Positions 1 to 64,000 of a DNA stretch of 64,000 bases are shown here, one piece after another. Position numbers and translations under genes: made by a program. The notes beneath the pieces were generated by a model. It was not told where the DNA came from and searched no databases. It saw only the letters and a program-made list of their open reading frames with translations. Source of the stretch: Shinella sp. PSBB067 (GTDB taxonomy: Bacteria > Pseudomonadota > Alphaproteobacteria > Rhizobiales > Rhizobiaceae); the NCBI RefSeq assembly GCF_016839145.1, contig NZ_CP069304.1, positions 434,001-498,000 on the forward strand, in the 5' to 3' direction. The number at the start of each line of letters is the position of its first letter. Positions within the stretch are counted from its first letter, which is position 1.

Positions 1-305
1 CCGGCGAAATTGCTGGTGCCGTCGATGGGATCGACGATCCAGGCGATCTCGCTTCCGCCCGTCCCGCCGAATTCCTCGCCGATCACCGTCGATGCCGGAT
101 AGGCGCCCAGCAGCGCGGCGCGGATCATCTCCTCCGCGCCGCGGTCGAATTCGGTGACGACATCGCTGTGGCGGCTCTTGTGGTCGGCGCTGATCAGCCC
201 GCCGAAATGCCGGTGGGCATAGGCGCCTGCCTTGCGCGCGGCGGCGGCGGCGCAATCGGCGAGGTCTTCCGCGAGCGTGGCGGGTTCGGTTCGCACAAGC
301 GTCAT
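1..305 (-). CDS. Inositol monophosphatase family protein, N-terminal part (cut by left edge)
   Basis: Only the first ~101 residues are in the window; the gene continues past base 1. The visible part carries the family metal-binding signature: a GEEFGG-like segment around residue 77 followed by WIVDPIDGTSNF (residues ~90-101), whose acidic residues bind Mg2+ in IMPase/SuhB/HisN-type phosphatases. The start ATG (303-305) overlaps the stop of the upstream ATPase gene by one base (TGATG), so it is translationally coupled to the ABC importer. Family members hydrolyse phosphate monoesters such as myo-inositol phosphate. The substrate here is unknown, but the context suggests a phosphorylated compound brought in by the importer. 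Confidence 0.88.
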   Translation of the reverse strand, partial: MTLVRTEPATLAEDLADCAAAAARKAGAYAHRHFGGLISADHKSRHSDVVTEFDRGAEEMIRAALLGAYPASTVIGEEFGGTGGSEIAWIVDPIDGTSNFA

Positions 306-1375
306 CAGGCAACGGCCTCCAGGTTGCGGCCCTCGCCGTCGAAGGCATGGACGCCGTCCGCCTTGAGGGTCAGGCCGACCGTCTCGCCGACGGCGGCCGG
401 CGGCGGCTCGGCGCTGAGGGCGAACATCGGCCGGCCCGCGACGGCAAGGCCGACGATCCAGTCCGCGCCGGTCGGCTGGATCGTGTCGATCGTCGCCGCC
501 ATCGCGCCGGCGCCGGGCGCGGCCATGCGCAGGGCTTCCGGCCGCACGCCGAAGGTTTCCACCGTGCGGGCGGGGAAGGGGCGGGCATTGCCGAGCCAGG
601 CAGCGAGGTCGTCGCCCTGCCGGGCGTCCACCATGTTCATCGGCGGGTTGCCGACGAAATTGGCGACGAAGCGGGTGGCGGGGCGATGGTAGATGTCCAT
701 CGGCCGTGCCATCTGCTCGATGACGCCCTTGTTCATCACGGCGATGGTGGTGGCCATGGTCATGGCCTCCAACTGGTCGTGGGTGACGAAGATCACCGTG
801 CAGCCGAGCGTGTTGTGCAGGCGCTTCAGCTCCGCGCGCATTTCCAGGCGCAGCGCCGCGTCGAGGTTGGAGAGCGGTTCGTCGAGGAGCAGCAGGCTCG
901 GATTGACCGCCAGCATGCGCGCCAGCGCCACGCGCTGCTGCTGGCCGCCGGACAGTTCGCGCGGATAGCGCCCGCCCAGCCCGTCCAGGTGGAAGAGTTT
1001 CGCCAGTTCCTCGAAGCGGCTCGCTTTTTCCGCCGCCGTGGCCTTGCGCATGGACAGGCCGAAGACGACGTTCTGCTCGACGGTCATGTGCGGCCAGAGG
1101 GCGTAGCTCTGGAACATCAGGCCGAGATTGCGCTTTTCGGGGCGCAGGAATTCGCCGCTCCTGGATGAGAAGAACACCCGGTCGCCGAACAGAAGCTCGC
1201 CGCTGTTGGGCCGTTCCAGCCCGGCGATCATGCGCAGCGTCGTCGTCTTTCCGCAGCCGGAGGGCCCGAGCAGGCAGACGAATTCACCGGCCTTGAAGGT
1301 CGTGGTCAGGTCGTTGACGGCGAGAAACCTGCCGCCGTAGTTCTTCACCACATTCTTGAGGATTACGTCCGACAT
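305..1375 (-). CDS. ABC transporter ATP-binding protein, FbpC/PotA-like (356 aa)
   Basis: Cytoplasmic ATPase of the importer encoded just upstream. It has Walker A GPSGCGKTT, signature LSGGQQQRVALARM, Walker B LLLLDEPLSNLDA and an H-loop in FVTHDQ. A C-terminal TOBE-like regulatory domain follows after about residue 240. The start MSDVILKNVV was chosen over longer in-frame extensions because homology begins there and it lies 2 bases after the permease stop. The 356-residue length is normal for the Fbp/Pot/Ugp class. It forms one operon with the binding protein, permease and phosphatase. Confidence 0.9.
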   Translation of the reverse strand: MSDVILKNVVKNYGGRFLAVNDLTTTFKAGEFVCLLGPSGCGKTTTLRMIAGLERPNSGELLFGDRVFFSSRSGEFLRPEKRNLGLMFQSYALWPHMTVEQNVVFGLSMRKATAAEKASRFEELAKLFHLDGLGGRYPRELSGGQQQRVALARMLAVNPSLLLLDEPLSNLDAALRLEMRAELKRLHNTLGCTVIFVTHDQLEAMTMATTIAVMNKGVIEQMARPMDIYHRPATRFVANFVGNPPMNMVDARQGDDLAAWLGNARPFPARTVETFGVRPEALRMAAPGAGAMAATIDTIQPTGADWIVGLAVAGRPMFALSAEPPPAAVGETVGLTLKADGVHAFDGEGRNLEAVA

Positions 1376-1377
1376 GG

Positions 1378-3183
1378 TCAGCCTCCCAGTCCGCCGGCGA
1401 GATTCGTTTTGGTGATCCTCTGGAGGAGGAGCACGAGCAGCATGACGACGAGGCCGATGATCAGGATCGTCGCGTTGGCCAGTTGCGTGTGGCCGTAGTC
1501 GAGGAAGCGCAGCGACTGGGTCGTCAGCATTTCCGTACCGGGCGTCACCAGCATGATGACGAGGCTGAGCTCCTTCATGCCCGAAATGAAGGGCAGGATG
1601 ATCGCCGTCACCAGCGCCGTCTTCTGCAAAGGCCCGATGATGGTGAGGATGCGGCGGAAGAACCCGGCGCCGAGCACCATGCCGGCCTCCTCCGGCTCGC
1701 GCCCGACCTGCATCATCGCCGAGATGCCGGAGCGCGAGGCATAGGGCAGGTACGTCACGACCATGACGAGGATGAGCAGGCTGAGCGAGCCGTAGAGCGC
1801 CGGGATGGGCCCGCGCGGCACGGCGAAGAGCGAGAGGAATGCAGCGGCGAAGGCAAGGCCGGGCATCAGGTAGGGCAGGAACGAGACCTGCCGCAGGAAG
1901 CCGGCAAGCCAGCCGCCCGAAAGCCGCACCACCGCATAGCCGACCGTCAGCCCCAGCACGCCGCACAGGACGGCGGCCGAACCGGCGATCGCCAGGCTGT
2001 TGCCAAGCGCCGTCAGGATTTCCGGGCTGGTGAAGACGCCGGGCTGGCTCTCCGTGCCGGTCCAGTAGGCGAGGCCGAAATTGGAGAGGGCGAAGACGCC
2101 CGGCTCGCGCATGACGGTCGACAGCAGCATGACGAGGAGCGGGGCGAAGGCGGCGACGAGGAAGACCGCCCAGGCGATCGCCGTGAAAGGCAGGCGAAGG
2201 CCGCCAAGTTCGGCAACGTCACGCTTGCCGCCCTTTCCGCCGACGGTGACGAAGCGCTGCCAGTTGCGCACCATCCAGATATCGGCGAGCAGCATGAGGA
2301 TGCCGAAGATCGCGAGCACGATGGCAAGCACGGCGGCGACACCCGAGGCGCCGGAGCGGATCGAGGAATAGAGCGAGGTGGAAAGCAGCGTATAGCCGAC
2401 GGGCGCGCCGAGCACGTAGGGCGTGGCGAAGGTGCCGAGCGTGCGGGCGACGGTGAGAAGCAGCACCGACATGGTCGTGGGAATGAGCAGCGGCAGCAGC
2501 ACCTTCATCCAGACGACGCGCTGCGGTGCGCCGAGCGTGGTGGCGGCTTCCTCGAGCTGCGTGTCGATCTTGTTGAGCGCATTCGAGAACAGCAGGAACG
2601 CGAAGGGGAAGTAGCTGAGCGCAAGGCAGATGACGATGGGCAGCGGCCCGTAGGACAGCCAGTCCGGCGGGGCGAGGCCGATGGCCTCCAGCATGCCGGG
2701 CGCGCCGCCCGTGCGGCGGTTCTTGAAGACGGTGATCCAGGCCGAGGCGAGCGCCTGCGAGGGCAGCATGTAGGGAATGATCAGCAGGAAGCCGAGAAGG
2801 CCGCGGCCGCGGATATTGGTGCTCGTGACAAGGGCGGCGAGCGCCAGCCCGAAGATGACGGCGAGGATGGTCGAGCACAGGGCGACGCTCAGGGTGTTCC
2901 AGAGCGGCGTCCAGAATACATCGATGCTCACGGGCGAGTGGAAGACGCGTTCCAGGTAGGAAAACGTCATGTCGCCGGGTTTGGCGCCGGCGCGCACGGC
3001 GTCCATGCGGGTGAAGCGCAACGCGCTCGCCACGATGGCGGCGACCGGCGCCAGCACGAGATAGCCGAGCACGACGGCGAGAACCGCGCCGATCGCAAGG
3101 CTCGGCTCCGCGCGCAGGTCGGCGAGCAGCAACCTGAGGCGTATGCGGAGCGGCGGTCTTGCCGCCGAAGTCGAAATTGCCAT
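1378..3183 (-). CDS. ABC transporter permease, two fused transmembrane domains (FbpB/ThiP type, 601 aa)
   Basis: Inner-membrane channel with two BPD_transp_1 domains in one chain, each of about six helices, joined near residue 320. Two EAA loops that dock the ATPase are visible: EEAATTLGAPQRVVW in the first half and EEAGMVLGAGFFRR in the second. The architecture is that of the FbpB/AfuB/ThiP class, where one gene replaces two permeases. It sits between the binding protein (83-base gap) and the ATPase (2-base gap) on the same strand. The substrate cannot be read from the permease itself. Confidence 0.9.
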   Translation of the reverse strand: MAISTSAARPPLRIRLRLLLADLRAEPSLAIGAVLAVVLGYLVLAPVAAIVASALRFTRMDAVRAGAKPGDMTFSYLERVFHSPVSIDVFWTPLWNTLSVALCSTILAVIFGLALAALVTSTNIRGRGLLGFLLIIPYMLPSQALASAWITVFKNRRTGGAPGMLEAIGLAPPDWLSYGPLPIVICLALSYFPFAFLLFSNALNKIDTQLEEAATTLGAPQRVVWMKVLLPLLIPTTMSVLLLTVARTLGTFATPYVLGAPVGYTLLSTSLYSSIRSGASGVAAVLAIVLAIFGILMLLADIWMVRNWQRFVTVGGKGGKRDVAELGGLRLPFTAIAWAVFLVAAFAPLLVMLLSTVMREPGVFALSNFGLAYWTGTESQPGVFTSPEILTALGNSLAIAGSAAVLCGVLGLTVGYAVVRLSGGWLAGFLRQVSFLPYLMPGLAFAAAFLSLFAVPRGPIPALYGSLSLLILVMVVTYLPYASRSGISAMMQVGREPEEAGMVLGAGFFRRILTIIGPLQKTALVTAIILPFISGMKELSLVIMLVTPGTEMLTTQSLRFLDYGHTQLANATILIIGLVVMLLVLLLQRITKTNLAGGLGG

Positions 3184-3266
3184 GAAATCCTCCTCCCGGC
3201 GGAAGCGCGCTCACGCGCTTCCGCCCGCAAGCCGCGTGCGGCTTGAATGCACGTTGTCCGGAAAGA

Positions 3267-4367
3267 TCAGCGGTTGTTGGTGATCCAGAAGTCGAGCAGT
3301 TCCTGCCGGCGCTCGGCGACCTTCGCATTGTCGGAAACGAGCAGCGAGGTGCCCCAGCCTTCGACATTCGGGAAGGGATTGCCCGGATTGGAGGAAAGCT
3401 TCGGGTTGGACGAATAGGCGCCGAGATCGCCGGTCCACGGCTTGGCGCCTTCTTCCGTCAGGAGGAAGTGCGTCAGGAGTTTTGCCGCATTCGGGTGCGG
3501 GCCGCCGGCGACGAGCTGGACATAGCTCGGCTGGTTGATGCCCTGGAACGGCTTCAGCGCGCACATGCCGAGCGCCAGGTTCTTCGTCTCGATCTCGCGG
3601 TGGCGGCCGAGCGTGTAAAGGCCGAGCGGCGGGTTTTCCTGGCCGCGCGCGCCGACGGCCGCGGCGATCTCCACGTCCTCGTTGTAGAGCACGGGCTTGG
3701 ACCCGGCGAGACGCTTGATGAATTCGAGGCCGGCATTCTTCTCCGTCAGCTCCAGCGGCTTGCCGTAGAGGTCCTGATAGGCGGCGGCGAGTTCGTCCGA
3801 ACGCTCCTCGATGGCGGAGAACGCCTGGACCTGCGTGGACCGCAGGCGCGGGTCCAGCATGTGGAAGCGGCCGGCCCATTCCGGCTCGGTCAGCTGCCAG
3901 ACATTGGTGATCGGGCAGGACTGGTAGCGCTCGGTGTTGTAGCCGATGATCGTGACCTGCCAGAGGTAGATCAGCGGATCCTGGCTTGCCGCGGGAATAT
4001 CGCCGGCAAGGTCGGCCGGCAGCTCGTTCTCCACGAAGGCGCCGGGCCTCAGCTCGGTGACGAGGCGCGGGCCGTCGTCATAGCCGATGATGTCGGCCTG
4101 CACGTTGCTCGCCTCCACCTCGCGCACCACGCGCTCGGTGCTTTCGGCATCGGTCATCTTCGTGCCGAGCACCTTGATGCCGTATCTGGCCTCGAAGGCC
4201 TCGCCGGCCTTGGCGATGCGGCTCGAATGCCAGTAGGCGACGACGCTGCCTTCCTCCTTGGCGGCGGCGATCAGCGCCTCCATGCCGGCCTCGTCCGCCG
4301 ATGCGCAAACCGGCAGCAGCACGGCGGCCGTTGCCAGCAGAAATCCTGCGATGGTCTTCAATGTCAT
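3267..4367 (-). CDS. ABC transporter substrate-binding protein, FbpA/AfuA-like (366 aa)
   Basis: Periplasmic binding protein with a Sec signal peptide (about residues 1-24, ending CASADEA) and a class II fold typical of the iron(III)/phosphonate/sugar-phosphate cluster. It starts like that family with an AAKEEGSVVAYW strand. Genome annotations often call such proteins iron(III)-binding. I do not see the paired tyrosines (YYN) that coordinate ferric iron in FbpA, and the ROK regulator plus inositol-phosphatase neighbour favour an organic or phosphorylated ligand. It begins 23 bases after the ROK regulator gene ends, so the regulator is the likely first gene of the operon. Confidence 0.87.
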   Translation of the reverse strand: MTLKTIAGFLLATAAVLLPVCASADEAGMEALIAAAKEEGSVVAYWHSSRIAKAGEAFEARYGIKVLGTKMTDAESTERVVREVEASNVQADIIGYDDGPRLVTELRPGAFVENELPADLAGDIPAASQDPLIYLWQVTIIGYNTERYQSCPITNVWQLTEPEWAGRFHMLDPRLRSTQVQAFSAIEERSDELAAAYQDLYGKPLELTEKNAGLEFIKRLAGSKPVLYNEDVEIAAAVGARGQENPPLGLYTLGRHREIETKNLALGMCALKPFQGINQPSYVQLVAGGPHPNAAKLLTHFLLTEEGAKPWTGDLGAYSSNPKLSSNPGNPFPNVEGWGTSLLVSDNAKVAERRQELLDFWITNNR

Positions 4368-4390
4368 GGTCTCCTCCGTTGATTGAAGTA

Positions 4391-5599
4391 TCAGGGCCGC
4401 TGGCGCAGCCGTATCGCCTCCCCGTCGCGATAGGTGTCCAGCGGATAGACCTGCCGTTTTTCCGACAGGAGGTGATAGGCGACCGAGGCCGCCGCGAGGT
4501 CGTCCGGCGAGCGGTCCTCGAAAAGCTGATGCAGGAAGCGGGGCGCGGCGCTATGGCCGGGGGCGGCGAAGACGTCTTCCACCGCGGCGCAGGCCGCCGG
4601 CGAGCAATCGAAGAGCACCCCGCCGAAGACGCAGCTGACGAAGCCCATGCCGCGGCAGAGCGTGAGCGCGCTTTCCGCGATCCTGCCCGCCGCACCGGTC
4701 AGAAGGGAGAGCGCAGCCTCGCCCTGGGAGGCATCGAGGCTGCGCACCAGCTCGGCCAGGTCGCGGGTCGGGCCGACGGCCAGCCCCTTTTCCCTGGCCT
4801 TGCGGTCGAGTGTCTTTACGGAGCTCGTGGCGGCCAGGCAGTCGTAGCCGCCGCAATGGCAGGCAAGGCGCCCCGTCCGGCGGCTGCCGATATGACCGAA
4901 GCCGCCCGGCCGGCGGTCCGACCCCAGATAGGCGCGGTCACCGATGGAGGAGACGCCGCCGATGCCGTAGTCGGCGACGACGAGGAAGAAATCGGCGGCC
5001 TTGCTCGCATCGAACCAGTTGAGCGCGCCGACCAGCGCGAAGGAATAGTTGTCGATGGCCGAGGGCAGGCCGGTGTAGAATTCGAGGTCGCGCGCCAGCG
5101 GCTTGCCGCGCCAGCGCTGGAAGGCCGAGGGCGTGGTGATCGCGCCGGTCGAAAAATCCGCCGAGCCGCCGAAGGAAATGCCGATGCCGGCAAGGCAGCG
5201 GAACCGCGCGGCCGCAAGGCCCGCGAGCTGGAGCACCGCTTGCCCGATCAGCCCGACCGCCTCTGCATAATCGGTCTCCTCGCCGAGCGGCAGGCCATGC
5301 ACCTCCACCTGCCGGCCACGGGCGTCCACAAGGCTGACCGTGGCGCGCTCGGCGCGAATCGAGACGGCGATGATGCAAAGACCGTTCTTGGCAAGATCGA
5401 CGGTTTCCGCCGGCCGGCCCTTCGCGCCGGCTGTGGTGACCGTGCTTTCGAGAATGCCGAGATCCGTCAGTTCCAGGATGGTGCGGGTCACGGTGGGGCC
5501 GCTGACCTTCAGCGCTGTCTGGAGCGCCTGCCGCGTGACGCCGCTGTTGCGGGTGAGCTCGCGAAGCAGGGAAGGAGCATTGATGGAGAGGGTTTCCAT
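4391..5599 (-). CDS. ROK family transcriptional regulator (402 aa)
   Basis: NagC/Mlc/XylR-type repressor. It has an N-terminal winged helix-turn-helix (roughly residues 8-65, including RQALQTALKVSGPTVTRTIL) and a C-terminal ROK sugar-sensing domain. The zinc-binding ROK motif CXCGXXGC is present but altered: CHCGGYDC near residue 250, with D replacing the usual Gly. I chose METLSIN as start; an in-frame extension of 27 codons lacks homology and would run through the putative operator. It heads the operon that continues with binding protein, permease, ATPase and phosphatase, so it is probably the local sugar-responsive repressor and autoregulator. Confidence 0.88.
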   Translation of the reverse strand: METLSINAPSLLRELTRNSGVTRQALQTALKVSGPTVTRTILELTDLGILESTVTTAGAKGRPAETVDLAKNGLCIIAVSIRAERATVSLVDARGRQVEVHGLPLGEETDYAEAVGLIGQAVLQLAGLAAARFRCLAGIGISFGGSADFSTGAITTPSAFQRWRGKPLARDLEFYTGLPSAIDNYSFALVGALNWFDASKAADFFLVVADYGIGGVSSIGDRAYLGSDRRPGGFGHIGSRRTGRLACHCGGYDCLAATSSVKTLDRKAREKGLAVGPTRDLAELVRSLDASQGEAALSLLTGAAGRIAESALTLCRGMGFVSCVFGGVLFDCSPAACAAVEDVFAAPGHSAAPRFLHQLFEDRSPDDLAAASVAYHLLSEKRQVYPLDTYRDGEAIRLRQRP

Positions 5600-5612
5600 G
5601 GAGCCGCCATTA

Positions 5613-5631
5613 ATTTCATTCAGTATGAAAA
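5613..5631. promoter_or_regulatory. Candidate ROK operator, inverted repeat upstream of the regulator
   Basis: TTTCAT (5614-5619) and ATGAAA (5625-5630) form a perfect inverted repeat with a 5-base spacer in an AT-rich patch just upstream of the ROK start codon. Its position suits autoregulation. The site is inferred from symmetry and place only. Confidence 0.35.
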
Positions 5632-5749
5632 TAATAGGAGCGAAATTTTCCAATTGGCAATAGGAAAAACGACGATACATTCGCCCCGGCCGCGGCGTGG
5701 ACCTCGGCGCAGGGTATCAAGTATCTGGATTTTCAGCAAAATCGCGTCG

Positions 5750-6030
5750 AAAATTTTTTCGGGAGGCAGGGGCAACTCCTCCTCGATGAGACAGCGAGAA
5801 TTCCGCGAGGCCCTCCTGCAGGGGATGTCGACGGCAAGCGGCTCGACCGCGCGGTCGGTTGCCATTGGTGGCGGTGAAGGGGGCGATGGTGGCGACGCCG
5901 GCATCTTCCGAGGGCGCAGGCGGCGGTGGACAGGAACTCGCGGCCGAGGCCGACGATTGTTTCGCCGCGGAGATTCTCGCTGCCCATTGGCTCTCGCGTT
6001 GCGAGCGGATGGCGAGCCGGCACGGCTGGC
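5750..6030 (-). pseudogene. Possible LysR-type effector-domain remnant
   Basis: This lies in the ~500-base gap between the ROK and RpiR genes. The minus strand reads ARHPLATREP...LRGETIVGLGREF in one frame, then DAGVATIAPFTATNG in a second, then AVEPLAVDIP in a third. In that order these resemble successive segments of a LysR substrate-binding domain. No HTH part and no intact frame remain. If real, it is a decayed regulator with at least two frameshifts. The similarity is recognised by eye and the call is tentative. Confidence 0.3.
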
Positions 6031-6099
6031 GCTGCACACGAACCGAAGCTGACGCCGCCATGGTTCGGCGAAGCGAACTCCGCGCAAGCGGAGTAGGCT

Positions 6100-6909
6100 T
6101 CAGCGCCCCGCCAGCCGCTCCACGATAGCCATGGACAGGACGTCCAGGATCATGTGCAGCGCCAGCCGTGCCGTCGGCGAGGCCAGGAAGTTGTCGGATT
6201 TCCGGTAGGCGTTGAGCGCGATGTTCGTGTCGGCAGCCGTAGCGATCGGGGAGCCGGCGGGGGAAATGGAGAGAATGCGGGCACCGGAATTCCTGGCCAG
6301 TCCCACCGTTTCGACGAGATACTGCGTCAGGCCGGAAAAGGAGAGGGCAAGCACTACGTCGTCCTTGCCGAGCAACGGGGCGGTGGTGTTCTGCACCACC
6401 GGGTCGCAATAGGCGACCGCCGGCAGGCCGAGCGCGGCCATGCGATACTGCGCCTCCTGTGCGAGGAAGCCGGAGGCGCCGAGGCCGTAGATCTCGATCC
6501 GCCGCGCCTTGACGATGGCTTCCGCGGCGGCGGCGACCGCTGCGGGCTGCATGTCGTCATGGGCGTTGCGCAAGGCCTCTTCGCTGCGCTGGAGCACGTC
6601 CGCCATCATCTCCGCAACCGGATCGCCGCCCGTCGTCGGCGGGTGCGGGCGGGGCGCCTGCTGGGCGCGGGCCAGCGCCCGGGCAAGCTCCAGCTTGAGC
6701 GCGGGAAAACCGTTGCTGCCCATACGCCGACACAGGCGAATGACCGAGGGATCGCTTGCCTCGGCGAATTTCGACATTTCGGTGATGGACCAGGACATGG
6801 CGGCATGCGGCCGGCTGAGGATCAGTTCGGCGACGCGCCGCTCGGCCGGCGTCAGGGTGGCCAGCGCTTCGCGCATTCTTTCTAAGATCGTCGGTTCTGA
6901 AACTGGCAA
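6100..6909 (-). CDS. MurR/RpiR family transcriptional regulator (269 aa)
   Basis: It has an N-terminal RpiR helix-turn-helix (residues ~5-80, including LTPAERRVAELIL and SDPSVIRLCRRMG) and a C-terminal SIS domain (about 125-260, with IYGLGASGFLAQEAQYR) that in this family binds phosphorylated sugars. The length is normal. It is transcribed divergently from the metallophosphoesterase/ABC operon with 135 bases between the starts, so it is the probable regulator of that operon. A SIS effector domain beside a phosphatase and an AfuABC-like importer points to a sugar phosphate as the inducing ligand; this is inference. Confidence 0.9.
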   Translation of the reverse strand: MPVSEPTILERMREALATLTPAERRVAELILSRPHAAMSWSITEMSKFAEASDPSVIRLCRRMGSNGFPALKLELARALARAQQAPRPHPPTTGGDPVAEMMADVLQRSEEALRNAHDDMQPAAVAAAAEAIVKARRIEIYGLGASGFLAQEAQYRMAALGLPAVAYCDPVVQNTTAPLLGKDDVVLALSFSGLTQYLVETVGLARNSGARILSISPAGSPIATAADTNIALNAYRKSDNFLASPTARLALHMILDVLSMAIVERLAGR

Positions 6910-6974
6910 GGTATTTTCCCGTCCCGGTTGGTCGCTCTCTCATAGCCGCTGCGCCGGGCACTGTCATCTTTTGA

Positions 6975-7011
6975 AGATTTTCTATATTTGTATTTACAAA
7001 CGTAGATTTTC
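6975..7011. promoter_or_regulatory. Candidate RpiR operator in the divergent promoter region
   Basis: An AT-rich block holds a perfect inverted repeat TTTGTA-TT-TACAAA (6987-7000). It is flanked by two direct copies of AGATTTTC (6975-6982 and 7004-7011). It lies between the rpiR-like gene and the metallophosphoesterase gene, where a shared operator would be expected. There is no experimental motif to compare with. Confidence 0.4.
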
Positions 7012-7044
7012 GCCTAAAGATGCCGGCCCAAGGGAGGAACGCGA

Positions 7045-8682
7045 ATGCACCAACGGCTTGCCATCATCGCCGATCCGCATCTGCACGATGTCAGGGGCAA
7101 CTATCGCGGCGACCGGATAGCGGCAGGGTGCCTGCCCGGCGGCATGGAACTGCGCACGCTTGCCGACACGGTCCAGTCGACCCGTCTCTTCAACGAGAGC
7201 GAAGCGAATTTCCGCGCCGTGCTCGATGACATCGCCGCCCGCGGCATCCGTCACGTCATCGTCGTCGGCGATTATTCCGATGACGGGCAGGACGAGAGCG
7301 TCGCCGCCTCGCTCGCGCTGATGCAGTCCTATGCCGGGCGCTTCGGCATGCAGTTCTTCTCGACCGTCGGCAACCACGACGTCTATGCCTATTGCGGCCG
7401 CAGCCTCGACCGCAGCTTCCTTCTCGCCGATGGCGGCGCCTTCCTGGTCTCGGGCTCGAAGCCGGACGGCGAGGGCGTGCTGTTCAATCCCGCAATGCGT
7501 TGCCGTTCCTATGCGGAAAGCTTGCCGCGGGGGCTCGGCTTCTTCCGCAGCGGCACGGAGCTGCATTGGGAATCGCCCTTCGGCCCGTCCGACGACCTCG
7601 CCGACCGGCAATACACGCTGGCATCGCCCGATGGCCGCCATGTCCGCAGCTTCGTCGATGCCTCCTATCTCGTCGAGCCGGTGGAGGGCGTCTGGCTGCT
7701 CTCCATCGACGGCAATGTCTTCGTGCCGCGCGATGGTGAATTCGCGCTGGCGGAAGACGAGTTCGACGACAGCACCGATGCGGGCTACAACGCGCTCGTC
7801 GCGCACCGGCCCTATATGCTGGAATGGATCGCCGACGTCTCGCGCCGGGCCGCGCGGCTCGGAAAGCGGCTGGTCTCGTTTGCGCATTATCCCGCCGTCG
7901 ATCCGTTCGACGGCACGTTCGACGACGAGCAGCGGCTGTTCGGGCGCACGATCTTCGTGCGCCGCACGCCGACCCGCGCCACCGCCGCGCTGCTTGCCAG
8001 GGCGGGCCTCAGGCTGCATTTCAGCGGTCACCTGCACATCGATAACGTTTCGCGCCAGGATGGCATCGTCAATGTCGCGGTGCCGTCGACGGCCGGCTAT
8101 CCCGGCGGCTACCGGCTGCTGACGCTCACCGAAGACGGCGCGGAGCTCGAAACCGTGAGGATCGCGGGCCTTCCCGTCGACCCATCGATCTTGTCGGCCT
8201 ACCGGCGCGAGGTCGCGGAAAGCGGCCTTGCCGTTGGCGACCTGCTGGAGGCGCGCGATTTCGATGCCTTCGCCATCCGGCATCTGCGTGAGGTCGTGCA
8301 TCACCGCTTCTTCACCAAGGAATGGACGCGGGAGGCGCAGGTCGCCATCCAACGCATGACGCTGGCCGATATCGCGTGTGAGGCCGTGCCTTCGCTGCCG
8401 GCCGGACGCCTGGCGCAGTTTGCCGCCATTCCCGCGATGCGGCTGGTCGAGGCGATCTATATCGCCCGCCATAACGCCGCCTGGCGGATGGAAATGCCCG
8501 AGGAGGAGCGCGCTGTGTTCGATGCGCTGCTGGAGGTCTGCGGCATGCCGGAGGGCGAGGGGCTTGCCGCCAGCCTCGTGCGGATGCTGCGCCGGCATTT
8601 CTGGAAGGACGATGTCCGGCGCATCGCCTTTTCCCGCGATTGGGAGGTTCTGGCCGAAGGAGACGGCCGAAGCGCTGCCTGA
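7045..8682 (+). CDS. Calcineurin-like metallophosphoesterase (545 aa)
   Basis: The metallophosphatase core is complete: D10-x-H12 in IADPHLHD, GD at 75-76 in VGDYSDDG, GNHD at 109-112, a later FAHYP histidine and GHLHID. These residues bind the two metal ions. A ~200-residue C-terminal extension beyond the catalytic domain shows no domain I recognise. No signal peptide is evident, so it is probably cytoplasmic. The ATG at 7045 is preceded by GGGAGG. It is the first gene of an operon with the binding protein, permease and ATPase, and may release phosphate from the imported compound. Confidence 0.88.
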   Translation: MHQRLAIIADPHLHDVRGNYRGDRIAAGCLPGGMELRTLADTVQSTRLFNESEANFRAVLDDIAARGIRHVIVVGDYSDDGQDESVAASLALMQSYAGRFGMQFFSTVGNHDVYAYCGRSLDRSFLLADGGAFLVSGSKPDGEGVLFNPAMRCRSYAESLPRGLGFFRSGTELHWESPFGPSDDLADRQYTLASPDGRHVRSFVDASYLVEPVEGVWLLSIDGNVFVPRDGEFALAEDEFDDSTDAGYNALVAHRPYMLEWIADVSRRAARLGKRLVSFAHYPAVDPFDGTFDDEQRLFGRTIFVRRTPTRATAALLARAGLRLHFSGHLHIDNVSRQDGIVNVAVPSTAGYPGGYRLLTLTEDGAELETVRIAGLPVDPSILSAYRREVAESGLAVGDLLEARDFDAFAIRHLREVVHHRFFTKEWTREAQVAIQRMTLADIACEAVPSLPAGRLAQFAAIPAMRLVEAIYIARHNAAWRMEMPEEERAVFDALLEVCGMPEGEGLAASLVRMLRRHFWKDDVRRIAFSRDWEVLAEGDGRSAA

Positions 8683-8707
8683 CCACAATTCAACCAAGGA
8701 GGAGAGC

Positions 8708-9733
8708 ATGTCTGCAATGAAGTTTGCGGTTCTGGCCGCGTGCCTGGCCGGTGCCAGCGTCGCTACCACGGCCAGGGCGGAGGAATTGAACCTGCTGTGC
8801 AGCCCGGACGTCAAATGGTGCGAGCTGATGGTGGAGAAATTCCAGGAAAAGACAGGCATCAAGGTGAATGCCGTGCGCCTGTCGGCCGGCGAGGCTTTCG
8901 CCCGCATCAAGACCGAGGCGCGCAATCCCAAGTCCGACGTCTGGTGGGGTGGCTCTGGCGATACCTATGTCCAGGCCGCGCAGGAGGGTGTGCTTGCCGA
9001 ATACAAGTCGCCGCAGGACGCCGACCTGTACCCCTGGGCGCAGCACCAGGCGGAAATCAGCAAATACCGCTCGGTCGGCACGGAAAGCAGCGCCATCGGC
9101 TTTGCCTATAACGAAGAGATCCTGAAGAAAAAGGGTCTCCAGCCGCCGGCCTGCTGGGCGGATCTGGCAAAGCCCGAATACAAGGGCGAGGTGCAGGTCG
9201 CCAATCCGAACTCCGCTGGCACGGCCTATTTCGCGCTGGCGACCATCGTCCAGCTGATGGGCGAGGATGCGGCCTTCGACTACATGAAGAAGCTCAACGG
9301 CAATGTCTCGTCCTATCCGAAATCGGGTTCGGCCCCGGTCAAGGCGGCAGCACGCGGCGAGACCGGCATTGCCATCGCCTTTTCGCACGACATCCTCGCG
9401 CTGATCGACGAAGGCTTCCCGCTGAAGAGCGTCGCGCCCTGCGAGGGAACGGCCTTCCAGGTTGCGGCGGCCGGTATCGTCAAGGGCGCCCGCAACAAGG
9501 CGGCGGCCGAAAAATGGATCGAGTGGGCGTTGTCGCCGGAGGCCCAGTCCATGGCGGCTGCGGCCAAGATGTACAGCAGGCCCTCCAACGTCAAGGCGAC
9601 GGTGCCGGCGGCGGTCGAGTCCATGCCCGTGGGCAAGGTCGTCGACTATGACGGCGCGCGCTTCGGGGCGGCGGAAACCCGCAGCCATCTGCTCAAGCGC
9701 TGGACCGACGAGATCGGCGCCATCGCGCAATGA
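8708..9733 (+). CDS. ABC transporter substrate-binding protein, AfuA/FbpA-like (341 aa)
   Basis: Periplasmic binding protein with a signal peptide ending TTARAEE (about residue 22). Family features include the SDVWWGGSGDTY loop and SSAIGFAYNEEIL. The start at 8708 follows AAGGAGGAG; a second ATG lies three codons on. The SDVWWGG-type loop is common in AfuA-like proteins, some of which bind hexose phosphates, and in proteins annotated as iron(III)- or 2-aminoethylphosphonate-binding. The phosphoesterase and RpiR neighbours make a phosphorylated organic ligand the best guess. Confidence 0.88.
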   Translation: MSAMKFAVLAACLAGASVATTARAEELNLLCSPDVKWCELMVEKFQEKTGIKVNAVRLSAGEAFARIKTEARNPKSDVWWGGSGDTYVQAAQEGVLAEYKSPQDADLYPWAQHQAEISKYRSVGTESSAIGFAYNEEILKKKGLQPPACWADLAKPEYKGEVQVANPNSAGTAYFALATIVQLMGEDAAFDYMKKLNGNVSSYPKSGSAPVKAAARGETGIAIAFSHDILALIDEGFPLKSVAPCEGTAFQVAAAGIVKGARNKAAAEKWIEWALSPEAQSMAAAAKMYSRPSNVKATVPAAVESMPVGKVVDYDGARFGAAETRSHLLKRWTDEIGAIAQ

Positions 9734-9735
9734 AA

Positions 9736-9781
9736 GCACGAACCGAGCCTCGCGCGCCTTCCGGCGAGGCTCGGTTCGTGC
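9736..9781 (+). terminator. Strong intra-operon hairpin after the binding-protein gene
   Basis: A perfect 18-base inverted repeat: left arm 9736-9753 (GCACGAACCGAGCCTCGC), 10-base loop, right arm 9764-9781. It starts two bases after the binding-protein stop and has no T-tract. Rather than full termination it probably stabilises the upstream mRNA end or attenuates read-through, giving more binding protein than permease. Confidence 0.7.
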
Positions 9782-9857
9782 AGCGCCATGACGCCTCTCG
9801 CTGCCATGATCGGAGCGCTGGCGTCCCTTACTCCTCTCAAAGACAGCGAGGTCGGCC

Positions 9858-12092
9858 ATGACGCATGGCAATCGCAGGCTGGACCTGGTCCTTGTCCTGG
9901 GCGCGGTCGCATTGACCCTTCTGCCCTGGTATCGCATCGAGAACGGCTTCTTCGGGTTCGGCTGGCTTTCCGGTTTCCCGCTTTCCGCCGAGGCCGCGCC
10001 CGGTCTCGCCCAGATCGCGGCGCATGGCCGCCTGTGGCTCGCGGCCGTCGTTCTGCTCCTTCTTATCGCCGGTCTGGCGCGCGGCATGGCGGACCCGATG
10101 CGCCGCGGCGCCGTGCTGGCCTGGATGGGGGCGATCGGCGTGCTGTTCCTGGCGCTCCAGGGGCTCGCCATCGGCTTTTCCGGCTGGACATGGGCGATCA
10201 GCGAAAGCCTGTTCGGCCCGCTTGCCGACGGCCAGTCCTCGATGGGGGCGGGCGCGGTGCTCTCCGCCATCACCTTCGTCCTGATGTTCTCCTTCGGCCT
10301 TGCCGAGCGGGGCGTCATGAAGGGCGATGCCTTCGTCGTCAGCTCGATCTCGCTGCTCGTCTTCCTCGTCGCGGTCTTCGTCTTCTATCCGATCGGCAGC
10401 ATGTTCATCGGCGCTGTGCAGGATTTCGACGGCGCGTTCAATCCCGATAATTTCATCCGCAACCTGCAGGACCCGAGCATCTGGAGCCTCAATTGCGTCA
10501 TCGGCGCGGGCCGCTGCGGCGTCGCCTGGCGCACGCTCTGGCTCGCCATCATGACGGGCCTCGGCTCCACGCTGCTCGGCCTTGCCTTCGCGCTGGTCGC
10601 CACCCGCACGCAGTTTCCCTTCAAGAAGGGCCTGCGCCTTTTGACGATCCTGCCGATCATCACCCCGCCCTTCGTCATCGGCCTTGCGCTGACGCTGCTC
10701 TTCGGCCGCGCCGGCGTCGTCACGCAGGGGCTTTCGAGCCTGCTCGGCATCGAGCCCGGCCGCTGGCTCTACGGCCTCACCGGCATCTGGATCGCGCAGG
10801 TCCTCTCCTTCACGCCGATCTCCTTCCTCGTGCTGATCGGTGTCGTCGAGGGCGTCAGCCCGTCGATGGAGGAAGCGTCGACCACGCTGCGCGCCAATCG
10901 CTGGCGCACCTTCTACCGCGTCTCGCTGCCGCTGATGAAGCCGGGCCTCGCCAATGCCTTCCTTATCGGCTTCATCGAGAGCATGGCCGACTTCGGCAAC
11001 CCGCTGGTGCTCGGCGGCAGCCACGGCGTGCTCTCGACGGAAATCTTCTTCGCCGTCGTCGGCTCGCAGAACGACCCGTCGCGCGCGGCCGTGCTCGCCA
11101 TGGTGCTGCTCTTCTTCACGCTCTCGGCCTTCCTGGCCCAGCGCGTCTGGCTCTCCGGCAAGAACTTCGCCACCGTCACCGGCAAGGGCGACAGCGGGGC
11201 GCATATCGCCCTGCCCAGGGGGCTTTCCATCGCCGTCCATTCGGTGGTCATCCCGTGGGGCCTGTTCACGCTGGTCATCTACGGCATGATCCTCGTCGGC
11301 GGCTTCGTGAAGACCTGGGGCCTCGACAACTCGCTGACGCTCGACCACTACATCAAGGCCTTCTCGATCAGCTTCGGCAATGGCACGGCCTGGGGCATCG
11401 CCTGGACGGGCGTCGCCTGGAACTCGTTCTGGACGACCATGGAGATCGCGCTTCTTTCCGCCCCGCTCACCGCCGCGGTGGGCCTGCTGACGGCCTATAT
11501 CATCGTGCGCCAGAAGTTCGCCGGGCGGAACGTCTTCGAGTTCGCGCTGATGATGAGCTTCGCCATTCCCGGCACGGTCATCGGCGTCAGCTACATCATG
11601 GCCTTCAACCTGCCGCCGCTGGAAATGACCGGATCTGCGCTGATCCTGATCGCCTGCTTCGTCTTCCGCAACATGCCGGTCGGCGTGCGCGGGGGCATCG
11701 CGGCGATGAGCCAGCTCGACAAGAGCCTCGACGAGGCCTCGCTGACGCTGCGCGCCGGCAGCTTCCGCACGATCCGCAAGGTCATCCTGCCGCTCCTGCG
11801 TCCCGCCATCACCGCCGCGCTCGTCTATTCCTTCGTGCGCGCCATCACCTCCATCAGCGCCGTCATCTTCCTCGTCAGCGCCGAATACAACATGGCGACC
11901 GCCTATATCGTCGGCCTCGTCGAGAACGGCGAATACGGCGTGGCGATCGCCTATTCCTCCATGCTGATCGTCGTGATGATCGCGGTCATCGCCGGCTTCC
12001 AGCTTCTCGTCGGCGAACGGCGGCTCAGGCGCGAGAACCGCGTCGCCGGCCTCGCCCCGTCCTCGTCCTCCCGCCAGGAGAAAATCGCATGA
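9858..12092 (+). CDS. ABC transporter permease, fused double-domain with N-terminal membrane extension (744 aa)
   Basis: Two BPD_transp_1 domains with EAA loops (EEASTTLRANRWRTFY and DEASLTLRAGSFRTIR) form the inner-membrane channel. It is about 140 residues longer than the related permease at 1378-3183. The extra ~175 N-terminal residues contain several hydrophobic stretches (for example residues 9-25, 58-75, 88-110 and 135-155) that come before the first canonical domain. The stop codon overlaps the ATPase start as ATGA, indicating translational coupling. Confidence 0.88.
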   Translation: MTHGNRRLDLVLVLGAVALTLLPWYRIENGFFGFGWLSGFPLSAEAAPGLAQIAAHGRLWLAAVVLLLLIAGLARGMADPMRRGAVLAWMGAIGVLFLALQGLAIGFSGWTWAISESLFGPLADGQSSMGAGAVLSAITFVLMFSFGLAERGVMKGDAFVVSSISLLVFLVAVFVFYPIGSMFIGAVQDFDGAFNPDNFIRNLQDPSIWSLNCVIGAGRCGVAWRTLWLAIMTGLGSTLLGLAFALVATRTQFPFKKGLRLLTILPIITPPFVIGLALTLLFGRAGVVTQGLSSLLGIEPGRWLYGLTGIWIAQVLSFTPISFLVLIGVVEGVSPSMEEASTTLRANRWRTFYRVSLPLMKPGLANAFLIGFIESMADFGNPLVLGGSHGVLSTEIFFAVVGSQNDPSRAAVLAMVLLFFTLSAFLAQRVWLSGKNFATVTGKGDSGAHIALPRGLSIAVHSVVIPWGLFTLVIYGMILVGGFVKTWGLDNSLTLDHYIKAFSISFGNGTAWGIAWTGVAWNSFWTTMEIALLSAPLTAAVGLLTAYIIVRQKFAGRNVFEFALMMSFAIPGTVIGVSYIMAFNLPPLEMTGSALILIACFVFRNMPVGVRGGIAAMSQLDKSLDEASLTLRAGSFRTIRKVILPLLRPAITAALVYSFVRAITSISAVIFLVSAEYNMATAYIVGLVENGEYGVAIAYSSMLIVVMIAVIAGFQLLVGERRLRRENRVAGLAPSSSSRQEKIA

Positions 12093-13150
12093 TCAAGCCC
12101 AAAGCCGGTTCCGTCACCTTCGAGAACGTCAAGAAGACCTTCGGCGTCTTCACCGCGATCCCGGACCTGTCGCTCACCATCGAGCCCGGCACACTCGTCA
12201 CGCTGCTCGGCCCCTCCGGCTGCGGCAAGACGACGACGCTCAGGATGCTCGCCGGCCTGGAGCATCCGACCGCCGGGCGCATCCTCATCGGCGGCAAGGA
12301 CGTCACCATGCTGCCGGCCAACGAGCGCGACGTCTCGATGGTGTTCCAGTCCTATGCGCTCTTCCCGCATATGAGCTCGCTCGACAATGTCGCCTATGGC
12401 CTGGAATCCTCCGGCCTCTCGCGCAGGGAGGCGCGGGAGCGGGCGGAGGAGGGGCTTGCGCTCGTCGGCCTTGCCGGCATGGGCCACCGCCTGCCGGCCG
12501 AGCTTTCCGGCGGCCAGCAGCAGCGCGTCGCCGTCGCCCGCGCGCTCGTGCTGGAGCCGCAGGTGCTGCTGCTCGACGAGCCCCTGTCGAACCTCGATGC
12601 GCGCCTGCGCCGCAAGGTGCGCACGGATATCCGCGAGCTCCAGCAGCGCCTCGGCTTCACCGCCGTCTATGTCACGCACGACCAGGACGAGGCGCTCGCC
12701 GTCTCCGACCGCATCATCGTCATGAAGGACGGCGAGATCGCCCAGTCCGGCGCCCCGCGCGAGCTCTACGAGGCGCCCGCCTCCTCCTTCATCGCCGACT
12801 TCATGGGCGAGGCCAATGTGATCGCCTGCGAGGTGATCGGCATCGAGAACGACGAGGCGACGGTCCGCGTCGGCGGGTTCGAGCATCGCGTGCCGGCCGG
12901 GCGGGCAAGGCCCGGCGCGGCGAACCTTGCCGTGCGGCCGGGCTCGGTGACGCTCACCGAAGGGCGCGGCGAGGGGCTTTCCGGCCGCATCCTGCATTCG
13001 GCCTATCTCGGCGACCATGTCGAATACGAAGTCGAGACCGATGTCGGAACGCTCTTCATCGTCGACCACGCCGTCGACCGCATCCTGCCCGCCGCGGCCG
13101 ACGCAACGATCCAGTTCAAAAGCCGCGGTATCGCAATCATCGACGGGTAG
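12089..13150 (+). CDS. ABC transporter ATP-binding protein, FbpC/AfuC-like (353 aa)
   Basis: Walker A GPSGCGKTT, Q-loop FQSYALFPHM, signature LSGGQQQRVAVARAL, Walker B LLLLDEPLSNLDA and the VTHDQDEA switch are all present. A TOBE-like C-terminal domain follows (about 240-353). The start overlaps the permease stop by four bases. It is the last gene of the metallophosphoesterase-importer operon and should energise the permease above. Confidence 0.9.
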   Translation: MIKPKAGSVTFENVKKTFGVFTAIPDLSLTIEPGTLVTLLGPSGCGKTTTLRMLAGLEHPTAGRILIGGKDVTMLPANERDVSMVFQSYALFPHMSSLDNVAYGLESSGLSRREARERAEEGLALVGLAGMGHRLPAELSGGQQQRVAVARALVLEPQVLLLDEPLSNLDARLRRKVRTDIRELQQRLGFTAVYVTHDQDEALAVSDRIIVMKDGEIAQSGAPRELYEAPASSFIADFMGEANVIACEVIGIENDEATVRVGGFEHRVPAGRARPGAANLAVRPGSVTLTEGRGEGLSGRILHSAYLGDHVEYEVETDVGTLFIVDHAVDRILPAAADATIQFKSRGIAIIDG

Positions 13151-13194
13151 GCCCCGCGTCGTCGCTTTTCCCGTCAAAACGAAAGGGCGCACCT

Positions 13195-13576
13195 ATGAAT
13201 ATCGCGCAATACGCAACCGGTCTAGCATGTCGGCATTCCGACGGGAGATATGGATGGTTCGATCCGCTTCTATACCGGCCTTGGCTTTGAAAACATCCAT
13301 GAGACGCTGAACGGCGCCAGCCGGGTGGTGTTTCTGCAGCTCAAGGACCTGGTCGTCGAAATCTGGGAGGGTCCTTCGACCGGCCGGTCGGGCGCTATCG
13401 ACCACATCGCCATCAATGTCACCGACGTCGAAGCGGTCTATCGTACCGTCACAGGCGCCGGCCTATCCGCAATCGAGGGAAAAATCTGCGAACTTCCCTT
13501 CTGGGAACTGGGCGTGCGCTACTTCACCATCGAGGGATTGAACGCCGAAAGGATCGAGTTCATCCAGAAGCTCTGA
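13195..13576 (+). pseudogene. VOC (glyoxalase/dioxygenase superfamily) gene with a frameshift near its start
   Basis: From 13226 onward the reading is a small VOC domain (HVGIPTGDMDGSIRFYTGLGF to IEFIQKL, about 117 residues). Its expected N-terminus, MNIAQYATGL from the ATG at 13195, is in another frame. The join falls at 13225, where CTA-G-CAT appears to lack two bases of the usual GLQHVG motif. An internal ATG at 13250 could still give a 108-residue product missing the first strand. It may be a true mutation or a sequencing error. VOC proteins act on small metabolites; the substrate is unknown. Confidence 0.7.
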
Positions 13577-13877
13577 CAACAGCATCGTCCTTCCTTGGGC
13601 GGTGATATGCAGATATGCGCTCCGATCCCGGCACGCATTTCGTCACCCCGTCTGCGCGCCCCGGCTTCTCAGCGGGCCTCTTCCGCTGAACGCCCGCCCA
13701 TTCCGAAGCACCACCAGTTTGTCTGGAAACCGGAGGCCGGACGAACACGCACCGCACGTTTGTTCTCTGAACCTCTGGCTACGGTGCGATGGGCGGGTCT
13801 CGGGTCCGTATCCCTTCGAGACCCCAGAATAAGCCCGGATCGCATTCGCCCTTCGATCAGCTGACCCAATTCCCGCT
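13577..13877. other. Intergenic stretch, no gene recognised
   Basis: No frame in this stretch shows recognisable similarity or a good start. The only structure is an 8-base perfect inverted repeat, GGGTCTCG (13795-13802) with CGAGACCC (13817-13824), without a T-tract. It could be a weak transcription end for the preceding operon. Confidence 0.4.
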
Positions 13878-13909
13878 CTATTATCGTTGCCCATTAAACA
13901 TGATAATAG
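13878..13909. promoter_or_regulatory. Inverted repeat upstream of the ECF sigma gene
   Basis: CTATTATC (13878-13885) and GATAATAG (13902-13909) form a perfect 8-base inverted repeat with a 16-base spacer. It sits in AT-rich DNA about 70 bases before the sigma factor start. Iron-responsive control of fecI-type genes is usual, but this does not match an Irr or RirA box that I can name. Confidence 0.3.
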
Positions 13910-13976
13910 TAATCCACATTATTGGGATCGAGCGGCACAGGCTGCTCGGTTATCAATGACCTGGGTGAGAGGAAGG

Positions 13977-14486
13977 ATGAGCGCATACGACGACGAGCTT
14001 CTGGCTTCCTTTCTTCGCAGCCAGTCGCGCATCCGGCGATACCTGGCCGGCAAGACGGGATCGCCGCAGGATGCAGAGGACCTGGCGCAGGAAGCGTGGA
14101 TCAAGCTCGCGCGCAATGGCGTCGCCGCCGCCAACGCGCCGCTCGCCTATCTCAACCGCGTCGTGCGGTCATTGGCGATAGATCACGGCCGCAGCAGAGC
14201 CCGCTACATGTCGTGCGAGGCCGTCGCGGACCTGCTGTGCGTTCCCGACGATCGCCCCGGTCCGGAGCAGATCGCCGGGGACAGGGAGCAGATGCGCCTT
14301 CTGGCCCATATTCTCGAAGAGCTTCCCGAGAGACAGAGGCGCATCCTGTTCATGGTACGCCTCGAGCAGCGGCTGCAGGCCGATATCGCCTCCGAACTGG
14401 GCGTTTCGGTTCGCACCGTCGAATACGACCTGCGCAGTGCGCTCGAATATTGCTCCGAGCGGCTCGAGCAAATAAACCGGCTCTGA
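13977..14486 (+). CDS. fecI: FecI-type ECF RNA polymerase sigma factor (169 aa)
   Basis: It has sigma-70 region 2 (about residues 12-80, with AEDLAQEAWIKLAR) and region 4 (about 110-165, with LPERQRRILFMVRLE and an HTH ending VRTVEYDLRSALEYC), and no other domains, as in the iron-starvation ECF group. The ATG at 13977 is preceded by GAGAGGAAGG; a 30-codon upstream extension is possible but lacks family similarity. It is followed by fecR and a TonB-dependent receptor with an STN domain, the standard cell-surface signalling set in which the loaded receptor activates the sigma factor through FecR. Confidence 0.9.
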   Translation: MSAYDDELLASFLRSQSRIRRYLAGKTGSPQDAEDLAQEAWIKLARNGVAAANAPLAYLNRVVRSLAIDHGRSRARYMSCEAVADLLCVPDDRPGPEQIAGDREQMRLLAHILEELPERQRRILFMVRLEQRLQADIASELGVSVRTVEYDLRSALEYCSERLEQINRL

Positions 14487-14578
14487 GATTTCGGTTTTTC
14501 GGATATCAATCGTTTATAATCACAGACGGCGCGGTGGCCGGCGCCCTGCCGGAACCAGCTTTGCGGAGGAAGCAGGCA

Positions 14579-15508
14579 TTGGACGGCGATTTCGACGCCC
14601 TCAAACGCGAAGCGACTGCCTGGGTGGTCCGCCTGACATCCGGAACGGCGACCGCCGAGGACGCAGATGCGCTTCGGATCTGGCGCGCCCGCAGCAGCGA
14701 ACATGAGCGCGCATTTCGCGAGGTGAAGCGGCTCTGGAACAATCTCGGCCCGGCATTGGCGGACAAGCGCCGTCCGGTGCCCCTCGTCGGTCGCCGTTCG
14801 TTTCTGGCCGCCGGCGGGGTGGCGGCCAGCGCGGCGGGGGCCGCCTTCATCCTGTCGGATCTGGGTTTCCTGCCGCCCGTCAACCGCCTGCTCGCCGATT
14901 ACACGACGGCGGTCGGCGAACAGAAGAGCATCGCCCTGCCCGACGGTTCGACGGCCGTCCTCGACGGCAAGTCCGCCCTCGTAATGGGCTATACCGAGGA
15001 TGCGCGGCATCTTTCGCTCACCGCAGGCGCGGCCGTTTTCGAGGTCGAGGGCGCCGATCCGCGCCCCTTCGTGGTGTCGGCGGCGGACGGGAAGTCCACT
15101 CTGTCATCCGGCACCCTTTCCCTCGCGCATGCGGTGGACGAAGTATCGGTGGAGTGCATTCAGGGGACCGTCGAGGTGGACTGTCAGGCGTCCATCACCC
15201 TCATGAAGGGCGAGGGCGTGGTCTACTCGTCGGCGGGTCTCGGGCAAAAGGCGACGGCCGAGGTCGAAACGGCGGCCGCCTGGCGCAAGGGCCTGCTCGT
15301 CTTCAACGACCGTCCGCTCGGCGATGTCGTTGCCGACCTCAACCGCCATCGGCGCGGCAAGGTGATGCTCGCAAGCAATGCGCTCGGCTCCCGGCGGGTA
15401 TCGGGCGTTTTCCATCTCGACCGCCCGCAGGAGATCCTCGCTCATTTCGAGAACGCGCTGCACATCCGTTCCGTGAGTCTCGTCGGCGGCATCGTGCTGC
15501 TGATGTAA
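14579..15508 (+). CDS. fecR: FecR family anti-sigma/signal-relay protein (309 aa)
   Basis: Order of parts: N-terminal cytoplasmic DUF4880-like sigma-binding segment (EATAWVVRLTSGTATAEDADAL), one membrane segment at about residues 73-93 preceded by GRRSFLAAGG, then the periplasmic FecR domain (VGEQKSIALPDGSTAVLD) and a C-terminal STN-like module (GLLVFNDRPLGDVVADLNRH). The chosen start is TTG at 14579 because GGAGGA lies at proper distance; no ATG fits the frame. It relays receptor occupancy to the sigma factor encoded just before it. Confidence 0.85.
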   Translation: MDGDFDALKREATAWVVRLTSGTATAEDADALRIWRARSSEHERAFREVKRLWNNLGPALADKRRPVPLVGRRSFLAAGGVAASAAGAAFILSDLGFLPPVNRLLADYTTAVGEQKSIALPDGSTAVLDGKSALVMGYTEDARHLSLTAGAAVFEVEGADPRPFVVSAADGKSTLSSGTLSLAHAVDEVSVECIQGTVEVDCQASITLMKGEGVVYSSAGLGQKATAEVETAAAWRKGLLVFNDRPLGDVVADLNRHRRGKVMLASNALGSRRVSGVFHLDRPQEILAHFENALHIRSVSLVGGIVLLM

Positions 15509-15607
15509 AAAGCTCGAAAGTTTTCGGAAAAATTTCGGGTTCGCGATTCCCCATCGTTCTTATCAACAGAGGCTGCCTTTCGGCAGTGGTTGTCGATGGG
15601 GACTGGA

Positions 15608-18052
15608 ATGGATTTTGTTTCGCTGGAGCAGGGCGCGCGTGGAAACGACCGGGCACGCAAATGGAGGACAGGGCTGCTTGCGGCGTCGATCGTCTTCTGC
15701 GCCTTGCCGCTGATGCCTGCTGCGGCGCCGGCGCAGACGACCGTCGGATACGCGATACCGGCCGGTCCGCTCGATGCCGCCTTGTCCCGCTTCGGCGCCG
15801 CCAGCGGCGTGCAGCTGCTCTACAACAGCTCCGTCACGAGAGGCCTGCGCACCCCTGGGGTTTCGGGAAGCCTCGGCGCGCGGGACGCGCTTGGCCGGAT
15901 TCTGGCGGGAACCGGCCTCAGCTATCGCTTTACCGGACCGAACAGCGCGACGATCACGAAGGTATCGGAAGCCGGCGGTATCGCCGGCGATGGCTCCACG
16001 GTGCTCGATCCCATCACCATCCAGGGGGCGGAAGGCGGGCAGACCCAGGGCTATATAGCCTCGCGCGACATCGCCGCGACGAAGACGGACACGCCGCTGA
16101 TCGAGGTGCCGCAGGCCGTGAACGTGGTCACGCGTGACCAGATCGAGGCGCAGGGCTCCCAGACCGTGATCGAGGCGACGCGCTATACGCCGGGGGTGGT
16201 GGCCTCCTTCGGCGACAGCGACAGCCGCAACGACGTGTTGCAGGCGCGCGGGTTTTCCGTGCGCTACAACCTCAACGGCTCGCGGCTGCCCTATGGCGCC
16301 TACAGCTCTGCCTTCCTGCGCATCGAACCCTACGGCCTCGATCGCATCGACGTGCTGAAAGGTCCGTCCTCCGTCATGTACGGCCAGAACCTGCCGGGCG
16401 GCCTGATCAACCTGGCCAGCAAGATGCCGACGGAAGCCCCGCTGCGGGAAGTCGCCATTCAGGGCGGAAACCATGATCGCCTGCAAGGCATGTTCGATTT
16501 CTCCGGGCCGATCGATCCGGAGGGGCAGTTCCTCTACCGCTTGACCGGCCTGGCGCGTGATGCGGGCGGCCGCGTGGATTTCGGCTACGACCAGCGCGCC
16601 TTCATCGCGCCGGCCTTCACCTGGAAGCCGACCGACGCGACGTCCTTCACGCTTTTCGGTCACTACCAGCAGGACGACACGATCTCCGACTACATGCCCC
16701 TGCCGGCGGCCGGCACGCTGCTGCCGAACCCCAACGGCGAGCTGCCGGTCGACCGATATGCCGGCGAGCCCGGCCACGACGGCTTCGATCGCGAGCAGTA
16801 TTCGATCGGCTACAAGTTCAGGCACGATTTCGACACCGGCTGGACGCTCCGCCAGAATCTTCAGTTCAACAGCGTCGACGTCGATTCCCGGGCAAGCCCT
16901 GCCTATATGCTCGATGCCACGCAACGCTATCTGAGCCGGGTAGCGTCGCAAGGCCTCGCGGCTGCGGACAGCTTTACCGTCGACACCAGCCTCACAGGCA
17001 GCTTCGATACCGGTCCGGTCGAGCACAGCGTGCTGGCGGGACTCGACTATCTCTATCTCGATGACAGCTACAGCTTCGCTTCCAATCTCTACGGCGGAAC
17101 CTTCGATCTCTACGATCCGGTCTACGGCGCCGTGCCGCCCGCCCTCATCCCGCGCTTCGACTACAACATGAAACGCCGGCAGGCCGGGCTCTACGTTCAG
17201 GACCAGATGCGCTGGGACAACTGGATCATGACTGCCGGCCTTCGCCACGACTGGGTGAACGCCAGCTCCGTTCATAGCGCGACGGGGACGTTCGACGTCG
17301 ATCAGACGGCGCTGACCGGGCAGGTGGGGTTGGTCTACCGCTTCGACAACGGCCTTGCGCCCTATGTCGCCTACTCCACCTCGTTCGATCCCATCGATAA
17401 CTTCTCGACCACCGGCGGAGCGCTGCGCCCCCTGGAGGGCGAGCAGATCGAGGCGGGCATCAAGTACGAGAGCCCCGATGGCCGCACATTCATCACCGCC
17501 TCCGCGTTTCACCTGGACCAGAAGAATGTCACCGCCCCGAACCCGGATCCGACGGGGACCGGGCTGCTTCAGGCCGGCGAGGCGCGTGTGCGCGGACTGG
17601 AGTTCGAGGCGAAGACGGAGTTGACGCCGGCCCTTTCGCTCATCGCATCCTACGCCTACACGGATGCCGTCATCACCAAGGCCAATGCGGGAGCGCAATA
17701 CCTCCTCGGCAAGGAGCTCGTGATGGTTCCCGACCACCAGGCGTCGATCTGGCTCGACTACAAGGTCGAGGACGGGCCGCTCGCCGGCTTCGGCCTTGGC
17801 GGCGGCCTGCGTTACCAGGGCAAGTCGTTCGGCGATGCCGCCAACGCGTTCGAGGTCGGGGGACAGGTCCTTGTCGATGCGGCGCTGAGCTACGACTTCG
17901 GCAAGCTCGATCCGAGTTTCGAGGGCTTGGATCTGCGCGTCAACGCCACCAACCTGCTCAACGAGAAATATGTCGGCTGGTGCCAGAACGCGCTGCAATG
18001 CTACTACGGCCAGGGCCGCACGGTCACCGCCACGCTGAAGTACCGATGGTAG
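15608..18052 (+). CDS. TonB-dependent siderophore receptor with STN signalling domain, FhuA/FoxA-like (814 aa)
   Basis: Outer-membrane receptor. It has a signal peptide (to about residue 42, APAQT), an STN domain (about 46-110) for signalling to FecR, a plug (about 145-260, with EVPQAVNVVTRDQI and YGLDRIDVLKGPSSVMYGQ) and a 22-strand barrel ending in the canonical terminal aromatic (YRW). The C-terminal NEKYVGWCQNALQCYYG resembles the ferrichrome/ferrioxamine receptor group, so a hydroxamate siderophore is likely. The ATG at 15608 has GGGGA upstream; ATG 15596 and TTG 15590 are alternatives. Confidence 0.9.
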   Translation: MDFVSLEQGARGNDRARKWRTGLLAASIVFCALPLMPAAAPAQTTVGYAIPAGPLDAALSRFGAASGVQLLYNSSVTRGLRTPGVSGSLGARDALGRILAGTGLSYRFTGPNSATITKVSEAGGIAGDGSTVLDPITIQGAEGGQTQGYIASRDIAATKTDTPLIEVPQAVNVVTRDQIEAQGSQTVIEATRYTPGVVASFGDSDSRNDVLQARGFSVRYNLNGSRLPYGAYSSAFLRIEPYGLDRIDVLKGPSSVMYGQNLPGGLINLASKMPTEAPLREVAIQGGNHDRLQGMFDFSGPIDPEGQFLYRLTGLARDAGGRVDFGYDQRAFIAPAFTWKPTDATSFTLFGHYQQDDTISDYMPLPAAGTLLPNPNGELPVDRYAGEPGHDGFDREQYSIGYKFRHDFDTGWTLRQNLQFNSVDVDSRASPAYMLDATQRYLSRVASQGLAAADSFTVDTSLTGSFDTGPVEHSVLAGLDYLYLDDSYSFASNLYGGTFDLYDPVYGAVPPALIPRFDYNMKRRQAGLYVQDQMRWDNWIMTAGLRHDWVNASSVHSATGTFDVDQTALTGQVGLVYRFDNGLAPYVAYSTSFDPIDNFSTTGGALRPLEGEQIEAGIKYESPDGRTFITASAFHLDQKNVTAPNPDPTGTGLLQAGEARVRGLEFEAKTELTPALSLIASYAYTDAVITKANAGAQYLLGKELVMVPDHQASIWLDYKVEDGPLAGFGLGGGLRYQGKSFGDAANAFEVGGQVLVDAALSYDFGKLDPSFEGLDLRVNATNLLNEKYVGWCQNALQCYYGQGRTVTATLKYRW

Positions 18053-18972
18053 GCCATCGCGCGGCGGCGCAAGGGCGCTTGCGCATCGGCAGGCGGGCAT
18101 TCCTGTCGTCGCTGGCGGCGCTGGCATACGGGATGCCCGCGGCGCGGGCGGGCCTGCCCGCCGCACGGCGCATCGTGGCGCTCGACGCGCCGTCGACGGA
18201 AATGCTCGTCACGCTTGGCATCGAGCCGCTCGGCGTGGCGGGCCTCGAAGGCTATCGGCAGGCCGAAGGCGACATCGCGGCCCTGCGCAATTCCGTCGAT
18301 GTCGGCTTCTTCTACGAGCCGAACCTGGAGCTGTTGCAGTCCCTGAAGCCCGACCTGTTCGTCAACTCCTTCGGCGTCGGTGCGCCGGCGGCGCTGTTGA
18401 AGCGGATCGCGCCCGTGCTGTCCCTGCCGATCTACGGCGGGCCCGGATCGAGCCAGGAGGCCGCCGCCGGCGCCCTGCGGCGGATTGCCGACCGGATGGG
18501 CCGGCGGGACGAGGCGCAGGCTTTTCTGGCCACGTACGAGGAGCGGCTTTCGGCCCTTGAGGAAAAGGCGCGCACCCGGCGCCTGCGGCCCGTCTATCTC
18601 GCGAGCCCCTTGCTGGACGGCCGTCACGTCATCCTCTACGGCCGCAACAGCCTTTTCGACGATGTGCTGCGAGGCATCGGCATGCGCAACGCATTCGACG
18701 GCCAAAGCTCCCTATGGGGCGTCGCCAGCATGGGGGTCGACAGGCTGGCGGCAGAGCGGGAGGCGGTCTTCGTCTATATCGAAAGCCCGGTGACGCAGGC
18801 CGCGCTCAAGGCGCTGGATGCAAGCGCGATCTGGAAGACGCTGCCCTTCGTGAAGGCGGGGCGCGTCGTGTCGATCCCCTATCTCGAAATGTACGGCGCC
18901 CTGCCGACCGCCTATCGCTTCGCGGGCATTCTGGAAAGCCTGCTGGACCGGGGAGCGCTCGATGCGGGCTGA
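18046..18972 (+). CDS. Iron-siderophore ABC transporter substrate-binding protein, FhuD-like (308 aa)
   Basis: Periplasmic binding protein of the FecB/FhuD (TroA-fold) class. The N-terminus RIGRRAFLSSLAAL is a twin-arginine-type signal. The family segments SLKPDLFVNSFG and VYLASPLLDGRHVILYGRNSLFDDVL are visible. The start overlaps the receptor stop by 7 bases and the stop overlaps the permease start by 11, so expression is coupled. It should hand the ferric siderophore to the fused permease encoded next. Confidence 0.9.
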   Translation: MVGHRAAAQGRLRIGRRAFLSSLAALAYGMPAARAGLPAARRIVALDAPSTEMLVTLGIEPLGVAGLEGYRQAEGDIAALRNSVDVGFFYEPNLELLQSLKPDLFVNSFGVGAPAALLKRIAPVLSLPIYGGPGSSQEAAAGALRRIADRMGRRDEAQAFLATYEERLSALEEKARTRRLRPVYLASPLLDGRHVILYGRNSLFDDVLRGIGMRNAFDGQSSLWGVASMGVDRLAAEREAVFVYIESPVTQAALKALDASAIWKTLPFVKAGRVVSIPYLEMYGALPTAYRFAGILESLLDRGALDAG

Positions 18973-20941
18973 TGCAGCCGCGCGTGCTGCCACGATGATC
19001 GCCTTGGCGCTGCTGCTGGCGGCAGCCGGCCTTTCCGGCGTCACGCTCTCCCGGCTCGTGGCGCCGGTCGACTGGCCCGGCCTGCTGGCCGATCCTGCGA
19101 CGGCCGACATGCCGGTCCTGCTGGCCCGGCAGAGCCTGTTGCCGCGCATCGTGGTCGGCCTCCTCGCCGGAGCCGGCCTCGCCCTTGCCGGGGTCGTCTT
19201 CCAGAACGTGCTGCGCAACCCGCTGGCCGAGCCGGCCACGCTCGGCGTTTCGGCCGGGGCGCAGCTTGCGCTGGTCGTCGCCACCCTCTGGTTTCCGTCC
19301 ATCGCGGACACGCTGCGCGCGGAAGGCATCGCCTTCCTCGGGGCGCTTGCCGCGATCCTGCTGGTGGCCGCCATCGGCTGGAGCCGGGTGCTCTCCCCGA
19401 CGCGGATGATCGTGGCGGGGGTGTTCGTGAGCCTTTATGCCGGCGCGGCGGCCGGCGTTCTCGTGCTCTTCAACCAGCATTACCTGACCGGCGTCTTCCT
19501 CTGGGGATCGGGCTCGCTGGTGCAGAACGGCTGGGACGCCGCGTGGACCCTGTCGGGGCGTCTTGCTCTGGCCGTGGCTTGCGTCGCGATACTGGCGAGG
19601 CCGCTTGCGCTTCTCGTCATCGGCGACGAGGGCGCGCATGCGCTGGGCGTCAAGGTGCCGGCCGTGCGGCTCGCTGCTCTGGCGCTCGCGACGGCGCTGT
19701 CGGCGAGCATCGTCAGCGCCGTCGGGATGATCGCCTTCATCGGGCTTGCCGCGCCGGCGATCGCGCGCGCTGGCGGAACGCGCACGCTCTCCGCCCAACT
19801 CATGGCCGCCCCGCCGATCGGGGCCGGTCTGCTCTGCCTCACGGACCAGCTGGTGCAGCTCGCGCCCCTTGCGCGCGAGATACCGACCGGCGCGGCCACC
19901 GCGCTGATCGGCGGGCCGCTTCTCCTGTGGCTTCTGCCGCGCATGCGCGTGGCGAGCGTTCCGGCGACGCAGCCCGTCGAGGGGAATGCAGGGCTCGCGC
20001 GGCCGCTGCCCATGCTTGTCGCCGGATGCGCGGTCGCGGTGCTCGTCGTCTCGTGCGCGCTCGCGCTGGGCCGCACGACGCATGGCTGGTCGTGGCTCGC
20101 CGGCCCGGAACTCGCCGAAATGCTGCCCTGGCGCTGGCCGCGCGTGCTTGCATCCTTCATGGCGGGCGGCATGCTCGCCGCCGCCGGCGTCCTCATCCAG
20201 CGGACGACGTCGAACCCCTTGGGAAGCCCCGAAATATTGGGGATATCGTCGGGGGCCGCGCTGGGCCTGATCGTGCTCCTGTTCCTGATGCCCGCGCCCT
20301 CGCAGTTCTGGCAACTGGCGGCCACCACTGCCGGCGCGGCCCTCGCCTTCGCCGCCATGCTCGGGGTCGGCGCGCGCAGCGGCTTTGCGCCGGACAAGCT
20401 TCTTCTGGTCGGCATCGCTTTCGGAACGATGCTCAGCGCGCTGGCTGCGGTGCTGATGGCGGGCGGCGACCCGCGCATGGCGACGCTGCTCGGCTGGATG
20501 GCGGGCTCGACCTACGCCATGACGGAGAGCCGCGCGCTCGTGACCGCAGCGGTCGGTTGCCTGCTGCTGGCGCTGTTGCCGCTGGCGGCAAGGCCGCTCG
20601 AAATCCTGCCGCTGGGCGCAGGTGTTTCGCGCGCGCTGGGCATGCGGGTGAACCGTGCGCGGGCGGGGCTGCTGCTGACCGCCGGCCTCACCGCGAGCGC
20701 GACCCTGACGGTCGGCCCGCTCACCTTCGTCGGCCTGCTCGCCCCGCACATGGCGCGGCTTGCGGGTTTCCAGCGGCCGCTCGCCCATCTTGCGGCCAGC
20801 ATGCTCGCCGGGGCCTCGATCATGGTCGCGGCGGACTGGCTGGGGCGCAGCGTGATCTTTCCCTACCAGATCCCCGCCGGCCTGCTCGCCTCGTTCCTGG
20901 CAGGCCCTCTTTTCCTGTTTTTGCTCAGGCGACAGCCATGA
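18962..20941 (+). CDS. fhuB: Fused FecCD-type siderophore permease, FhuB-like (659 aa)
   Basis: Two complete FecCD permease domains lie in one chain, split near residue 335, as in FhuB. Each repeat holds the characteristic segments LPRIVVGLLAGAGLALAGVVFQ / WPRVLASFMAGGMLAAAGVLIQ and NPLAEPATLGVSAGA / NPLGSPEILGISSGA. Length matches FhuB (~660 aa). It forms the inner-membrane channel for ferric hydroxamates with the ATPase at 21757. The stop overlaps the next start as ATGA. Confidence 0.93.
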   Translation: MRADAAARAATMIALALLLAAAGLSGVTLSRLVAPVDWPGLLADPATADMPVLLARQSLLPRIVVGLLAGAGLALAGVVFQNVLRNPLAEPATLGVSAGAQLALVVATLWFPSIADTLRAEGIAFLGALAAILLVAAIGWSRVLSPTRMIVAGVFVSLYAGAAAGVLVLFNQHYLTGVFLWGSGSLVQNGWDAAWTLSGRLALAVACVAILARPLALLVIGDEGAHALGVKVPAVRLAALALATALSASIVSAVGMIAFIGLAAPAIARAGGTRTLSAQLMAAPPIGAGLLCLTDQLVQLAPLAREIPTGAATALIGGPLLLWLLPRMRVASVPATQPVEGNAGLARPLPMLVAGCAVAVLVVSCALALGRTTHGWSWLAGPELAEMLPWRWPRVLASFMAGGMLAAAGVLIQRTTSNPLGSPEILGISSGAALGLIVLLFLMPAPSQFWQLAATTAGAALAFAAMLGVGARSGFAPDKLLLVGIAFGTMLSALAAVLMAGGDPRMATLLGWMAGSTYAMTESRALVTAAVGCLLLALLPLAARPLEILPLGAGVSRALGMRVNRARAGLLLTAGLTASATLTVGPLTFVGLLAPHMARLAGFQRPLAHLAASMLAGASIMVAADWLGRSVIFPYQIPAGLLASFLAGPLFLFLLRRQP

Positions 20942-21750
20942 CCGTACAAGACCGAGATGTAGCCAGGCCCGAGAACTTCCGCGTCGCAAGGGTGCTGCGC
21001 ACACGGCGCGTGACGCCTCATATGCAGCGCGTGAGCGTGCAGGTGGACGACCTCTTGCGCTTCGATTGTCCGCCGCGTTCGCTCGGGCCGCATGTCCATG
21101 CGCTGATCCCCCGGCAGGACTGCAAGGAGCCCGGCTGGCCGACGGTCGATGAAAAGGGCCGCGCGATCTATCCGCCACCCGAGCAGCGGCCGGCGGTGCG
21201 CACCTATAGCGTGCGCCGTTTCGATCATGCGGAAAACAGCATCGATATCGATTTCGTGCTGCATGGCGAAGGCATCGCATCGGCATGGGCCGAACGGGCG
21301 ACGGTCGGCGAGGAGATCGGCCTCTGGCGGCCGCATGCGCGCATCCTCGAAGCGGAGCCCGAGCGCTACGTGCTGGCTGGCGACCATACCGCGCTGCCCG
21401 CCATCGCCTTCATCCTCGATCACCTGCCCGAAGACGCGCAAGGCGACGTGATCGTCATGGTATCGGACCGGGCGGAAGAGCAGCCGCTCCGTCTGCCGAA
21501 GCGGATGAGACTCAGCTGGCTGCACATGCCGCTCGACGCGCAATCCGGCAACATGCTGCCGGCGGCAGTCCGCGCGCTCGATCCGCAGGACATCAGGGCC
21601 AGCTTCGTGTGGGTGGGTGCGGAGGCGGCCGCTGCCCGCGATATCCGCGCCTTCGCCAGAAAGGAGTGCGGGCTGCCTGCAAGCCGAACCTATATCCTCA
21701 ACTACTGGAAGCGCGGCATGGTCGAAGGCACCTACGATCATGGAGAATGA
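20938..21750 (+). CDS. Siderophore-interacting protein, ViuB/YqjH-type ferric-siderophore reductase (270 aa)
   Basis: It has an FAD-binding domain (about residues 14-130) with the flavin motif RTYSVRRF and a SIP domain (about 140-265) with YVLAGDHTALPAI, FVWVGAEAAAARDIRAFARKE and ending NYWKRGMVEG. These are diagnostic of NAD(P)H-dependent reductases that release iron from siderophores in the cytoplasm. Being inside the uptake operon between permease and ATPase fits that role. Confidence 0.92.
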   Translation: MTVQDRDVARPENFRVARVLRTRRVTPHMQRVSVQVDDLLRFDCPPRSLGPHVHALIPRQDCKEPGWPTVDEKGRAIYPPPEQRPAVRTYSVRRFDHAENSIDIDFVLHGEGIASAWAERATVGEEIGLWRPHARILEAEPERYVLAGDHTALPAIAFILDHLPEDAQGDVIVMVSDRAEEQPLRLPKRMRLSWLHMPLDAQSGNMLPAAVRALDPQDIRASFVWVGAEAAAARDIRAFARKECGLPASRTYILNYWKRGMVEGTYDHGE

Positions 21751-21756
21751 TTGCGA

Positions 21757-22551
21757 ATGACCGAGCCGGCGAAAAACCGTCCCCTGTTCGAGCTTGAGAC
21801 TGTCTCGTTCTCGGTTGCGGGACGCACGCTGCTCGCCCCGCTGACGACCAAGCTGCCGCCGGGAAAGGTGATCGGCCTGATCGGGCAGAACGGATCGGGC
21901 AAGTCGACCCTCCTGAAGATCCTCGCGCGCCAGCAGCCCGCTTCCGGCGGGGTTGTGCGCTTTCAGGGCACGCCGCTTCGCGCCTGGAGCGGTCGGGATT
22001 TCGCCCGTGCGCTGGCCTATCTGCCGCAGCAGACGCCGGCCGCCAGCGGCATGCTCGTGAAGGAGCTTGTGGCGCTGGGGCGGTATCCCTGGCACGGCGC
22101 GCTGGGGCGTTTCGGACCGGCGGACCGCATGAAGGTCGAGAAGGCCATCGAGCTGACGGGGCTGGGGGCTTTGGCCGGTCGGCTCGTCGACACGCTGTCG
22201 GGAGGCGAGCGGCAGCGGGCGTGGATCGCGATGCTCATCGCGCAGGATGCCGGCTGCATGTTGCTGGACGAGCCCATTTCCGCGCTTGATGTCGCCCATC
22301 AGGTGGAGATTCTGGAACTCGTGCATGGCCTTTCGAAGCGCAACGGGCTCGGCGTCGTCATCGTGCTGCACGACATCAACATGGCCGCGCGCTTCTGCGA
22401 CGAGATCGTCGCGCTTCATTCCGGCAGGCTTGTTGCGAGTGGATCGCCCGCTGCGGTCATGACCGTGGACGTGCTGCAGCGCATCTACGGCATTGAAATG
22501 GCGTTGAGCCTTCATCCCCGAACCGGCCGTATGACCGCCTTGCCGTGCTGA
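21757..22551 (+). CDS. fhuC: Siderophore ABC transporter ATP-binding protein, FhuC-like (264 aa)
   Basis: Walker A GQNGSGKST (about residues 42-50), signature LSGGERQRAWIA, Walker B MLLDEPISALD and HDINMAARFCDEI show a FecE/FhuC ATPase. The ATG at 21757 was chosen; a TTG two codons earlier, right after the reductase stop, is possible. It is the last intact gene of the siderophore operon; a truncated ABC-exporter gene follows directly. Confidence 0.92.
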   Translation: MTEPAKNRPLFELETVSFSVAGRTLLAPLTTKLPPGKVIGLIGQNGSGKSTLLKILARQQPASGGVVRFQGTPLRAWSGRDFARALAYLPQQTPAASGMLVKELVALGRYPWHGALGRFGPADRMKVEKAIELTGLGALAGRLVDTLSGGERQRAWIAMLIAQDAGCMLLDEPISALDVAHQVEILELVHGLSKRNGLGVVIVLHDINMAARFCDEIVALHSGRLVASGSPAAVMTVDVLQRIYGIEMALSLHPRTGRMTALPC

Positions 22552-22581
22552 CGGCGTGTCCCGGATGATGGAAACGACGAC

Positions 22582-22670
22582 GTGCTCGACACACTGAAAC
22601 GCTTCGCCGCCTATTACCGCCCGCACCGCGGCCTGTTCGCGCTGGACTTCTCCTCCGCCGTGGCCGCCTG
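22582..22670 (+). pseudogene. Truncated ABC exporter gene, N-terminal fragment
   Basis: A GTG start follows the FhuC gene by 30 bases and reads LDTLKRFAAYYRPHRGLFALDF, typical of the first cytoplasmic and membrane segment of half-type ABC exporters often placed after rhizobial siderophore operons. After about 30 codons similarity stops abruptly and the frame runs into TAG at 22686-22688. The rest of the gene is missing and DUF1007 sequence begins at the break. Confidence 0.6.
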
Positions 22671-23118
22671 CGTTCGCCCATCCGCATAGACGCGGAAAGT
22701 GCTGTTCAGACGCTTCGCCATCTCTGGCGATTTGACGACCTGTTTTCCAGCACTGTCATCCTGGAATTCGACGCGAACAGCGATCTGAGGCCGGACGAGG
22801 CAGAATTGCAGGCGGTTTGCCTCACTCAACCAGTTCGACCATTTCCAGATGGTCACCGCCGACGGCAAGGAACCGCTGGGGTTTTCCGGCAAAGTGGTGT
22901 TCGGGGTCTATGATCCGACGTTCTAAATGGCGATCGATTTCGCGCAGGATGACCATATGGCCGTCGGGAACATGCCGGCCCATTGCCCGCGAAAGGTGGT
23001 CACGCCCGATCCGGGCGAGGCCATCGCCGAAAACCAGGCAAGCCTGACGGAAGCCTTCTTCACAGACCCGACGGATCTTTCGAAACTGTTCGCAACCGGG
23101 CTTCGGTTGGATTGTTGA
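22671..23118 (+). pseudogene. DUF1007 family protein, degenerate copy
   Basis: Segments match the intact DUF1007 gene at 23989-24648: LRHLWRFDDLFSSTVILEFD, then in a shifted frame SLNQFDHFQMVTADGKEPL, GKVVFGVYDPTF, an in-frame TAA (22924-22926), then MAIDFAQDD, PRKVVTPDPGEAIAENQASL and ATGLRLDC-stop. The start and signal peptide are lost, there is at least one frameshift near 22815, and about 27 residues between ADGKEP and GKVVFG are deleted. It is clearly non-functional. Confidence 0.75.
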
Positions 23119-23183
23119 GCGGCGGGCGCATCGAACGGACAGTCAACCGAATCCGGCACACGGGCTTGAAGGCGCCCCGGATG

Positions 23184-23699
23184 TCAGCGCCGCGTTGCTC
23201 TCCTGGCCTGGCTGCTTTCGGAGCGCACCTGATATGCCATGCAGGCGTGGTATGTGCAGTAGGGAGCGCCGTTTTCGGTCTTTGCGCCGCAAAACCGGAA
23301 ATCCGGCGTCAACGGATCACCGATTGGCCATTTGCAGGACGATGGCTTCAATTCCATCATGGTGACACGCGGGAAGATCGGCATGGCTTCTGCGGCAGCT
23401 TCGGCCGGCATGGCCTCGGCTTCCGGCCTCACCGCGGCATTGCCACGCACGAGATAGGGAACCGGCTGCGGCGAAGCCGGCGTTCGAACCGGCCGGGCGC
23501 TTTGCCGGACTGCCGTCTTCACCGATGATACCGTTTGTCCGGTCTTGCGGCCGGGCAAAGCGAGGCGGTGGACCTTGCCGATCACGGCGTTGCGCGAAAC
23601 ATGACCGAGCTCGGCCGCCACCTGGCTGGCGCTCAAGCCGTCCGCCCACAGCTTCTTCAGCTTTTCCACCCGCTCGTTCGTCCACGTCGCGCTTGTCAT
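23184..23699 (-). CDS. GcrA-family cell-cycle regulator paralogue (171 aa)
   Basis: The N-terminal DNA-binding domain WTNERVEKLKKLWADGLSAS through NAVIGKVHRLALPGRK (residues ~6-50) is nearly canonical for GcrA, which binds sigma-70 and methylated GANTC promoters. The C-terminal sigma-interacting part keeps CKWPIGDP...FCG...YCTYH (about 125-155); its Cys/His set could hold a metal. The linker is Ala/Pro-rich. The ATG at 23699 has GGAG upstream. It sits alone in a metal-homeostasis island behind a Zur-like box, unlike the usual housekeeping location, so it is probably a second, stress-linked copy. Confidence 0.85.
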   Translation of the reverse strand: MTSATWTNERVEKLKKLWADGLSASQVAAELGHVSRNAVIGKVHRLALPGRKTGQTVSSVKTAVRQSARPVRTPASPQPVPYLVRGNAAVRPEAEAMPAEAAAEAMPIFPRVTMMELKPSSCKWPIGDPLTPDFRFCGAKTENGAPYCTYHACMAYQVRSESSQARRATRR

Positions 23700-23721
23700 C
23701 AGGCACTCCAATCATCGCTAT

Positions 23722-23740
23722 GTTATGTTATAACGATAAC
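23722..23740. promoter_or_regulatory. Zur-like operator upstream of the GcrA-like gene
   Basis: GTTATGTTATAACGATAAC is a near-palindrome centred on GTTATAAC, 23 bases upstream of the gcrA-like ATG. It matches the site before the COG0523 GTPase (31478-31496) at 16 of 19 positions and resembles known alphaproteobacterial Zur boxes. Nothing recognisable lies between it and the DUF1007 gene ending at 23989. Confidence 0.65.
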
Positions 23741-23988
23741 TGGGGTGAGGCCGAAGAGTGCTTGTCGTGTTTCCACAGGTTGTTGGTGGCTGACCGATGA
23801 ACCCGCATCGGCAAAGCGATGAACGCAGCGATCGATTGCCTCGCGCGCTGAAGGGCGAGCGCAGAACGCGGCGTCCTCGATCGACGAAGACTGGTTTGGC
23901 AGAAGAGGGCATTCGACCGAGCTTGGTCGACGAGATCCGGGCAAGGGGCGCCGATGTCCCTTGCAGGAGCCGTTAGACGACCGCCGGC

Positions 23989-24648
23989 CTAACAACGGAC
24001 CTCCAACCGTGTCGCAACGATCTGCGAATAGTCGGTGCCTTGCGGATCGCTGAAGAATAGCGTGGTGAGCATCGCCTGGTTTGCGGCAAGGATATCGTCC
24101 GAACCCGGCCTGACGACTTTCCTGGTGCAGCGCTTGAACCCTTCGCCGGTCGTCTTCAGGGCGTCGTCCTTGAGGAAGTCGAGGGCAGTGTAAAGCGTGG
24201 GATCGTAAACGCCGAAGACGATCAGCCCCTTCAGCGGAGTCCTCCTGGCCGGCTTCTGGGAGAACGACAGGATCAGCGAGCCGTTTTCATACGTCGCGTG
24301 GATGGTGTCCGGCCTGGCGAGAGGCACCTTTTTTCCGTTCACGGTTATGCTCGTGTAGTAATCGTATTGCGCAAGGGAGTCGCGCACTGTGCCGGCGACG
24401 GTCGTCAGTTCAGCCCCGTCCAGGACCGAGTTTCCGTTTTTGTCGAAGTCCATGACCACCGAAGAAGAGAACAGATCATCGAAGTGCCAGGTGTCGCGAA
24501 GTTCGAGCAGGGTCCCGTCGGCGCCCGCTATGGCCTCGAATCTGGCATCCACGAAGATGTGGGGATGTGCGAACGCTGCCGTCGGCATGCCGGCCAGGAG
24601 CGACAGGATGGCGCCGGAAACCCGGCATCGAAATCGTTGAACGGTCAT
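23989..24648 (-). CDS. DUF1007 family periplasmic protein (219 aa)
   Basis: Signal peptide ending AAFAHPH, with the mature protein starting HPHIFVDARFEAI as usual for DUF1007. An EF-hand-like loop follows, FDKNGNSVLDGAEL. Function is unproven; the family is often encoded beside nickel/cobalt or zinc permeases and is thought to help metal handling in the periplasm. The start at 24648 (MTVQRF) was preferred over one 19 codons upstream because it puts the signal peptide at the N-terminus; neither has a good ribosome site. It is divergent from a second DUF1007 gene. Confidence 0.82.
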   Translation of the reverse strand: MTVQRFRCRVSGAILSLLAGMPTAAFAHPHIFVDARFEAIAGADGTLLELRDTWHFDDLFSSSVVMDFDKNGNSVLDGAELTTVAGTVRDSLAQYDYYTSITVNGKKVPLARPDTIHATYENGSLILSFSQKPARRTPLKGLIVFGVYDPTLYTALDFLKDDALKTTGEGFKRCTRKVVRPGSDDILAANQAMLTTLFFSDPQGTDYSQIVATRLEVRC

Positions 24649-24770
24649 CGGAAATGACTGCGAGCGGATTGCGACCGATTTAAGTTTTTTCGATCCTGAG
24701 CCCATCGATTTGCCGCAATTTGGCGTCCACCTGCGGCCATTCGGGACAGCGCAATGACGGCAGCCGTATC

Positions 24771-25427
24771 ATGATCAGAAAGACCGGGATCAGCGCCTTT
24801 GGCATGGCGTCCTTTCTGGCGCTTGCCTTGCCGGCAATGGCCCATCCACACGTCTTTGCCGATGGTCATGTGGTTCTGGACATAGACGATGCAAGGGAGC
24901 TGACGGCGGTGAGGAACGAATGGACGTTCGACAAGCCGTTCTCCTCCTTCGCGGTGATGGGCCTCGACAGGAATCACGATGGCAAGCTTGAGCCGTCGGA
25001 GCTCAAGCCTCTCGCCGAGACCTCGATGAAGTCCCTGGCCGATTACCACTTCTTCACATGGGTGACGCGGAACGGCGCGGAAGTGGAGCTTTCCGCTCCG
25101 CGGGACTACACCTACCGCTTTGCCGGCGGGCGGCTGACCCTGCGTTTCAGCATGCCGCTGAAGACGCCGGCGCCCGTCGGCGACGATCTCAAGGTCGAGG
25201 TGTTCGACCCTGAATATTTCGTCGCCTACACCTTCCCCGAACAGGGCGCGATCACGCTTGCCGGCGGGGCGTCCGGCTGCCGCGCAACCTATATTCCTCC
25301 CAAGCCGCTCGACGACCAGATCATGGCCACTCTGGCGGCCATTCCGGCCGAGCAGCACGACCTGCCGCCTGCACTGGAGGATGCGGCCGTGGGGCTTGCC
25401 AACATCTTCACGGCCAAATGTTCATGA
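24771..25427 (+). CDS. DUF1007 family periplasmic protein (218 aa)
   Basis: Signal peptide (ending AMAHPH, residue ~25), then HPHVFADGHVVLD. A textbook EF-hand loop, DRNHDGKLEPSE, lies at about residues 66-77, so Ca2+ or another divalent ion may bind. The gene overlaps the following RcnA-type permease start by four bases or so, which points to joint function in metal transport. It differs strongly in sequence from the DUF1007 protein on the other side of the shared 122-base promoter region. No Zur-like box is visible there. Confidence 0.82.
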   Translation: MIRKTGISAFGMASFLALALPAMAHPHVFADGHVVLDIDDARELTAVRNEWTFDKPFSSFAVMGLDRNHDGKLEPSELKPLAETSMKSLADYHFFTWVTRNGAEVELSAPRDYTYRFAGGRLTLRFSMPLKTPAPVGDDLKVEVFDPEYFVAYTFPEQGAITLAGGASGCRATYIPPKPLDDQIMATLAAIPAEQHDLPPALEDAAVGLANIFTAKCS

Positions 25428-26452
25428 GACACCTGCGCGGTTTGGCAGTGTTGGCCGCCACGATCGCCATGTCCAGCGTAGCGCTGGCGGCATCCGGCCC
25501 CTTCGGTATCGCCACGCCGGATTCACCCGTCGGAAACGGCGTTTCAGGGCCGGCCGCGCCTCTATACCTCGCTGCCATTCGATTGCAGACGCTTTTTTAC
25601 CAGAAGCTGACATCGGCGCTGGACGCCTTCTCCGGCGATCCGCATGCCGGTCTCTGGCTCGTGACCTTGAGCTTTCTCTATGGGATATTCCATGCCATCG
25701 GCCCGGGACACGGAAAGGCCGTCATCTCGTCCTTCGTGCTTGCGACCGGTGAAAGGTTGCGGCAGGCGGCCGTGATGTCCGTGCTGGCGAGCGCGCTCCA
25801 GGCCTTTTCCGCGATCGCGATCGTTCTGGTGGCGGCGACGGTATTCGACGCGACGGCATCGCAGATCACTGTGCTCACCGACAGGTTGGAACTCGGGAGC
25901 TATGCCCTGATCACGTTGCTCGGCGTGACCCTGCTTGCCGCAAAAGCCCGCGTGTTCATGCGGCATTGGGGCGGGCGGAGACCGGCCGGCTCGTTTGCCT
26001 GTGAACCGGTGATGCCTGACGGTGCAAACCCCGCCGGCGTCCGTTGGCCGGGCCTCCATCGGCACGACGCGACATGCGGGTGCCTCGCCGCCAGCCACCT
26101 AGCCATGGATGGCCCGGCAACGTCGAGGAGGGAAAAGCTGCAGGCGATCGTTTCGGTCGGCCTGCGCCCGTGTTCCGGCGCCTTGATCGTGCTGGTCTTC
26201 GCGCTGGCCCGCCACCTTGCCCTCGCCGGAATGATTTCCGTGCTGGCCATGGCCGCGGGGACTGCCCTGACCGTCAGTTTCGTCGCTGCCCTGTCGGTGA
26301 TGGCGCGGGGACTTCTTGCGCGGTTCGTCCTTTCGGGCGCCGGCGGAAAGCATCGTTTTGCCGCAAGTCTCGAATTCGCCGGCGCCTGCGCCGTGTTCCT
26401 GTTCGGCGTCACGATGCTGACCGGCTTGCTTGTCGCCGATGGCGTGATGTGA
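25424..26452 (+). CDS. RcnA/NiCoT-type nickel/cobalt transporter family protein (342 aa)
   Basis: Inner-membrane protein with an N-terminal signal-like segment and about six to seven further helices. The family motif FHAIGPGHGKAV (residues ~89-100) holds the metal-binding His residues, and VSVGLRPCSGALIVLVFAL is the second conserved block. A loop of about 60 residues with scattered His/Cys (around 200-225) lies between them. Relatives move Ni2+/Co2+, and DUF1007-linked members in zinc regions may carry other metals. The start could be ATG 25418 or 25424; the latter overlaps the DUF1007 stop. Confidence 0.82.
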   Translation: MRHLRGLAVLAATIAMSSVALAASGPFGIATPDSPVGNGVSGPAAPLYLAAIRLQTLFYQKLTSALDAFSGDPHAGLWLVTLSFLYGIFHAIGPGHGKAVISSFVLATGERLRQAAVMSVLASALQAFSAIAIVLVAATVFDATASQITVLTDRLELGSYALITLLGVTLLAAKARVFMRHWGGRRPAGSFACEPVMPDGANPAGVRWPGLHRHDATCGCLAASHLAMDGPATSRREKLQAIVSVGLRPCSGALIVLVFALARHLALAGMISVLAMAAGTALTVSFVAALSVMARGLLARFVLSGAGGKHRFAASLEFAGACAVFLFGVTMLTGLLVADGVM

Positions 26453-26826
26453 GCCGTGCCACGGCAGTGATGACCCGGTCGCAACCCGATAAAAAGCCTG
26501 CCTGATCCGACAGCCGGACCTGCCCCTGTCACGGCATCGACAGGACCGATAGCCCAAGGCGAAACGACGTCAGGGTGCTTCGCCGAGGCTTCAACGACCG
26601 TGCAGCCATCCGTCCCGTGTCACGCCGGGACGATCTTTCCGGGAAGGTTGTTGACCAGCATCGTTCCCTGCGGCTGAGCGCGCGGGCGCCGCGTTTCCGG
26701 TTGAGACCCTGCGCGGCCTGGCGGACGTTTGCAATCGAAGTCGGCATACTTCCACCAGTCGGTCCGGCAACCGAGTCATGCTGGCTGGTTGCAGGCCTCA
26801 CTCAATGCAAGTTCTGCCGTGCCACG
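26453..26826. other. Intergenic stretch, no gene recognised
   Basis: This lies between the convergent RcnA-type and FecCD-permease genes. Short open frames exist on both strands but none has recognisable similarity or a convincing start. I see no repeat or terminator worth calling. Confidence 0.4.
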
Positions 26827-27831
26827 TCACCTCTGCCGCAGCAGCGTGCTGACGACGAACAGCGCGCCGATGGAGCTTGTCACCACGCCGACGGGCAGTT
26901 CCTGCGGCGGGAGCAGCGTGCGGGCGATGAGGTCGCTGGCGAGGAGAAGAACGGCGCCGAAGAGGGCGCAGGTGAGCGCGAGGCGTCCGTGCAGCGGGCC
27001 GGCGAGGGGGCGGGCGACATGCGGGATCATCAGCCCGATGAAGCCGATGACGCCGGCGATGGAGACGAGGAGCGCGGTCGAGAAGCTCGCCGCGAGGAAG
27101 GTCGCGGTGCGCAGGCGGGCGACCGGCACGCCGAGGCTTTCCGCCGTCTCCTCGCCGCCCAGCAGCGCGTCGAGATGGCGGTGGCGGGCGAGCGCATAGC
27201 CAAGCACGAGGGCCGCGCCCGCAAGGCCGATGCCGATATTGCGCCAGCTCGCCAGCCCCAGGCCGCCCATCGTCCAGAAGAGCACGGAATGGGCGGCGCG
27301 CTGGTCGCCGGAAAAGACGAGATAATTCGTGAGCGCGGTGAACAGGAACGATACGGCAAGGCCGGCCAGGATCAGGCGTTCCGGCCCGTAGCCCTGGGTG
27401 CGGCGGATGAGGACCAGCACGACGGCGGTCGCGCACATGCCGCCGACGAAGGCGGCGAGCGGCAGGGTGAAGACGCCGATGCGGTCGCCGATCCGGGTGA
27501 TGACCGCAACCGCCCCCGCCGCCGCCCCGGCCGAAAGGCCGAACAGGAACGGATCGGCGAGGTCGTTGCGGGTGACGGTTTGCAAAAGCAGGCCGATGAC
27601 GCCGAGCCCCGCGCCGACCGCGATGGCGAGGATCGCGCGGGGCAGGCGCAGGTCCACGACGATCCGGTCGATCGGCCCGGTCTCGCCGGAGGCAAGGCCG
27701 AGCGCGCGGGCGAGCGATGCCGTCACGTCCGCAAGCGGAATGACAGTGGAGCCATAGACGACGGAGGCAGCGGCGAGCGCCGCGACGGCAACAAGGGCCG
27801 CCGCGACGCCGATGCCGAAGCGATGGCGCAC
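26827..27831 (-). CDS. FecCD-family permease of the riboswitch-controlled importer, BtuC-like (334 aa)
   Basis: Inner-membrane permease with about ten helices and the family segments LRLPRAILAIAVGAGLGVIG, DPFLFGLSAGAA and GFIGLMIPHVARPL. The start is GTG at 27831, two bases after the binding-protein stop. It is the last gene of the operon DUF1636 - ATPase - binding protein - permease under a cobalamin riboswitch, so the cargo is probably a corrinoid. Confidence 0.88.
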   Translation of the reverse strand: MRHRFGIGVAAALVAVAALAAASVVYGSTVIPLADVTASLARALGLASGETGPIDRIVVDLRLPRAILAIAVGAGLGVIGLLLQTVTRNDLADPFLFGLSAGAAAGAVAVITRIGDRIGVFTLPLAAFVGGMCATAVVLVLIRRTQGYGPERLILAGLAVSFLFTALTNYLVFSGDQRAAHSVLFWTMGGLGLASWRNIGIGLAGAALVLGYALARHRHLDALLGGEETAESLGVPVARLRTATFLAASFSTALLVSIAGVIGFIGLMIPHVARPLAGPLHGRLALTCALFGAVLLLASDLIARTLLPPQELPVGVVTSSIGALFVVSTLLRQR

Positions 27832-27833
27832 GA

Positions 27834-28781
27834 TCAGAAGGCTTCCGGGTGGAGCGCCCTGGCGATCTTGTCGATGGCCGCGATATTGTCGGGGCCGGGC
27901 GTCAGCTCCTCGTAGCGCAGCGGCACGAAGCGCCCGTTCTTCACCGCTTCCGTCTCCTTCATGGCGGGGTGTGCCTTCAGGAAGTTGAGGAGCTTTTCGT
28001 AGCCCCCGCCGTCCTGGTAGTCGAGCAGGACGAGGAACTCGGGATTGCGGGCGGCCACGGTCTCCCAGTCCGTATTGCCCCAGCTCGTCTCCATGTCCTC
28101 CATGATGTTCTTGCCGCCGGCTGCCGCGATCATCGCCGTGGTGATGGCGTATTTGCCCGCGGTGAAGGGCTTGTCGTCGCCGGAATCGTAGAGGAAGACG
28201 CGCGTGCCGCTCCGGTCGCCGACCTTCTCCCGGATGTCGGCGAGCTGCGCCTTCCAGCCCGTGACGAGGGCGTTCGCCTCGGTCTCCTTGCCGAAGATCT
28301 TTCCGAGCTTCTCCATGTCGGCATAGAGCAGGTCCATCGACGCCGCCGGGCGGTCCTTATCGAGATGGATGCAGCTTTCCGTGAGGACCAGCGTGTTGAT
28401 CCCGTGCTCGGCCAGCGTGTCCGGCGTCACGTCGCCGCCGGGCTTCATGCCGTAATACCAGCCGGCGAAGAAGAAGTCCGGGTCGGCCGCGACGAGGTTC
28501 TCCATCGTCGGATATTTCGGCGCGAGTTCGGGGATCGCGCCCTGCTCCTGCTTGAAGGCATCGTCGGTCTTGTACCAGCCGGTGATGCCGGTCACGCCGA
28601 CGATGGAGGGCTGGAGCCCGAGCGCGAAGGCCATCTTGGCCATGTTGATGTCGTGGATAACCGCCCGCTTCGGCGCGGCGTCGAACGTCACGGGCGTGCC
28701 GCAACTGTCGACCGTGACGGGGAAGGCGAAGGCGGCGGAGGCCGCGAGCGAGAAGAGGGATGCAAGGATCAGGCGTCTCAT
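27834..28781 (-). CDS. Periplasmic binding protein, BtuF/FecB-like (315 aa)
   Basis: Signal peptide (residues ~1-19, ending AFAFP) and a TroA-fold siderophore/corrinoid-binding domain. The start PVTVDSCGTPVTFDAAPKRAV is the standard first strand, and WETVAARNPEFLVLLDYQ a second conserved block. The ATG overlaps the ATPase stop (ATGA). Such proteins are often labelled iron-siderophore binding, but the B12 riboswitch at the head of the operon argues for a cobalamin or cobinamide ligand. Confidence 0.86.
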   Translation of the reverse strand: MRRLILASLFSLAASAAFAFPVTVDSCGTPVTFDAAPKRAVIHDINMAKMAFALGLQPSIVGVTGITGWYKTDDAFKQEQGAIPELAPKYPTMENLVAADPDFFFAGWYYGMKPGGDVTPDTLAEHGINTLVLTESCIHLDKDRPAASMDLLYADMEKLGKIFGKETEANALVTGWKAQLADIREKVGDRSGTRVFLYDSGDDKPFTAGKYAITTAMIAAAGGKNIMEDMETSWGNTDWETVAARNPEFLVLLDYQDGGGYEKLLNFLKAHPAMKETEAVKNGRFVPLRYEELTPGPDNIAAIDKIARALHPEAF

Positions 28782-29572
28782 GGGAATGCTCCGGTGCTGC
28801 GGGTGAGGGGGATGTCGAAGACGGTGAGCTGGCGGTCCTCGTGCGGATGGGGCAGGCGCAGGAGGTCGATGCCGAAGACGTCGCGCACGACATGCCGGTC
28901 GAGCGTCTCCTCCACCGGCCCGCTGGCGACGAGCCGGCCCTGTCTCAGAATGGCGACCCGGGTGGCGAAGCCGGAGACGAGGTGAAGGTCGTGCAGAACC
29001 GCGACGATGGTGAGGCCGAGCTCGGCCACCAGCGCCAGCAGCGCGCCGCGGGCGCGGGGATCGAGATGGTTCGTCGGCTCGTCGAGGAAGAGGATGCGGG
29101 GTTCCTGCGCCAGCGCCCGGGCGATCTGCGCCCGCTGCCGCTCGCCGCCCGAAAGCGAGCCCATTTCGCGTCCAGCCAGGTGAAGCAGTTCCGTCCGGTC
29201 GAGCGCCTGCCGGATGATGGCGGCGTCCTGCGCGCCCGGCCGGCGCGCCGCATGCGGGATGCGGCCGAGCGCCACGTAGTCGCGGACGGGGATGCGATGG
29301 TCGGGCTGGTCCGTCTGCCCGACCACGGCGACGAGGCGGGCGCGCTTGACGGGCCGCATCCCCGCCAGAGGCTCGCCCAAGAGATGGACCATGCCCGCGA
29401 TCGGCCGCAGCGTGCCGGCGAGCATGCGCAGCAGCGTGGTCTTTCCCGCGCCGTTCGGGCCGATGATGGCGAGGCGGTCGCCGGTTGCCACATCGAGGGA
29501 TACCTCGTCGAGAAGCCGGATGCCGGACCGGGTCTCGTAGGTCAGGCCCTGTGCGGAAAGGATGCCTCTCAT
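28778..29572 (-). CDS. ABC transporter ATP-binding protein, BtuD/FecE-like (264 aa)
   Basis: Walker A GPNGAGKTT, signature LSGGERQRAQIARAL, Walker B ILFLDEPTNHLD and HDLHLVSGFA define the ATPase. The start MRGILSAQG at 29572 was chosen because it overlaps the DUF1636 stop as ATGA; longer in-frame starts run into that gene. It energises the BtuC-like permease two genes on. Confidence 0.9.
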   Translation of the reverse strand: MRGILSAQGLTYETRSGIRLLDEVSLDVATGDRLAIIGPNGAGKTTLLRMLAGTLRPIAGMVHLLGEPLAGMRPVKRARLVAVVGQTDQPDHRIPVRDYVALGRIPHAARRPGAQDAAIIRQALDRTELLHLAGREMGSLSGGERQRAQIARALAQEPRILFLDEPTNHLDPRARGALLALVAELGLTIVAVLHDLHLVSGFATRVAILRQGRLVASGPVEETLDRHVVRDVFGIDLLRLPHPHEDRQLTVFDIPLTRSTGAFP

Positions 29573-29928
29573 CGGGCAGGGCCTCCGATATGCGGAATGC
29601 GGGCGAGCGTCTTGCCCCGGAGACCGGCCGGGCGCTGGCCCTCTTTGCACCAGCCGTCCGAAAGGTCGCGGTACTGGCGGCCGAAGGCCAGCAGGGCGTT
29701 CACGTCCCTCGCCGGATCGATGTCGCCGAAGAGGAACGTGGCCTTCGCGGGGGCGGTGAAGGCGACGGCGAGCGGGCGCGCGCAGCCGGCAAGGCAGGCG
29801 GCCGTTTCGAGGCGGAAGCCGCCTTCCGTCCTGTGCGGGCCGAGACGCGCCTGGAGCGCGGCTGCCGCGGGGCGGCCGGCCGCGTCCTTGCAGCGGCTGC
29901 AGACGATGATGGCGTAGGCCTCGGTCAT
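29569..29928 (-). CDS. DUF1636 family protein (119 aa)
   Basis: Small cysteine protein with CSRC near residue 10 and CLAGC near residue 46, a thioredoxin-like [2Fe-2S] or metal-binding pattern typical of DUF1636. Members are almost always found in cobalamin-riboswitch operons; a role in corrinoid or cobalt handling is inferred, not shown. It is the first gene after the riboswitch, and its ribosome site AAGGA lies inside a hairpin described separately. Confidence 0.85.
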   Translation of the reverse strand: MTEAYAIIVCSRCKDAAGRPAAAALQARLGPHRTEGGFRLETAACLAGCARPLAVAFTAPAKATFLFGDIDPARDVNALLAFGRQYRDLSDGWCKEGQRPAGLRGKTLARIPHIGGPAR

Positions 29929-29930
29929 GT

Positions 29931-29963
29931 CATCCTTCGGCGGGCCGGGGCTGGTGAAGGATG
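29931..29963 (-). promoter_or_regulatory. Ribosome-site-sequestering hairpin before the DUF1636 gene
   Basis: On the minus strand CATCCTTC (29963-29956) can pair with GAAGGATG (29938-29931), which contains the Shine-Dalgarno AAGGA three bases before the ATG. The loop is 17 bases. It lies downstream of the cobalamin aptamer and is a good candidate for its expression platform, blocking translation when B12 is bound. Confidence 0.55.
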
Positions 29964-30026
29964 ATCGACCGTCGTGCGGGCACGGGGCGGCGTCACAACG
30001 CTTCCCGGCACACCCCGTCCGGTTGC

Positions 30027-30226
30027 TGTGTCAGATGACGGCAGGTCTCCTGGCTCGCGGGTCGAAGGGCTTGCCGGCCTTCCCGGTCCGGGGACCAGTG
30101 GCATGGATGACAAGACCTCGCCGCCTACAGTTGCGGGGGCAGCCACGGTTTCGGCCCCGTTCGGGTCGTCCTCACCGTGTTCCCTATTAATCCCTCCGGC
30201 TTGGCCTCGGGAACCGTCCGCCCCAG
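30027..30226 (-). promoter_or_regulatory. Cobalamin (AdoCbl) riboswitch
   Basis: Read on the minus strand, all aptamer landmarks appear in order: AATAGGGAACACGGTGAGG, then GCTGCCCCCGCAACTGTAGG, and finally the B12 box GCGAGCCAGGAGACCTGCC. It precedes the DUF1636-ATPase-binding protein-permease operon by about 100 bases. Ends are approximate. It identifies the operon as corrinoid-responsive. Confidence 0.93.
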
Positions 30227-30262
30227 ATAGGAGGCGAGCGGAGCGCCTGTCAAGCGGCGCGG

Positions 30263-31468
30263 TCACGCCGCCCGCCGGTCCCAGCTTGCGAAGGGGTCCG
30301 GCAGGTTGCGCCAACGCTCGGGCTCGAAGGTGTCGCAGTCGATGAGGCAGGCGTCCAGCTCGGCACGGATTTTCGCCTCGTCCATGGGATCGGCGCCGAT
30401 GAAGACGATCTCCTGCCGCCGGTCGCCCCAGACCGGATCGATATGAGGCTGCATCATCTGCAGGAAGCCGGGATCCTGCGGCCATCGTGCCTTCGGCACG
30501 GAGGACCACCAAAGGCCCATCCGGCCGGTGCGCACCAGCGCGCCCGCCTGGCTGATCTCGCCGACATGATGCGGCCGCGTCGCCAGCCAGAAGAAGCCTT
30601 TCGCGCGCACGACGCCCGGCCAGGAACGGTCGATGAACCCCTGGAAGCGCGTCGGATCGAACGGCCGTTTCGCGCGATAGACGAAGGAGCGGATGCCGTA
30701 TTCCTCCGTCTCCGGCACATGGTCCTTGAAGCCATGCAGTTCCTTGAACCAGAGCGGATGGGTCTCGGCCCTGGCGAAGTCGAAGCGGCCGGTTCCCAGC
30801 ACCTCTTTCAGATCGACCCTGCCGAAATCGACTTCGACGAGCCTGGCGTCCGGATTGAGCGAAACGATGATCTTGCGTGCGGCGTCCCGCTGTTCGTGCG
30901 TCGCCATGCCGATCTTGTTCAGCACCACCACGTCGGCGAACTCGATCTGCTCGACCAGCAGGTCGACCAGGGTGCGGTCGTCCCCGTCTCCTGCCGTTTC
31001 GCCGCGGTCGGAAAGGAAGTCGGAGGAGGCGTAGTCCTTCAGAAGATTGGCGGCGTCCACCACGGTAACCATGGTGTCGAGCCTTGCCACGTCGGACAGG
31101 CTCAGGCCGTTCTCGTCGCGGAAATCGAAGGTGGCGGCGACGGGCAGGGGCTCGGCGATGCCGGTCGATTCGATCAGCAGGTAGTCGAAGCGATCCTGCT
31201 CGGCGAGCGCGCGCACCTCCTTCAACAGGTCGTCGCGCAGCGTGCAACAGATGCAGCCATTGGTCATCTCGACCAGTTGCTCCTGGGTGCGCGAAAGGTT
31301 CGCGCCGCCGTCGCGCACCAGCGCGGCGTCGATGTTGACCTCGCTCATGTCGTTGACGATCAGCGCCACACGCAAGCCCTCGCGATTGGCGAGGATGTGG
31401 TTGAGGAGGGTCGTCTTGCCGGCCCCGAGGAAGCCGGAAAGGACGGTGACGGGGAGTTTCTTGGCCAT
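30263..31468 (-). CDS. COG0523 (CobW/ZNG1-like) GTPase, zinc-linked (401 aa)
   Basis: P-loop GTPase with Walker [10 protein letters not shown] at residues ~10-18, the COG0523 metal motif CICC in [11 protein letters not shown], Walker B-like ESTGIAEP, base-recognition NKIG and a CobW_C domain (about 270-380). It acts as a metal chaperone in the cytoplasm. A Zur-like box lies 10-28 bases before its ATG and the gene follows zur, so this is the low-zinc subfamily rather than the cobalamin-synthesis CobW, despite the B12 operon next door. The start MAKKLPV has AAAGG upstream. Confidence 0.9.
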
Positions 31469-31477
31469 TTGGATACC

Positions 31478-31496
31478 TTTAACGATATAACATAAC
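31478..31496. promoter_or_regulatory. Zur-like operator before the COG0523 GTPase
   Basis: Minus-strand GTTATGTTATATCGTTAAA, matching 16 of 19 positions of the site at 23722-23740. It lies just upstream of the GTPase ribosome site, between zur and the GTPase gene, so binding would block this promoter in zinc-replete cells. Confidence 0.68.
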
Positions 31497-31545
31497 AATG
31501 ATGGATCGGAGAGCGGATGCTCTGTGCTCCAGCCCGGTCCATCGG

Positions 31546-31959
31546 TCAGTGGCAGTCAGCGCACAGTCCGTGAACTTCGATTGTGGTGGCTCTGATCTTG
31601 AAGCCGCTGCGCCTGGCGTGCTTGACCAGGGCGTCCTCGACCTTCGGATCGTGGAATTCGTTGACCTTGCCGCAGGCTTCGCAGATCTCGAATGCGGTGA
31701 TGCGGGGATGGATCTGCCCATGCCGGGAATGACAACAGACGACGAAGGCGTTCATGCTTTCCAGGCGGTGCACCCGTCCGTGCTCCAGGAGCTTGTCGAG
31801 AGCGCGGTAGACTTGCAGGGGAGCTTTCAGGCCGTGGCTCCGCAGGCGATCGAGGATGCTGTAGGCGCTGAGCGGCTGGTCGGACGATTCCAGCACCCCG
31901 AGAACGAGACCCTGGTTCTTCGTCAGCGTCAGATCATGCGTATGAGCCACCTGTGACAT
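31546..31959 (-). CDS. zur: Fur-family zinc uptake regulator Zur (137 aa)
   Basis: N-terminal winged helix ([29 protein letters not shown], about residues 12-60) and a C-terminal dimerisation domain with CEAC near residue 95 and CADC near the end, the structural zinc site of Fur-family proteins. It keeps [15 protein letters not shown] histidines for sensing. The position next to the Azt importer and Zur-like boxes supports Zur rather than Fur. The ATG at 31959 was chosen for its GGAG six bases upstream. Confidence 0.9.
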
Positions 31960-31983
31960 TGCCATCTCCAAGCAGGAAGGGGG

Positions 31984-32013
31984 TGATCCGGGGCTTGGCT
32001 ATACCCCGGATCA
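31984..32013 (-). terminator. Hairpin between aztD and zur
   Basis: TGATCCGGGG (31984-31993) and CCCCGGATCA (32004-32013) form a perfect 10-base stem with a 10-base loop, 12 bases past the aztD stop. There is no T-tract. It probably marks the 3' end of the aztD transcript. Confidence 0.55.
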
Positions 32014-32025
32014 TCGGCTCGATCT

Positions 32026-33261
32026 TTAGTGCGATATGCCGGAACCGCCAACGGCGACGATGGCAAAAGGCTGGCCCTCAACGGGAATGGTGCGCGATTC
32101 CTTCAGCGTCTGCGGATCGATGATGCGGACGAGCGAATGCCTGGGGTCCGTGATGGCGACCTGACCGTCGGCGACGGCAAGGCGCGGCCGCGGATCGCGC
32201 CAGTGGCCGTCCTTGCTATACGGCTCCGTCACCCTCGCCTGGCGGTCGATCTTGCCATTGATCACGTCCAGAACGTTCAGGAATCCGTCCTCGGTCAGGA
32301 TATAGGCATTGCGCGGATTGGCCGGATCGAGCGCGAAGTCCACGCGGCGCGTCGTAAGCTCGACGAGGCGATAGGGCTCCCCGCCGTCCGGGTCGATCAG
32401 CACGACCTTGTCCTCGCCGTAGTTGCCGAGGAAGAACTGCATGGCCTTGCCGCCGAGCAGCGTGCCGGTGGAACCCTCGGGCAGGTTGTCGGGATAGGCC
32501 AGCATCTCCAGCTTCGGCCCGTCGAGGCCGCCCGGCCGGGCGACCAGCACACCCTCCTTGCAGCCGAAGGCGACGAGGCGCGCCGACGTCGCCTCGCCAT
32601 GCAGGTCGGTGCAGGCGGCGACCTCGCCGACCTGCTGGCCGCTCTCGTCGAGGACCCTGAGGCCGATGCGCGGCGGCAGCGAGTCCGGCTTCACCTGCGC
32701 CGTGGTATCGGGAACCGAGACCAGCACGAACCGGCCCATCGTCACCGCCACGCCATGATGCGGCGCGGTCGTGTCGACCAAGCGGATGTCCGCCTTCCCT
32801 TCGAGAAGGGCACCTTCCTCGACGATCTCGGCCTTGCCGCCCCGGTCGTAGAACAGGGCCACCTCGCCGCCATGCGGGACGACATGGGCGGGCCGCTTGC
32901 CTTCGAAGGTCACGGGGAGAAGGGCGGGATCGGAGACCTTCAGGTCGCGGTGATCGCCATGGTCGGAGAAATCGATGCCGGTCTTGATGGCGTGGATGAC
33001 ATCCGCCTCGCCTTGTGCGGCGAACACCGTGCGGCCGGAAGCGCTCGCCGTCAGTGCGGCATAGCCCTTGAGGTCGTAGCGGCCGAGTTCCCTGCCGCTG
33101 TCGAGATCGATGGCGCGTACGACGGGCAGCGTGTGGTCGGCGACGAACAGCCGCCAGGCTTCCTTCGTCTCCTGGTCGTCGGCAAGGGCGCTCGATGCCG
33201 CAAGCGCGATGCCGGCGGCGACGGCGGCCATCAGGCGGTTCCGGGTGAATGTCAGGTTCAT
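32026..33261 (-). CDS. aztD: Zinc metallochaperone AztD (411 aa)
   Basis: Periplasmic protein with signal peptide (residues ~1-27, SSALADDQ) and a beta-propeller-like series of repeats. Histidine-rich segments HGDHRD, HVVPHGG and APHHGVAV match the AztD family, which passes Zn2+ to AztC in the Paracoccus-type zinc importer. Here aztD is divergent from aztABC across a 224-base region carrying two Zur-like boxes, instead of being the last gene of aztABCD. The length is typical. Confidence 0.88.
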   Translation of the reverse strand: MNLTFTRNRLMAAVAAGIALAASSALADDQETKEAWRLFVADHTLPVVRAIDLDSGRELGRYDLKGYAALTASASGRTVFAAQGEADVIHAIKTGIDFSDHGDHRDLKVSDPALLPVTFEGKRPAHVVPHGGEVALFYDRGGKAEIVEEGALLEGKADIRLVDTTAPHHGVAVTMGRFVLVSVPDTTAQVKPDSLPPRIGLRVLDESGQQVGEVAACTDLHGEATSARLVAFGCKEGVLVARPGGLDGPKLEMLAYPDNLPEGSTGTLLGGKAMQFFLGNYGEDKVVLIDPDGGEPYRLVELTTRRVDFALDPANPRNAYILTEDGFLNVLDVINGKIDRQARVTEPYSKDGHWRDPRPRLAVADGQVAITDPRHSLVRIIDPQTLKESRTIPVEGQPFAIVAVGGSGISH

Positions 33262-33407
33262 GGGTGTCCTTCCGTTTCCATGATGCGGGACGAGGGGCGG
33301 GTCGACGGCTTCATTCGGCCGCTTGTCTGAGGGCGCGGCATTCGAGGAGCTGAGGCATGATCTTTCCTCCCGGTGGATCGGCTCGATGGGGGCTTGCGCT
33401 CTACAGG

Positions 33408-33455
33408 ATAAACGTTATTACATTACCGAAATTCTTGGTACGTAATAACATTACC
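33408..33455. promoter_or_regulatory. Two tandem Zur-like operators between aztD and aztA
   Basis: Site 1, ATAAACGTTATTACATTAC (33408-33426), and site 2, GGTACGTAATAACATTACC (33437-33455), are near-palindromes spaced 29 bases apart, close to three helical turns. Each matches 12-13 of 19 positions of the box at 23722. They lie 30-78 bases before aztA and about 150 bases before aztD, so cooperative Zur binding could close both promoters. Confidence 0.72.
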
Positions 33456-33485
33456 AATACCGATGATGTCAACCCCGGAGCGGCC

Positions 33486-34286
33486 ATGACCGATATCTGC
33501 CTTCAGCTCGAGAACCTGACGCTCGGCTATGACGGCCATCCTGCCGTTCATCATCTGAGCGTGGATATCGCCCGTGGCACCCTGACGGCCGTTGTCGGGG
33601 CCAATGGCTCGGGCAAGTCGACGCTGATGAAGGCGATCGCCGGCATCCTGAAGCCCATCGGCGGAGGCTGCTCGGTTCGCTGCAAACGCCTCGCCTATCT
33701 GCCGCAGCAATCTGAACTCGACCGTAGCTTTCCGGCCCGCGTCGTCGATCTCGTGTCGCTCGGCTTCTGGCAGAGGAGGGGACTTCTCGGGCGGATCACG
33801 GCAGAAGACAGGGTGGATCTCGCAAGGTGCCTTGCCGCGGTCGGCCTGACGGGTTTCGAGAAGCGCCCCCTGGACAGCCTCTCCGGCGGGCAGATGCAGC
33901 GGGCGCTCTTCGCCCGCGCCATGTTGCAGGATGCCGATCTCATCCTTCTCGACGAGCCGTTCAACGCGGTCGACGGCCGCACCGTGGACGACCTTCTCGT
34001 TCTAGTGAAGCGCTGGGTCGTGGAGGGCAGGACCGTTCTTTGCGTCCTGCACGATCATGATCTTGTCCGCGCGTATGTCCCGCAGACCATGCTGCTCGCC
34101 CGTGAACTGGTCGCCTTCGGTCCGACGCTCGACGTGCTGACGCCGGACAACCTGCAACAAGCGCGCCGCTTTCAGGAGGCCTGGGACGACGAGGCGGAAT
34201 GGTGTGCGCCGGAGGATGACGCGCAGCGGCAGGAACCCGGCCGGCCCGCCGAATCCGGCAACGAAAAGGGCCGGGCCTATGCTTGA
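33486..34286 (+). CDS. aztA: Zinc ABC transporter ATP-binding protein AztA (266 aa)
   Basis: Manganese/zinc-class ATPase with Walker A GANGSGKST, signature LSGGQMQRALFARAM, Walker B LILLDEPFNAVD and HDHDLVRAYV. The start MTDICLQ follows GGAG; the frame is open further upstream, but through the Zur boxes. It overlaps aztB by 8 bases. It energises zinc uptake with AztB and AztC. Confidence 0.92.
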   Translation: MTDICLQLENLTLGYDGHPAVHHLSVDIARGTLTAVVGANGSGKSTLMKAIAGILKPIGGGCSVRCKRLAYLPQQSELDRSFPARVVDLVSLGFWQRRGLLGRITAEDRVDLARCLAAVGLTGFEKRPLDSLSGGQMQRALFARAMLQDADLILLDEPFNAVDGRTVDDLLVLVKRWVVEGRTVLCVLHDHDLVRAYVPQTMLLARELVAFGPTLDVLTPDNLQQARRFQEAWDDEAEWCAPEDDAQRQEPGRPAESGNEKGRAYA

Positions 34287-35145
34287 ATATCTCTTCGAGC
34301 CGTTCATCCGCTACGGCTTCATGCAGCGTGCCCTGTTCGGCTCGCTGCTGCTGTCGGCAAGCTGCGCGCCGATTGGCGTCTTCCTGATGCTGCGGCGCAT
34401 GAGCCTGACCGGAGACGCCATGTCGCATGCCATCCTGCCGGGCGCGGCGGTCGGTTTCCTGCTGTTCGGCCTGGAGATCGTCCCGATGACCATCGGCGGG
34501 CTGGTGGTCGGGCTGCTGGTGGCGCTCGGATCGGGAATGGTGTCGCGCTTCACGGTGCAGAAGGAAGACGCCTCCATGGCGGCCTTCTACCTGATTTCCC
34601 TTGCCGTCGGCGTGCTGCTCGTCTCGTGGCGCGGATCGAGCGTCGACCTGATGCATGTTCTGTTCGGCTCGGTTCTGGCGCTCAACAATGACGCCTTGAC
34701 GCTGATCGTCATCATCGCCGCCGTCACTTTCCTTGCGCTTGCATTTTTCTGGCGAGGACTGGTGGCGGAATGCCTCGACCCTCTGTTCCTGCGCTCGGTC
34801 AGCCGCATCGGCGCACCGGTGCATTTCCTGTTTCTGACGCTCGTTGTGCTCAACCTCGTCGGTGGTTTCCAGGCGCTCGGAACATTGCTTTCCGTCGGCC
34901 TGATGATGCTGCCGGCGGCCGCCTCCCGCTTCTGGTCGAACCGGGTCGGGGCGATGTGCATGATTGCCGTCGCGATCGCGGTCCTCTCCTCGCTCGGCGG
35001 CCTCGTCCTTTCCTACCGCGCATCGATGCCCTCCGGTCCCGCCATCATCCTGACGGCCGGTGTCATCTATGCGCTTTCCGCTCTGGTCGGACGGAGAGGG
35101 GTGCTTTCCAGCCTCCTCGTCTCCCGCCGACACAAGACAGCCTGA
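34279..35145 (+). CDS. aztB: Zinc ABC transporter permease AztB (288 aa)
   Basis: Metal-class (ABC-3, ZnuB/MntB-like) permease with about eight helices. It has the typical N-terminal YGFMQRALFGSLLLSASCAPIG and the motif RRMSLTGDAMSHAILPGAA, which lines the metal path. Its ATG lies inside the end of aztA and the stop is 19 bases before aztC. Confidence 0.92.
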   Translation: MLEYLFEPFIRYGFMQRALFGSLLLSASCAPIGVFLMLRRMSLTGDAMSHAILPGAAVGFLLFGLEIVPMTIGGLVVGLLVALGSGMVSRFTVQKEDASMAAFYLISLAVGVLLVSWRGSSVDLMHVLFGSVLALNNDALTLIVIIAAVTFLALAFFWRGLVAECLDPLFLRSVSRIGAPVHFLFLTLVVLNLVGGFQALGTLLSVGLMMLPAAASRFWSNRVGAMCMIAVAIAVLSSLGGLVLSYRASMPSGPAIILTAGVIYALSALVGRRGVLSSLLVSRRHKTA

Positions 35146-35164
35146 TCCACAGAAGGAGATTTCC

Positions 35165-36160
35165 ATGTTCAGGACATTCCGTATTGCAACCTATGCCAGC
35201 CTCCTCACGCTGGGCGGCCTTGCCCCGGCCGCCTCGGCGGCCGATCTCGACGTCGTCGCCAGCTTCTCGATCATCGCCGACTTCGCGAAAAATGTCGGCG
35301 GCGAGCGCGTGGAGGTGACGACGCTCGTCGGCCCCGACGGAGATGCCCATGTCTACGAGCCGCGCCCGGCCGATGCCGCCGCGCTCGAAAAGGCGAATGT
35401 CGTCCTCGTCAACGGCCTTGAATTCGAGGGCTTCATGAAGCGGCTGATCGAGACCAGCGGCACGAAAGCGCCGGTGGTCGAGGTCACAAAGGGCATCGAG
35501 CCGATAAAGGCGGAAGAAGAAGAGCATCACCATGACGGCAAGGCCGAGGAGGCGGGTCATGGACACGATGGCGACGACAAGGAGGAAGCCGGCCACGACC
35601 ATGCGCATGAGGGCCACCATCATCACGGCGAGTTCGATCCGCATGCCTGGCAGTCGATCCCCAATGCCGAGATCTACGTGAAGAACATCGCCGATGCCTT
35701 CTGCGAGGCCGACAAGGCCGGTTGCGCCACCTACACCGCCAATGCGGACGCCTATCTTGCCAAGCTCGCCGCGCTTGAAACGGAGGTGAAAGCGGCGATC
35801 GATGCGATCCCCGCCGACAAGCGCACCATCATCACCTCGCATGATGCCTTCGGCTATTTCGAGCACGAATACGGCCTGAAGTTCATCGCGCCGGAGGGCG
35901 TCTCGACGGAAGCCGAAGCATCGGCCGCCGATGTGGCGAAGCTCGTCGACCAGGTGAAGGAAGACAAGGCGTCGGCGATCTTCCTCGAGAACATCACCAA
36001 TCCGCGGCTCATCGAGCAGATCGCCGGCGAAACCGGCCTCAAGGTCGGCGGCACGCTCTATTCCGACGCGCTGTCGGGCGAGGACGGCCCGGCCTCGACC
36101 TATATCGACATGTTCCACCACAACGTCGCGACGATGAAGGCGGCGATCCTCGGAAGCTGA
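35165..36160 (+). CDS. aztC: Zinc ABC transporter substrate-binding protein AztC (331 aa)
   Basis: Cluster A-I metal-binding protein with signal peptide (residues ~1-25, ASAAD). Likely Zn ligands are the His in DGDAHVYEP, the His in DPHAW, the His in TSHDAFGYF and the Asp in YSDALSGEDG. Between the first two lies a long acidic, His-rich loop (about residues 118-155, EEEEHHHDG through EGHHHHGE), which in this family picks up zinc and interacts with AztD. AAGGAG precedes the ATG. Confidence 0.93.
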   Translation: MFRTFRIATYASLLTLGGLAPAASAADLDVVASFSIIADFAKNVGGERVEVTTLVGPDGDAHVYEPRPADAAALEKANVVLVNGLEFEGFMKRLIETSGTKAPVVEVTKGIEPIKAEEEEHHHDGKAEEAGHGHDGDDKEEAGHDHAHEGHHHHGEFDPHAWQSIPNAEIYVKNIADAFCEADKAGCATYTANADAYLAKLAALETEVKAAIDAIPADKRTIITSHDAFGYFEHEYGLKFIAPEGVSTEAEASAADVAKLVDQVKEDKASAIFLENITNPRLIEQIAGETGLKVGGTLYSDALSGEDGPASTYIDMFHHNVATMKAAILGS

Positions 36161-36167
36161 ATGCGGC

Positions 36168-36200
36168 GCCCCGCCCGGTAGCGGCCGGGCGGGGCCTTCT
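36168..36200 (+). terminator. Rho-independent-type terminator after aztC
   Basis: GCCCCGCCCGG (36168-36178) pairs with CCGGGCGGGGC (36185-36195) across a 6-base loop, followed by CTTCTT. It starts 7 bases after the aztC stop and separates the aztABC transcript from the next GTPase gene. Confidence 0.75.
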
Positions 36201-36243
36201 TGCGGAAGGCCGATGGCGAAAGCCGGAGGGAAGGAGTGACGCG

Positions 36244-37374
36244 ATGATTGGCAGCCTGTCGGCAAGCCGGAAGAAGACGTCTGCCGCGCTGAATGGGCGG
36301 GGAATGGGCCGGCTTCCCGAGCCGGTTCCCGTCACGTTGCTGACCGGCTTCCTCGGCTCCGGCAAGACGAGCCTGCTCAACAACCTTCTCGCCGATCCGC
36401 GCATGGCGGGTACCGCGGTCATCGTCAACGAGTTCGGCTCAGTCCCGATCGATCACGATCTCGTCCGTGCCGGGCGCGAGACGTATTTCCGCACGACGAC
36501 GGGCTGCATCTGCTGCACCGCGACCAGCGATGTCCGGGCGTCCCTGCATGAACTGCACGCGGCGCGCCTCACAGGCGAGGTTCCGCCGGTTTCGCGCGTG
36601 GTCATCGAAACGACGGGGCTTGCCGATCCGGCCCCCATCATCAACAGCCTCATACCGGGCGGAGCGCCGGCAATGGGTCTGCGCGATCATATCGTCGCCC
36701 GGCAGTTCTATCTTTCCGGGGTGGTCACGACCTTCGACGTCATCGCCGGCCCGCCGACCCTCGATGCCCATATGGAGGGATGGAAGCAGCTCGCTTTCGC
36801 CGACCACATCGTCCTGACCAAGACGGATATCGCGCAAGAGCAGGTGTCCTGGGCAGATGAACTGCGTGGCCTGAACCCGGCCGCGACCGTTCACGACAGG
36901 CAGGCGTCCGGTTTCGATCTCTTCGCACTGCTTGGTGACCGGCCCTATTCCACCCAGGACAAGGCTGACGACGTGCCGGGCTGGCTCGCCATGGAGGGTT
37001 TGGCGACCCGTCGCGATCACCGGCATGAGCGGAACCGGCAAGGCGATAAAGTCGAGGCGATCTGCCTGAGCAACGACACTCCGTTCGATCCCCGGTCGGT
37101 GATGACTTTTCTCGAGCTGGTCACCAGCAATGCCGGCGCCGGGCTCTTGCGGCTCAAAGGCATTCTCGCCGTTGCCGACGATCCGGAACGGCCGGTCGTG
37201 GCGCATGCGGTCCGTCACCGCCTCTTCCCGCTCCAAAGGCTCGACGGCTGGCCTGCCGGCGATCGAAGCACGCGCATCGTCCTGATCGGCCAGAACATGC
37301 CCGTCAAACCAATCCGGGATCTCTTCGATGTCCTGGTCCCGCGCCCCTCCTTGCGCAAACGGAGACAGGCATGA
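36244..37374 (+). CDS. Second COG0523 GTPase (376 aa)
   Basis: P-loop GFLGSGKTS (about residues 35-43), metal motif CICC in TGCICCTATSD, ETTGLADP, and the base-recognition TKTD show a CobW-like GTPase. The C-terminal CobW_C part is shorter than in the copy at 30263. The two share little outside motifs, so they are different subfamilies. It lies directly after aztC and overlaps a small gene at its stop (ATGA). A zinc-allocation role is inferred. The start at 36244 has AAGGAG; an internal ATG at 36304 is nearer the first conserved strand. Confidence 0.87.
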   Translation: MIGSLSASRKKTSAALNGRGMGRLPEPVPVTLLTGFLGSGKTSLLNNLLADPRMAGTAVIVNEFGSVPIDHDLVRAGRETYFRTTTGCICCTATSDVRASLHELHAARLTGEVPPVSRVVIETTGLADPAPIINSLIPGGAPAMGLRDHIVARQFYLSGVVTTFDVIAGPPTLDAHMEGWKQLAFADHIVLTKTDIAQEQVSWADELRGLNPAATVHDRQASGFDLFALLGDRPYSTQDKADDVPGWLAMEGLATRRDHRHERNRQGDKVEAICLSNDTPFDPRSVMTFLELVTSNAGAGLLRLKGILAVADDPERPVVAHAVRHRLFPLQRLDGWPAGDRSTRIVLIGQNMPVKPIRDLFDVLVPRPSLRKRRQA

Positions 37375-37664
37375 GCGGTGCATTTGTCAATCCGCTGTCG
37401 CGCGGCACGCCGGGCGTCGTGAGCAAGGCGCGCGCCATCAAGCAGTGGACACGCGAGCGACTGGCTTTACCCGGCGAGGCCGTTGTCTCGGTGAACGAAC
37501 TTGCCTGCTATCTGCCGGGTTGCCCCCCGAAGGAAACGGTGGTGCTGGTGATGCTGGACGGCCGGACCGTGCAGGTCTCGATCCACAAGGCGATGCAGCA
37601 GGTCACGGAGGATGACATCGTGGATGCGTTTGCAAGGGAACATGGACGAGAGAACGGTTCGTGA
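37371..37664 (+). CDS. Small conserved-looking protein coupled to the GTPase (97 aa)
   Basis: I do not recognise a named family. It starts four bases inside the GTPase stop (ATGA), so it is translated with it. It has no signal peptide or membrane segment. The central part, VNELACYLPGCPPKETVVLVM, has two cysteines (46 and 51) and reads like a compact strand-rich fold; the C-terminal part is helical and acidic. The tight coupling to a metal GTPase suggests a partner or client in zinc metabolism. Function is unknown. Confidence 0.7.
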   Translation: MSGAFVNPLSRGTPGVVSKARAIKQWTRERLALPGEAVVSVNELACYLPGCPPKETVVLVMLDGRTVQVSIHKAMQQVTEDDIVDAFAREHGRENGS

Positions 37665-38190
37665 CGCCGAGGCGCTTCGCATATCCTTCGCAAACAGGTG
37701 GATCGCCGGCCCGTTGAGCTTTTCCATCGCCCGTGGTGAGCACGTCTGCCTTCCTCGTGCTTCAGGGTAGGGCAAGTCGATTACAGCCGCCACTGTTCTC
37801 GCTCTGATCTCGCCGCACGCCCGGTGCCGCGGCATCTTGCGTGTGAAGGGGTACGAGGTCTTGAACGCCCTCATGCCGCCGCCGAAGGAGCGCAGGATCG
37901 GCGAGCTGCTCGACCTGGTCGAGCTCGGCGCGCACCATATCGGCCGTTTCCCGGCCAAATTGTCGGGCGGCCAGAAGCAGCGCGTCTCGTCCGGGCGCTT
38001 GCGGCAAAGCCGGACCTGATGATCTGCGACGAGATCACCTCCGTCCTCGACCAGATCATCCGGGGCGAGATCCTCAAGCGCCTCATGTAGCGGGAGACCG
38101 GCGTCTCCTATCTCTTCATCACCCACGACATCGCCACGGTGCGGGTGATCGCCGACGAGGTGGTGGTGATGAACCGCGGCAAGAGAGTTG
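37642..38190 (+). pseudogene. Peptide/opine ABC transporter ATPase, degenerate
   Basis: The order of an Opp/Dpp-type ATPase is recognisable: LRISFANRWIAGPLSFSIARGEHV, a ruined Walker A (in-frame TAG where GSGKS should be, near 37768), RRIGELLDLVELGAHHIGRFPAKLSGGQKQRV, a frameshift near 37990, then RALAAKPDLMICDEITSVLD, a TAG at 38088-38090, and GVSYLFITHDIATVRVIADEVVVMNRG. Three lesions make it non-functional. The rest of such a transporter is not present nearby. Confidence 0.75.
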
Positions 38191-38315
38191 CATGGCGACC
38201 GCGCGGGGGAGATGCCTGTGCACAAGCATCATCGCGCGGCCGCCCATGTCGAACTTGATCTCGGGCATGCCGAAACGCGCCGATTTTCCGGCGACGCGGG
38301 TATCCGTCAGTCGAG

Positions 38316-38516
38316 ATGCGAGAGGGGGAGCGTCTGCTTGCGACCTACCAATGCATCTCGCTCCATGTGCGCCAGCCGGAAGGCGACAAGCCGCATGCGG
38401 CAGCTTTCGATGAGGGACAAAAGGAGATGCTCGCCGGCCAGTTCGCCCTTGCCGCCCACCAACCCTTGCCCGCGGCCGTCGGCCAGGCCCTTGGTCTTGT
38501 CAGGGAAAATCGATGA
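38316..38516 (+). pseudogene. Possible hotdog thioesterase C-terminal remnant
   Basis: The open stretch MREGERLLATYQCISLHV followed by about 45 residues resembles the last strands and tail of acyl-CoA thioesterase-like hotdog domains. The N-terminal part is missing and the DNA before it (38190-38315) has no continuous frame. It ends 25 bases before the convergent EamA gene. By-eye similarity only. Confidence 0.3.
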
Positions 38517-38541
38517 GACAAGCGTATATCCGACGGTGCCC

Positions 38542-39411
38542 TCATTCTTCCTGTTTTGGTGAGGGGCCGCTCCCGAGTGCGAGAACGCCGGCGATGGTGA
38601 TGAACAGCGACCCCATGAGCATTCCCGGATCGGGAAGGTCTCCCCAGACGATGAAGCCGGCGATGAGTGACAGGGGCACGGCGGAATAGCGGAACGGGGC
38701 GATCTCGGCGAGCGTGGCGATGCGCGTCGCCTGCACGAAGATCCAGGTGCCGGCGGCAGCGAAAACGCCGGCATAGGCAAGAAGGATGAAATCCTGGGAG
38801 TGCATCGGCAGATAGCCGCGCGCGGCAATTATCGGCGCGACGAAGACGGGCACGGAAAGCGTCGTCAGGAGCGCGACGAGGCCGGAGGGAACATCGGCCG
38901 ACGTGTGCCGGGTGAAAAGGTCCCGTATGCTGAGAAGCAGGGTTGCGGAACAGGCGAGAAACATCGGCCAGCCAGCGCCGGCCGCGGCCGGCCGCGCGAA
39001 GATCAGGACGCCGGCGAAACCGAGCGCCACGCTGATGGCGAGTCTTCCCGTCAGCCGTTCGCGGAAGACGAGGGCGCCGGTGCCGGCGGAAATGACGGGC
39101 GCCAGCATCATGATGGCGGTCAGGGTCGCAAGCGGCATCTCCGCAAGGGCGAAGACGAAGGCGAGGCTCGCAAGCCCGTCGCAGGCGGACCGGACCATCA
39201 CCGCCGGCGACAATGCATGCCTCCAGCGATAGCGCGTCCGCGTCAACCGCAGGACGACGAAAAGCGAGGCGGCGCCGATGACGCCGCGAACCATCATGAC
39301 CTGGAAGGCATCGAACCGCTCGGTCAGGAGCTTGGTCGCGACGTCGTTCTGGACGTAGAGAGCCATGGCGACGACGACGAGGGCGGCGCCTTTCAGGGCC
39401 TGGTTCTGCAT
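38542..39411 (-). CDS. EamA/DMT-superfamily transporter (289 aa)
   Basis: Ten-helix inner-membrane protein with two EamA repeats. The first includes QVMMVRGVIGAASLFVVL and PLATLTAIMMLAPVISAGTGALVFRERL, the second TLAEIAPFRYSAVPLSLIAGFIVWGD. Such proteins export or exchange small metabolites such as amino acids. It follows the class II aldolase gene by 3 bases and the aminotransferase before that, so it is probably part of the same small operon. The substrate is unknown. Confidence 0.87.
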   Translation of the reverse strand: MQNQALKGAALVVVAMALYVQNDVATKLLTERFDAFQVMMVRGVIGAASLFVVLRLTRTRYRWRHALSPAVMVRSACDGLASLAFVFALAEMPLATLTAIMMLAPVISAGTGALVFRERLTGRLAISVALGFAGVLIFARPAAAGAGWPMFLACSATLLLSIRDLFTRHTSADVPSGLVALLTTLSVPVFVAPIIAARGYLPMHSQDFILLAYAGVFAAAGTWIFVQATRIATLAEIAPFRYSAVPLSLIAGFIVWGDLPDPGMLMGSLFITIAGVLALGSGPSPKQEE

Positions 39412-39414
39412 CGC

Positions 39415-40155
39415 CTATTGCCGGTAGGACCGGTCGATCCGGTCGAGGAGGCGCAGGTGGGCGTCCCATTCCAGCGCGAGATCGCCATCGTCGAAGGAAA
39501 CGGCGTCCGCCTGCTCGGCCACCTTCGAGCGGACCGACATGTCGGGCAGCTTTATCTCGCGGTTCATCGAGAGCGTCGCGACCTGGATCTCGCAAGCGAG
39601 ATTGAGATAATACATGAGGTTGAACGCCTCCGCGACGCTGCGCCCGACGGTCAGCAGGCCGTGGTTCCTGAGGATGAGCGCCCGCTTGTCGCCGAGATCG
39701 GCGATGATGCGGTCGCGCTCTTCGAGATCGAGCGCGATGCCCTCGTAGTCGTGATACGCGACATGCGGCTCCAGTCCCAGGGCGATCTGGTTGAGCGGCA
39801 GAAGCCCGTCCTGCAGGCTGGAGACGGCCATGCCCGCCTTCGTATGCGTGTGGATGACGCAGAGTGCATCATGGCGTGCACTATGGATGGCGCTGTGGAT
39901 CACGAACCCCGCCCGGTTCACGCGGGAGGGATTGTCGCCGATCTTGTTGCCGTCGAGGTCGATCGTGACCAGCGAAGACGCGTTGATTTCCTCCCAGAGC
40001 AGGCCGTAGGGATTGATCAGGAAGCGGTTGTCGTGGTCGGGCAGCCGGAGCGTGGCGTGGGTGTAGATGAGATCGGCCATGCGGTAATGGGCGATCAGGC
40101 GGTAGCACGCCGCAAGCTCGACCCGGTGTGTCCATTCGGCGCTCTGGAATTGCAT
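39415..40155 (-). CDS. Class II aldolase/adducin family protein (246 aa)
   Basis: One aldolase II domain with the metal-binding histidines in VIHTHTKAGMAV and the third in ILRNHGLLTVG. The N-terminal LAACYRLIAHYRMADLIYTHATLRLP is typical of the branch without proven aldolase chemistry. Some members are decarboxylases or act in amino-acid-derived catabolism. The ATG at 40155 was chosen for similarity; it lies 20 bases after the aminotransferase stop. Confidence 0.87.
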   Translation of the reverse strand: MQFQSAEWTHRVELAACYRLIAHYRMADLIYTHATLRLPDHDNRFLINPYGLLWEEINASSLVTIDLDGNKIGDNPSRVNRAGFVIHSAIHSARHDALCVIHTHTKAGMAVSSLQDGLLPLNQIALGLEPHVAYHDYEGIALDLEERDRIIADLGDKRALILRNHGLLTVGRSVAEAFNLMYYLNLACEIQVATLSMNREIKLPDMSVRSKVAEQADAVSFDDGDLALEWDAHLRLLDRIDRSYRQ

Positions 40156-40175
40156 CGGTGCGCGCTCCCTGTCCT

Positions 40176-41360
40176 TCAGGCGTCGTGGTCGAGCAGCGCG
40201 AGCAGGCGTTCGGCCGCGGTTGAAAGCGCCTGCGCGTCGCGGGCGAAGCAAAGCCGAAAGTAGCCTTCGCCGGCCATGCCGAACGCGCGCCCCGGAGCAA
40301 GGCCCACGCCGGTTTCCCGCAGCAATCGTTCGGCGAATGCCGTCGAGTCGGTGATCCCGTCGATGCGGAAGAACAGGTAGAAAGCCCCGGCGGGCGCAAA
40401 CTCGATGCGCGAAGACGTCGAGAGGGCCGAGGCGACGCATTCGAGCCCCCGGCGGCAGCGCTCGGTCTGCGCCGCGAGAAATGCCTCTCCGTCGTCCAGT
40501 GCCGCACAGGCCGCGCGCTGCATGAAGGCTGCGACGCCCGAGGTCGAATACTGGATCAGGTTCTCGATGGTCGGCCCAAGCCCTGCCGGCGCTTCGATCC
40601 AGCCGATCCTCCAGCCGGTCATCGCCCAGTTTTTCGAGAAGGTGTTGACGAAGAGGACGCGGTCGTCCTCCGTCACGAGCGAATGGAGCGAGGGTGCGGC
40701 GAGGGCCTTCGAATAGGTGAAGCGTCCATAGACCTCATCCGCGATGATCCACAGGTCATGCTTGCGGGAAAGATCCAGCATGGCTTGCAGCAGCAGGGGA
40801 TCGGCGGTCCAGCCGGTCGGGTTCGAAGGCGAATTCAGGAAGATCGCGCGGGTTCGCGGCGAGATCGAGGCCTCGAGCAGATCGAGGTCCAGCGTCCAGC
40901 CGGCCGGGTCGAACCGCATGGCGACCTCGCGGGCATGGGCGCCGGCGACGCCCACCGATGCGGGGAAATTCGGCCATGCCGGCGTCGGCACCAGGATCTC
41001 CTCGCCCACCCCCGCAACGATCCGGACCGCAAGCTGGATCGCCTGCATGCCGGAGCCCGTGACGAAGAAACGGCCGGGCTCGAACGGCTTTCCGAAGAGG
41101 CCGCCATAGACGCGATCGTGGTAGCGGGCGAGCGCTTGGCGAAGCTCGGGGATACCCGGCTGGGGAACGTAGAACGTCTCGCCCCGCTCGAGCGCCGCTG
41201 CGGCCGCCCGGCAGATGAGGGCCGGCGTCGGCAGATCGCCCTCTCCAACCCAGAGCGGAACGATGTCGGAGCGCCCGAAACCGTGCTTCATGACCGCGGC
41301 GATGCCGCTTGCCGGTGCCGCAGCGGCTTGGGGGCTGATGGACAACGAGGGGCTGGTCAT
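40176..41360 (-). CDS. Class I/II pyridoxal-phosphate aminotransferase (394 aa)
   Basis: Fold-type I aminotransferase. It has NSPSNPTGW (cofactor and substrate contact), DEVYGRFTY (Asp and Tyr that hold PLP), and the PLP lysine in NTFSKNWAMTGWRIGW. The C-terminal arginine for the substrate carboxylate is in GYFRLCFA. It probably makes a 2-oxo acid from an amino acid. A terminator-like hairpin lies just upstream, so it may have its own promoter or depend on read-through from the amidohydrolase operon. The ATG at 41360 has GGAG upstream. Confidence 0.88.
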   Translation of the reverse strand: MTSPSLSISPQAAAAPASGIAAVMKHGFGRSDIVPLWVGEGDLPTPALICRAAAAALERGETFYVPQPGIPELRQALARYHDRVYGGLFGKPFEPGRFFVTGSGMQAIQLAVRIVAGVGEEILVPTPAWPNFPASVGVAGAHAREVAMRFDPAGWTLDLDLLEASISPRTRAIFLNSPSNPTGWTADPLLLQAMLDLSRKHDLWIIADEVYGRFTYSKALAAPSLHSLVTEDDRVLFVNTFSKNWAMTGWRIGWIEAPAGLGPTIENLIQYSTSGVAAFMQRAACAALDDGEAFLAAQTERCRRGLECVASALSTSSRIEFAPAGAFYLFFRIDGITDSTAFAERLLRETGVGLAPGRAFGMAGEGYFRLCFARDAQALSTAAERLLALLDHDA

Positions 41361-41385
41361 TGGTGGCTCCGGATCGCAAGGAAAA

Positions 41386-41420
41386 GCGGGTCGACGGCCA
41401 AGCACGGTCCGTCGACCCGC
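41386..41420 (-). terminator. Intrinsic-type terminator before the aminotransferase gene
   Basis: A perfect 12-base stem: 41409-41420 with 41386-41397 (GCGGGTCGACGG/CCGTCGACCCGC on the minus strand), 11-base loop, followed on the minus strand by TTTTCC. It lies between the small gene ending at 41455 and the aminotransferase start. Confidence 0.65.
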
Positions 41421-41454
41421 AACGCGCCCTCGATGAAAGGGCACGGGGGAAGGC

Positions 41455-41910
41455 TTACTGGTGGTCGTAAGGATTGCCGCGCGTCACGAAGGGCACGATG
41501 CTGATCTTTCCGCTGTCGTCGCGCCGGTAGCCGCGCACGCCGGCATAGGGGATGTCGTTGGCATCCAGGAGGCGCTTCGCCTCGTCTTCCTTGCCCTCCG
41601 GCACATAGAGGAAGAAGATGCGCGTCTCGTATTCCGGCAGCGGATCGCCCGCCTGCGAGGCCGCCTTCCAGAGCGGCGCCTTGGCCGGGTCCAGCACCTC
41701 CTCGACATCGCCGATCTCGCGGGTCTTGCCGTCCGAATCGATGACGACGATGTCGGGGTAGTAGTCTCCCGACGGACCGGGCACCGCCCGCGTCTTCTGC
41801 GGCGCGTTGGTCAGCGTGGTATAGTTTGCCGGCCAGGTCGTCTGGCCCGGAAAGGGAAAGCGGTTCGCCGCGACGAAGGCGACAACCTCATCATGCGAAG
41901 GCAATGGCAT
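41455..41910 (-). CDS. Small hypothetical protein (151 aa)
   Basis: I do not recognise a family. It is cytoplasmic by appearance, with no signal peptide. Sequence blocks YYPDIVVIDSDGKTREIGDVEEVLD and RIFFLYVPEGKEDEAKRLLDANDIPYAGVRGYR suggest an alpha/beta fold with a nucleotide- or metabolite-sensing feel, but no catalytic motif. It starts 38 bases after the AbgB-like gene on the same strand and should be co-transcribed with it. Confidence 0.72.
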   Translation of the reverse strand: MPLPSHDEVVAFVAANRFPFPGQTTWPANYTTLTNAPQKTRAVPGPSGDYYPDIVVIDSDGKTREIGDVEEVLDPAKAPLWKAASQAGDPLPEYETRIFFLYVPEGKEDEAKRLLDANDIPYAGVRGYRRDDSGKISIVPFVTRGNPYDHQ

Positions 41911-41948
41911 CGTGTTCTCCTTGTAGGCTTGTTGAAAGGACGGTCGTT

Positions 41949-43535
41949 TCAGCGAACGGACCATTCGGGGCCGCGGGGCGTATCGATCCACTCCGGCCAC
42001 CGGTAATCCACGGGCGCCTGGAAGTCCGGGGAAAGCTGCGGGGGAACCCAGCGCGAACCGCCGACGCCGCCGCCGGTCCTGTCGTTGAATTCCTCGCGGG
42101 CGCGTTCCAGCACGCCTGCGTCCGTCATCATGTCGAGGATCGTGGTCGAGATGACCTCCGCCGCCTTGCCCCACATCGGGTCGATGCAGTCCGGATCGCC
42201 GTTCATGGCGTGCCGGAGCCATTCGCCGTAGCGCTTCCCGGCGGGATCGGGCTTGAGCGTGGGGCGGGCGACGTAGAGGCGCACGGTGGGGGCGTGCCAT
42301 GTATATTCGACATAATCGTCGGCGGCGTAATGGAACTGCCATGGCGGCAATTGCTGGCGGAAGGCGGCTTCCGCCTCCTGCGGCGGGGTCAGCCGCATCA
42401 TGTTGTCGATGAAGGGCTCGTCCATCGGCGCAATGCCCTGGCTGCGCTGCCCCTCGCGGGCAAAGCGCCTGGCCGCCTCGCCCCAGACGGGCGCGCCCAG
42501 CTTTTCGAAATTGCGGAAGGTCAGTTCGGCGAGCGCGTGGTTGGGAAGGCCGGCGCGGGTCTTGGTGATCCAGTCCGCCCGCCAGGTGCAATGGGTCATC
42601 GCGGCGACATGCTCGGCATTGCGGTCGAGGACGGAAAAGACGGTCTCGCACATTTCCAGCGTCGGGGCGCGCATGGAATACTGGATCTGCGAATAGGCGG
42701 GCGCGAGATTGTCGGCCGCGGCCTGCCCGGCGACGGGGATGAACTCGTTGAGCGTCCAGGTGCCGGTGTGCGGCAGCATGGATTCCTTCATCATCTTCGA
42801 GTTCGTGTACATGAGGCAGACGGCGTCGATCGCCCCCGGGGCCCGGGCGGTGGCATGGGCATGGGCCACGGCGCCGCCGCGGCTCTGGTCGAGCCAGGTT
42901 TCCGGGCTGTCGCATTCGAACGTGTAGATCCGGCTCCAGTAGGGCGCGCTGGTCGTATCCCAGAAGCAGCCGTTGGTGAGCGCGTTGAAGGAATGCGGAT
43001 GGAAGCTGATCGCCGCGTCCAGCCCGTCATAGTAGCCGTGGGCGGCATGGACCGGCTTCGAGCCGCACATCTTTTCCGCCGGTTCGCCGAAGAACCGCAG
43101 GGTGCCGGTGATGCCATGGGCCTCCATGGCCTTCCTGGCGGCCAGAAAGCCGGCGAAGGAACCCATGCCGAGTGCGGAATGGGGATCGGTGTGGCCGGCG
43201 GCGTGCTTCGTGGTGCCCGGCCGCGACGCATGGCGGGGCTCGGCCACCTGGGACTGACCGGGCACGGCATCGTATTCGGCATAGCCGCCGATGACCGGAC
43301 CCTCGCCGTTCGACCAGGTCGCGCAGAAGGCCGTCGGCATGCCGGCAGAGCCCTGCTCGACCTCGAAGCCCTCCTCGCGGAGGCGATCGACATACCATTG
43401 GGACGAACGGTATTCGCGCCAGGACGGCTCGTGGAACGACCAGATCTGCTGGTGCCAGGCCGAAATCAGCGCACGGTTCGAGCCGAGCCAGTCGAGGGCA
43501 TGGTTTTGGGCGGCGGAGAAATTGCTTCTGGTCAT
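41949..43535 (-). CDS. M20-family amidohydrolase, AbgB-like (528 aa)
   Basis: Zinc amidohydrolase related to the p-aminobenzoyl-glutamate hydrolase B subunit. Visible metal and active-site regions are GYAEYDAVPG, AAGHTDPHSALGMG, FFGEPAEKMCGSKPVHAAHGYYD and SFHPHSFN. A dimerisation domain inserts at about 250-370. It is somewhat longer than AbgB (~480 aa). It probably hydrolyses an N-acyl or amide bond of a small molecule in the cytoplasm. The ATG at 43535 has GGGAG upstream. A predicted TetR operator and promoter lie upstream of it. Confidence 0.86.
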   Translation of the reverse strand: MTRSNFSAAQNHALDWLGSNRALISAWHQQIWSFHEPSWREYRSSQWYVDRLREEGFEVEQGSAGMPTAFCATWSNGEGPVIGGYAEYDAVPGQSQVAEPRHASRPGTTKHAAGHTDPHSALGMGSFAGFLAARKAMEAHGITGTLRFFGEPAEKMCGSKPVHAAHGYYDGLDAAISFHPHSFNALTNGCFWDTTSAPYWSRIYTFECDSPETWLDQSRGGAVAHAHATARAPGAIDAVCLMYTNSKMMKESMLPHTGTWTLNEFIPVAGQAAADNLAPAYSQIQYSMRAPTLEMCETVFSVLDRNAEHVAAMTHCTWRADWITKTRAGLPNHALAELTFRNFEKLGAPVWGEAARRFAREGQRSQGIAPMDEPFIDNMMRLTPPQEAEAAFRQQLPPWQFHYAADDYVEYTWHAPTVRLYVARPTLKPDPAGKRYGEWLRHAMNGDPDCIDPMWGKAAEVISTTILDMMTDAGVLERAREEFNDRTGGGVGGSRWVPPQLSPDFQAPVDYRWPEWIDTPRGPEWSVR

Positions 43536-43676
43536 GGGGCGCTCCCGGTTCCCTTCCCGAAGGCACAGCGATCCGGTGCCGCTTCCGGGTGGGGAGCGGC
43601 TGCTGCGCAACGAGGCGGGTCAGAAAGTTTCAAGGTCGGCCCGGCGGAATGGATGTGCCGCGCCGGCCGCTACCTA

Positions 43677-43733
43677 TGCATAGGGGAAGGGGGGATAAGG
43701 CGCAAGGACAAATTTGGAGTTGACTCCAAATTT
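43677..43733 (-). promoter_or_regulatory. TetR-type operator and promoter for the amidohydrolase operon
   Basis: A perfect palindrome: AAATTTGGAGT (43710-43720), 2-base centre, ACTCCAAATTT (43723-43733). It overlaps the tetR stop codon. Directly downstream on the minus strand is TTGCGC (43705-43700), 17 bases, then TATGCA (43682-43677), a fair sigma-70 pair. A related site lies at 44422-44445 beyond the other end of tetR. Together they are the likely binding sites of the TetR regulator between them. Confidence 0.62.
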
Positions 43734-44361
43734 ATTCGGCCGCCTCCTCGATCACCCCGCGCAGCACCATTTCCAGGTGCGGAATCCCCCATTCGCGCAT
43801 GGCTTCCGGCGTCATGGCGCTGGAGGTGACCAGCCGGGCGAGCGCCGCGCTGCCGATGCCCAGGAGCAGGTCGCAAAGGACCGGAAGATCGACGTTCGGC
43901 TTGATCCGCCCGTTCTGCTGGTAGGCGGCGAGCATGCGCATGTATTGGCGCCGCAGCAGCAGGTCGAGGCGCTTTCCCGTCCGGTGCGCGATGCCGCCCG
44001 TGTCCAGGAACTGCGCCGACATGACCACCCGCCAGCATTCGCGGGTGAGGTGGCGAACGGCCTGGTCCGCCAGGAGCCGCTCGAAGGCGAGGATGCCCGT
44101 CATCGGGTCGTCCGGCAGGTTTTCCAGGAACTTGCGGCGTTCGGGCAGGGCCGCCCTTACGTGGCGCAGCGCGATCTCCATCAGCAGGTTCGGCTTGTTC
44201 TTGAAGTAGTTGTAGACCGAAGCCGGCGCCACGGAGGCGAGCTCGGCGATTTCCTCGATCTTGGTGATCTCGTAGCCTTGCTGGCGAAACAGGGCATCGG
44301 CCGCATCAAGGACTTGCTCCACCCTCTTGTTGCGATGCTTAACCCGCAGTCCTCCGGTCAT
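43732..44361 (-). CDS. TetR family transcriptional regulator (209 aa)
   Basis: N-terminal HTH with VEQVLDAADALFRQQGYEITKIEEIAELASVAPASVYNYFKNK (about residues 13-57), a canonical TetR DNA-binding domain, and a helical ligand-binding C-terminus. The start MTGGLRV follows AAGGACAGG; 49 codons upstream are open but cross the divergent operator. It lies between the amidohydrolase operon and the divergent deacetylase-ABC operon and probably represses both through the paired palindromes. Confidence 0.88.
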   Translation of the reverse strand: MTGGLRVKHRNKRVEQVLDAADALFRQQGYEITKIEEIAELASVAPASVYNYFKNKPNLLMEIALRHVRAALPERRKFLENLPDDPMTGILAFERLLADQAVRHLTRECWRVVMSAQFLDTGGIAHRTGKRLDLLLRRQYMRMLAAYQQNGRIKPNVDLPVLCDLLLGIGSAALARLVTSSAMTPEAMREWGIPHLEMVLRGVIEEAAE

Positions 44362-44421
44362 TTCCTGTCCTTCCAAGCGGCGAACGAAAAAAGCATTTTC
44401 GCCGAAATTGATCTTGTCTCT

Positions 44422-44445
44422 ATTTTTAGAGTTGACACTAAGTTT
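44422..44445. promoter_or_regulatory. Second TetR-type operator, divergent tetR/deacetylase promoter
   Basis: The 24 bases share 18 with the palindrome at 43710-43733, including the core GAGTTGAC. On the plus strand the core supplies a perfect -35 box TTGACA (44432-44437). A weak -10 candidate GAACAT lies 17 bases on. Repressor binding here would cover RNA polymerase for the deacetylase-ABC operon and probably tetR itself. Confidence 0.58.
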
Positions 44446-44582
44446 GTAGTCATGGAACATGTCAATATATCGGACGCGGTTCAAGTGGAAAGCGCTGACA
44501 ATCGACAAAATAATGACACCGGCAGGCCTGCCACCGGGCGAGGTCGCTCGTCATGCATGGCCGCCAGAAGGAGAATGCCCCC

Positions 44583-45497
44583 TTGCTCAAGCTGATCGAC
44601 AATCCGCCGCAATGGCCCAATGGCGCCCGCTGCGCCGTCTGCTTCGCCTTCGACCTCGACGCTGAAAGCCTGCTGCATCTCTACTATCCCGAAGATTCCA
44701 TGCGCCGCATCACGCTCTCCTCGGCCTTGCGGTACGGTCCCCGGATCGCCATTCCGCGGCTGATCCGCATCTGGGAGCACTACGGCATCAAGCAGACGGT
44801 CTACGTTCCCGGCTGGTGTGTCGAGACCTATCCGGAGGCCGTGGAGCAACTGGCCGCGGCCGGCCACGAGATCGGCCATCACGGCTGGCTGCACGAGCGG
44901 GTGAACGCGCTCGATGCCGGCGACGAGGCGAAGGTGCTGAAGGCCGGCATCAAGGCCATCGAACGGGTGACCGGCAAGAGGCCGGCGGGCTACCGCTGCC
45001 CCTCGGGCGCGTTCTCGCCCGCCACGCTCGACCTGCTGATCGACGAGGGCTTCACCTATGACGCCTCGCTGTCCGGCGACGACGTGCCCTACCTCGTCCG
45101 CGGCGGGAAGGGCGCGCTCCTGGAGCTGCCATCGGACCACGCGCTGGACGACTGGCCGCAATATGTGAACATGCGCGACTTCAACCACATGCTGCCGATC
45201 CAGTCGCCGGAACAGGCCATGCAGGTCTTCCGCTCCGAATTCGACGCGGCCTGGGCGAATGGCGGCCTGTGGTCCTCCGTCTGGCATCCGTTCGTGTCGG
45301 GCCGCCCGGCCCGCGCGCAGGCCATGGCCGACCTCATCGAATACATGCAGGCGAAGGGAAATGTCTGGTTCGCCACCATGGAGGAGATCGCCGCCCATGT
45401 GCAGGGCCTCATCGACAGCGGCGAGTGGACGCCGCGCGAGGAGACGCTGCCCTTCTGGCAGCAGCCCGTACCGCAGATCGCCCGCCCCGTGCGCTAG
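44583..45497 (+). CDS. Polysaccharide-deacetylase-fold hydrolase, HpPgdA/PuuE-like (304 aa)
   Basis: NodB-fold metal hydrolase. It has the catalytic/metal Asp in CFAFDLDAES, the metal histidines in EIGHHGWLHER, YRCPSGAFSP, and the late SVWHPFVSGRP histidine. The PgdA/PuuE branch includes cyclic-amide hydrolases such as allantoinase as well as sugar deacetylases; the amidase-rich context favours a small-molecule amide. I prefer the TTG at 44583, which has AAGGAG at ideal distance, over the ATG at 44553, which lacks one. It is the first gene of the operon running to 50981. Confidence 0.85.
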   Translation: MLKLIDNPPQWPNGARCAVCFAFDLDAESLLHLYYPEDSMRRITLSSALRYGPRIAIPRLIRIWEHYGIKQTVYVPGWCVETYPEAVEQLAAAGHEIGHHGWLHERVNALDAGDEAKVLKAGIKAIERVTGKRPAGYRCPSGAFSPATLDLLIDEGFTYDASLSGDDVPYLVRGGKGALLELPSDHALDDWPQYVNMRDFNHMLPIQSPEQAMQVFRSEFDAAWANGGLWSSVWHPFVSGRPARAQAMADLIEYMQAKGNVWFATMEEIAAHVQGLIDSGEWTPREETLPFWQQPVPQIARPVR

Positions 45498-45542
45498 CGA
45501 ACATACATCCAGAAGTCACTCCAACGAACATAAGAGGGAACA

Positions 45543-46379
45543 ATGCGTAAAATCAGGATTCTCGCAGCCGCGACATTCGCCGCCATGCTTCTTTCCGGTG
45601 TGGCATCCGCCCAGTCCCTGCCGCAGGACATCAAGGACTCCGGCAAGCTGATGGTCGGCACCGAACGCGACCACCCGCCGATGGAATTCATCGATGCGAA
45701 GACGAACGAGCTCGTCGGCTTCGACGTCGACCTCATCCGCGCGATCGCCGGCAAGCTCGGGCTGGAGGTGGAGTTCGTCCATTCCCGCTTCGAGGGCCTC
45801 ACGCCCAACCTGCAATCGCGCCGCATCAACCTGATCATAAGCGGCATGTACGACACGCCGAAACGGCGCGAGAGCTTCGACTTCGTCGATTACCTCAGCG
45901 CCGGCACGACCTTCTACACGCTCGACAGGAACACCGAGATCCAGGAGCCGAAGGATTTCTGCGGCAAGGTCGTCACCACCAACCGCGGCACGACATATCC
46001 GGACTCCGTCAAGAAATGGAGCGACGAGAACTGCGTCGCCGCCGGCCTTCCCGCCATCGACGTGATCACCGACACCGACATGGCATCCGAGTTCCTCTAT
46101 ATCAACCAGGGCCGCGCGGTCGGCGCCGTGCAGGGCACCGAGGCGATCCCGACCGTGCTGGCAAGCACCGACGGCCCCTTCCGCGTCGTCGGCAAGCCGT
46201 TCACCAATGTGCGCATCGGCATCGGCTTCAACAAGGAAGACACCGAATTGCGTGATACGATCCTCAAGACGCTCGAGGACCTGTTCAAGTCCGGGGAATA
46301 TCTCGAGATCGTCAAGAAATGGGGCCTCGACGCCAGCGCGCTCGATGCGCCCACCGTCAATGCGGGCGACGCGCCGTGA
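45543..46379 (+). CDS. Polar amino-acid-type ABC substrate-binding protein (278 aa)
   Basis: Family 3 periplasmic binding protein with signal peptide (residues ~1-23, GVASAQS). The ligand-site blocks are GKLMVGTERDHPPMEFID, LVGFDVDLIRAIAGKLG and VTTNRGTTYPDSVKKW. Proteins of this class bind amino acids or similar zwitterions. It precedes the matching permease and ATPase. Confidence 0.9.
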   Translation: MRKIRILAAATFAAMLLSGVASAQSLPQDIKDSGKLMVGTERDHPPMEFIDAKTNELVGFDVDLIRAIAGKLGLEVEFVHSRFEGLTPNLQSRRINLIISGMYDTPKRRESFDFVDYLSAGTTFYTLDRNTEIQEPKDFCGKVVTTNRGTTYPDSVKKWSDENCVAAGLPAIDVITDTDMASEFLYINQGRAVGAVQGTEAIPTVLASTDGPFRVVGKPFTNVRIGIGFNKEDTELRDTILKTLEDLFKSGEYLEIVKKWGLDASALDAPTVNAGDAP

Positions 46380-46429
46380 CGCTCTCGTTCGCTCTCGAAG
46401 GCAGGACAAACGACCAGCGAAAGCCGGAT

Positions 46430-47269
46430 ATGGACGTCATCGACATCTCGAAACTCAAGCATGCGCGCCCGCTTCACCTCGGGCGCCTTGCAACCGCCGC
46501 CGTCCTGCTGGCCGCCGGCGCCTACATCGTCTACGCATTCGCGGTCGGCACCATCGACTGGCCGGTCGTCGGCGAGTACATGTTCAGCGAGCGCATCCTG
46601 AGCGGCGCGGTCACCACCGTCGTCATCTCGGTGATCGCCATGGCGATCGGCATCGTCATCGGCATCCTGACCGCCATCGCCCGTTCCTCGCGGAACATGG
46701 TGCTGTCCTCCGCCGCCATGTTCTACACATGGCTGTTCCGCGGCGCGCCGATGATCCTGCAGCTCCTGATCTGGTACAATCTGGCCCTCGTCTTTCCGAC
46801 CATCGGCATTCCGGGCCTGTGGGAGGCCAAGACGGTGGTCGTCATGACGCCGCTCGCCGCGACCCTCATCGCGCTGAGCCTCAACCAGGGCGCCTACACG
46901 TCCGAGATCATCCGCTCCGGCATGCTGGCCGTCGATATCGGCCAGTACGAGGCGGCCAAGTCGATCGGCATGACCTATTCCGACACGTTGCGCCGCATCA
47001 TCCTGCCGCAGGCGATGCGCGTGGTCGTGCCGCCGCTCGGCAACGAGTTCATCGGCCTGCTGAAGGTGACGGCGCTTGCCAGCATCATCGGCTTCGGCGA
47101 ACTGCTCGGAACGGCCCAGGACATCTATTACAGCAACGCCAAGATCATGGAGATGCTGTTCGTCGCCACCATCTGGTACCTGGTGATCGTATCCCTCCTT
47201 TCCGTCGTGCAGATGTGGATCGAAAAGCGTTTCGCGCGCGGCTTCGCAAACAGCGGGAGGCACGGATGA
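46430..47269 (+). CDS. Amino-acid ABC transporter permease (279 aa)
   Basis: Single HisM/GlnP-type membrane domain with about five to six helices. The family run FYTWLFRGAPMILQLLIWY and an EAA loop, YEAAKSIGMTYSDTLRRIILPQA, dock the ATPase. The ATG at 46430 was chosen; a GTG at 46376 overlapping the binding-protein stop would add 18 residues. There is only one permease gene, so it should form a homodimer. Confidence 0.88.
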   Translation: MDVIDISKLKHARPLHLGRLATAAVLLAAGAYIVYAFAVGTIDWPVVGEYMFSERILSGAVTTVVISVIAMAIGIVIGILTAIARSSRNMVLSSAAMFYTWLFRGAPMILQLLIWYNLALVFPTIGIPGLWEAKTVVVMTPLAATLIALSLNQGAYTSEIIRSGMLAVDIGQYEAAKSIGMTYSDTLRRIILPQAMRVVVPPLGNEFIGLLKVTALASIIGFGELLGTAQDIYYSNAKIMEMLFVATIWYLVIVSLLSVVQMWIEKRFARGFANSGRHG

Positions 47270-48048
47270 AACCCCTCGTATCGGCCGTCAGGCTTGGCAA
47301 GAAGTTCGGCGACCACCAGGTCCTCCACGACATCAACATCGACATCATGCCGGGCGAGGTCGTCTGCATCGTCGGCCCCTCCGGATCGGGCAAGACCACG
47401 TTCCTGCGCTGCATCAACCAGCTCGAGACGATCGAGATGGGCGCGCTCTATCTCGACGGCGAACTGACCGGATACCGCGTCGAGAACGACGTCGTGCACC
47501 GCCTGACGGACAAGGAGATCGCCCGCCAGCGCCGGATCACCGGCATGGTGTTCCAGCGGTTCAATCTCTTCCCGCACATGACGGCGCTGGAGAACGTCAT
47601 GGAAGGGCCGACGCGGGTCCTGCGGCAGGACCGGCAGGCCGCGCGGGACACGGCGATGGGCCTTCTTGCCCGCGTCGGGCTCGGCGACCGGGCCGATGCC
47701 TTTCCCAACAACCTGTCGGGCGGGCAGCAGCAGCGCGTCGCGATTGCCCGTGCGCTGGCCATGCAGCCGCGGCTGATGCTCTTCGACGAGCCGACGTCGG
47801 CGCTCGATGCCGAGCTCGTCGGCGAGGTGCTGGCCGTCATGCGCGACGTCGCGGCGACGGGGATGACGATGGTCATCGTCACGCACGAGCTCAACTTCGC
47901 CCGCGAAGTGGCGGACAAGGTGGTGTTCATGGCGGACGGACGCGTGGTGGAGACCGGCGCGCCCGACCAGGTCCTGGAAAACCCGCAGGAAGCACGCACC
48001 AGGGCTTTCCTCGCGGCGGTCGTCAGCAAGAAGCGCGACGTCGCCTGA
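47266..48048 (+). CDS. Amino-acid ABC transporter ATP-binding protein (260 aa)
   Basis: GlnQ-type ATPase: Walker A GPSGSGKTT, Q-loop FQRFNLFPHM, signature LSGGQQQRVAIARAL, Walker B LMLFDEPTSALD and VTHELNFAREVADKV. The start overlaps the permease stop by four bases. Confidence 0.91.
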   Translation: MKPLVSAVRLGKKFGDHQVLHDINIDIMPGEVVCIVGPSGSGKTTFLRCINQLETIEMGALYLDGELTGYRVENDVVHRLTDKEIARQRRITGMVFQRFNLFPHMTALENVMEGPTRVLRQDRQAARDTAMGLLARVGLGDRADAFPNNLSGGQQQRVAIARALAMQPRLMLFDEPTSALDAELVGEVLAVMRDVAATGMTMVIVTHELNFAREVADKVVFMADGRVVETGAPDQVLENPQEARTRAFLAAVVSKKRDVA

Positions 48049-48123
48049 ACGGCGGCTGCGCACGGATATCAACAAAGCCTTGAAAGGACATGCCGGGGCG
48101 CCGCCCCGGCAGACGATGCAGCC

Positions 48124-49368
48124 ATGCCCGCCATCACCATCAGACCGGAACGACTTCTTGCCGACCTGCACCGGCTCCGCGCCTTCGGGGCCTATCAGAC
48201 CGGCGTCCACCGCCCCACCTACGCGCCCGACGACATGGCGGCGCGCCGCTGGCTTGTGACGCGCATGCAGGAAGCGGGCCTTTCCGCCCGCATGGACGGG
48301 ATCGGCAATATCATCGGCGAGAATGCGGCGGCGCGACGGCGCCTGCTCGTCGGCTCGCATTGCGATACGCAGAATTACGCCGGCTGGCTGGATGGCGCGA
48401 TGGGCGTCATCTATGGCCTGGAAATCGCCCGCGCGTTCGTCGAGGCCGGCACGCCCCGCGGCGCGGGCGTCGACGCGGCGGTGTTCGCCGACGAGGAAGC
48501 GCATTTCGCGAGTTTCCTGGGCAGTCGGTCCGCCATCGGCATGCTTTGCGAGGACGAGATCGACGATGCGCGCAACCTGACCACCGGTCAGCCGCTTCGC
48601 GATGCCCTGGATGCGGCAGGTCTTGCCCATGCGGTTCGTAACGTTCTCGACCCCACGCGTTACGCCGGGTATCTCGAAGCGCATATCGAGCAGGGCGGGG
48701 ACCTCGAGGCGCGGGGCCTGCGTCTCGGCGTGGTAACCGGCATCGTCGGCATCGACCAGTACCGGATCACCTTCACCGGCAGCCGCAATCATGCCGGAAC
48801 GACGCCGATGGCGATCCGCCGGGACGCGGGCGCCGCGCTCGTCCGGTTTGCCCATGAGATCGACGAGCGCTTCCGGCGATGCGCGGCGGCACGCACCGTC
48901 TGGACGATCGGCGACATCAAGGTATTTCCGGGCCAGGTCAGCATTATCCCGGACAAAGCGGAAATGCTGCTTCAGGTGCGGGACGCCGACGCCGGCGTTC
49001 TGCGCATCTTCCGCGCACAGATCGAAGCTCTGGTCGGCGAAATGGGCACTTCGGGTCCTTGCCCCGTTTCACTGGAGGTCATCGCGGAAAGCCCGCCCCA
49101 TCTGATGGCGGATTCGTTGCAGGCGGCTCTTCGCGAGGCAGCCGATCGTATCGCACCGGGCGCGTGGCAGGACATGCCGAGCGGCGCGGGCCACGACGCG
49201 CAGATCCTTGCGCGCGTCATGCCCGCAGCCATGCTGTTCGTGCCGAGCATAGGCGGCATCAGCCACCATGTCGACGAGGACACCACGGAGGAGGATATCG
49301 TGCTCGGGTGTGATGTTCTGGCTGCGGCCTGCTGCCATATCCTTGAAACCGACGGTGAAGCCGCATGA
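48124..49368 (+). CDS. M20 zinc amidase, carbamoylase/allantoate-amidohydrolase-like (414 aa)
   Basis: HyuC/AllC-type enzyme that removes an N-carbamoyl or ureido group. Metal ligands are visible in GSHCDT, the aspartate of GWLDGAMGV and the glutamates in FADEEAHF. The later EAHIEQG and GSRNHAGTTPM are substrate and dimer-interface motifs, and SGAGHDAQILA with GISHHVDE complete the site. It follows the importer by 75 bases and overlaps the ThDP enzyme by four. It may act on the ring-opened product of the deacetylase-fold hydrolase. Confidence 0.88.
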   Translation: MPAITIRPERLLADLHRLRAFGAYQTGVHRPTYAPDDMAARRWLVTRMQEAGLSARMDGIGNIIGENAAARRRLLVGSHCDTQNYAGWLDGAMGVIYGLEIARAFVEAGTPRGAGVDAAVFADEEAHFASFLGSRSAIGMLCEDEIDDARNLTTGQPLRDALDAAGLAHAVRNVLDPTRYAGYLEAHIEQGGDLEARGLRLGVVTGIVGIDQYRITFTGSRNHAGTTPMAIRRDAGAALVRFAHEIDERFRRCAAARTVWTIGDIKVFPGQVSIIPDKAEMLLQVRDADAGVLRIFRAQIEALVGEMGTSGPCPVSLEVIAESPPHLMADSLQAALREAADRIAPGAWQDMPSGAGHDAQILARVMPAAMLFVPSIGGISHHVDEDTTEEDIVLGCDVLAAACCHILETDGEAA

Positions 49369-50981
49369 CGAAGTTCGGTCGTTTCGTCGTGGAATGCCTT
49401 GCCGGCTACGGTGTCGAATATGTCTTCGGCATTCCCGGGGTGCATACGATCGAGCTCTACCGCGGGCTCGCGGGCAGCGCAATTCGCCACGTAACCCCGC
49501 GCCATGAACAGGGCGCGGGCTTCATGGCGGATGGATATGCGCGCGTTTCCGGAAAACCCGGCGTCTGCTTCATCATCACCGGGCCCGGCCTCACCAACAT
49601 CGCGACGGCAATGGGCCAGGCTTACAGCGATTCCATTCCCATGCTGGTGATCTCGACCGTGAACTCCGCGGGCGCACTGGGATCGGGGGAGGGCCACCTT
49701 CACGAGCTGCCCGACCAGCGCCAGCTCATGCGGCAGGTCACGGCCTTCAGCCACACCATCCATGATCCGGAGGAATTCGAAACGGTGCTCGCCCGCGCGT
49801 TCGCGACCTTTGAATCATCGCGCCCGAGGCCGGTTCACATCGAAATACCCGTCGAAATGCTTGCAAGGCACGTCGGTTTCGCAAGGCCGCCTCACGGTCG
49901 TGTTCCGGCCGCGCCTCCCGCAGCGCATCCGAAAGCGATCGCCGAGGCCGCGCGGTTCCTGAACAACGCGCAACGTCCGCTCCTGATCGCAGGCGGCGGT
50001 GCGACGGGCGCAGCGCGGGAAATCGACGACCTTGCATCTCGTTTGCAGGCACCTGTCCTGATGACGATTAACGGCCGGGGCATTCTGGCCGCCGGACACC
50101 CGCTGGGCCTGTCGGTCAGCGCAGCCAGCCCGGCGGCGCTGGACCTGATGGAACGGGCCGATGTCATCCTTGCCATAGGAACGGAACTCGGCCCGACGGA
50201 TTTCGATGAGACGCTGACGTCCCGCCGTTCGCTGGGTGAAAAGCTCGTGAGGGTCGACATCGATCCGGAGCAGCTCATGCGGTCCCTGCGACCCGCGATC
50301 GGGCTCGTCGGCGACAGCAAGGCCACGATCGAAGCGCTGGGCCCGGCAGTGCGGCGGCGAGAGGTGGATGGCTGGGGCCGGACGGCAGCGTCACATGCCC
50401 GGCATGCCCTGGCGAACGAGCTTACCGCCGCGCAGCGTATACAGATCGCGATGCTCGAAACACTCCGCGACACGCTTCCGGGCGTCATCATCGTCGGGGA
50501 TTCCAACCAGCCGGTATATGCGGGCTGCATGGGCTTTGCGGCCGCGGCGCCGAAAACCTTCTTCAATTCCGCGACAGGTTACGGGACATTGGGCTACGGG
50601 CTCCCCGCAGCCCTGGGGGCGAAAATCGCCGCTCCCGAATTGCCGGTCGTCGCCCTCATGGGCGATGGCGGATTGCAGTTCACACTGGCGGAACTGGGAA
50701 GCGTGACCGAGCACGGCGCGCCCCTGATTGTGGTCCTGTGGAACAACAATGGCTACCATGAGATCGAAAAGGCCATGGTGCGCGCGGACATCGATCCGCT
50801 CGGCGTCAGGATCTTCACGCCCGATTTCAGGTCGATCGCCACGGCGTTCGATTGGCGGCATGAGACGGCCCGCAACGTCGCTGAGCTCTCGACGATCGTC
50901 AGGAACGCGGCGGCAACAGGAGCGCGTATCGTTGTCGAACTCGACGAGGCGGTCTTCGGCATCGAAGACGCATCGGAGTGA
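49365..50981 (+). CDS. ThDP-dependent decarboxylase, AruI-like (5-guanidino-2-oxopentanoate decarboxylase family, 538 aa)
   Basis: Three-domain thiamine-diphosphate enzyme. The N-terminal pyrimidine-binding domain has the catalytic Glu in TPRHEQGAGFMADGYAR, the middle domain spans about 190-330, and the C-terminal PP domain has GDGGLQFTLAELGSV...NNNGY. The opening YGVEYVFGIPGVHTIELYRGL is characteristic of the AruI (2-ketoarginine decarboxylase) branch rather than acetolactate synthase. It should decarboxylate a 2-oxo acid to an aldehyde. Last gene of the TetR-linked operon. Confidence 0.83.
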   Translation: MTKFGRFVVECLAGYGVEYVFGIPGVHTIELYRGLAGSAIRHVTPRHEQGAGFMADGYARVSGKPGVCFIITGPGLTNIATAMGQAYSDSIPMLVISTVNSAGALGSGEGHLHELPDQRQLMRQVTAFSHTIHDPEEFETVLARAFATFESSRPRPVHIEIPVEMLARHVGFARPPHGRVPAAPPAAHPKAIAEAARFLNNAQRPLLIAGGGATGAAREIDDLASRLQAPVLMTINGRGILAAGHPLGLSVSAASPAALDLMERADVILAIGTELGPTDFDETLTSRRSLGEKLVRVDIDPEQLMRSLRPAIGLVGDSKATIEALGPAVRRREVDGWGRTAASHARHALANELTAAQRIQIAMLETLRDTLPGVIIVGDSNQPVYAGCMGFAAAAPKTFFNSATGYGTLGYGLPAALGAKIAAPELPVVALMGDGGLQFTLAELGSVTEHGAPLIVVLWNNNGYHEIEKAMVRADIDPLGVRIFTPDFRSIATAFDWRHETARNVAELSTIVRNAAATGARIVVELDEAVFGIEDASE

Positions 50982-51206
50982 AGCGCCCGCGGTTGACCAG
51001 CGTCCCGGGGCGTCCTGTATGCGATGCGGCCCATGAGGCCGATCCGATCGTGGCGGCCTCGCTCGATCCGCGGCGCAGCCACGATTGCGCCAGTACGTGG
51101 ACCTCACGACCGAGGCACGGAATGGGCGACGGTGCCCTGACGGCCGCAGAATTCGCCCGCCCTGTTTACGGGTGCGGCGAGCCCTTCGGCCGTGTCCGGC
51201 GCGAGC

Positions 51207-52265
51207 CTATTCGATGACGGTGACTTTCGAGCCGTTGAGGAATTTCGCCGGCTCGAAGCCGCGGGCAAGCGCCATCGGGACCATCAGGAGCTGGATGGGC
51301 AGGATTTCCAGCACGGGCAGGAGCCCTTCCGCGACGGCGGGCAGGAACAGGACCGGCCCGCTTCCGGCAAGCGCCGGCGCCGTTTCCTGCGGTGCGACGA
51401 CGAGGCAGCGGCCGCCGAAGCGGGCGATGTCCGCGACGGTCTTCAAGTTGAGATCGAGCGTTGCGCCGGGGTCGCCGAGGAAGAGCATGCTGCGGAACCC
51501 TTCGCGCACCATCTCCAGCGGGCCGTGGCGGAACTGGCCGCCGGAGAGCGCCTGCGTCGGTGCCTTGGCGGCCTCCGCCGTCACCAGGGCCGCCATCATG
51601 GCGCTGGCATAGCTTGCGCCCCGCCCGATGAAGGTCAGCGGCATGTCGTGGCCGAGGAAAGCCAGCGTTTCGTCCAGCTTCGCGGGAAGGGCGGCCAGGA
51701 GCGTCTCGACGGCGTCCGCGAGGGTGGCGATCTCCCCGTCAAGCGCATCGCCGTCACCGATGAGCAGTCGTTCGAGGATGTAGAGGGCGGCAAGGCCCGC
51801 GGTATAGGTCTTGGTCGAAACGGTCCGTTCCGGGCCGGCCTCGGTCGCAAGCGCCAGCGAAGCCCAGCGTGCCAGCGTGTTGTCGCGGGTGTTGGTGATC
51901 GCGATCCGAACGCTGGCGCCGGCATCCAGCTCGCTCATGCGGCGCAGCTCGACGCTCTCGCCCGATTGCGAGATGGCGACAACCATCGCGCCGGCCGTCA
52001 GCACCGCCGGCGCCTGCTGGATCAGTTCCGACGTGTCCCAGAGCGATACCGGCACCGGCAGAGCCTGGCTGAGCCGCAGCCAGGTGCCGTAAGCGGAAAA
52101 CAGCGAGCCTCCCATGCCCGTCAGGATGATGTGCCGCACCTCGCCCTTGTCGATAGCGGCGCGGATGCCCTGGACCTCGGCCATCAGGTCGGGCGTGACG
52201 AGCCGGCCGAGCTTGCGGATGGCTGCGGGCTGCTCGGCGATTTCATCGAGATAGGACTGGGACAC
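51207..52265 (-). CDS. Double SIS-domain protein, GlmS-isomerase/FrlB/AgaS-like (352 aa)
   Basis: Two SIS sugar-phosphate isomerase domains: the first near residues 30-170 with ILTGMGGSLFSAYG and VVAISQSGESVEL, the second about 200-340 with FIGRGASYASAMMAAL and HGPLEMVREG. There is no glutaminase domain, so it is not full GlmS. Relatives deaminate or deglycate aminosugar or fructosamine phosphates. The start is GTG at 52265, with GGAG five bases away; no ATG fits the frame. It is last in the operon after the ROK kinase. Confidence 0.85.
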   Translation of the reverse strand: MSQSYLDEIAEQPAAIRKLGRLVTPDLMAEVQGIRAAIDKGEVRHIILTGMGGSLFSAYGTWLRLSQALPVPVSLWDTSELIQQAPAVLTAGAMVVAISQSGESVELRRMSELDAGASVRIAITNTRDNTLARWASLALATEAGPERTVSTKTYTAGLAALYILERLLIGDGDALDGEIATLADAVETLLAALPAKLDETLAFLGHDMPLTFIGRGASYASAMMAALVTAEAAKAPTQALSGGQFRHGPLEMVREGFRSMLFLGDPGATLDLNLKTVADIARFGGRCLVVAPQETAPALAGSGPVLFLPAVAEGLLPVLEILPIQLLMVPMALARGFEPAKFLNGSKVTVIE

Positions 52266-52275
52266 GGAAACTCCA

Positions 52276-53244
52276 TCAAGGCTTGGGGGTGAGAAAGATC
52301 TGCGCTGCGGCGCCGATGATGCCGGCATCGTTGCCGAGCGAGGCGAGGGAAAAGCGCACCGGCGCGAGATAAAGGTCGAGGCCGGAGAGCCGGGCCTCCC
52401 GTTCGAGCGGCGCCAGCAGCAGGTCCCCGGCGGCGCTGAGGCCTCCGCCGAGCAGAATGACGTCGGGGGCGAATATCTGCGCCCAGGTCGCCGCGCCGCG
52501 GCCGAGCCACTTCCCGACATCGCAAAGCATCGCCCGGGCGGCGGCATCGCCCTCGAGCGCGGTTGCGACGACGTCCGAAGCATCCGCCTGCCGCCCGCAA
52601 CCGCGCGCCCTTGCGGCGAGCGGGCTGTCGGGAACCTCGGCGCAATAGCGCCGCGCGATGCCGTTCAGGGCGTCGCCCGAGGCGAGCGATTCCAGGCAGC
52701 CGACGCATCCCTGCCGGCAAGGCCGGCCATCGCTGCCGTGAATGATGAGCTGCCCGGCGTTGCCGAGGCCGCCGCCCGACGTGATGAAGGGCTTCCCGTC
52801 GACGGTCAGCGCGACGCCGATGCCGGTTCCTGCCGTAATCAGCAGCAGGCGCCTGGCGTTCCTGTCCTTGCCGAACATCGCTTCGGCGAGGCCGGCCGCG
52901 GTCCCGTCGTTTTCCAGCCGGGCCGGGAGGCCGAACAGTCCGCCGATGCGCTCGGCCAGCGGGAAATCGTCGAGTGCGGGGATGTTGCCGAGATCGCCGG
53001 AAAGATTGTCCGGATGAATGCGGCCCGGAAAGCCGATGCCGATGCCCAGGGTCTTTACCTGCGGTTGGGCAGCCATGATGTCGCGGATCGCTTCGCCGTA
53101 GCGCGCGACGATGGCGTCCGCCGCGTCTGCCGCGCCGATGACGATGCGCCGGCGCTCGACGATCCCGCCTTGGGCGGAGACGAGGCCGATCTTCGTGCTG
53201 CCGCCGCCGATGTCGATGCCGATTGCGAAATCCCGTTGTGACAC
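52276..53244 (-). CDS. ROK family sugar kinase (322 aa)
   Basis: ATP phosphate loop GIDIGGGSTKIG at the N-terminus, the ROK catalytic region GFPGRIHPDN, LENDGTAAGLAEAMFGK (Asn-Asp catalytic pair) and the zinc motif CRQGCVGCLES. There is no HTH, so it is a kinase rather than a repressor. It probably phosphorylates the sugar or aminosugar imported by the CUT1 system across the intergenic region, giving the substrate for the SIS protein. Confidence 0.88.
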   Translation of the reverse strand: MSQRDFAIGIDIGGGSTKIGLVSAQGGIVERRRIVIGAADAADAIVARYGEAIRDIMAAQPQVKTLGIGIGFPGRIHPDNLSGDLGNIPALDDFPLAERIGGLFGLPARLENDGTAAGLAEAMFGKDRNARRLLLITAGTGIGVALTVDGKPFITSGGGLGNAGQLIIHGSDGRPCRQGCVGCLESLASGDALNGIARRYCAEVPDSPLAARARGCGRQADASDVVATALEGDAAARAMLCDVGKWLGRGAATWAQIFAPDVILLGGGLSAAGDLLLAPLEREARLSGLDLYLAPVRFSLASLGNDAGIIGAAAQIFLTPKP

Positions 53245-53255
53245 GCTGGCGGCTC

Positions 53256-54014
53256 CTAGAGGCGGTAGCGGTTGACGTTGAGCATGAAGCCGCCGCCCTT
53301 GTAGACGGACTTCACATATTCGACGGCCTGGTCGGTGTCGGTGACGGTGACACGCCAGACGGTGAGCACCGGCGCGCCGGGTTCGACCCTCAGGTGACCG
53401 GCCTCCTCGGCGGTAGCGGCGGTCGGTTCGAACAGCGCGTCCGTCCAGGTGGGCACGATGCCCCAGGTCGCCGCCATCTCGGCATAGAGCGAGGCGCCCT
53501 CGAAGGTCGCCCGCGTCGCCGAGGGGTAGAGGGCGGCGGGAAGATAGGCATCCTCCAGCGCCACCGGATCGCCGTCGATGCTGCGCACCCGGCGCAGGAA
53601 GAGGAAATCCGGGCCGCTTTCGCCCCCGGTCTGCAGATGCTTGCGGAAGCCGGGCGACAGGGCCTGCCCTTCCTCGTAGGCGACGATGAGCGAGCCGGGT
53701 TCCGCCCCCAGCTTGCGCACCTCCGTCGTGAAGCTGTGGAAGCCGGAGACGCCTTTCATGCGCGCGGCGGTGCTGAAATAGCCGCGCCCGTGCTCGCTGT
53801 AGATGACGCCGCGCGTCTCGAGCTGCTTGAGCGCCTGCCGGATCGTGACGCGGGAGACGCCGAACTCCCGCGACAGCTCGCCTTCCGAGGGCAGGGCGAA
53901 ATGCGCGCCGTTGCGCGCCTTCACCTCGCCATCGAGGATTTCAGCCACCTGTGCGTACATGGGCACCGTGCCGTTCTTGCGGATCGGTTTCTTGTTGAGC
54001 CTGATCTCGGTCAT
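53256..54014 (-). CDS. GntR family transcriptional regulator, HutC/UTRA type (252 aa)
   Basis: Winged HTH at residues ~18-85 (MYAQVAEILDGEV, LPSEGELSREFGVSRVTIRQALKQLETRG) and a C-terminal UTRA ligand domain ending AVEYVKSVYKGGGFMLNVNRY. Operators with the pattern ACATGT-N4-ACAAGT lie just upstream of it and in the divergent promoter region at 55826, so it probably controls both halves of the locus. Confidence 0.9.
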   Translation of the reverse strand: MTEIRLNKKPIRKNGTVPMYAQVAEILDGEVKARNGAHFALPSEGELSREFGVSRVTIRQALKQLETRGVIYSEHGRGYFSTAARMKGVSGFHSFTTEVRKLGAEPGSLIVAYEEGQALSPGFRKHLQTGGESGPDFLFLRRVRSIDGDPVALEDAYLPAALYPSATRATFEGASLYAEMAATWGIVPTWTDALFEPTAATAEEAGHLRVEPGAPVLTVWRVTVTDTDQAVEYVKSVYKGGGFMLNVNRYRL

Positions 54015-54055
54015 CGGTCTTCCTTTCTACCGGGGCGATCGCGCCATAGTCTCTA

Positions 54056-54071
54056 ACATGTCGAGACAAGT
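54056..54071. promoter_or_regulatory. Candidate GntR operator upstream of gntR
   Basis: ACATGT (54056-54061), 4 bases, ACAAGT (54066-54071). It matches the site at 55826-55841, and about 21 of 27 bases agree over the wider region (from TAACATGT to GGCAAG/GTCAAG). Half-sites of the form CTTGT/ACAAG are usual for HutC-type regulators. Confidence 0.6.
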
Positions 54072-54106
54072 CGGCAAGGTCGCGACCCGGAACCCGTCCT
54101 GCGCCG

Positions 54107-55705
54107 TCACGTTCCCGTCATGGCGGCGGCGATCTTCTCCGCGGCCATGATGATCGGGGCGTTGATGTTGGCGGAGGGCACGCGCGGCAGGATGGAGCCG
54201 TCGACGATGCGAAGCTTCTCCAGGGTGTGCACGCGGCCGGTGGAATCGGTGACGGCATGGTCGTCCGCGCCCATGCGGCAGGTGCTCGTCGGATGGTGCT
54301 CGGTGTTGGCGACGGTGCGCAGCCAGGCCTCGATCTCGGCGTCCGGGGCCTTGATGTCGGGCGTATCGACAGACCGGCCGCGATAGCGGCTCCAGGCCGG
54401 CTGATACGCCATTTCCAGCGTCTTGCGGATGCCGTCCACCATTTCCAGCGTGTCGCGCCGGTCGGTGAGATAGTTGAAGCGGATGGACGGCTTTGCGGCG
54501 GGGTCGGCGGACTTGAGCGCGATCCGGCCGCGGCTGTAGGGCCGCATCTGGCTGACGAAATACTGGAAGCCGTCGGAGATGGTCACCTTGCCGGACTGGA
54601 AATCGGCGAGGAACGGCAGGAATTCGTGCTGCATGTTGAAATAGGGCACGCTCTCGCCGCTCTTGAAGAAGGCGCCGACCTCGAAGAAGTTCGTGGCGCC
54701 GAGGCCGCGCTTGAACAGCATCCATTCGATGCCGAGCTTCAGGCGGCCGGCCATGTTGAGCTGCCGGCGGATGGAGACGCCGCCCGGCGAGGTGAAGCGC
54801 AGCGGGGCGACCACGTGGTCCTGCAGGTCGGCGCCGACGCCGGGCAGGTGGACGGCGCTGGCTATGCCGTGTTCGTTCAGCGCCGCGCGGTCGCCGATGC
54901 CCGAGAGCATCAGAAGGTGGGGCGAGCCGACGGTGCCGGCCGACAGGATGGTTTCACGGGCGGCGCGGATCGTCCTGCGCTCGTCGCGCTGCGAGAGCGT
55001 CACGCCGGCTGCGGCGCGACCCTCCAGAAGGATCTTCTCGACGAGGCAGCCGGTCATGACCGTGAGGTTGGGACGATGCCTCGCCAGCGTCAGGTAGGCC
55101 AGGCTGGTGCTGCAACGCACGCCGTCGCGGATGGTCGCCTGGGTGATATGCACGCCGTCCTGCGCGCCGCTGTTGTAGTCGCCGGCATCGCGCAGGCCGA
55201 ATTCCCGGCCGGCGGCGAGGAAGGTGCGGTAGAGCGGATGGTCGGCCTTGCTGCGCACGACATCGACGGGGCCCGCGCCGCCGCGCATCGGGTCGCGGCC
55301 GCCTTCGAAATTTTCCAGCTTCTTGAAGAAGGGCAGGCAATCCTCGAAATCCCAGCCCTCGACGCCGAGGTCGCGCCAGCCGTCGTAGTCCTGTCTTGCG
55401 CCGCGCACGAAAACCATGCCGTTGATCGACGAACTGCCGCCAAGGCCGCGGCCGCGCGCCTGGCCGATGCTGCGGCCATGCAGTTCCGGTTCCGGCTCGC
55501 TTTCGAACTTCCAGTTGTAGCGGTCGCTTTCGATGGGGAAGGTGAGGGCCGCCGGCATGCGGATGAAGATGCTGCGGTCGCTCGGCCCTGCCTCGACGAG
55601 GCAGACGGAAACGGCCGGATCCGCGCTCAGCCGGTTGGCCAGCACGCAGCCCGCCGAGCCGGCGCCGACGATGACATAGTCGAATTCCTGGTGCGTGATG
55701 GGCAT
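54107..55705 (-). CDS. GMC-family FAD oxidoreductase, choline-dehydrogenase-like (532 aa)
   Basis: N-terminal dinucleotide fold FDYVIVGAGSAGCVLANRLS, GMC signature 1 in GRGLGGSSSINGMVFVRG, and a C-terminal block EHHPTSTCRMG with the conserved His, then LRIVDGSILPRVPSANINAPIIM. Family members oxidise alcohols, including sugar alcohols and choline. The operon context suggests a sugar-derived alcohol. It is divergent from the CUT1 importer and first in the operon with gntR, ROK kinase and SIS protein. Confidence 0.88.
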   Translation of the reverse strand: MPITHQEFDYVIVGAGSAGCVLANRLSADPAVSVCLVEAGPSDRSIFIRMPAALTFPIESDRYNWKFESEPEPELHGRSIGQARGRGLGGSSSINGMVFVRGARQDYDGWRDLGVEGWDFEDCLPFFKKLENFEGGRDPMRGGAGPVDVVRSKADHPLYRTFLAAGREFGLRDAGDYNSGAQDGVHITQATIRDGVRCSTSLAYLTLARHRPNLTVMTGCLVEKILLEGRAAAGVTLSQRDERRTIRAARETILSAGTVGSPHLLMLSGIGDRAALNEHGIASAVHLPGVGADLQDHVVAPLRFTSPGGVSIRRQLNMAGRLKLGIEWMLFKRGLGATNFFEVGAFFKSGESVPYFNMQHEFLPFLADFQSGKVTISDGFQYFVSQMRPYSRGRIALKSADPAAKPSIRFNYLTDRRDTLEMVDGIRKTLEMAYQPAWSRYRGRSVDTPDIKAPDAEIEAWLRTVANTEHHPTSTCRMGADDHAVTDSTGRVHTLEKLRIVDGSILPRVPSANINAPIIMAAEKIAAAMTGT

Positions 55706-55825
55706 GCCTGTCTCCGAGCGGCGTGAGCCGGTTTGCAGTCCGTCCCGCCCGGTTCTGCCCCTTCGTTTCGAGGGGTGTCCGGGAGGGGCTGGACAGCGAT
55801 CCGGGCGTGTGTTAGCTACTGTTTA

Positions 55826-55841
55826 ACATGTAGTAACAAGT
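55826..55841. promoter_or_regulatory. Candidate GntR operator in the divergent promoter of the sugar locus
   Basis: ACATGT (55826-55831), 4 bases, ACAAGT (55836-55841), the same pattern as before gntR. A further imperfect inverted repeat, GTTAGCTAC with GTAGTAAC (55811-55837), overlaps it. It lies 53 bases before the binding-protein ATG and about 120 from the oxidoreductase start. Confidence 0.6.
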
Positions 55842-55893
55842 TGTCAAGCGGTCAACTTAGATACATGTCATCGAAGCAAACGGGAGCAGAACC

Positions 55894-57228
55894 ATGAAAC
55901 GAAGGGGATTCATCACCTTAGCGGCGGCGGCGCTCGCAGCCTCCGCCCTGTCGACGAGTGCATTCGCCATCGACTGGAAACAGCAGTCCGGGCAGGAAAT
56001 CACCGTGCTGCTCAGCGAGCATCCGTGGACGGCCGAGCTGCGCAAGCATGTCGGGGAGTTCGAGGCGGAGACCGGCATCAAGGTCAAGATCGATGCCTTC
56101 GCGGAAGACCTCTATTCGGACCGCATGAACCTCGCCGTCCGTTCGGCCAATTCCGTCGCCGACGTCTACATGATCCAGATGGACTCGGCGCTCTATACGC
56201 AGTGGGAAGCCGGCGTCGTCGAGCCGCTGACGCCCTATCTCGACGATGCCGCCAGGACGGATGCCGACTATGACCTCGCCGACTATCCGGAAGGCTTCCG
56301 CGCCGGCGCGTCCTTCCCCGTCGGCCAGCCCGCCCCGCAGCTCTACGCCATCCCGATCTCCTTCGAGGCCTACACGCTCTTCTACAACAAGGAGCTCGTC
56401 GAAAAGTATCTCGGCGGCAAGGTGCCGGCGACGATGGACGAGCTGATCGCGGCGGCCAACGAGATCAGCGCCAAGGGCGAGGGCAAGGTCTTCGGCGCCT
56501 CGATGCGCGGCAAGCGCTCCGCCGAGCTGGTCGATACGATGACGGGCATCGTGCTCGACGCCTGGGGCAGCGAGCCGGCGGCGCTTCCCTACAACATCTG
56601 GTTCGACGGCGACTGGTCGAAGCCGCGCTTCGACGATCCGCGCATCGCCAGGGGCCTTTCCTATTATGCCGGCCTGCTGAAGGCGGGTCCGCCGAGCGCG
56701 CTGTCCTACGGCTGGGAGGATGCGAGCCGCTTCTTCTCGCAGGGCAACGCCGCCTTCTTCGTCGACGCCTCGGTCTTCGGTCCGGGCTTCGAGGATGCGA
56801 AGACCTCGGCGATCGCCGGCAAGGTGGGCTATGCGCCGCTGCCGGCCTCCACGGGCGACATCGGCTATAGCGGCCACTGGTCCTGGGGCATTTCGATCGC
56901 GAAGAACTCGCCGCAGAAGGATGCCGCCTGGCTCTTCGTGCAATGGGCGACGAACAGGAAGATGACGGCGGTGCTGGGCGTGGCAACGGGCGGCGCGCCG
57001 CGCGATTCGGCCTGGGCCGATGCCGACTACGTCAAGGCGCTCGATGCCGGATACGTCGCCGCGGTGAAGACCCAGATGCAGCACACCCGCCCGACCTCGG
57101 TCTTCCGCCAGGGCTGGAACGACGTCGTGCTCATGATCGTCGATGCCATCCACCAGATCTACCAGGGCACCTCGCCCGAGGACGCGGTGGCCGAACTCCA
57201 GGCCAACGTCCGGGACACGCTCGAATAG
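55894..57228 (+). CDS. CUT1-type sugar ABC substrate-binding protein (444 aa)
   Basis: Extracellular solute-binding protein family 1 with signal peptide (residues ~1-26, STSAFAID). Typical blocks are FEAETGIKVKIDAFAED, ADVYMIQMDSALYTQW, YAIPISFEAYTLFYNKELVEK and FSQGNAAFFVDASVFGPGFED. It binds a sugar or sugar-like compound in the periplasm. A terminator-like hairpin follows it and should keep its expression above that of the permeases. Confidence 0.9.
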   Translation: MKRRGFITLAAAALAASALSTSAFAIDWKQQSGQEITVLLSEHPWTAELRKHVGEFEAETGIKVKIDAFAEDLYSDRMNLAVRSANSVADVYMIQMDSALYTQWEAGVVEPLTPYLDDAARTDADYDLADYPEGFRAGASFPVGQPAPQLYAIPISFEAYTLFYNKELVEKYLGGKVPATMDELIAAANEISAKGEGKVFGASMRGKRSAELVDTMTGIVLDAWGSEPAALPYNIWFDGDWSKPRFDDPRIARGLSYYAGLLKAGPPSALSYGWEDASRFFSQGNAAFFVDASVFGPGFEDAKTSAIAGKVGYAPLPASTGDIGYSGHWSWGISIAKNSPQKDAAWLFVQWATNRKMTAVLGVATGGAPRDSAWADADYVKALDAGYVAAVKTQMQHTRPTSVFRQGWNDVVLMIVDAIHQIYQGTSPEDAVAELQANVRDTLE

Positions 57229-57240
57229 GCTCCTTCCCTG

Positions 57241-57268
57241 CGGGGCCGGCACGCCCGGCCCCGTTTTT
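57241..57268 (+). terminator. Intrinsic terminator/attenuator after the sugar-binding-protein gene
   Basis: CGGGGCCGG (57241-57249), loop CACGC, CCGGCCCCG (57255-57263), then TTTTT (57264-57268). A textbook intrinsic terminator, placed inside the operon 12 bases after the binding-protein stop. Partial read-through is expected since the permeases have no evident own promoter. Confidence 0.8.
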
Positions 57269-57292
57269 CTCCATAGCAGGATCGTATCGACC

Positions 57293-58156
57293 ATGCGCCG
57301 AGACAAACATATCCGCTGGCTGATTGCGCCGGCCCTCGTGCTTCTGGCCGCCGGAACGCTCTATCCGGTCATCTATGCCGGCTATCTCTCGCTTCTCCAG
57401 TGGAACTGGGGGTCCGAGGCCAAGTTCGTCGGACTGCGGAATTTCGTGCGCATCCTGTCGGGCAGCGGTTTCCCGAAGGCGCTGTTCAACACCTTCTATT
57501 TCGCCGTCTGCGCCGTGGTCATCGAGACGCTGCTCGGGCTTGGCCTCGCGCTCGCCATCAATCGCATCCGCACCGGCGCGGGCCTGATCCGCACGCTGAT
57601 GATCCTGCCGCTCATGGTTTCCGGCATCGCCGTCTCGCTGATCTGGAAGGTCATGCTCGATCCGACGCTCGGCATCGTCAACTACCTGCTGTCGCTCGTC
57701 GGCATAGCCGGCCCCGCCTGGCTCGGCACGGTGCCGACGGCCATGCCCTCGATCATAATGATCGATACCTGGTGGCAGACGGCCTTCACCTTCATCATCC
57801 TGTCGTCGGCGCTGAAGAGCCTGCCGGCCGAGCCCTTCGAGGCCGCACGGCTGGAGGGCGCGACGCCGTTCCAGACCTTCCGCCACGTCACCTTGCCGAT
57901 GCTGAAGCCGGTGCTGATCACCGTCATCATCTTCCGCACCATCGACACGCTGAAAGTCTTCGACATCATTTTCGGCACGACCGGCGGCGGACCGCTGAGG
58001 GCCACCGAAAGCGTGCAGACGCTCGCCTACCAGACGGCGTTCAAGTCCTACAAGTTCGGCGAGTCCGCGGCCATCGCCGTCGTCTTCTCGCTGATCATCC
58101 TGGCGCTCTGCATCCTCTACCTGGTGATCGACACCGACGATGGAGAAAAGGCATGA
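57293..58156 (+). CDS. Sugar ABC transporter permease, MalF-like (287 aa)
   Basis: CUT1 permease with six helices and the EAA loop EAARLEGATPFQTFRHVTLPML. The N-terminus WLIAPALVLLAAGTLYPVIYAGYLSLLQWN is the usual first helix. The ATG at 57293 is 30 bases after the terminator stem. The stop overlaps the next permease start. Confidence 0.91.
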   Translation: MRRDKHIRWLIAPALVLLAAGTLYPVIYAGYLSLLQWNWGSEAKFVGLRNFVRILSGSGFPKALFNTFYFAVCAVVIETLLGLGLALAINRIRTGAGLIRTLMILPLMVSGIAVSLIWKVMLDPTLGIVNYLLSLVGIAGPAWLGTVPTAMPSIIMIDTWWQTAFTFIILSSALKSLPAEPFEAARLEGATPFQTFRHVTLPMLKPVLITVIIFRTIDTLKVFDIIFGTTGGGPLRATESVQTLAYQTAFKSYKFGESAAIAVVFSLIILALCILYLVIDTDDGEKA

Positions 58157-58980
58157 CCCCCTCCGCTTCCGCCCGCCGCGCGCTCTGGCCCTATGCGGTC
58201 GCCGTCCTTGCCGTCGCCGTGTCGCTGTTTCCGATCTTCTGGATCCTGACCATCGCGTTGAAGACCCGGTTCGATGCCTTCGCCATGCCGCCGGTCTGGT
58301 TCTTCTCGCCGGTCTGGGAGAATTTCGGCAGGGCCTGGTCCTCGACGGGCTTTTCCGGCGCCTTCCTCAACAGCCTGATCGTCTGCGCCATCGGCAACGT
58401 GCTGGCGCTCGCCGCCGGCATTCCCGCCGCCTATTACCTCAATCGCAGGAACGTGCCGGGACGGCGCACGATCCTCATCTGGCTGCTGATTTCCTACATG
58501 CTGCCGGAATTCCTGTTCATCGTGCCGATGTACGTGCTCTTCCAGTCGATCGGTCTCTACGACACGGTGATCGGGCTTGCGCTGATCTACCAGGTCTTCA
58601 CGCTGCCCTTCACGATCTGGCTGCTGCGCGCCTTCTTCGCCGATATTCCCGAAGCGCTTGCCGAGGCGGCGCGGCTGGAGGGCGCGGGCACGCTGCGCAT
58701 CGTCTGGACGATCTACGTGCCGATCGCCGCGCCCGGCATCGCCGCCACGGTCATCCTCAACGCCATCAAGATGTGGAACGAATTGACCATCGCGCTCGCG
58801 CTCACCTTCGAGAAGGCGCAGACCGTGACGCTCGCTGTCGCCGGTTTCCGCGGCTACGCCTCCATCGACTGGGGCGCGATGTCGGCCGCCTCCATCATCA
58901 TCATCCTGCCCATGGCGCTGTTCGCCATCCTGGCGCAGCGGCGCATCGTCCAGGGCCTCAGCCTCGGCGCGGTCAAGTAA
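58153..58980 (+). CDS. Sugar ABC transporter permease, MalG-like (275 aa)
   Basis: Second CUT1 permease with six helices. FPIFWILTIALKTRFDAFAMPP is the typical first segment and LAEAARLEGAGTLRIVWTIYVPIAAPG the EAA loop. The start overlaps the upstream stop as ATGA. Confidence 0.91.
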   Translation: MTPSASARRALWPYAVAVLAVAVSLFPIFWILTIALKTRFDAFAMPPVWFFSPVWENFGRAWSSTGFSGAFLNSLIVCAIGNVLALAAGIPAAYYLNRRNVPGRRTILIWLLISYMLPEFLFIVPMYVLFQSIGLYDTVIGLALIYQVFTLPFTIWLLRAFFADIPEALAEAARLEGAGTLRIVWTIYVPIAAPGIAATVILNAIKMWNELTIALALTFEKAQTVTLAVAGFRGYASIDWGAMSAASIIIILPMALFAILAQRRIVQGLSLGAVK

Positions 58981-59006
58981 GCCCCCGATCAACCAAGGAA
59001 AAAGCC

Positions 59007-60083
<1,077 letters not shown>

Positions 60084-60141
60084 AAAGGCGAGGCGGCTCC
60101 GGCATGGCCGGCCCCGGCGCCGTCGCGGGCGGTTCGATGCA

Positions 60142-61764
60142 TCACCAGTCAGCGCCCGGGATCGCCTGCACGAGCTGGCGCGAATAGGCCTCCTGCGGAT
60201 TGCGGAAGATCTGCATCGGCGTGCCGGCCTCCACCACCTTGCCGCGGCTCATCACGATCACCTGGTCGCAGATCTGGCTGGCGACGCGCAGGTCGTGGGT
60301 GATGAAGATCATGGCGAGGTGCTTTTCGGCCTGCACTTCGGCGAGAAGCTGGAGGATCTGCGCCTGGATCGACACGTCGAGCGCCGAGACCGCCTCGTCG
60401 GCGACGATGATCTCCGGGTCGAACATCAGGGCCCGCGCGATGCCGACGCGCTGGCGCTGGCCGCCGGAGAATTCGTGCGGATAGCGCTCATAGGCCGCCG
60501 CCCCGAGGCCGACGCGCTCCAGGAGGCCGAGCGCCCGGCGATGGGCCTCCTCCCGGCCGAGCCCGTGGGCGACGGGGCCGACCGTCAGCGACGTGCCGAC
60601 GGTGAGGCGCGGGTTGAGCGAGGCGAACGGGTCCTGGAAGATCATCTGGATGCGGGGGCGGAAGGGGCGGAAAGCCGCCTCGTCCATCGGGCGGATGTCG
60701 CGGCCGCCGAGCAGGATCTCGCCGGCATCGGCCTCGACGAGCTTCATCAGGACCTTGCCCATCGAGGACTTGCCCGAGCCGCTTTCGCCCACCACGCCCA
60801 GCGTTTCGCCGCGGCGCAGCGTGAAGGAAATGTCGTCGACGGCCGGCACGACCCGCTGCTTGCCGAACAGGCCGAAGGGGCTGCGGTAGGTCTTCCTGAG
60901 GCCGCGCACCTCCAGCACGGTCTCGCTGTCCCGGGCGGGCCCGCTCTCCGCCTCGCGCAGGCGCGGCACGGCGGCGATCAGCCGGCGGGTATAGGGATGC
61001 TGCGGATTGCGCAGCACCTGGTCGGCGGTGCCCTCCTCGACGACCCGGCCCTTTTCCATCACCACCACCCGGTCCGCGATGTCGGCGACCACGCCGAAAT
61101 CGTGGGTGATGAACATGACGCTGGTGTTCTTCTTCGCCTGGAGCTGGCGGATCAGTTCGAGGATCTGCGCCTGGATGGTCACGTCGAGGGCCGTCGTCGG
61201 CTCGTCGGCGATCAGCACGTCGGGATCGAGCGCCAGCGCGATGGCGATCATCACGCGCTGGCGCTGGCCGCCGGAAAGGCGGAAGGGATATTGCCTGCGC
61301 ATGACCGGCGGATCGGGAAGCCCGACCTCGGTGAGGAGTTCCAGCACGCGGCGCTGGCGCTCGGCCCGGCTGGTGACGCCGTGGGCGGCAAGCACCTCGT
61401 CGATCTGCTGCCCGATGGTCATCAGCGGATTGAGCGCGGAGAGCGGATCCTGGAAGATCATCGAGATCGCCTTGCCGCGCATCTGCCGCCGCTCGGCCTC
61501 CGGCAGGGCGAGCAGGTCGCGGCCCTTGTAGAGGATTTCGCCGCCCGTCGCCTTCATGGCGGGCGGCAGCAGGCCCATGATCGTGCTGGCGGTCACCGAC
61601 TTGCCGGAGCCGCTTTCGCCGACGATGCACAGGATCTCGCCCCGCCGCAGGTCGAGCGACACGTCCTTCACCGCATGACTGCGTTCCATGTTCCTCGGCA
61701 GGCTCACATCGAGCGAGCGGACTGCAAGAACCGTTCCGGCCGGAGTGCGGTGAAGGTCAGTCAT
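60142..61764 (-). CDS. Dipeptide/oligopeptide-type ABC ATPase, two fused domains (540 aa)
   Basis: Two complete nucleotide-binding domains in tandem (DppD+DppF fusion, as in GsiA/YejF). Each has Walker A GESGSGKS, signature LSGGQRQRVMIA / FSGGQRQRVGIA, and Walker B VLIADEPTTALD / IIVADEAVSALD. Note Ala for the usual Pro in the second DEA. The C-terminal oligopeptide motif of the first half, NPQHPYTRRLIAAVP, is present. It is the last gene of a minus-strand operon with the DppC-like permease, oxidase and cupin. Confidence 0.91.
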   Translation of the reverse strand: MTDLHRTPAGTVLAVRSLDVSLPRNMERSHAVKDVSLDLRRGEILCIVGESGSGKSVTASTIMGLLPPAMKATGGEILYKGRDLLALPEAERRQMRGKAISMIFQDPLSALNPLMTIGQQIDEVLAAHGVTSRAERQRRVLELLTEVGLPDPPVMRRQYPFRLSGGQRQRVMIAIALALDPDVLIADEPTTALDVTIQAQILELIRQLQAKKNTSVMFITHDFGVVADIADRVVVMEKGRVVEEGTADQVLRNPQHPYTRRLIAAVPRLREAESGPARDSETVLEVRGLRKTYRSPFGLFGKQRVVPAVDDISFTLRRGETLGVVGESGSGKSSMGKVLMKLVEADAGEILLGGRDIRPMDEAAFRPFRPRIQMIFQDPFASLNPRLTVGTSLTVGPVAHGLGREEAHRRALGLLERVGLGAAAYERYPHEFSGGQRQRVGIARALMFDPEIIVADEAVSALDVSIQAQILQLLAEVQAEKHLAMIFITHDLRVASQICDQVIVMSRGKVVEAGTPMQIFRNPQEAYSRQLVQAIPGADW

Positions 61765-61792
61765 GGTGTCTCCTGTCGCTTGCGCAGGTGGT

Positions 61793-62140
61793 TCAGGGCT
61801 TGGGCACGACCATCGCGAACTTGCGGAAGGGCGTCAGAACGTCGAGCCAGGCGGTCTCGCCCTTCGGCACGACGACGATCGTGCCTGGGCCGATGCGCTT
61901 CGTCTCGCCCGCGCCGATGCGGCAGTCGGCCTCGCCCTCGATCACCACGAAGGTCTCCTCCAGCGCGCGCGCCGGATAGGGATAGACGCCGGGCTCGGCG
62001 ATCCACACGGCCGCCTTGACGGCCGCCGCGCTGTCGCCCTGGTCCTCCCAGATCATGCGGTGGTAGGATTGCGCGCCGTTTTCCGCCACGGCCGCCGCGG
62101 TGCGGCCGGTGTCGTCCTTCACGTTCCAGTAGATCGACAT
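61793..62140 (-). CDS. Cupin-domain protein (115 aa)
   Basis: Single small cupin barrel: WIAEPGVYPYPARALEETFVVIEGEADCRIGAGETKRIGPGTIVVVPKGE matches the two cupin motifs, with few of the usual histidines, so metal binding is uncertain. Such genes beside DAO-family oxidases in polyamine or opine loci are commonly annotated as cupin or ethanolamine-type proteins of unknown role. It lies 15 bases after the oxidase stop. Confidence 0.85.
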   Translation of the reverse strand: MSIYWNVKDDTGRTAAAVAENGAQSYHRMIWEDQGDSAAAVKAAVWIAEPGVYPYPARALEETFVVIEGEADCRIGAGETKRIGPGTIVVVPKGETAWLDVLTPFRKFAMVVPKP

Positions 62141-62155
62141 TGTTCGTCCTCCTTC

Positions 62156-63478
62156 TCAGTGATGCGGCGGCAGTTCCACGCCGTCCCGCTTGCTCATGAA
62201 ATTGTCGACCGCGCGCATCTCGCGCAGCTTGTAGCTCGGGCCGTAGTCCATCCACCACGGCGCGCGGTGCAGCGGCTCGACCTTGAGGTCGAGGTCCTGC
62301 TCGGGCTTGCCGGTCGCCCAGTCGGAAAGGATGCCGCCGAGCATGGTGCCGGTCGGCACGCCGCGGCCGGAAAGGCCGGTGAGGGCGACGATGCCGGGCG
62401 CAAGTCCGTAGAGCCGGGGAACGGTGCGGTACTGCATGTCGAGTTCGCCGAACCAGAAATAGTCCCAGCGCACCTCCTCCGTCAGTTGCGGATGCAGCCA
62501 TTTCAGCCGGTCTGTCATGACCTGCTTCGAATAGTCGAGGTCCCGGCCGCGCGGCCCCCGGAGGAACATCGAGGCGACGATGCGGTTGTCGGCGGTCCAC
62601 TTGTAGCAGTAGAAATCGCCGCGTCCGTCGATCATCGTCGTGTTCTGCGGCAGCACCGTCTCGCGCGCCCGGTCGGAGAGCGGGTTGGTGGCGCAGACAT
62701 AGACCGGCATGATGCGGTAGCTCTTGTCGAGGCCGGGCCAGCCGTCCACCGTATAGGCGCCGGTGGCGAAGATGACCTTGTCGGCGATGACGTGGCCGGC
62801 CTCGCCGATCACCTTCCACTTGCCGCCCGCCTTCTCGCAGCGCCTTGCGGGGGAGCGGGTATAGAGCGCGGCGCCTTCGCTGATCGCCGCTGCCGCAAGG
62901 CCGCGGGCATATTTCAGCGGATGGATATGCGCGCCCTCCTCGTGCAGCCAGCCGCCGTAGAGGCGTGGGCTGCCGGTGATGCGCTCTATCTCGTCGCGAT
63001 CGAGCATGCGGGTGCGCGCACCGACGGCGTTGTAGCTTTCCGTCTTGTGCTCGAGCGGCGACAGGTGGCCGGGGCGCATCGCCCCGATGACGAGGCCGTT
63101 CTGCACCCATTCGCAGTCGATGGCGTAGCGCCGGATGTATTCGGCGGCCCGGTCGGCGGCACGCGTCTGGCGGTGGATGAGGCGTTCAGCCCAAGGCTGG
63201 CCGAGAAGCGAGCGGATCTTGTCCAGCGAATAGTAGGAGAAGGTGGGGCTGCAATGGCCGGCATTGCGGCCGGAGCCGCCATAGCCGGCTTCCTCGCGCT
63301 CCAGGATGGCGACCGAGACTCCCTTGCGCCGAAGCTCGATGGCGGTGGTGAGCCCGGTATAGCCGGCCCCGACGATGCAGACGTCGACGACCTTCTCGCC
63401 TTCGAGCCGCTCGGTCTGCGGCGGCGGCGGGGCGGAGGCGAACCAGTAGGATTGGTCGAAGGGAGAAAACTTTGTCAT
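62156..63478 (-). CDS. FAD-dependent oxidoreductase, DAO/PuuB-like (440 aa)
   Basis: Dinucleotide fold VDVCIVGAGYTGLTTAIELRRKGVSVAILE at about residues 30-60, GYGGSGRNAGHCSP (the FAD-contact segment of the gamma-glutamylputrescine oxidase branch), and VALTGLSGRGVPTGTMLGG near the C-terminus. The enzyme probably oxidises an amine or N-substituted amino acid taken up by the linked peptide/opine-type importer. The start MTKFSPFD lies 4 bases after the permease stop. Confidence 0.88.
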   Translation of the reverse strand: MTKFSPFDQSYWFASAPPPPQTERLEGEKVVDVCIVGAGYTGLTTAIELRRKGVSVAILEREEAGYGGSGRNAGHCSPTFSYYSLDKIRSLLGQPWAERLIHRQTRAADRAAEYIRRYAIDCEWVQNGLVIGAMRPGHLSPLEHKTESYNAVGARTRMLDRDEIERITGSPRLYGGWLHEEGAHIHPLKYARGLAAAAISEGAALYTRSPARRCEKAGGKWKVIGEAGHVIADKVIFATGAYTVDGWPGLDKSYRIMPVYVCATNPLSDRARETVLPQNTTMIDGRGDFYCYKWTADNRIVASMFLRGPRGRDLDYSKQVMTDRLKWLHPQLTEEVRWDYFWFGELDMQYRTVPRLYGLAPGIVALTGLSGRGVPTGTMLGGILSDWATGKPEQDLDLKVEPLHRAPWWMDYGPSYKLREMRAVDNFMSKRDGVELPPHH

Positions 63479-63482
63479 CCTG

Positions 63483-64000
63483 TCACCCGTTGTGTGAACG
63501 CACGTCGAGGGCATCGCGCAGCCCGTCGCCGATGAAGTTGAAGCCCGTGACCGCGATGGTGATCGCAAGGCCGGGCACGATGGCGAGCCACGGCGCGGCG
63601 GCGAGATATTGCTGCGCGCCGTTGAGCATGTTGCCCCAACTGGGCAGCGGCGGCTGGATGCCGTAGCCGAGGAAGGAGATATAGGCTTCCATCAGGATCG
63701 AGCGCGCGACGGTGAGGGTCGCCGCGACGACGATCGGTCCCATCACGTTGGGCAGGATCTCGCGGAACATGATCCAGCCGTTCGACAGGCCCAGCATGCG
63801 CGCCGCCATGACGAACTCGCGCTCGCGCACCGATTTCACCTCCGCCTCGACGATGCGCGCCACCTCCATCCAGCTCGTGAAGGCGATGATCAGCGTGATC
63901 ATCATCGGGCTCGGCTTGATGAAGGCGGCGAGCGTCAGGAGCAGGAAGACCGAGGGGAAGGAGAGGAAGGCGTCGACCAGCCGCATCAGCACGGTTCCCG
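63483..64000 (-). CDS. DppC-like ABC permease, C-terminal part (cut by right edge)
   Basis: The last ~171 residues of a dipeptide-class permease. FPSVFLLLTLAAFI, the EAA loop REREFVMAARMLGLSNGWIMFREILPNV, EAYISFLGYGIQPPLPSWGNML and the end GDGLRDALDVRSHNG are all hallmarks of DppC/OppC. The N-terminus is beyond base 64000. It is upstream in the same operon as the oxidase, cupin and fused ATPase. Confidence 0.92.
   Translation of the reverse strand, partial: GTVLMRLVDAFLSFPSVFLLLTLAAFIKPSPMMITLIIAFTSWMEVARIVEAEVKSVREREFVMAARMLGLSNGWIMFREILPNVMGPIVVAATLTVARSILMEAYISFLGYGIQPPLPSWGNMLNGAQQYLAAAPWLAIVPGLAITIAVTGFNFIGDGLRDALDVRSHNG

Follow-up and report, generated by a model that had tools for sequence, protein, structure and literature searches.

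A second GcrA-family gene behind a putative Zur operator in a zinc island of Shinella sp. PSBB067

GcrA of Caulobacter crescentus is among the closest known counterparts of the gene reported here, with structures of the full-length protein (PDB 7ye1/7ye2), of the DNA-binding part (5yiu-5yiw, 5z7i) and of the sigma-binding part (5yix). Zur-regulated, COG0523-clustered paralogues of housekeeping genes are described in the available part of PMC2770081, among them CysRS and ThrRS paralogues that keep their putative zinc ligands, and zinc-free DksA and HemB stand-ins that have lost them. GcrA homologues are also carried by phages, both phiCbK (in the accessible part of PMC7987155) and IMG/VR contigs, where gcrA likewise lies outside the housekeeping locus.

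We analyzed a 64-kb stretch of DNA from Shinella sp. PSBB067 (64,000 nucleotides, hereafter the window), which carries a GcrA-family gene that we call gcrA2. The PF07750 profile aligns to both the DNA-binding and the sigma-binding parts of the solved Caulobacter protein (profile residues 5-164), and GcrA2 has this two-part organization together with the same C-C-C-H set; unlike Caulobacter GcrA, it is an accessory copy that lies behind a Zur-like box and has a Cys two residues after the His (His+2). As in the paralogue clusters covered by the consulted portion of PMC2770081, gcrA2 is paralogous to a housekeeping gene, has a Zur-like box and lies in the neighborhood of COG0523, zur and zinc importer genes, and it resembles the CysRS and ThrRS paralogues there in retaining its ligands, but it encodes a cell-cycle transcription factor. 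The DksA and HemB stand-ins of that same portion follow the same regulatory logic, whereas GcrA2 keeps all four ligands and gains one candidate. Phage GcrAs are at most 47% identical to GcrA2 among the matches listed, and the His+2 Cys is absent from the readable phage homologues among them; phage origin of gcrA2 was rejected, with no close phage relative among the matches listed.

Each of GcrA, Zur and the Zur-regulated paralogues has been described before, and their combination is new within the literature searched: no link of GcrA to Zur or to zinc appeared in titles or opening abstract lines of that mostly non-subscription literature, and the word GcrA is absent from the main text of the Zur and zinc papers searched, PMC2770081 included.

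The second gcrA gene and its clade

Positions 23184-23699 of the window (minus strand) form an intact open reading frame with an ATG start, encoding a 171-aa GcrA-family protein and preceded by a GGAG (23706-23709, minus strand, read by eye) as the likely ribosome-binding site. The product scored 161.1 bits against PF07750 (cut-off 26.9), and the database protein P0001 is 98% identical to it, with equal length and equal start (the start also agrees with P0002 and P0003); the well-preserved GcrA-family gene described by the first-pass annotation is thus confirmed. Against the NCBIfam equivalog NF050816 the product reached 145.1 bits, under the cut-off of 280; since the housekeeping GcrA of the same genome also stays under it (155.1), this cut-off does not separate the two copies. 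A consensus search called no sigma-70 promoter and no terminator around gcrA2. GANTC occurs neither in the gene nor in the 500 bp upstream, so that control of gcrA2 looks metal-based, not methylation-based.

The genome comprises 5.77 Mb in four contigs, with the window on a contig of 684,612 bp. An 8.9-kb match to a Shinella sp. HZN7 plasmid, at 90.2% identity, points to a Shinella-like host. PF07750 has two matches in it, gcrA2 and a chromosomal housekeeping gcrA (204 bits) adjoining ORFs identified by eye as PhoU and PhoB. The search for a second gcrA, proposed earlier as a check, thereby identified gcrA2 as the extra copy, and because of this chromosomal gene gcrA2 is not the only gcrA in the genome. 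Elsewhere in the host genus, 7 of 20 other genomes (G001, G002, G003, G004, G012, G014 and G018) hold extra PF07750 matches, all at 26-80 bits and several partial; these are divergent or incomplete GcrA-like sequences.

A tree built from 128 GcrA proteins placed that of the window in a 16-member clade (support 100/99) together with P0001-P0013, a Sinorhizobium psoraleae protein and P0122, and the chromosomal copy among Rhizobiaceae housekeeping GcrAs. Searching with a clade model found a member in 1 of 394 genomes of the family, namely the genome under study (298.6 bits), and, within the genus of S. psoraleae, in 1 of 33 genomes, at 240.9 bits versus 187-191 for the rest. Matches of 203 and 201 bits in two more family genomes also passed the E-value, each lying within 3 bases of the top match of the same genome in a separate search. 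The clade is also named from Rhizobium wenxiniae, Ochrobactrum sp. S46, Brucella intermedia and Sinorhizobium sp. NFACC03; two R. wenxiniae genomes gave one match each, at 54%, and a plasmid search for gcrA2 relatives gave no match at or above 60%. Two clade members were seen in their DNA context (the window and S. psoraleae), both with a Zur-like box.

Zur-like operators in the window and the genome

A Zur-like operator, ATGTTATGTTATAACGA, lies at 23720-23736 upstream of gcrA2; its 13-bp core (23722-23734) ends 22 bp before the ATG and fits the Zur core GTWATNNNATWAC. We derived this core from the divergent znuA/znuC promoters of the genus (24 loci in 21 genomes, with both boxes visible in 13 stretches, the remaining stretches covering the far end or the gene interior) and from the azt promoters of three Sinorhizobium plasmid records. 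It is in line with the 15-bp Rhizobiales Zur box given in the available section of PMC7029138, and with a Paracoccus motif whose promoters were EMSA-tested, as reported in PMC5387054. Three further Zur-like boxes were located in the window: one before the COG0523 gene zigA (31482-31498, one core mismatch) and two with perfect cores before aztA (33412-33428 and 33440-33456). The near-palindromic box noted on first inspection is real, with its core 22 bp from the ATG; its similarity to the zigA box also held, at 15 of 19 positions in the best ungapped register instead of the claimed 16.

Exact copies of the core number three in the window (one at gcrA2, two at aztA) and six in the 5.77-Mb genome, before znuC, znuA, aztA (two), a DUF4198 gene and gcrA2. 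Each of the six is no more than about 60 bp upstream of a start codon (some starts read by eye), and zinc importer genes follow four of them; gcrA2 shares with Zur regulon members a putative box close to its start codon. The reversed core pattern, run as a control, gave four genome sites versus six for the true core, so the count is weak and the location of the cores is the evidence. A first, looser pattern allowing one mismatch was not enriched (8 matches versus 24 in the control). A first-order model predicts 0.63 cores per genome, or about 1e-5 per 100 bp, rising to about 4e-4 to 1e-3 per 100 bp if the composition is set to the 50-60% AT of intergenic DNA.

We then scored positions with a matrix built from 18 znu and azt sites of relatives, leaving out the gcrA2 box. 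In the window the gcrA2 box ranked highest at 24.3 bits, ahead of the second aztA box (21.2), the zigA box (16.7) and the first aztA box (13.4), a ranking to be read with the training sites having been collected by the same core expression that the gcrA2 box meets, and with the first pattern having been taken from that box. Across 1,499,146 bases of 80 named loci, picked solely for encoding GcrA relatives, no position reaches 24.3 bits.

Some further boxes were observed along the way. A perfect core precedes the chromosomal DUF4198 gene by 16 bp (L222:3619-3635; G000:C2:580620), and this gene is a likely further Zur target; DUF4198 has a putative link to metal uptake. An additional Zur-like box (for example ATGTTATATTATTACAT) is present in some genus members (L191, L197, L199), close to the far end of znuA, and hints at a further Zur target in that region. 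In Phyllobacterium sp. 2063, a weak Zur-like box (11.0 bits; L040:9897) precedes gcrA by about 100 bp.

The zinc island and a sister locus in Sinorhizobium psoraleae

gcrA2 is alone on its strand, flanked by NicO and by DUF1007 genes, both intact ones and a decayed DUF1007-like stretch, and the zigA-zur-aztD-aztABC cluster lies at least 7 kb away; the earlier description of a gene standing alone among metal genes agrees with this map. The decayed stretch (about 22800-23120, plus strand) has an internal stop and is convergent to gcrA2. On the other side, the DUF1007 pair and the NicO transporter gene span 23989-26452, and no position in that interval scores as high as the azt or gcrA2 boxes in the matrix scan.

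The cluster itself comprises zigA, a zinc metallochaperone GTPase of COG0523 (30263-31468, minus strand; NF038288 610 bits, cut-off 600); a Fur-family regulator whose best model is Zur (31546-31971, minus strand; PF01475 41.2 bits; NF008646 Zur 101.5 bits, under the cut-off of 167); aztD, a zinc metallochaperone (32026-33261, minus strand; NF038015 414.7 bits, cut-off 400); and aztA-aztB-aztC, a zinc ABC importer (33486-36160, plus strand; PF00005, PF00950 and PF01297; aztA start read by eye). The genome has two Zur-like Fur-family regulators, the island copy at 31546-31971 and one in the chromosomal znu operon (L083:386-793), and either could act on gcrA2. A 41.6-kb plasmid stretch of Sinorhizobium sp. 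RAC02 contains the azt cluster with its neighboring ABC genes and no match to gcrA2, DUF1007 or NicO; this excludes gcrA2 as a fixed member of the azt cluster.

The three top matrix matches among the 80 loci all belong to one locus of Sinorhizobium psoraleae CCBAU 65732 (L008). One, a 22.2-bit Zur-like box at 9909-9925, precedes a gcrA gene, 69 bp from the ATG, and the others are situated between folE and a zur-like frame (20.4 bits) and before an alcohol dehydrogenase gene (17.2 bits); in these boxes the second half-site is GCAAT, one base off the strict core. The locus encodes FolE, COG0523, CysRS, a ThrRS N-terminal remnant, an AraC-type regulator, a class III ADH, GcrA and HupE, with a possible hupE start at a GTG overlapping the stop codon of gcrA; the gcrA gene thus sits amid paralogues of zinc-dependent enzymes. 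Its zur-like gene (L008:3683-4291) looks broken, with Zur similarity confined to 3976-4221 and no FUR domain in the listed frame. The housekeeping gcrA of S. psoraleae is a separate copy (221 bits) on another contig. As a control, we scored 45 GcrA loci, consisting of one without a motif, three holding this same S. psoraleae gene and 41 others; the upstream regions of these 41 reached at most 5.3 bits.

With its housekeeping copy elsewhere, its COG0523 cluster, its box and its retained ligands, the S. psoraleae gene has the attributes of a ligand-keeping Zur-regulated paralogue, and its locus resembles the Zur-linked paralogue clusters of gamma- and beta-proteobacteria presented in the available text of PMC2770081. 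In the window the zigA-zur-azt cluster is about 7 kb from gcrA2. The link to Zur proposed in the first-pass annotation is backed, at the level of sequence, by the genome operator map, the matrix and this sister locus.

GcrA2 as a candidate zinc-starvation GcrA

We consider it probable that gcrA2 encodes a Zur-repressed GcrA that is induced by zinc starvation and stands in for, or competes with, the housekeeping GcrA at sigma-70. When zinc is plentiful, Zn-Zur (the chromosomal copy, the island copy or both) would occupy the box and block gcrA2 transcription; when zinc falls, GcrA2 would be made alongside ZigA and the two importers, Znu and Azt. Judged by its sequence, GcrA2 appears to keep both the methyl-GANTC-reading half and the half for binding to sigma-70 region 2, and most likely acts as GcrA does, as a sigma-70 cofactor at CcrM-methylated promoters. 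There it may replace or compete with the housekeeping GcrA, whose C-C-C-H site may suffer in zinc shortage. The gene, the second copy, the operator match, the clade, the extra Cys and the second Zur-boxed locus are read directly from the DNA; the repression, the induction, the zinc in GcrA and the backup function we infer from them.

The protein comparison bears on what GcrA2 would do once made. Between GcrA2 and the housekeeping copy, 39 of 47 residues are identical in the DNA-binding half, 12 of 53 in the linker and 25 of 51 in the C-terminal sigma-binding half, the last of which makes an altered GcrA2 function possible. It is conceivable, if unlikely, that Zur controls gcrA2 and that GcrA2 has been rewired, directing RNA polymerase to genes for zinc starvation or slowing the cell cycle; the divergent linker and sigma-binding half are consistent with this, as is the clade-exclusive Cys at His+2, but the closely matching DNA-binding half indicates that the same methylated sites are likely read. 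That half fits a same-target backup at least as well as redirected transcription would.

An alternative that questions the operator is that the box is a chance palindrome, or is bound by Zur without effect, and that gcrA2 encodes an accessory GcrA, gained by horizontal transfer, that plays no part in zinc biology. The six cores against four in the reversed control, the rare and accessory nature of gcrA2 and the RAC02 Zur cluster that lacks it are compatible with this explanation, and in S. fredii boxes were bound in vitro without Zur-dependent expression, as reported in the available part of PMC7029138. We nevertheless regard it as quite improbable, considering the 24.3-bit score and the position directly before gcrA2, and that the S. 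psoraleae sister gene is likewise Zur-boxed and among zinc genes.

The favored reading of gcrA2 as a Zur-repressed stand-in involves a Cys/His set (CKWP, FCG, YCTYH) that had been singled out as a possible direct metal sensor; the set is not special to this protein, for C122, C137, C148 and H151 are common to GcrA2, the housekeeping copy and Caulobacter GcrA, and direct sensing by this set as a peculiarity of gcrA2 was discarded on the same grounds. GcrA2 also does not exhibit the ligand loss seen in some Zur-regulated paralogues, as it keeps these four residues and adds C153, and a zinc-free replacement through ligand loss is ruled out. C153, the Cys at His+2, is present in 15/15 clade proteins and 0/213 other database proteins, a sample that is not neutral in having been found with clade queries, and in 0/80 proteins from the loci; a nearby Cys is not unique to the clade, since 14 of the 213 others have one at His+1. 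The first Cys is missing from one of the 16 rows of the clade alignment (P0010). That GcrA2 is itself a metal sensor, switched by zinc or another metal at C122, C137, C148, H151 and C153, is suggested by the clade-specific C153 beside C148-x2-H151, but with the other four ligands family-wide and the first of them lacking in P0010, it is the least probable explanation. Under the backup reading, the extra Cys beside the C-C-C-H site would instead tune metal affinity. Table 3 of PMC8469502, in the part available, gives zinc for sigma-70 while citing the GcrA-SID:sigma structure paper, and this entry hints at zinc in the sigma-binding half of GcrA.

More broadly, and only tentatively, GcrA could be a zinc-dependent sigma-70 cofactor, with some Rhizobiaceae carrying a dedicated, Zur-repressed GcrA for zinc starvation that has an altered metal site of five candidate ligands and keeps or reshapes CcrM-methylation-dependent cell-cycle transcription under zinc depletion. 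If this is true, the conserved Cys/His motif of GcrA becomes a testable zinc site, and a global sigma-70 cofactor would join the Zur-regulated paralogues, which in the portion of PMC2770081 consulted are enzymes and DksA. Metal nutrition would then be tied to the GcrA-CcrM epigenetic circuit; the second copy here, together with the sister gene in a related bacterium, suggests that zinc supply and the control of cell-cycle genes are connected.
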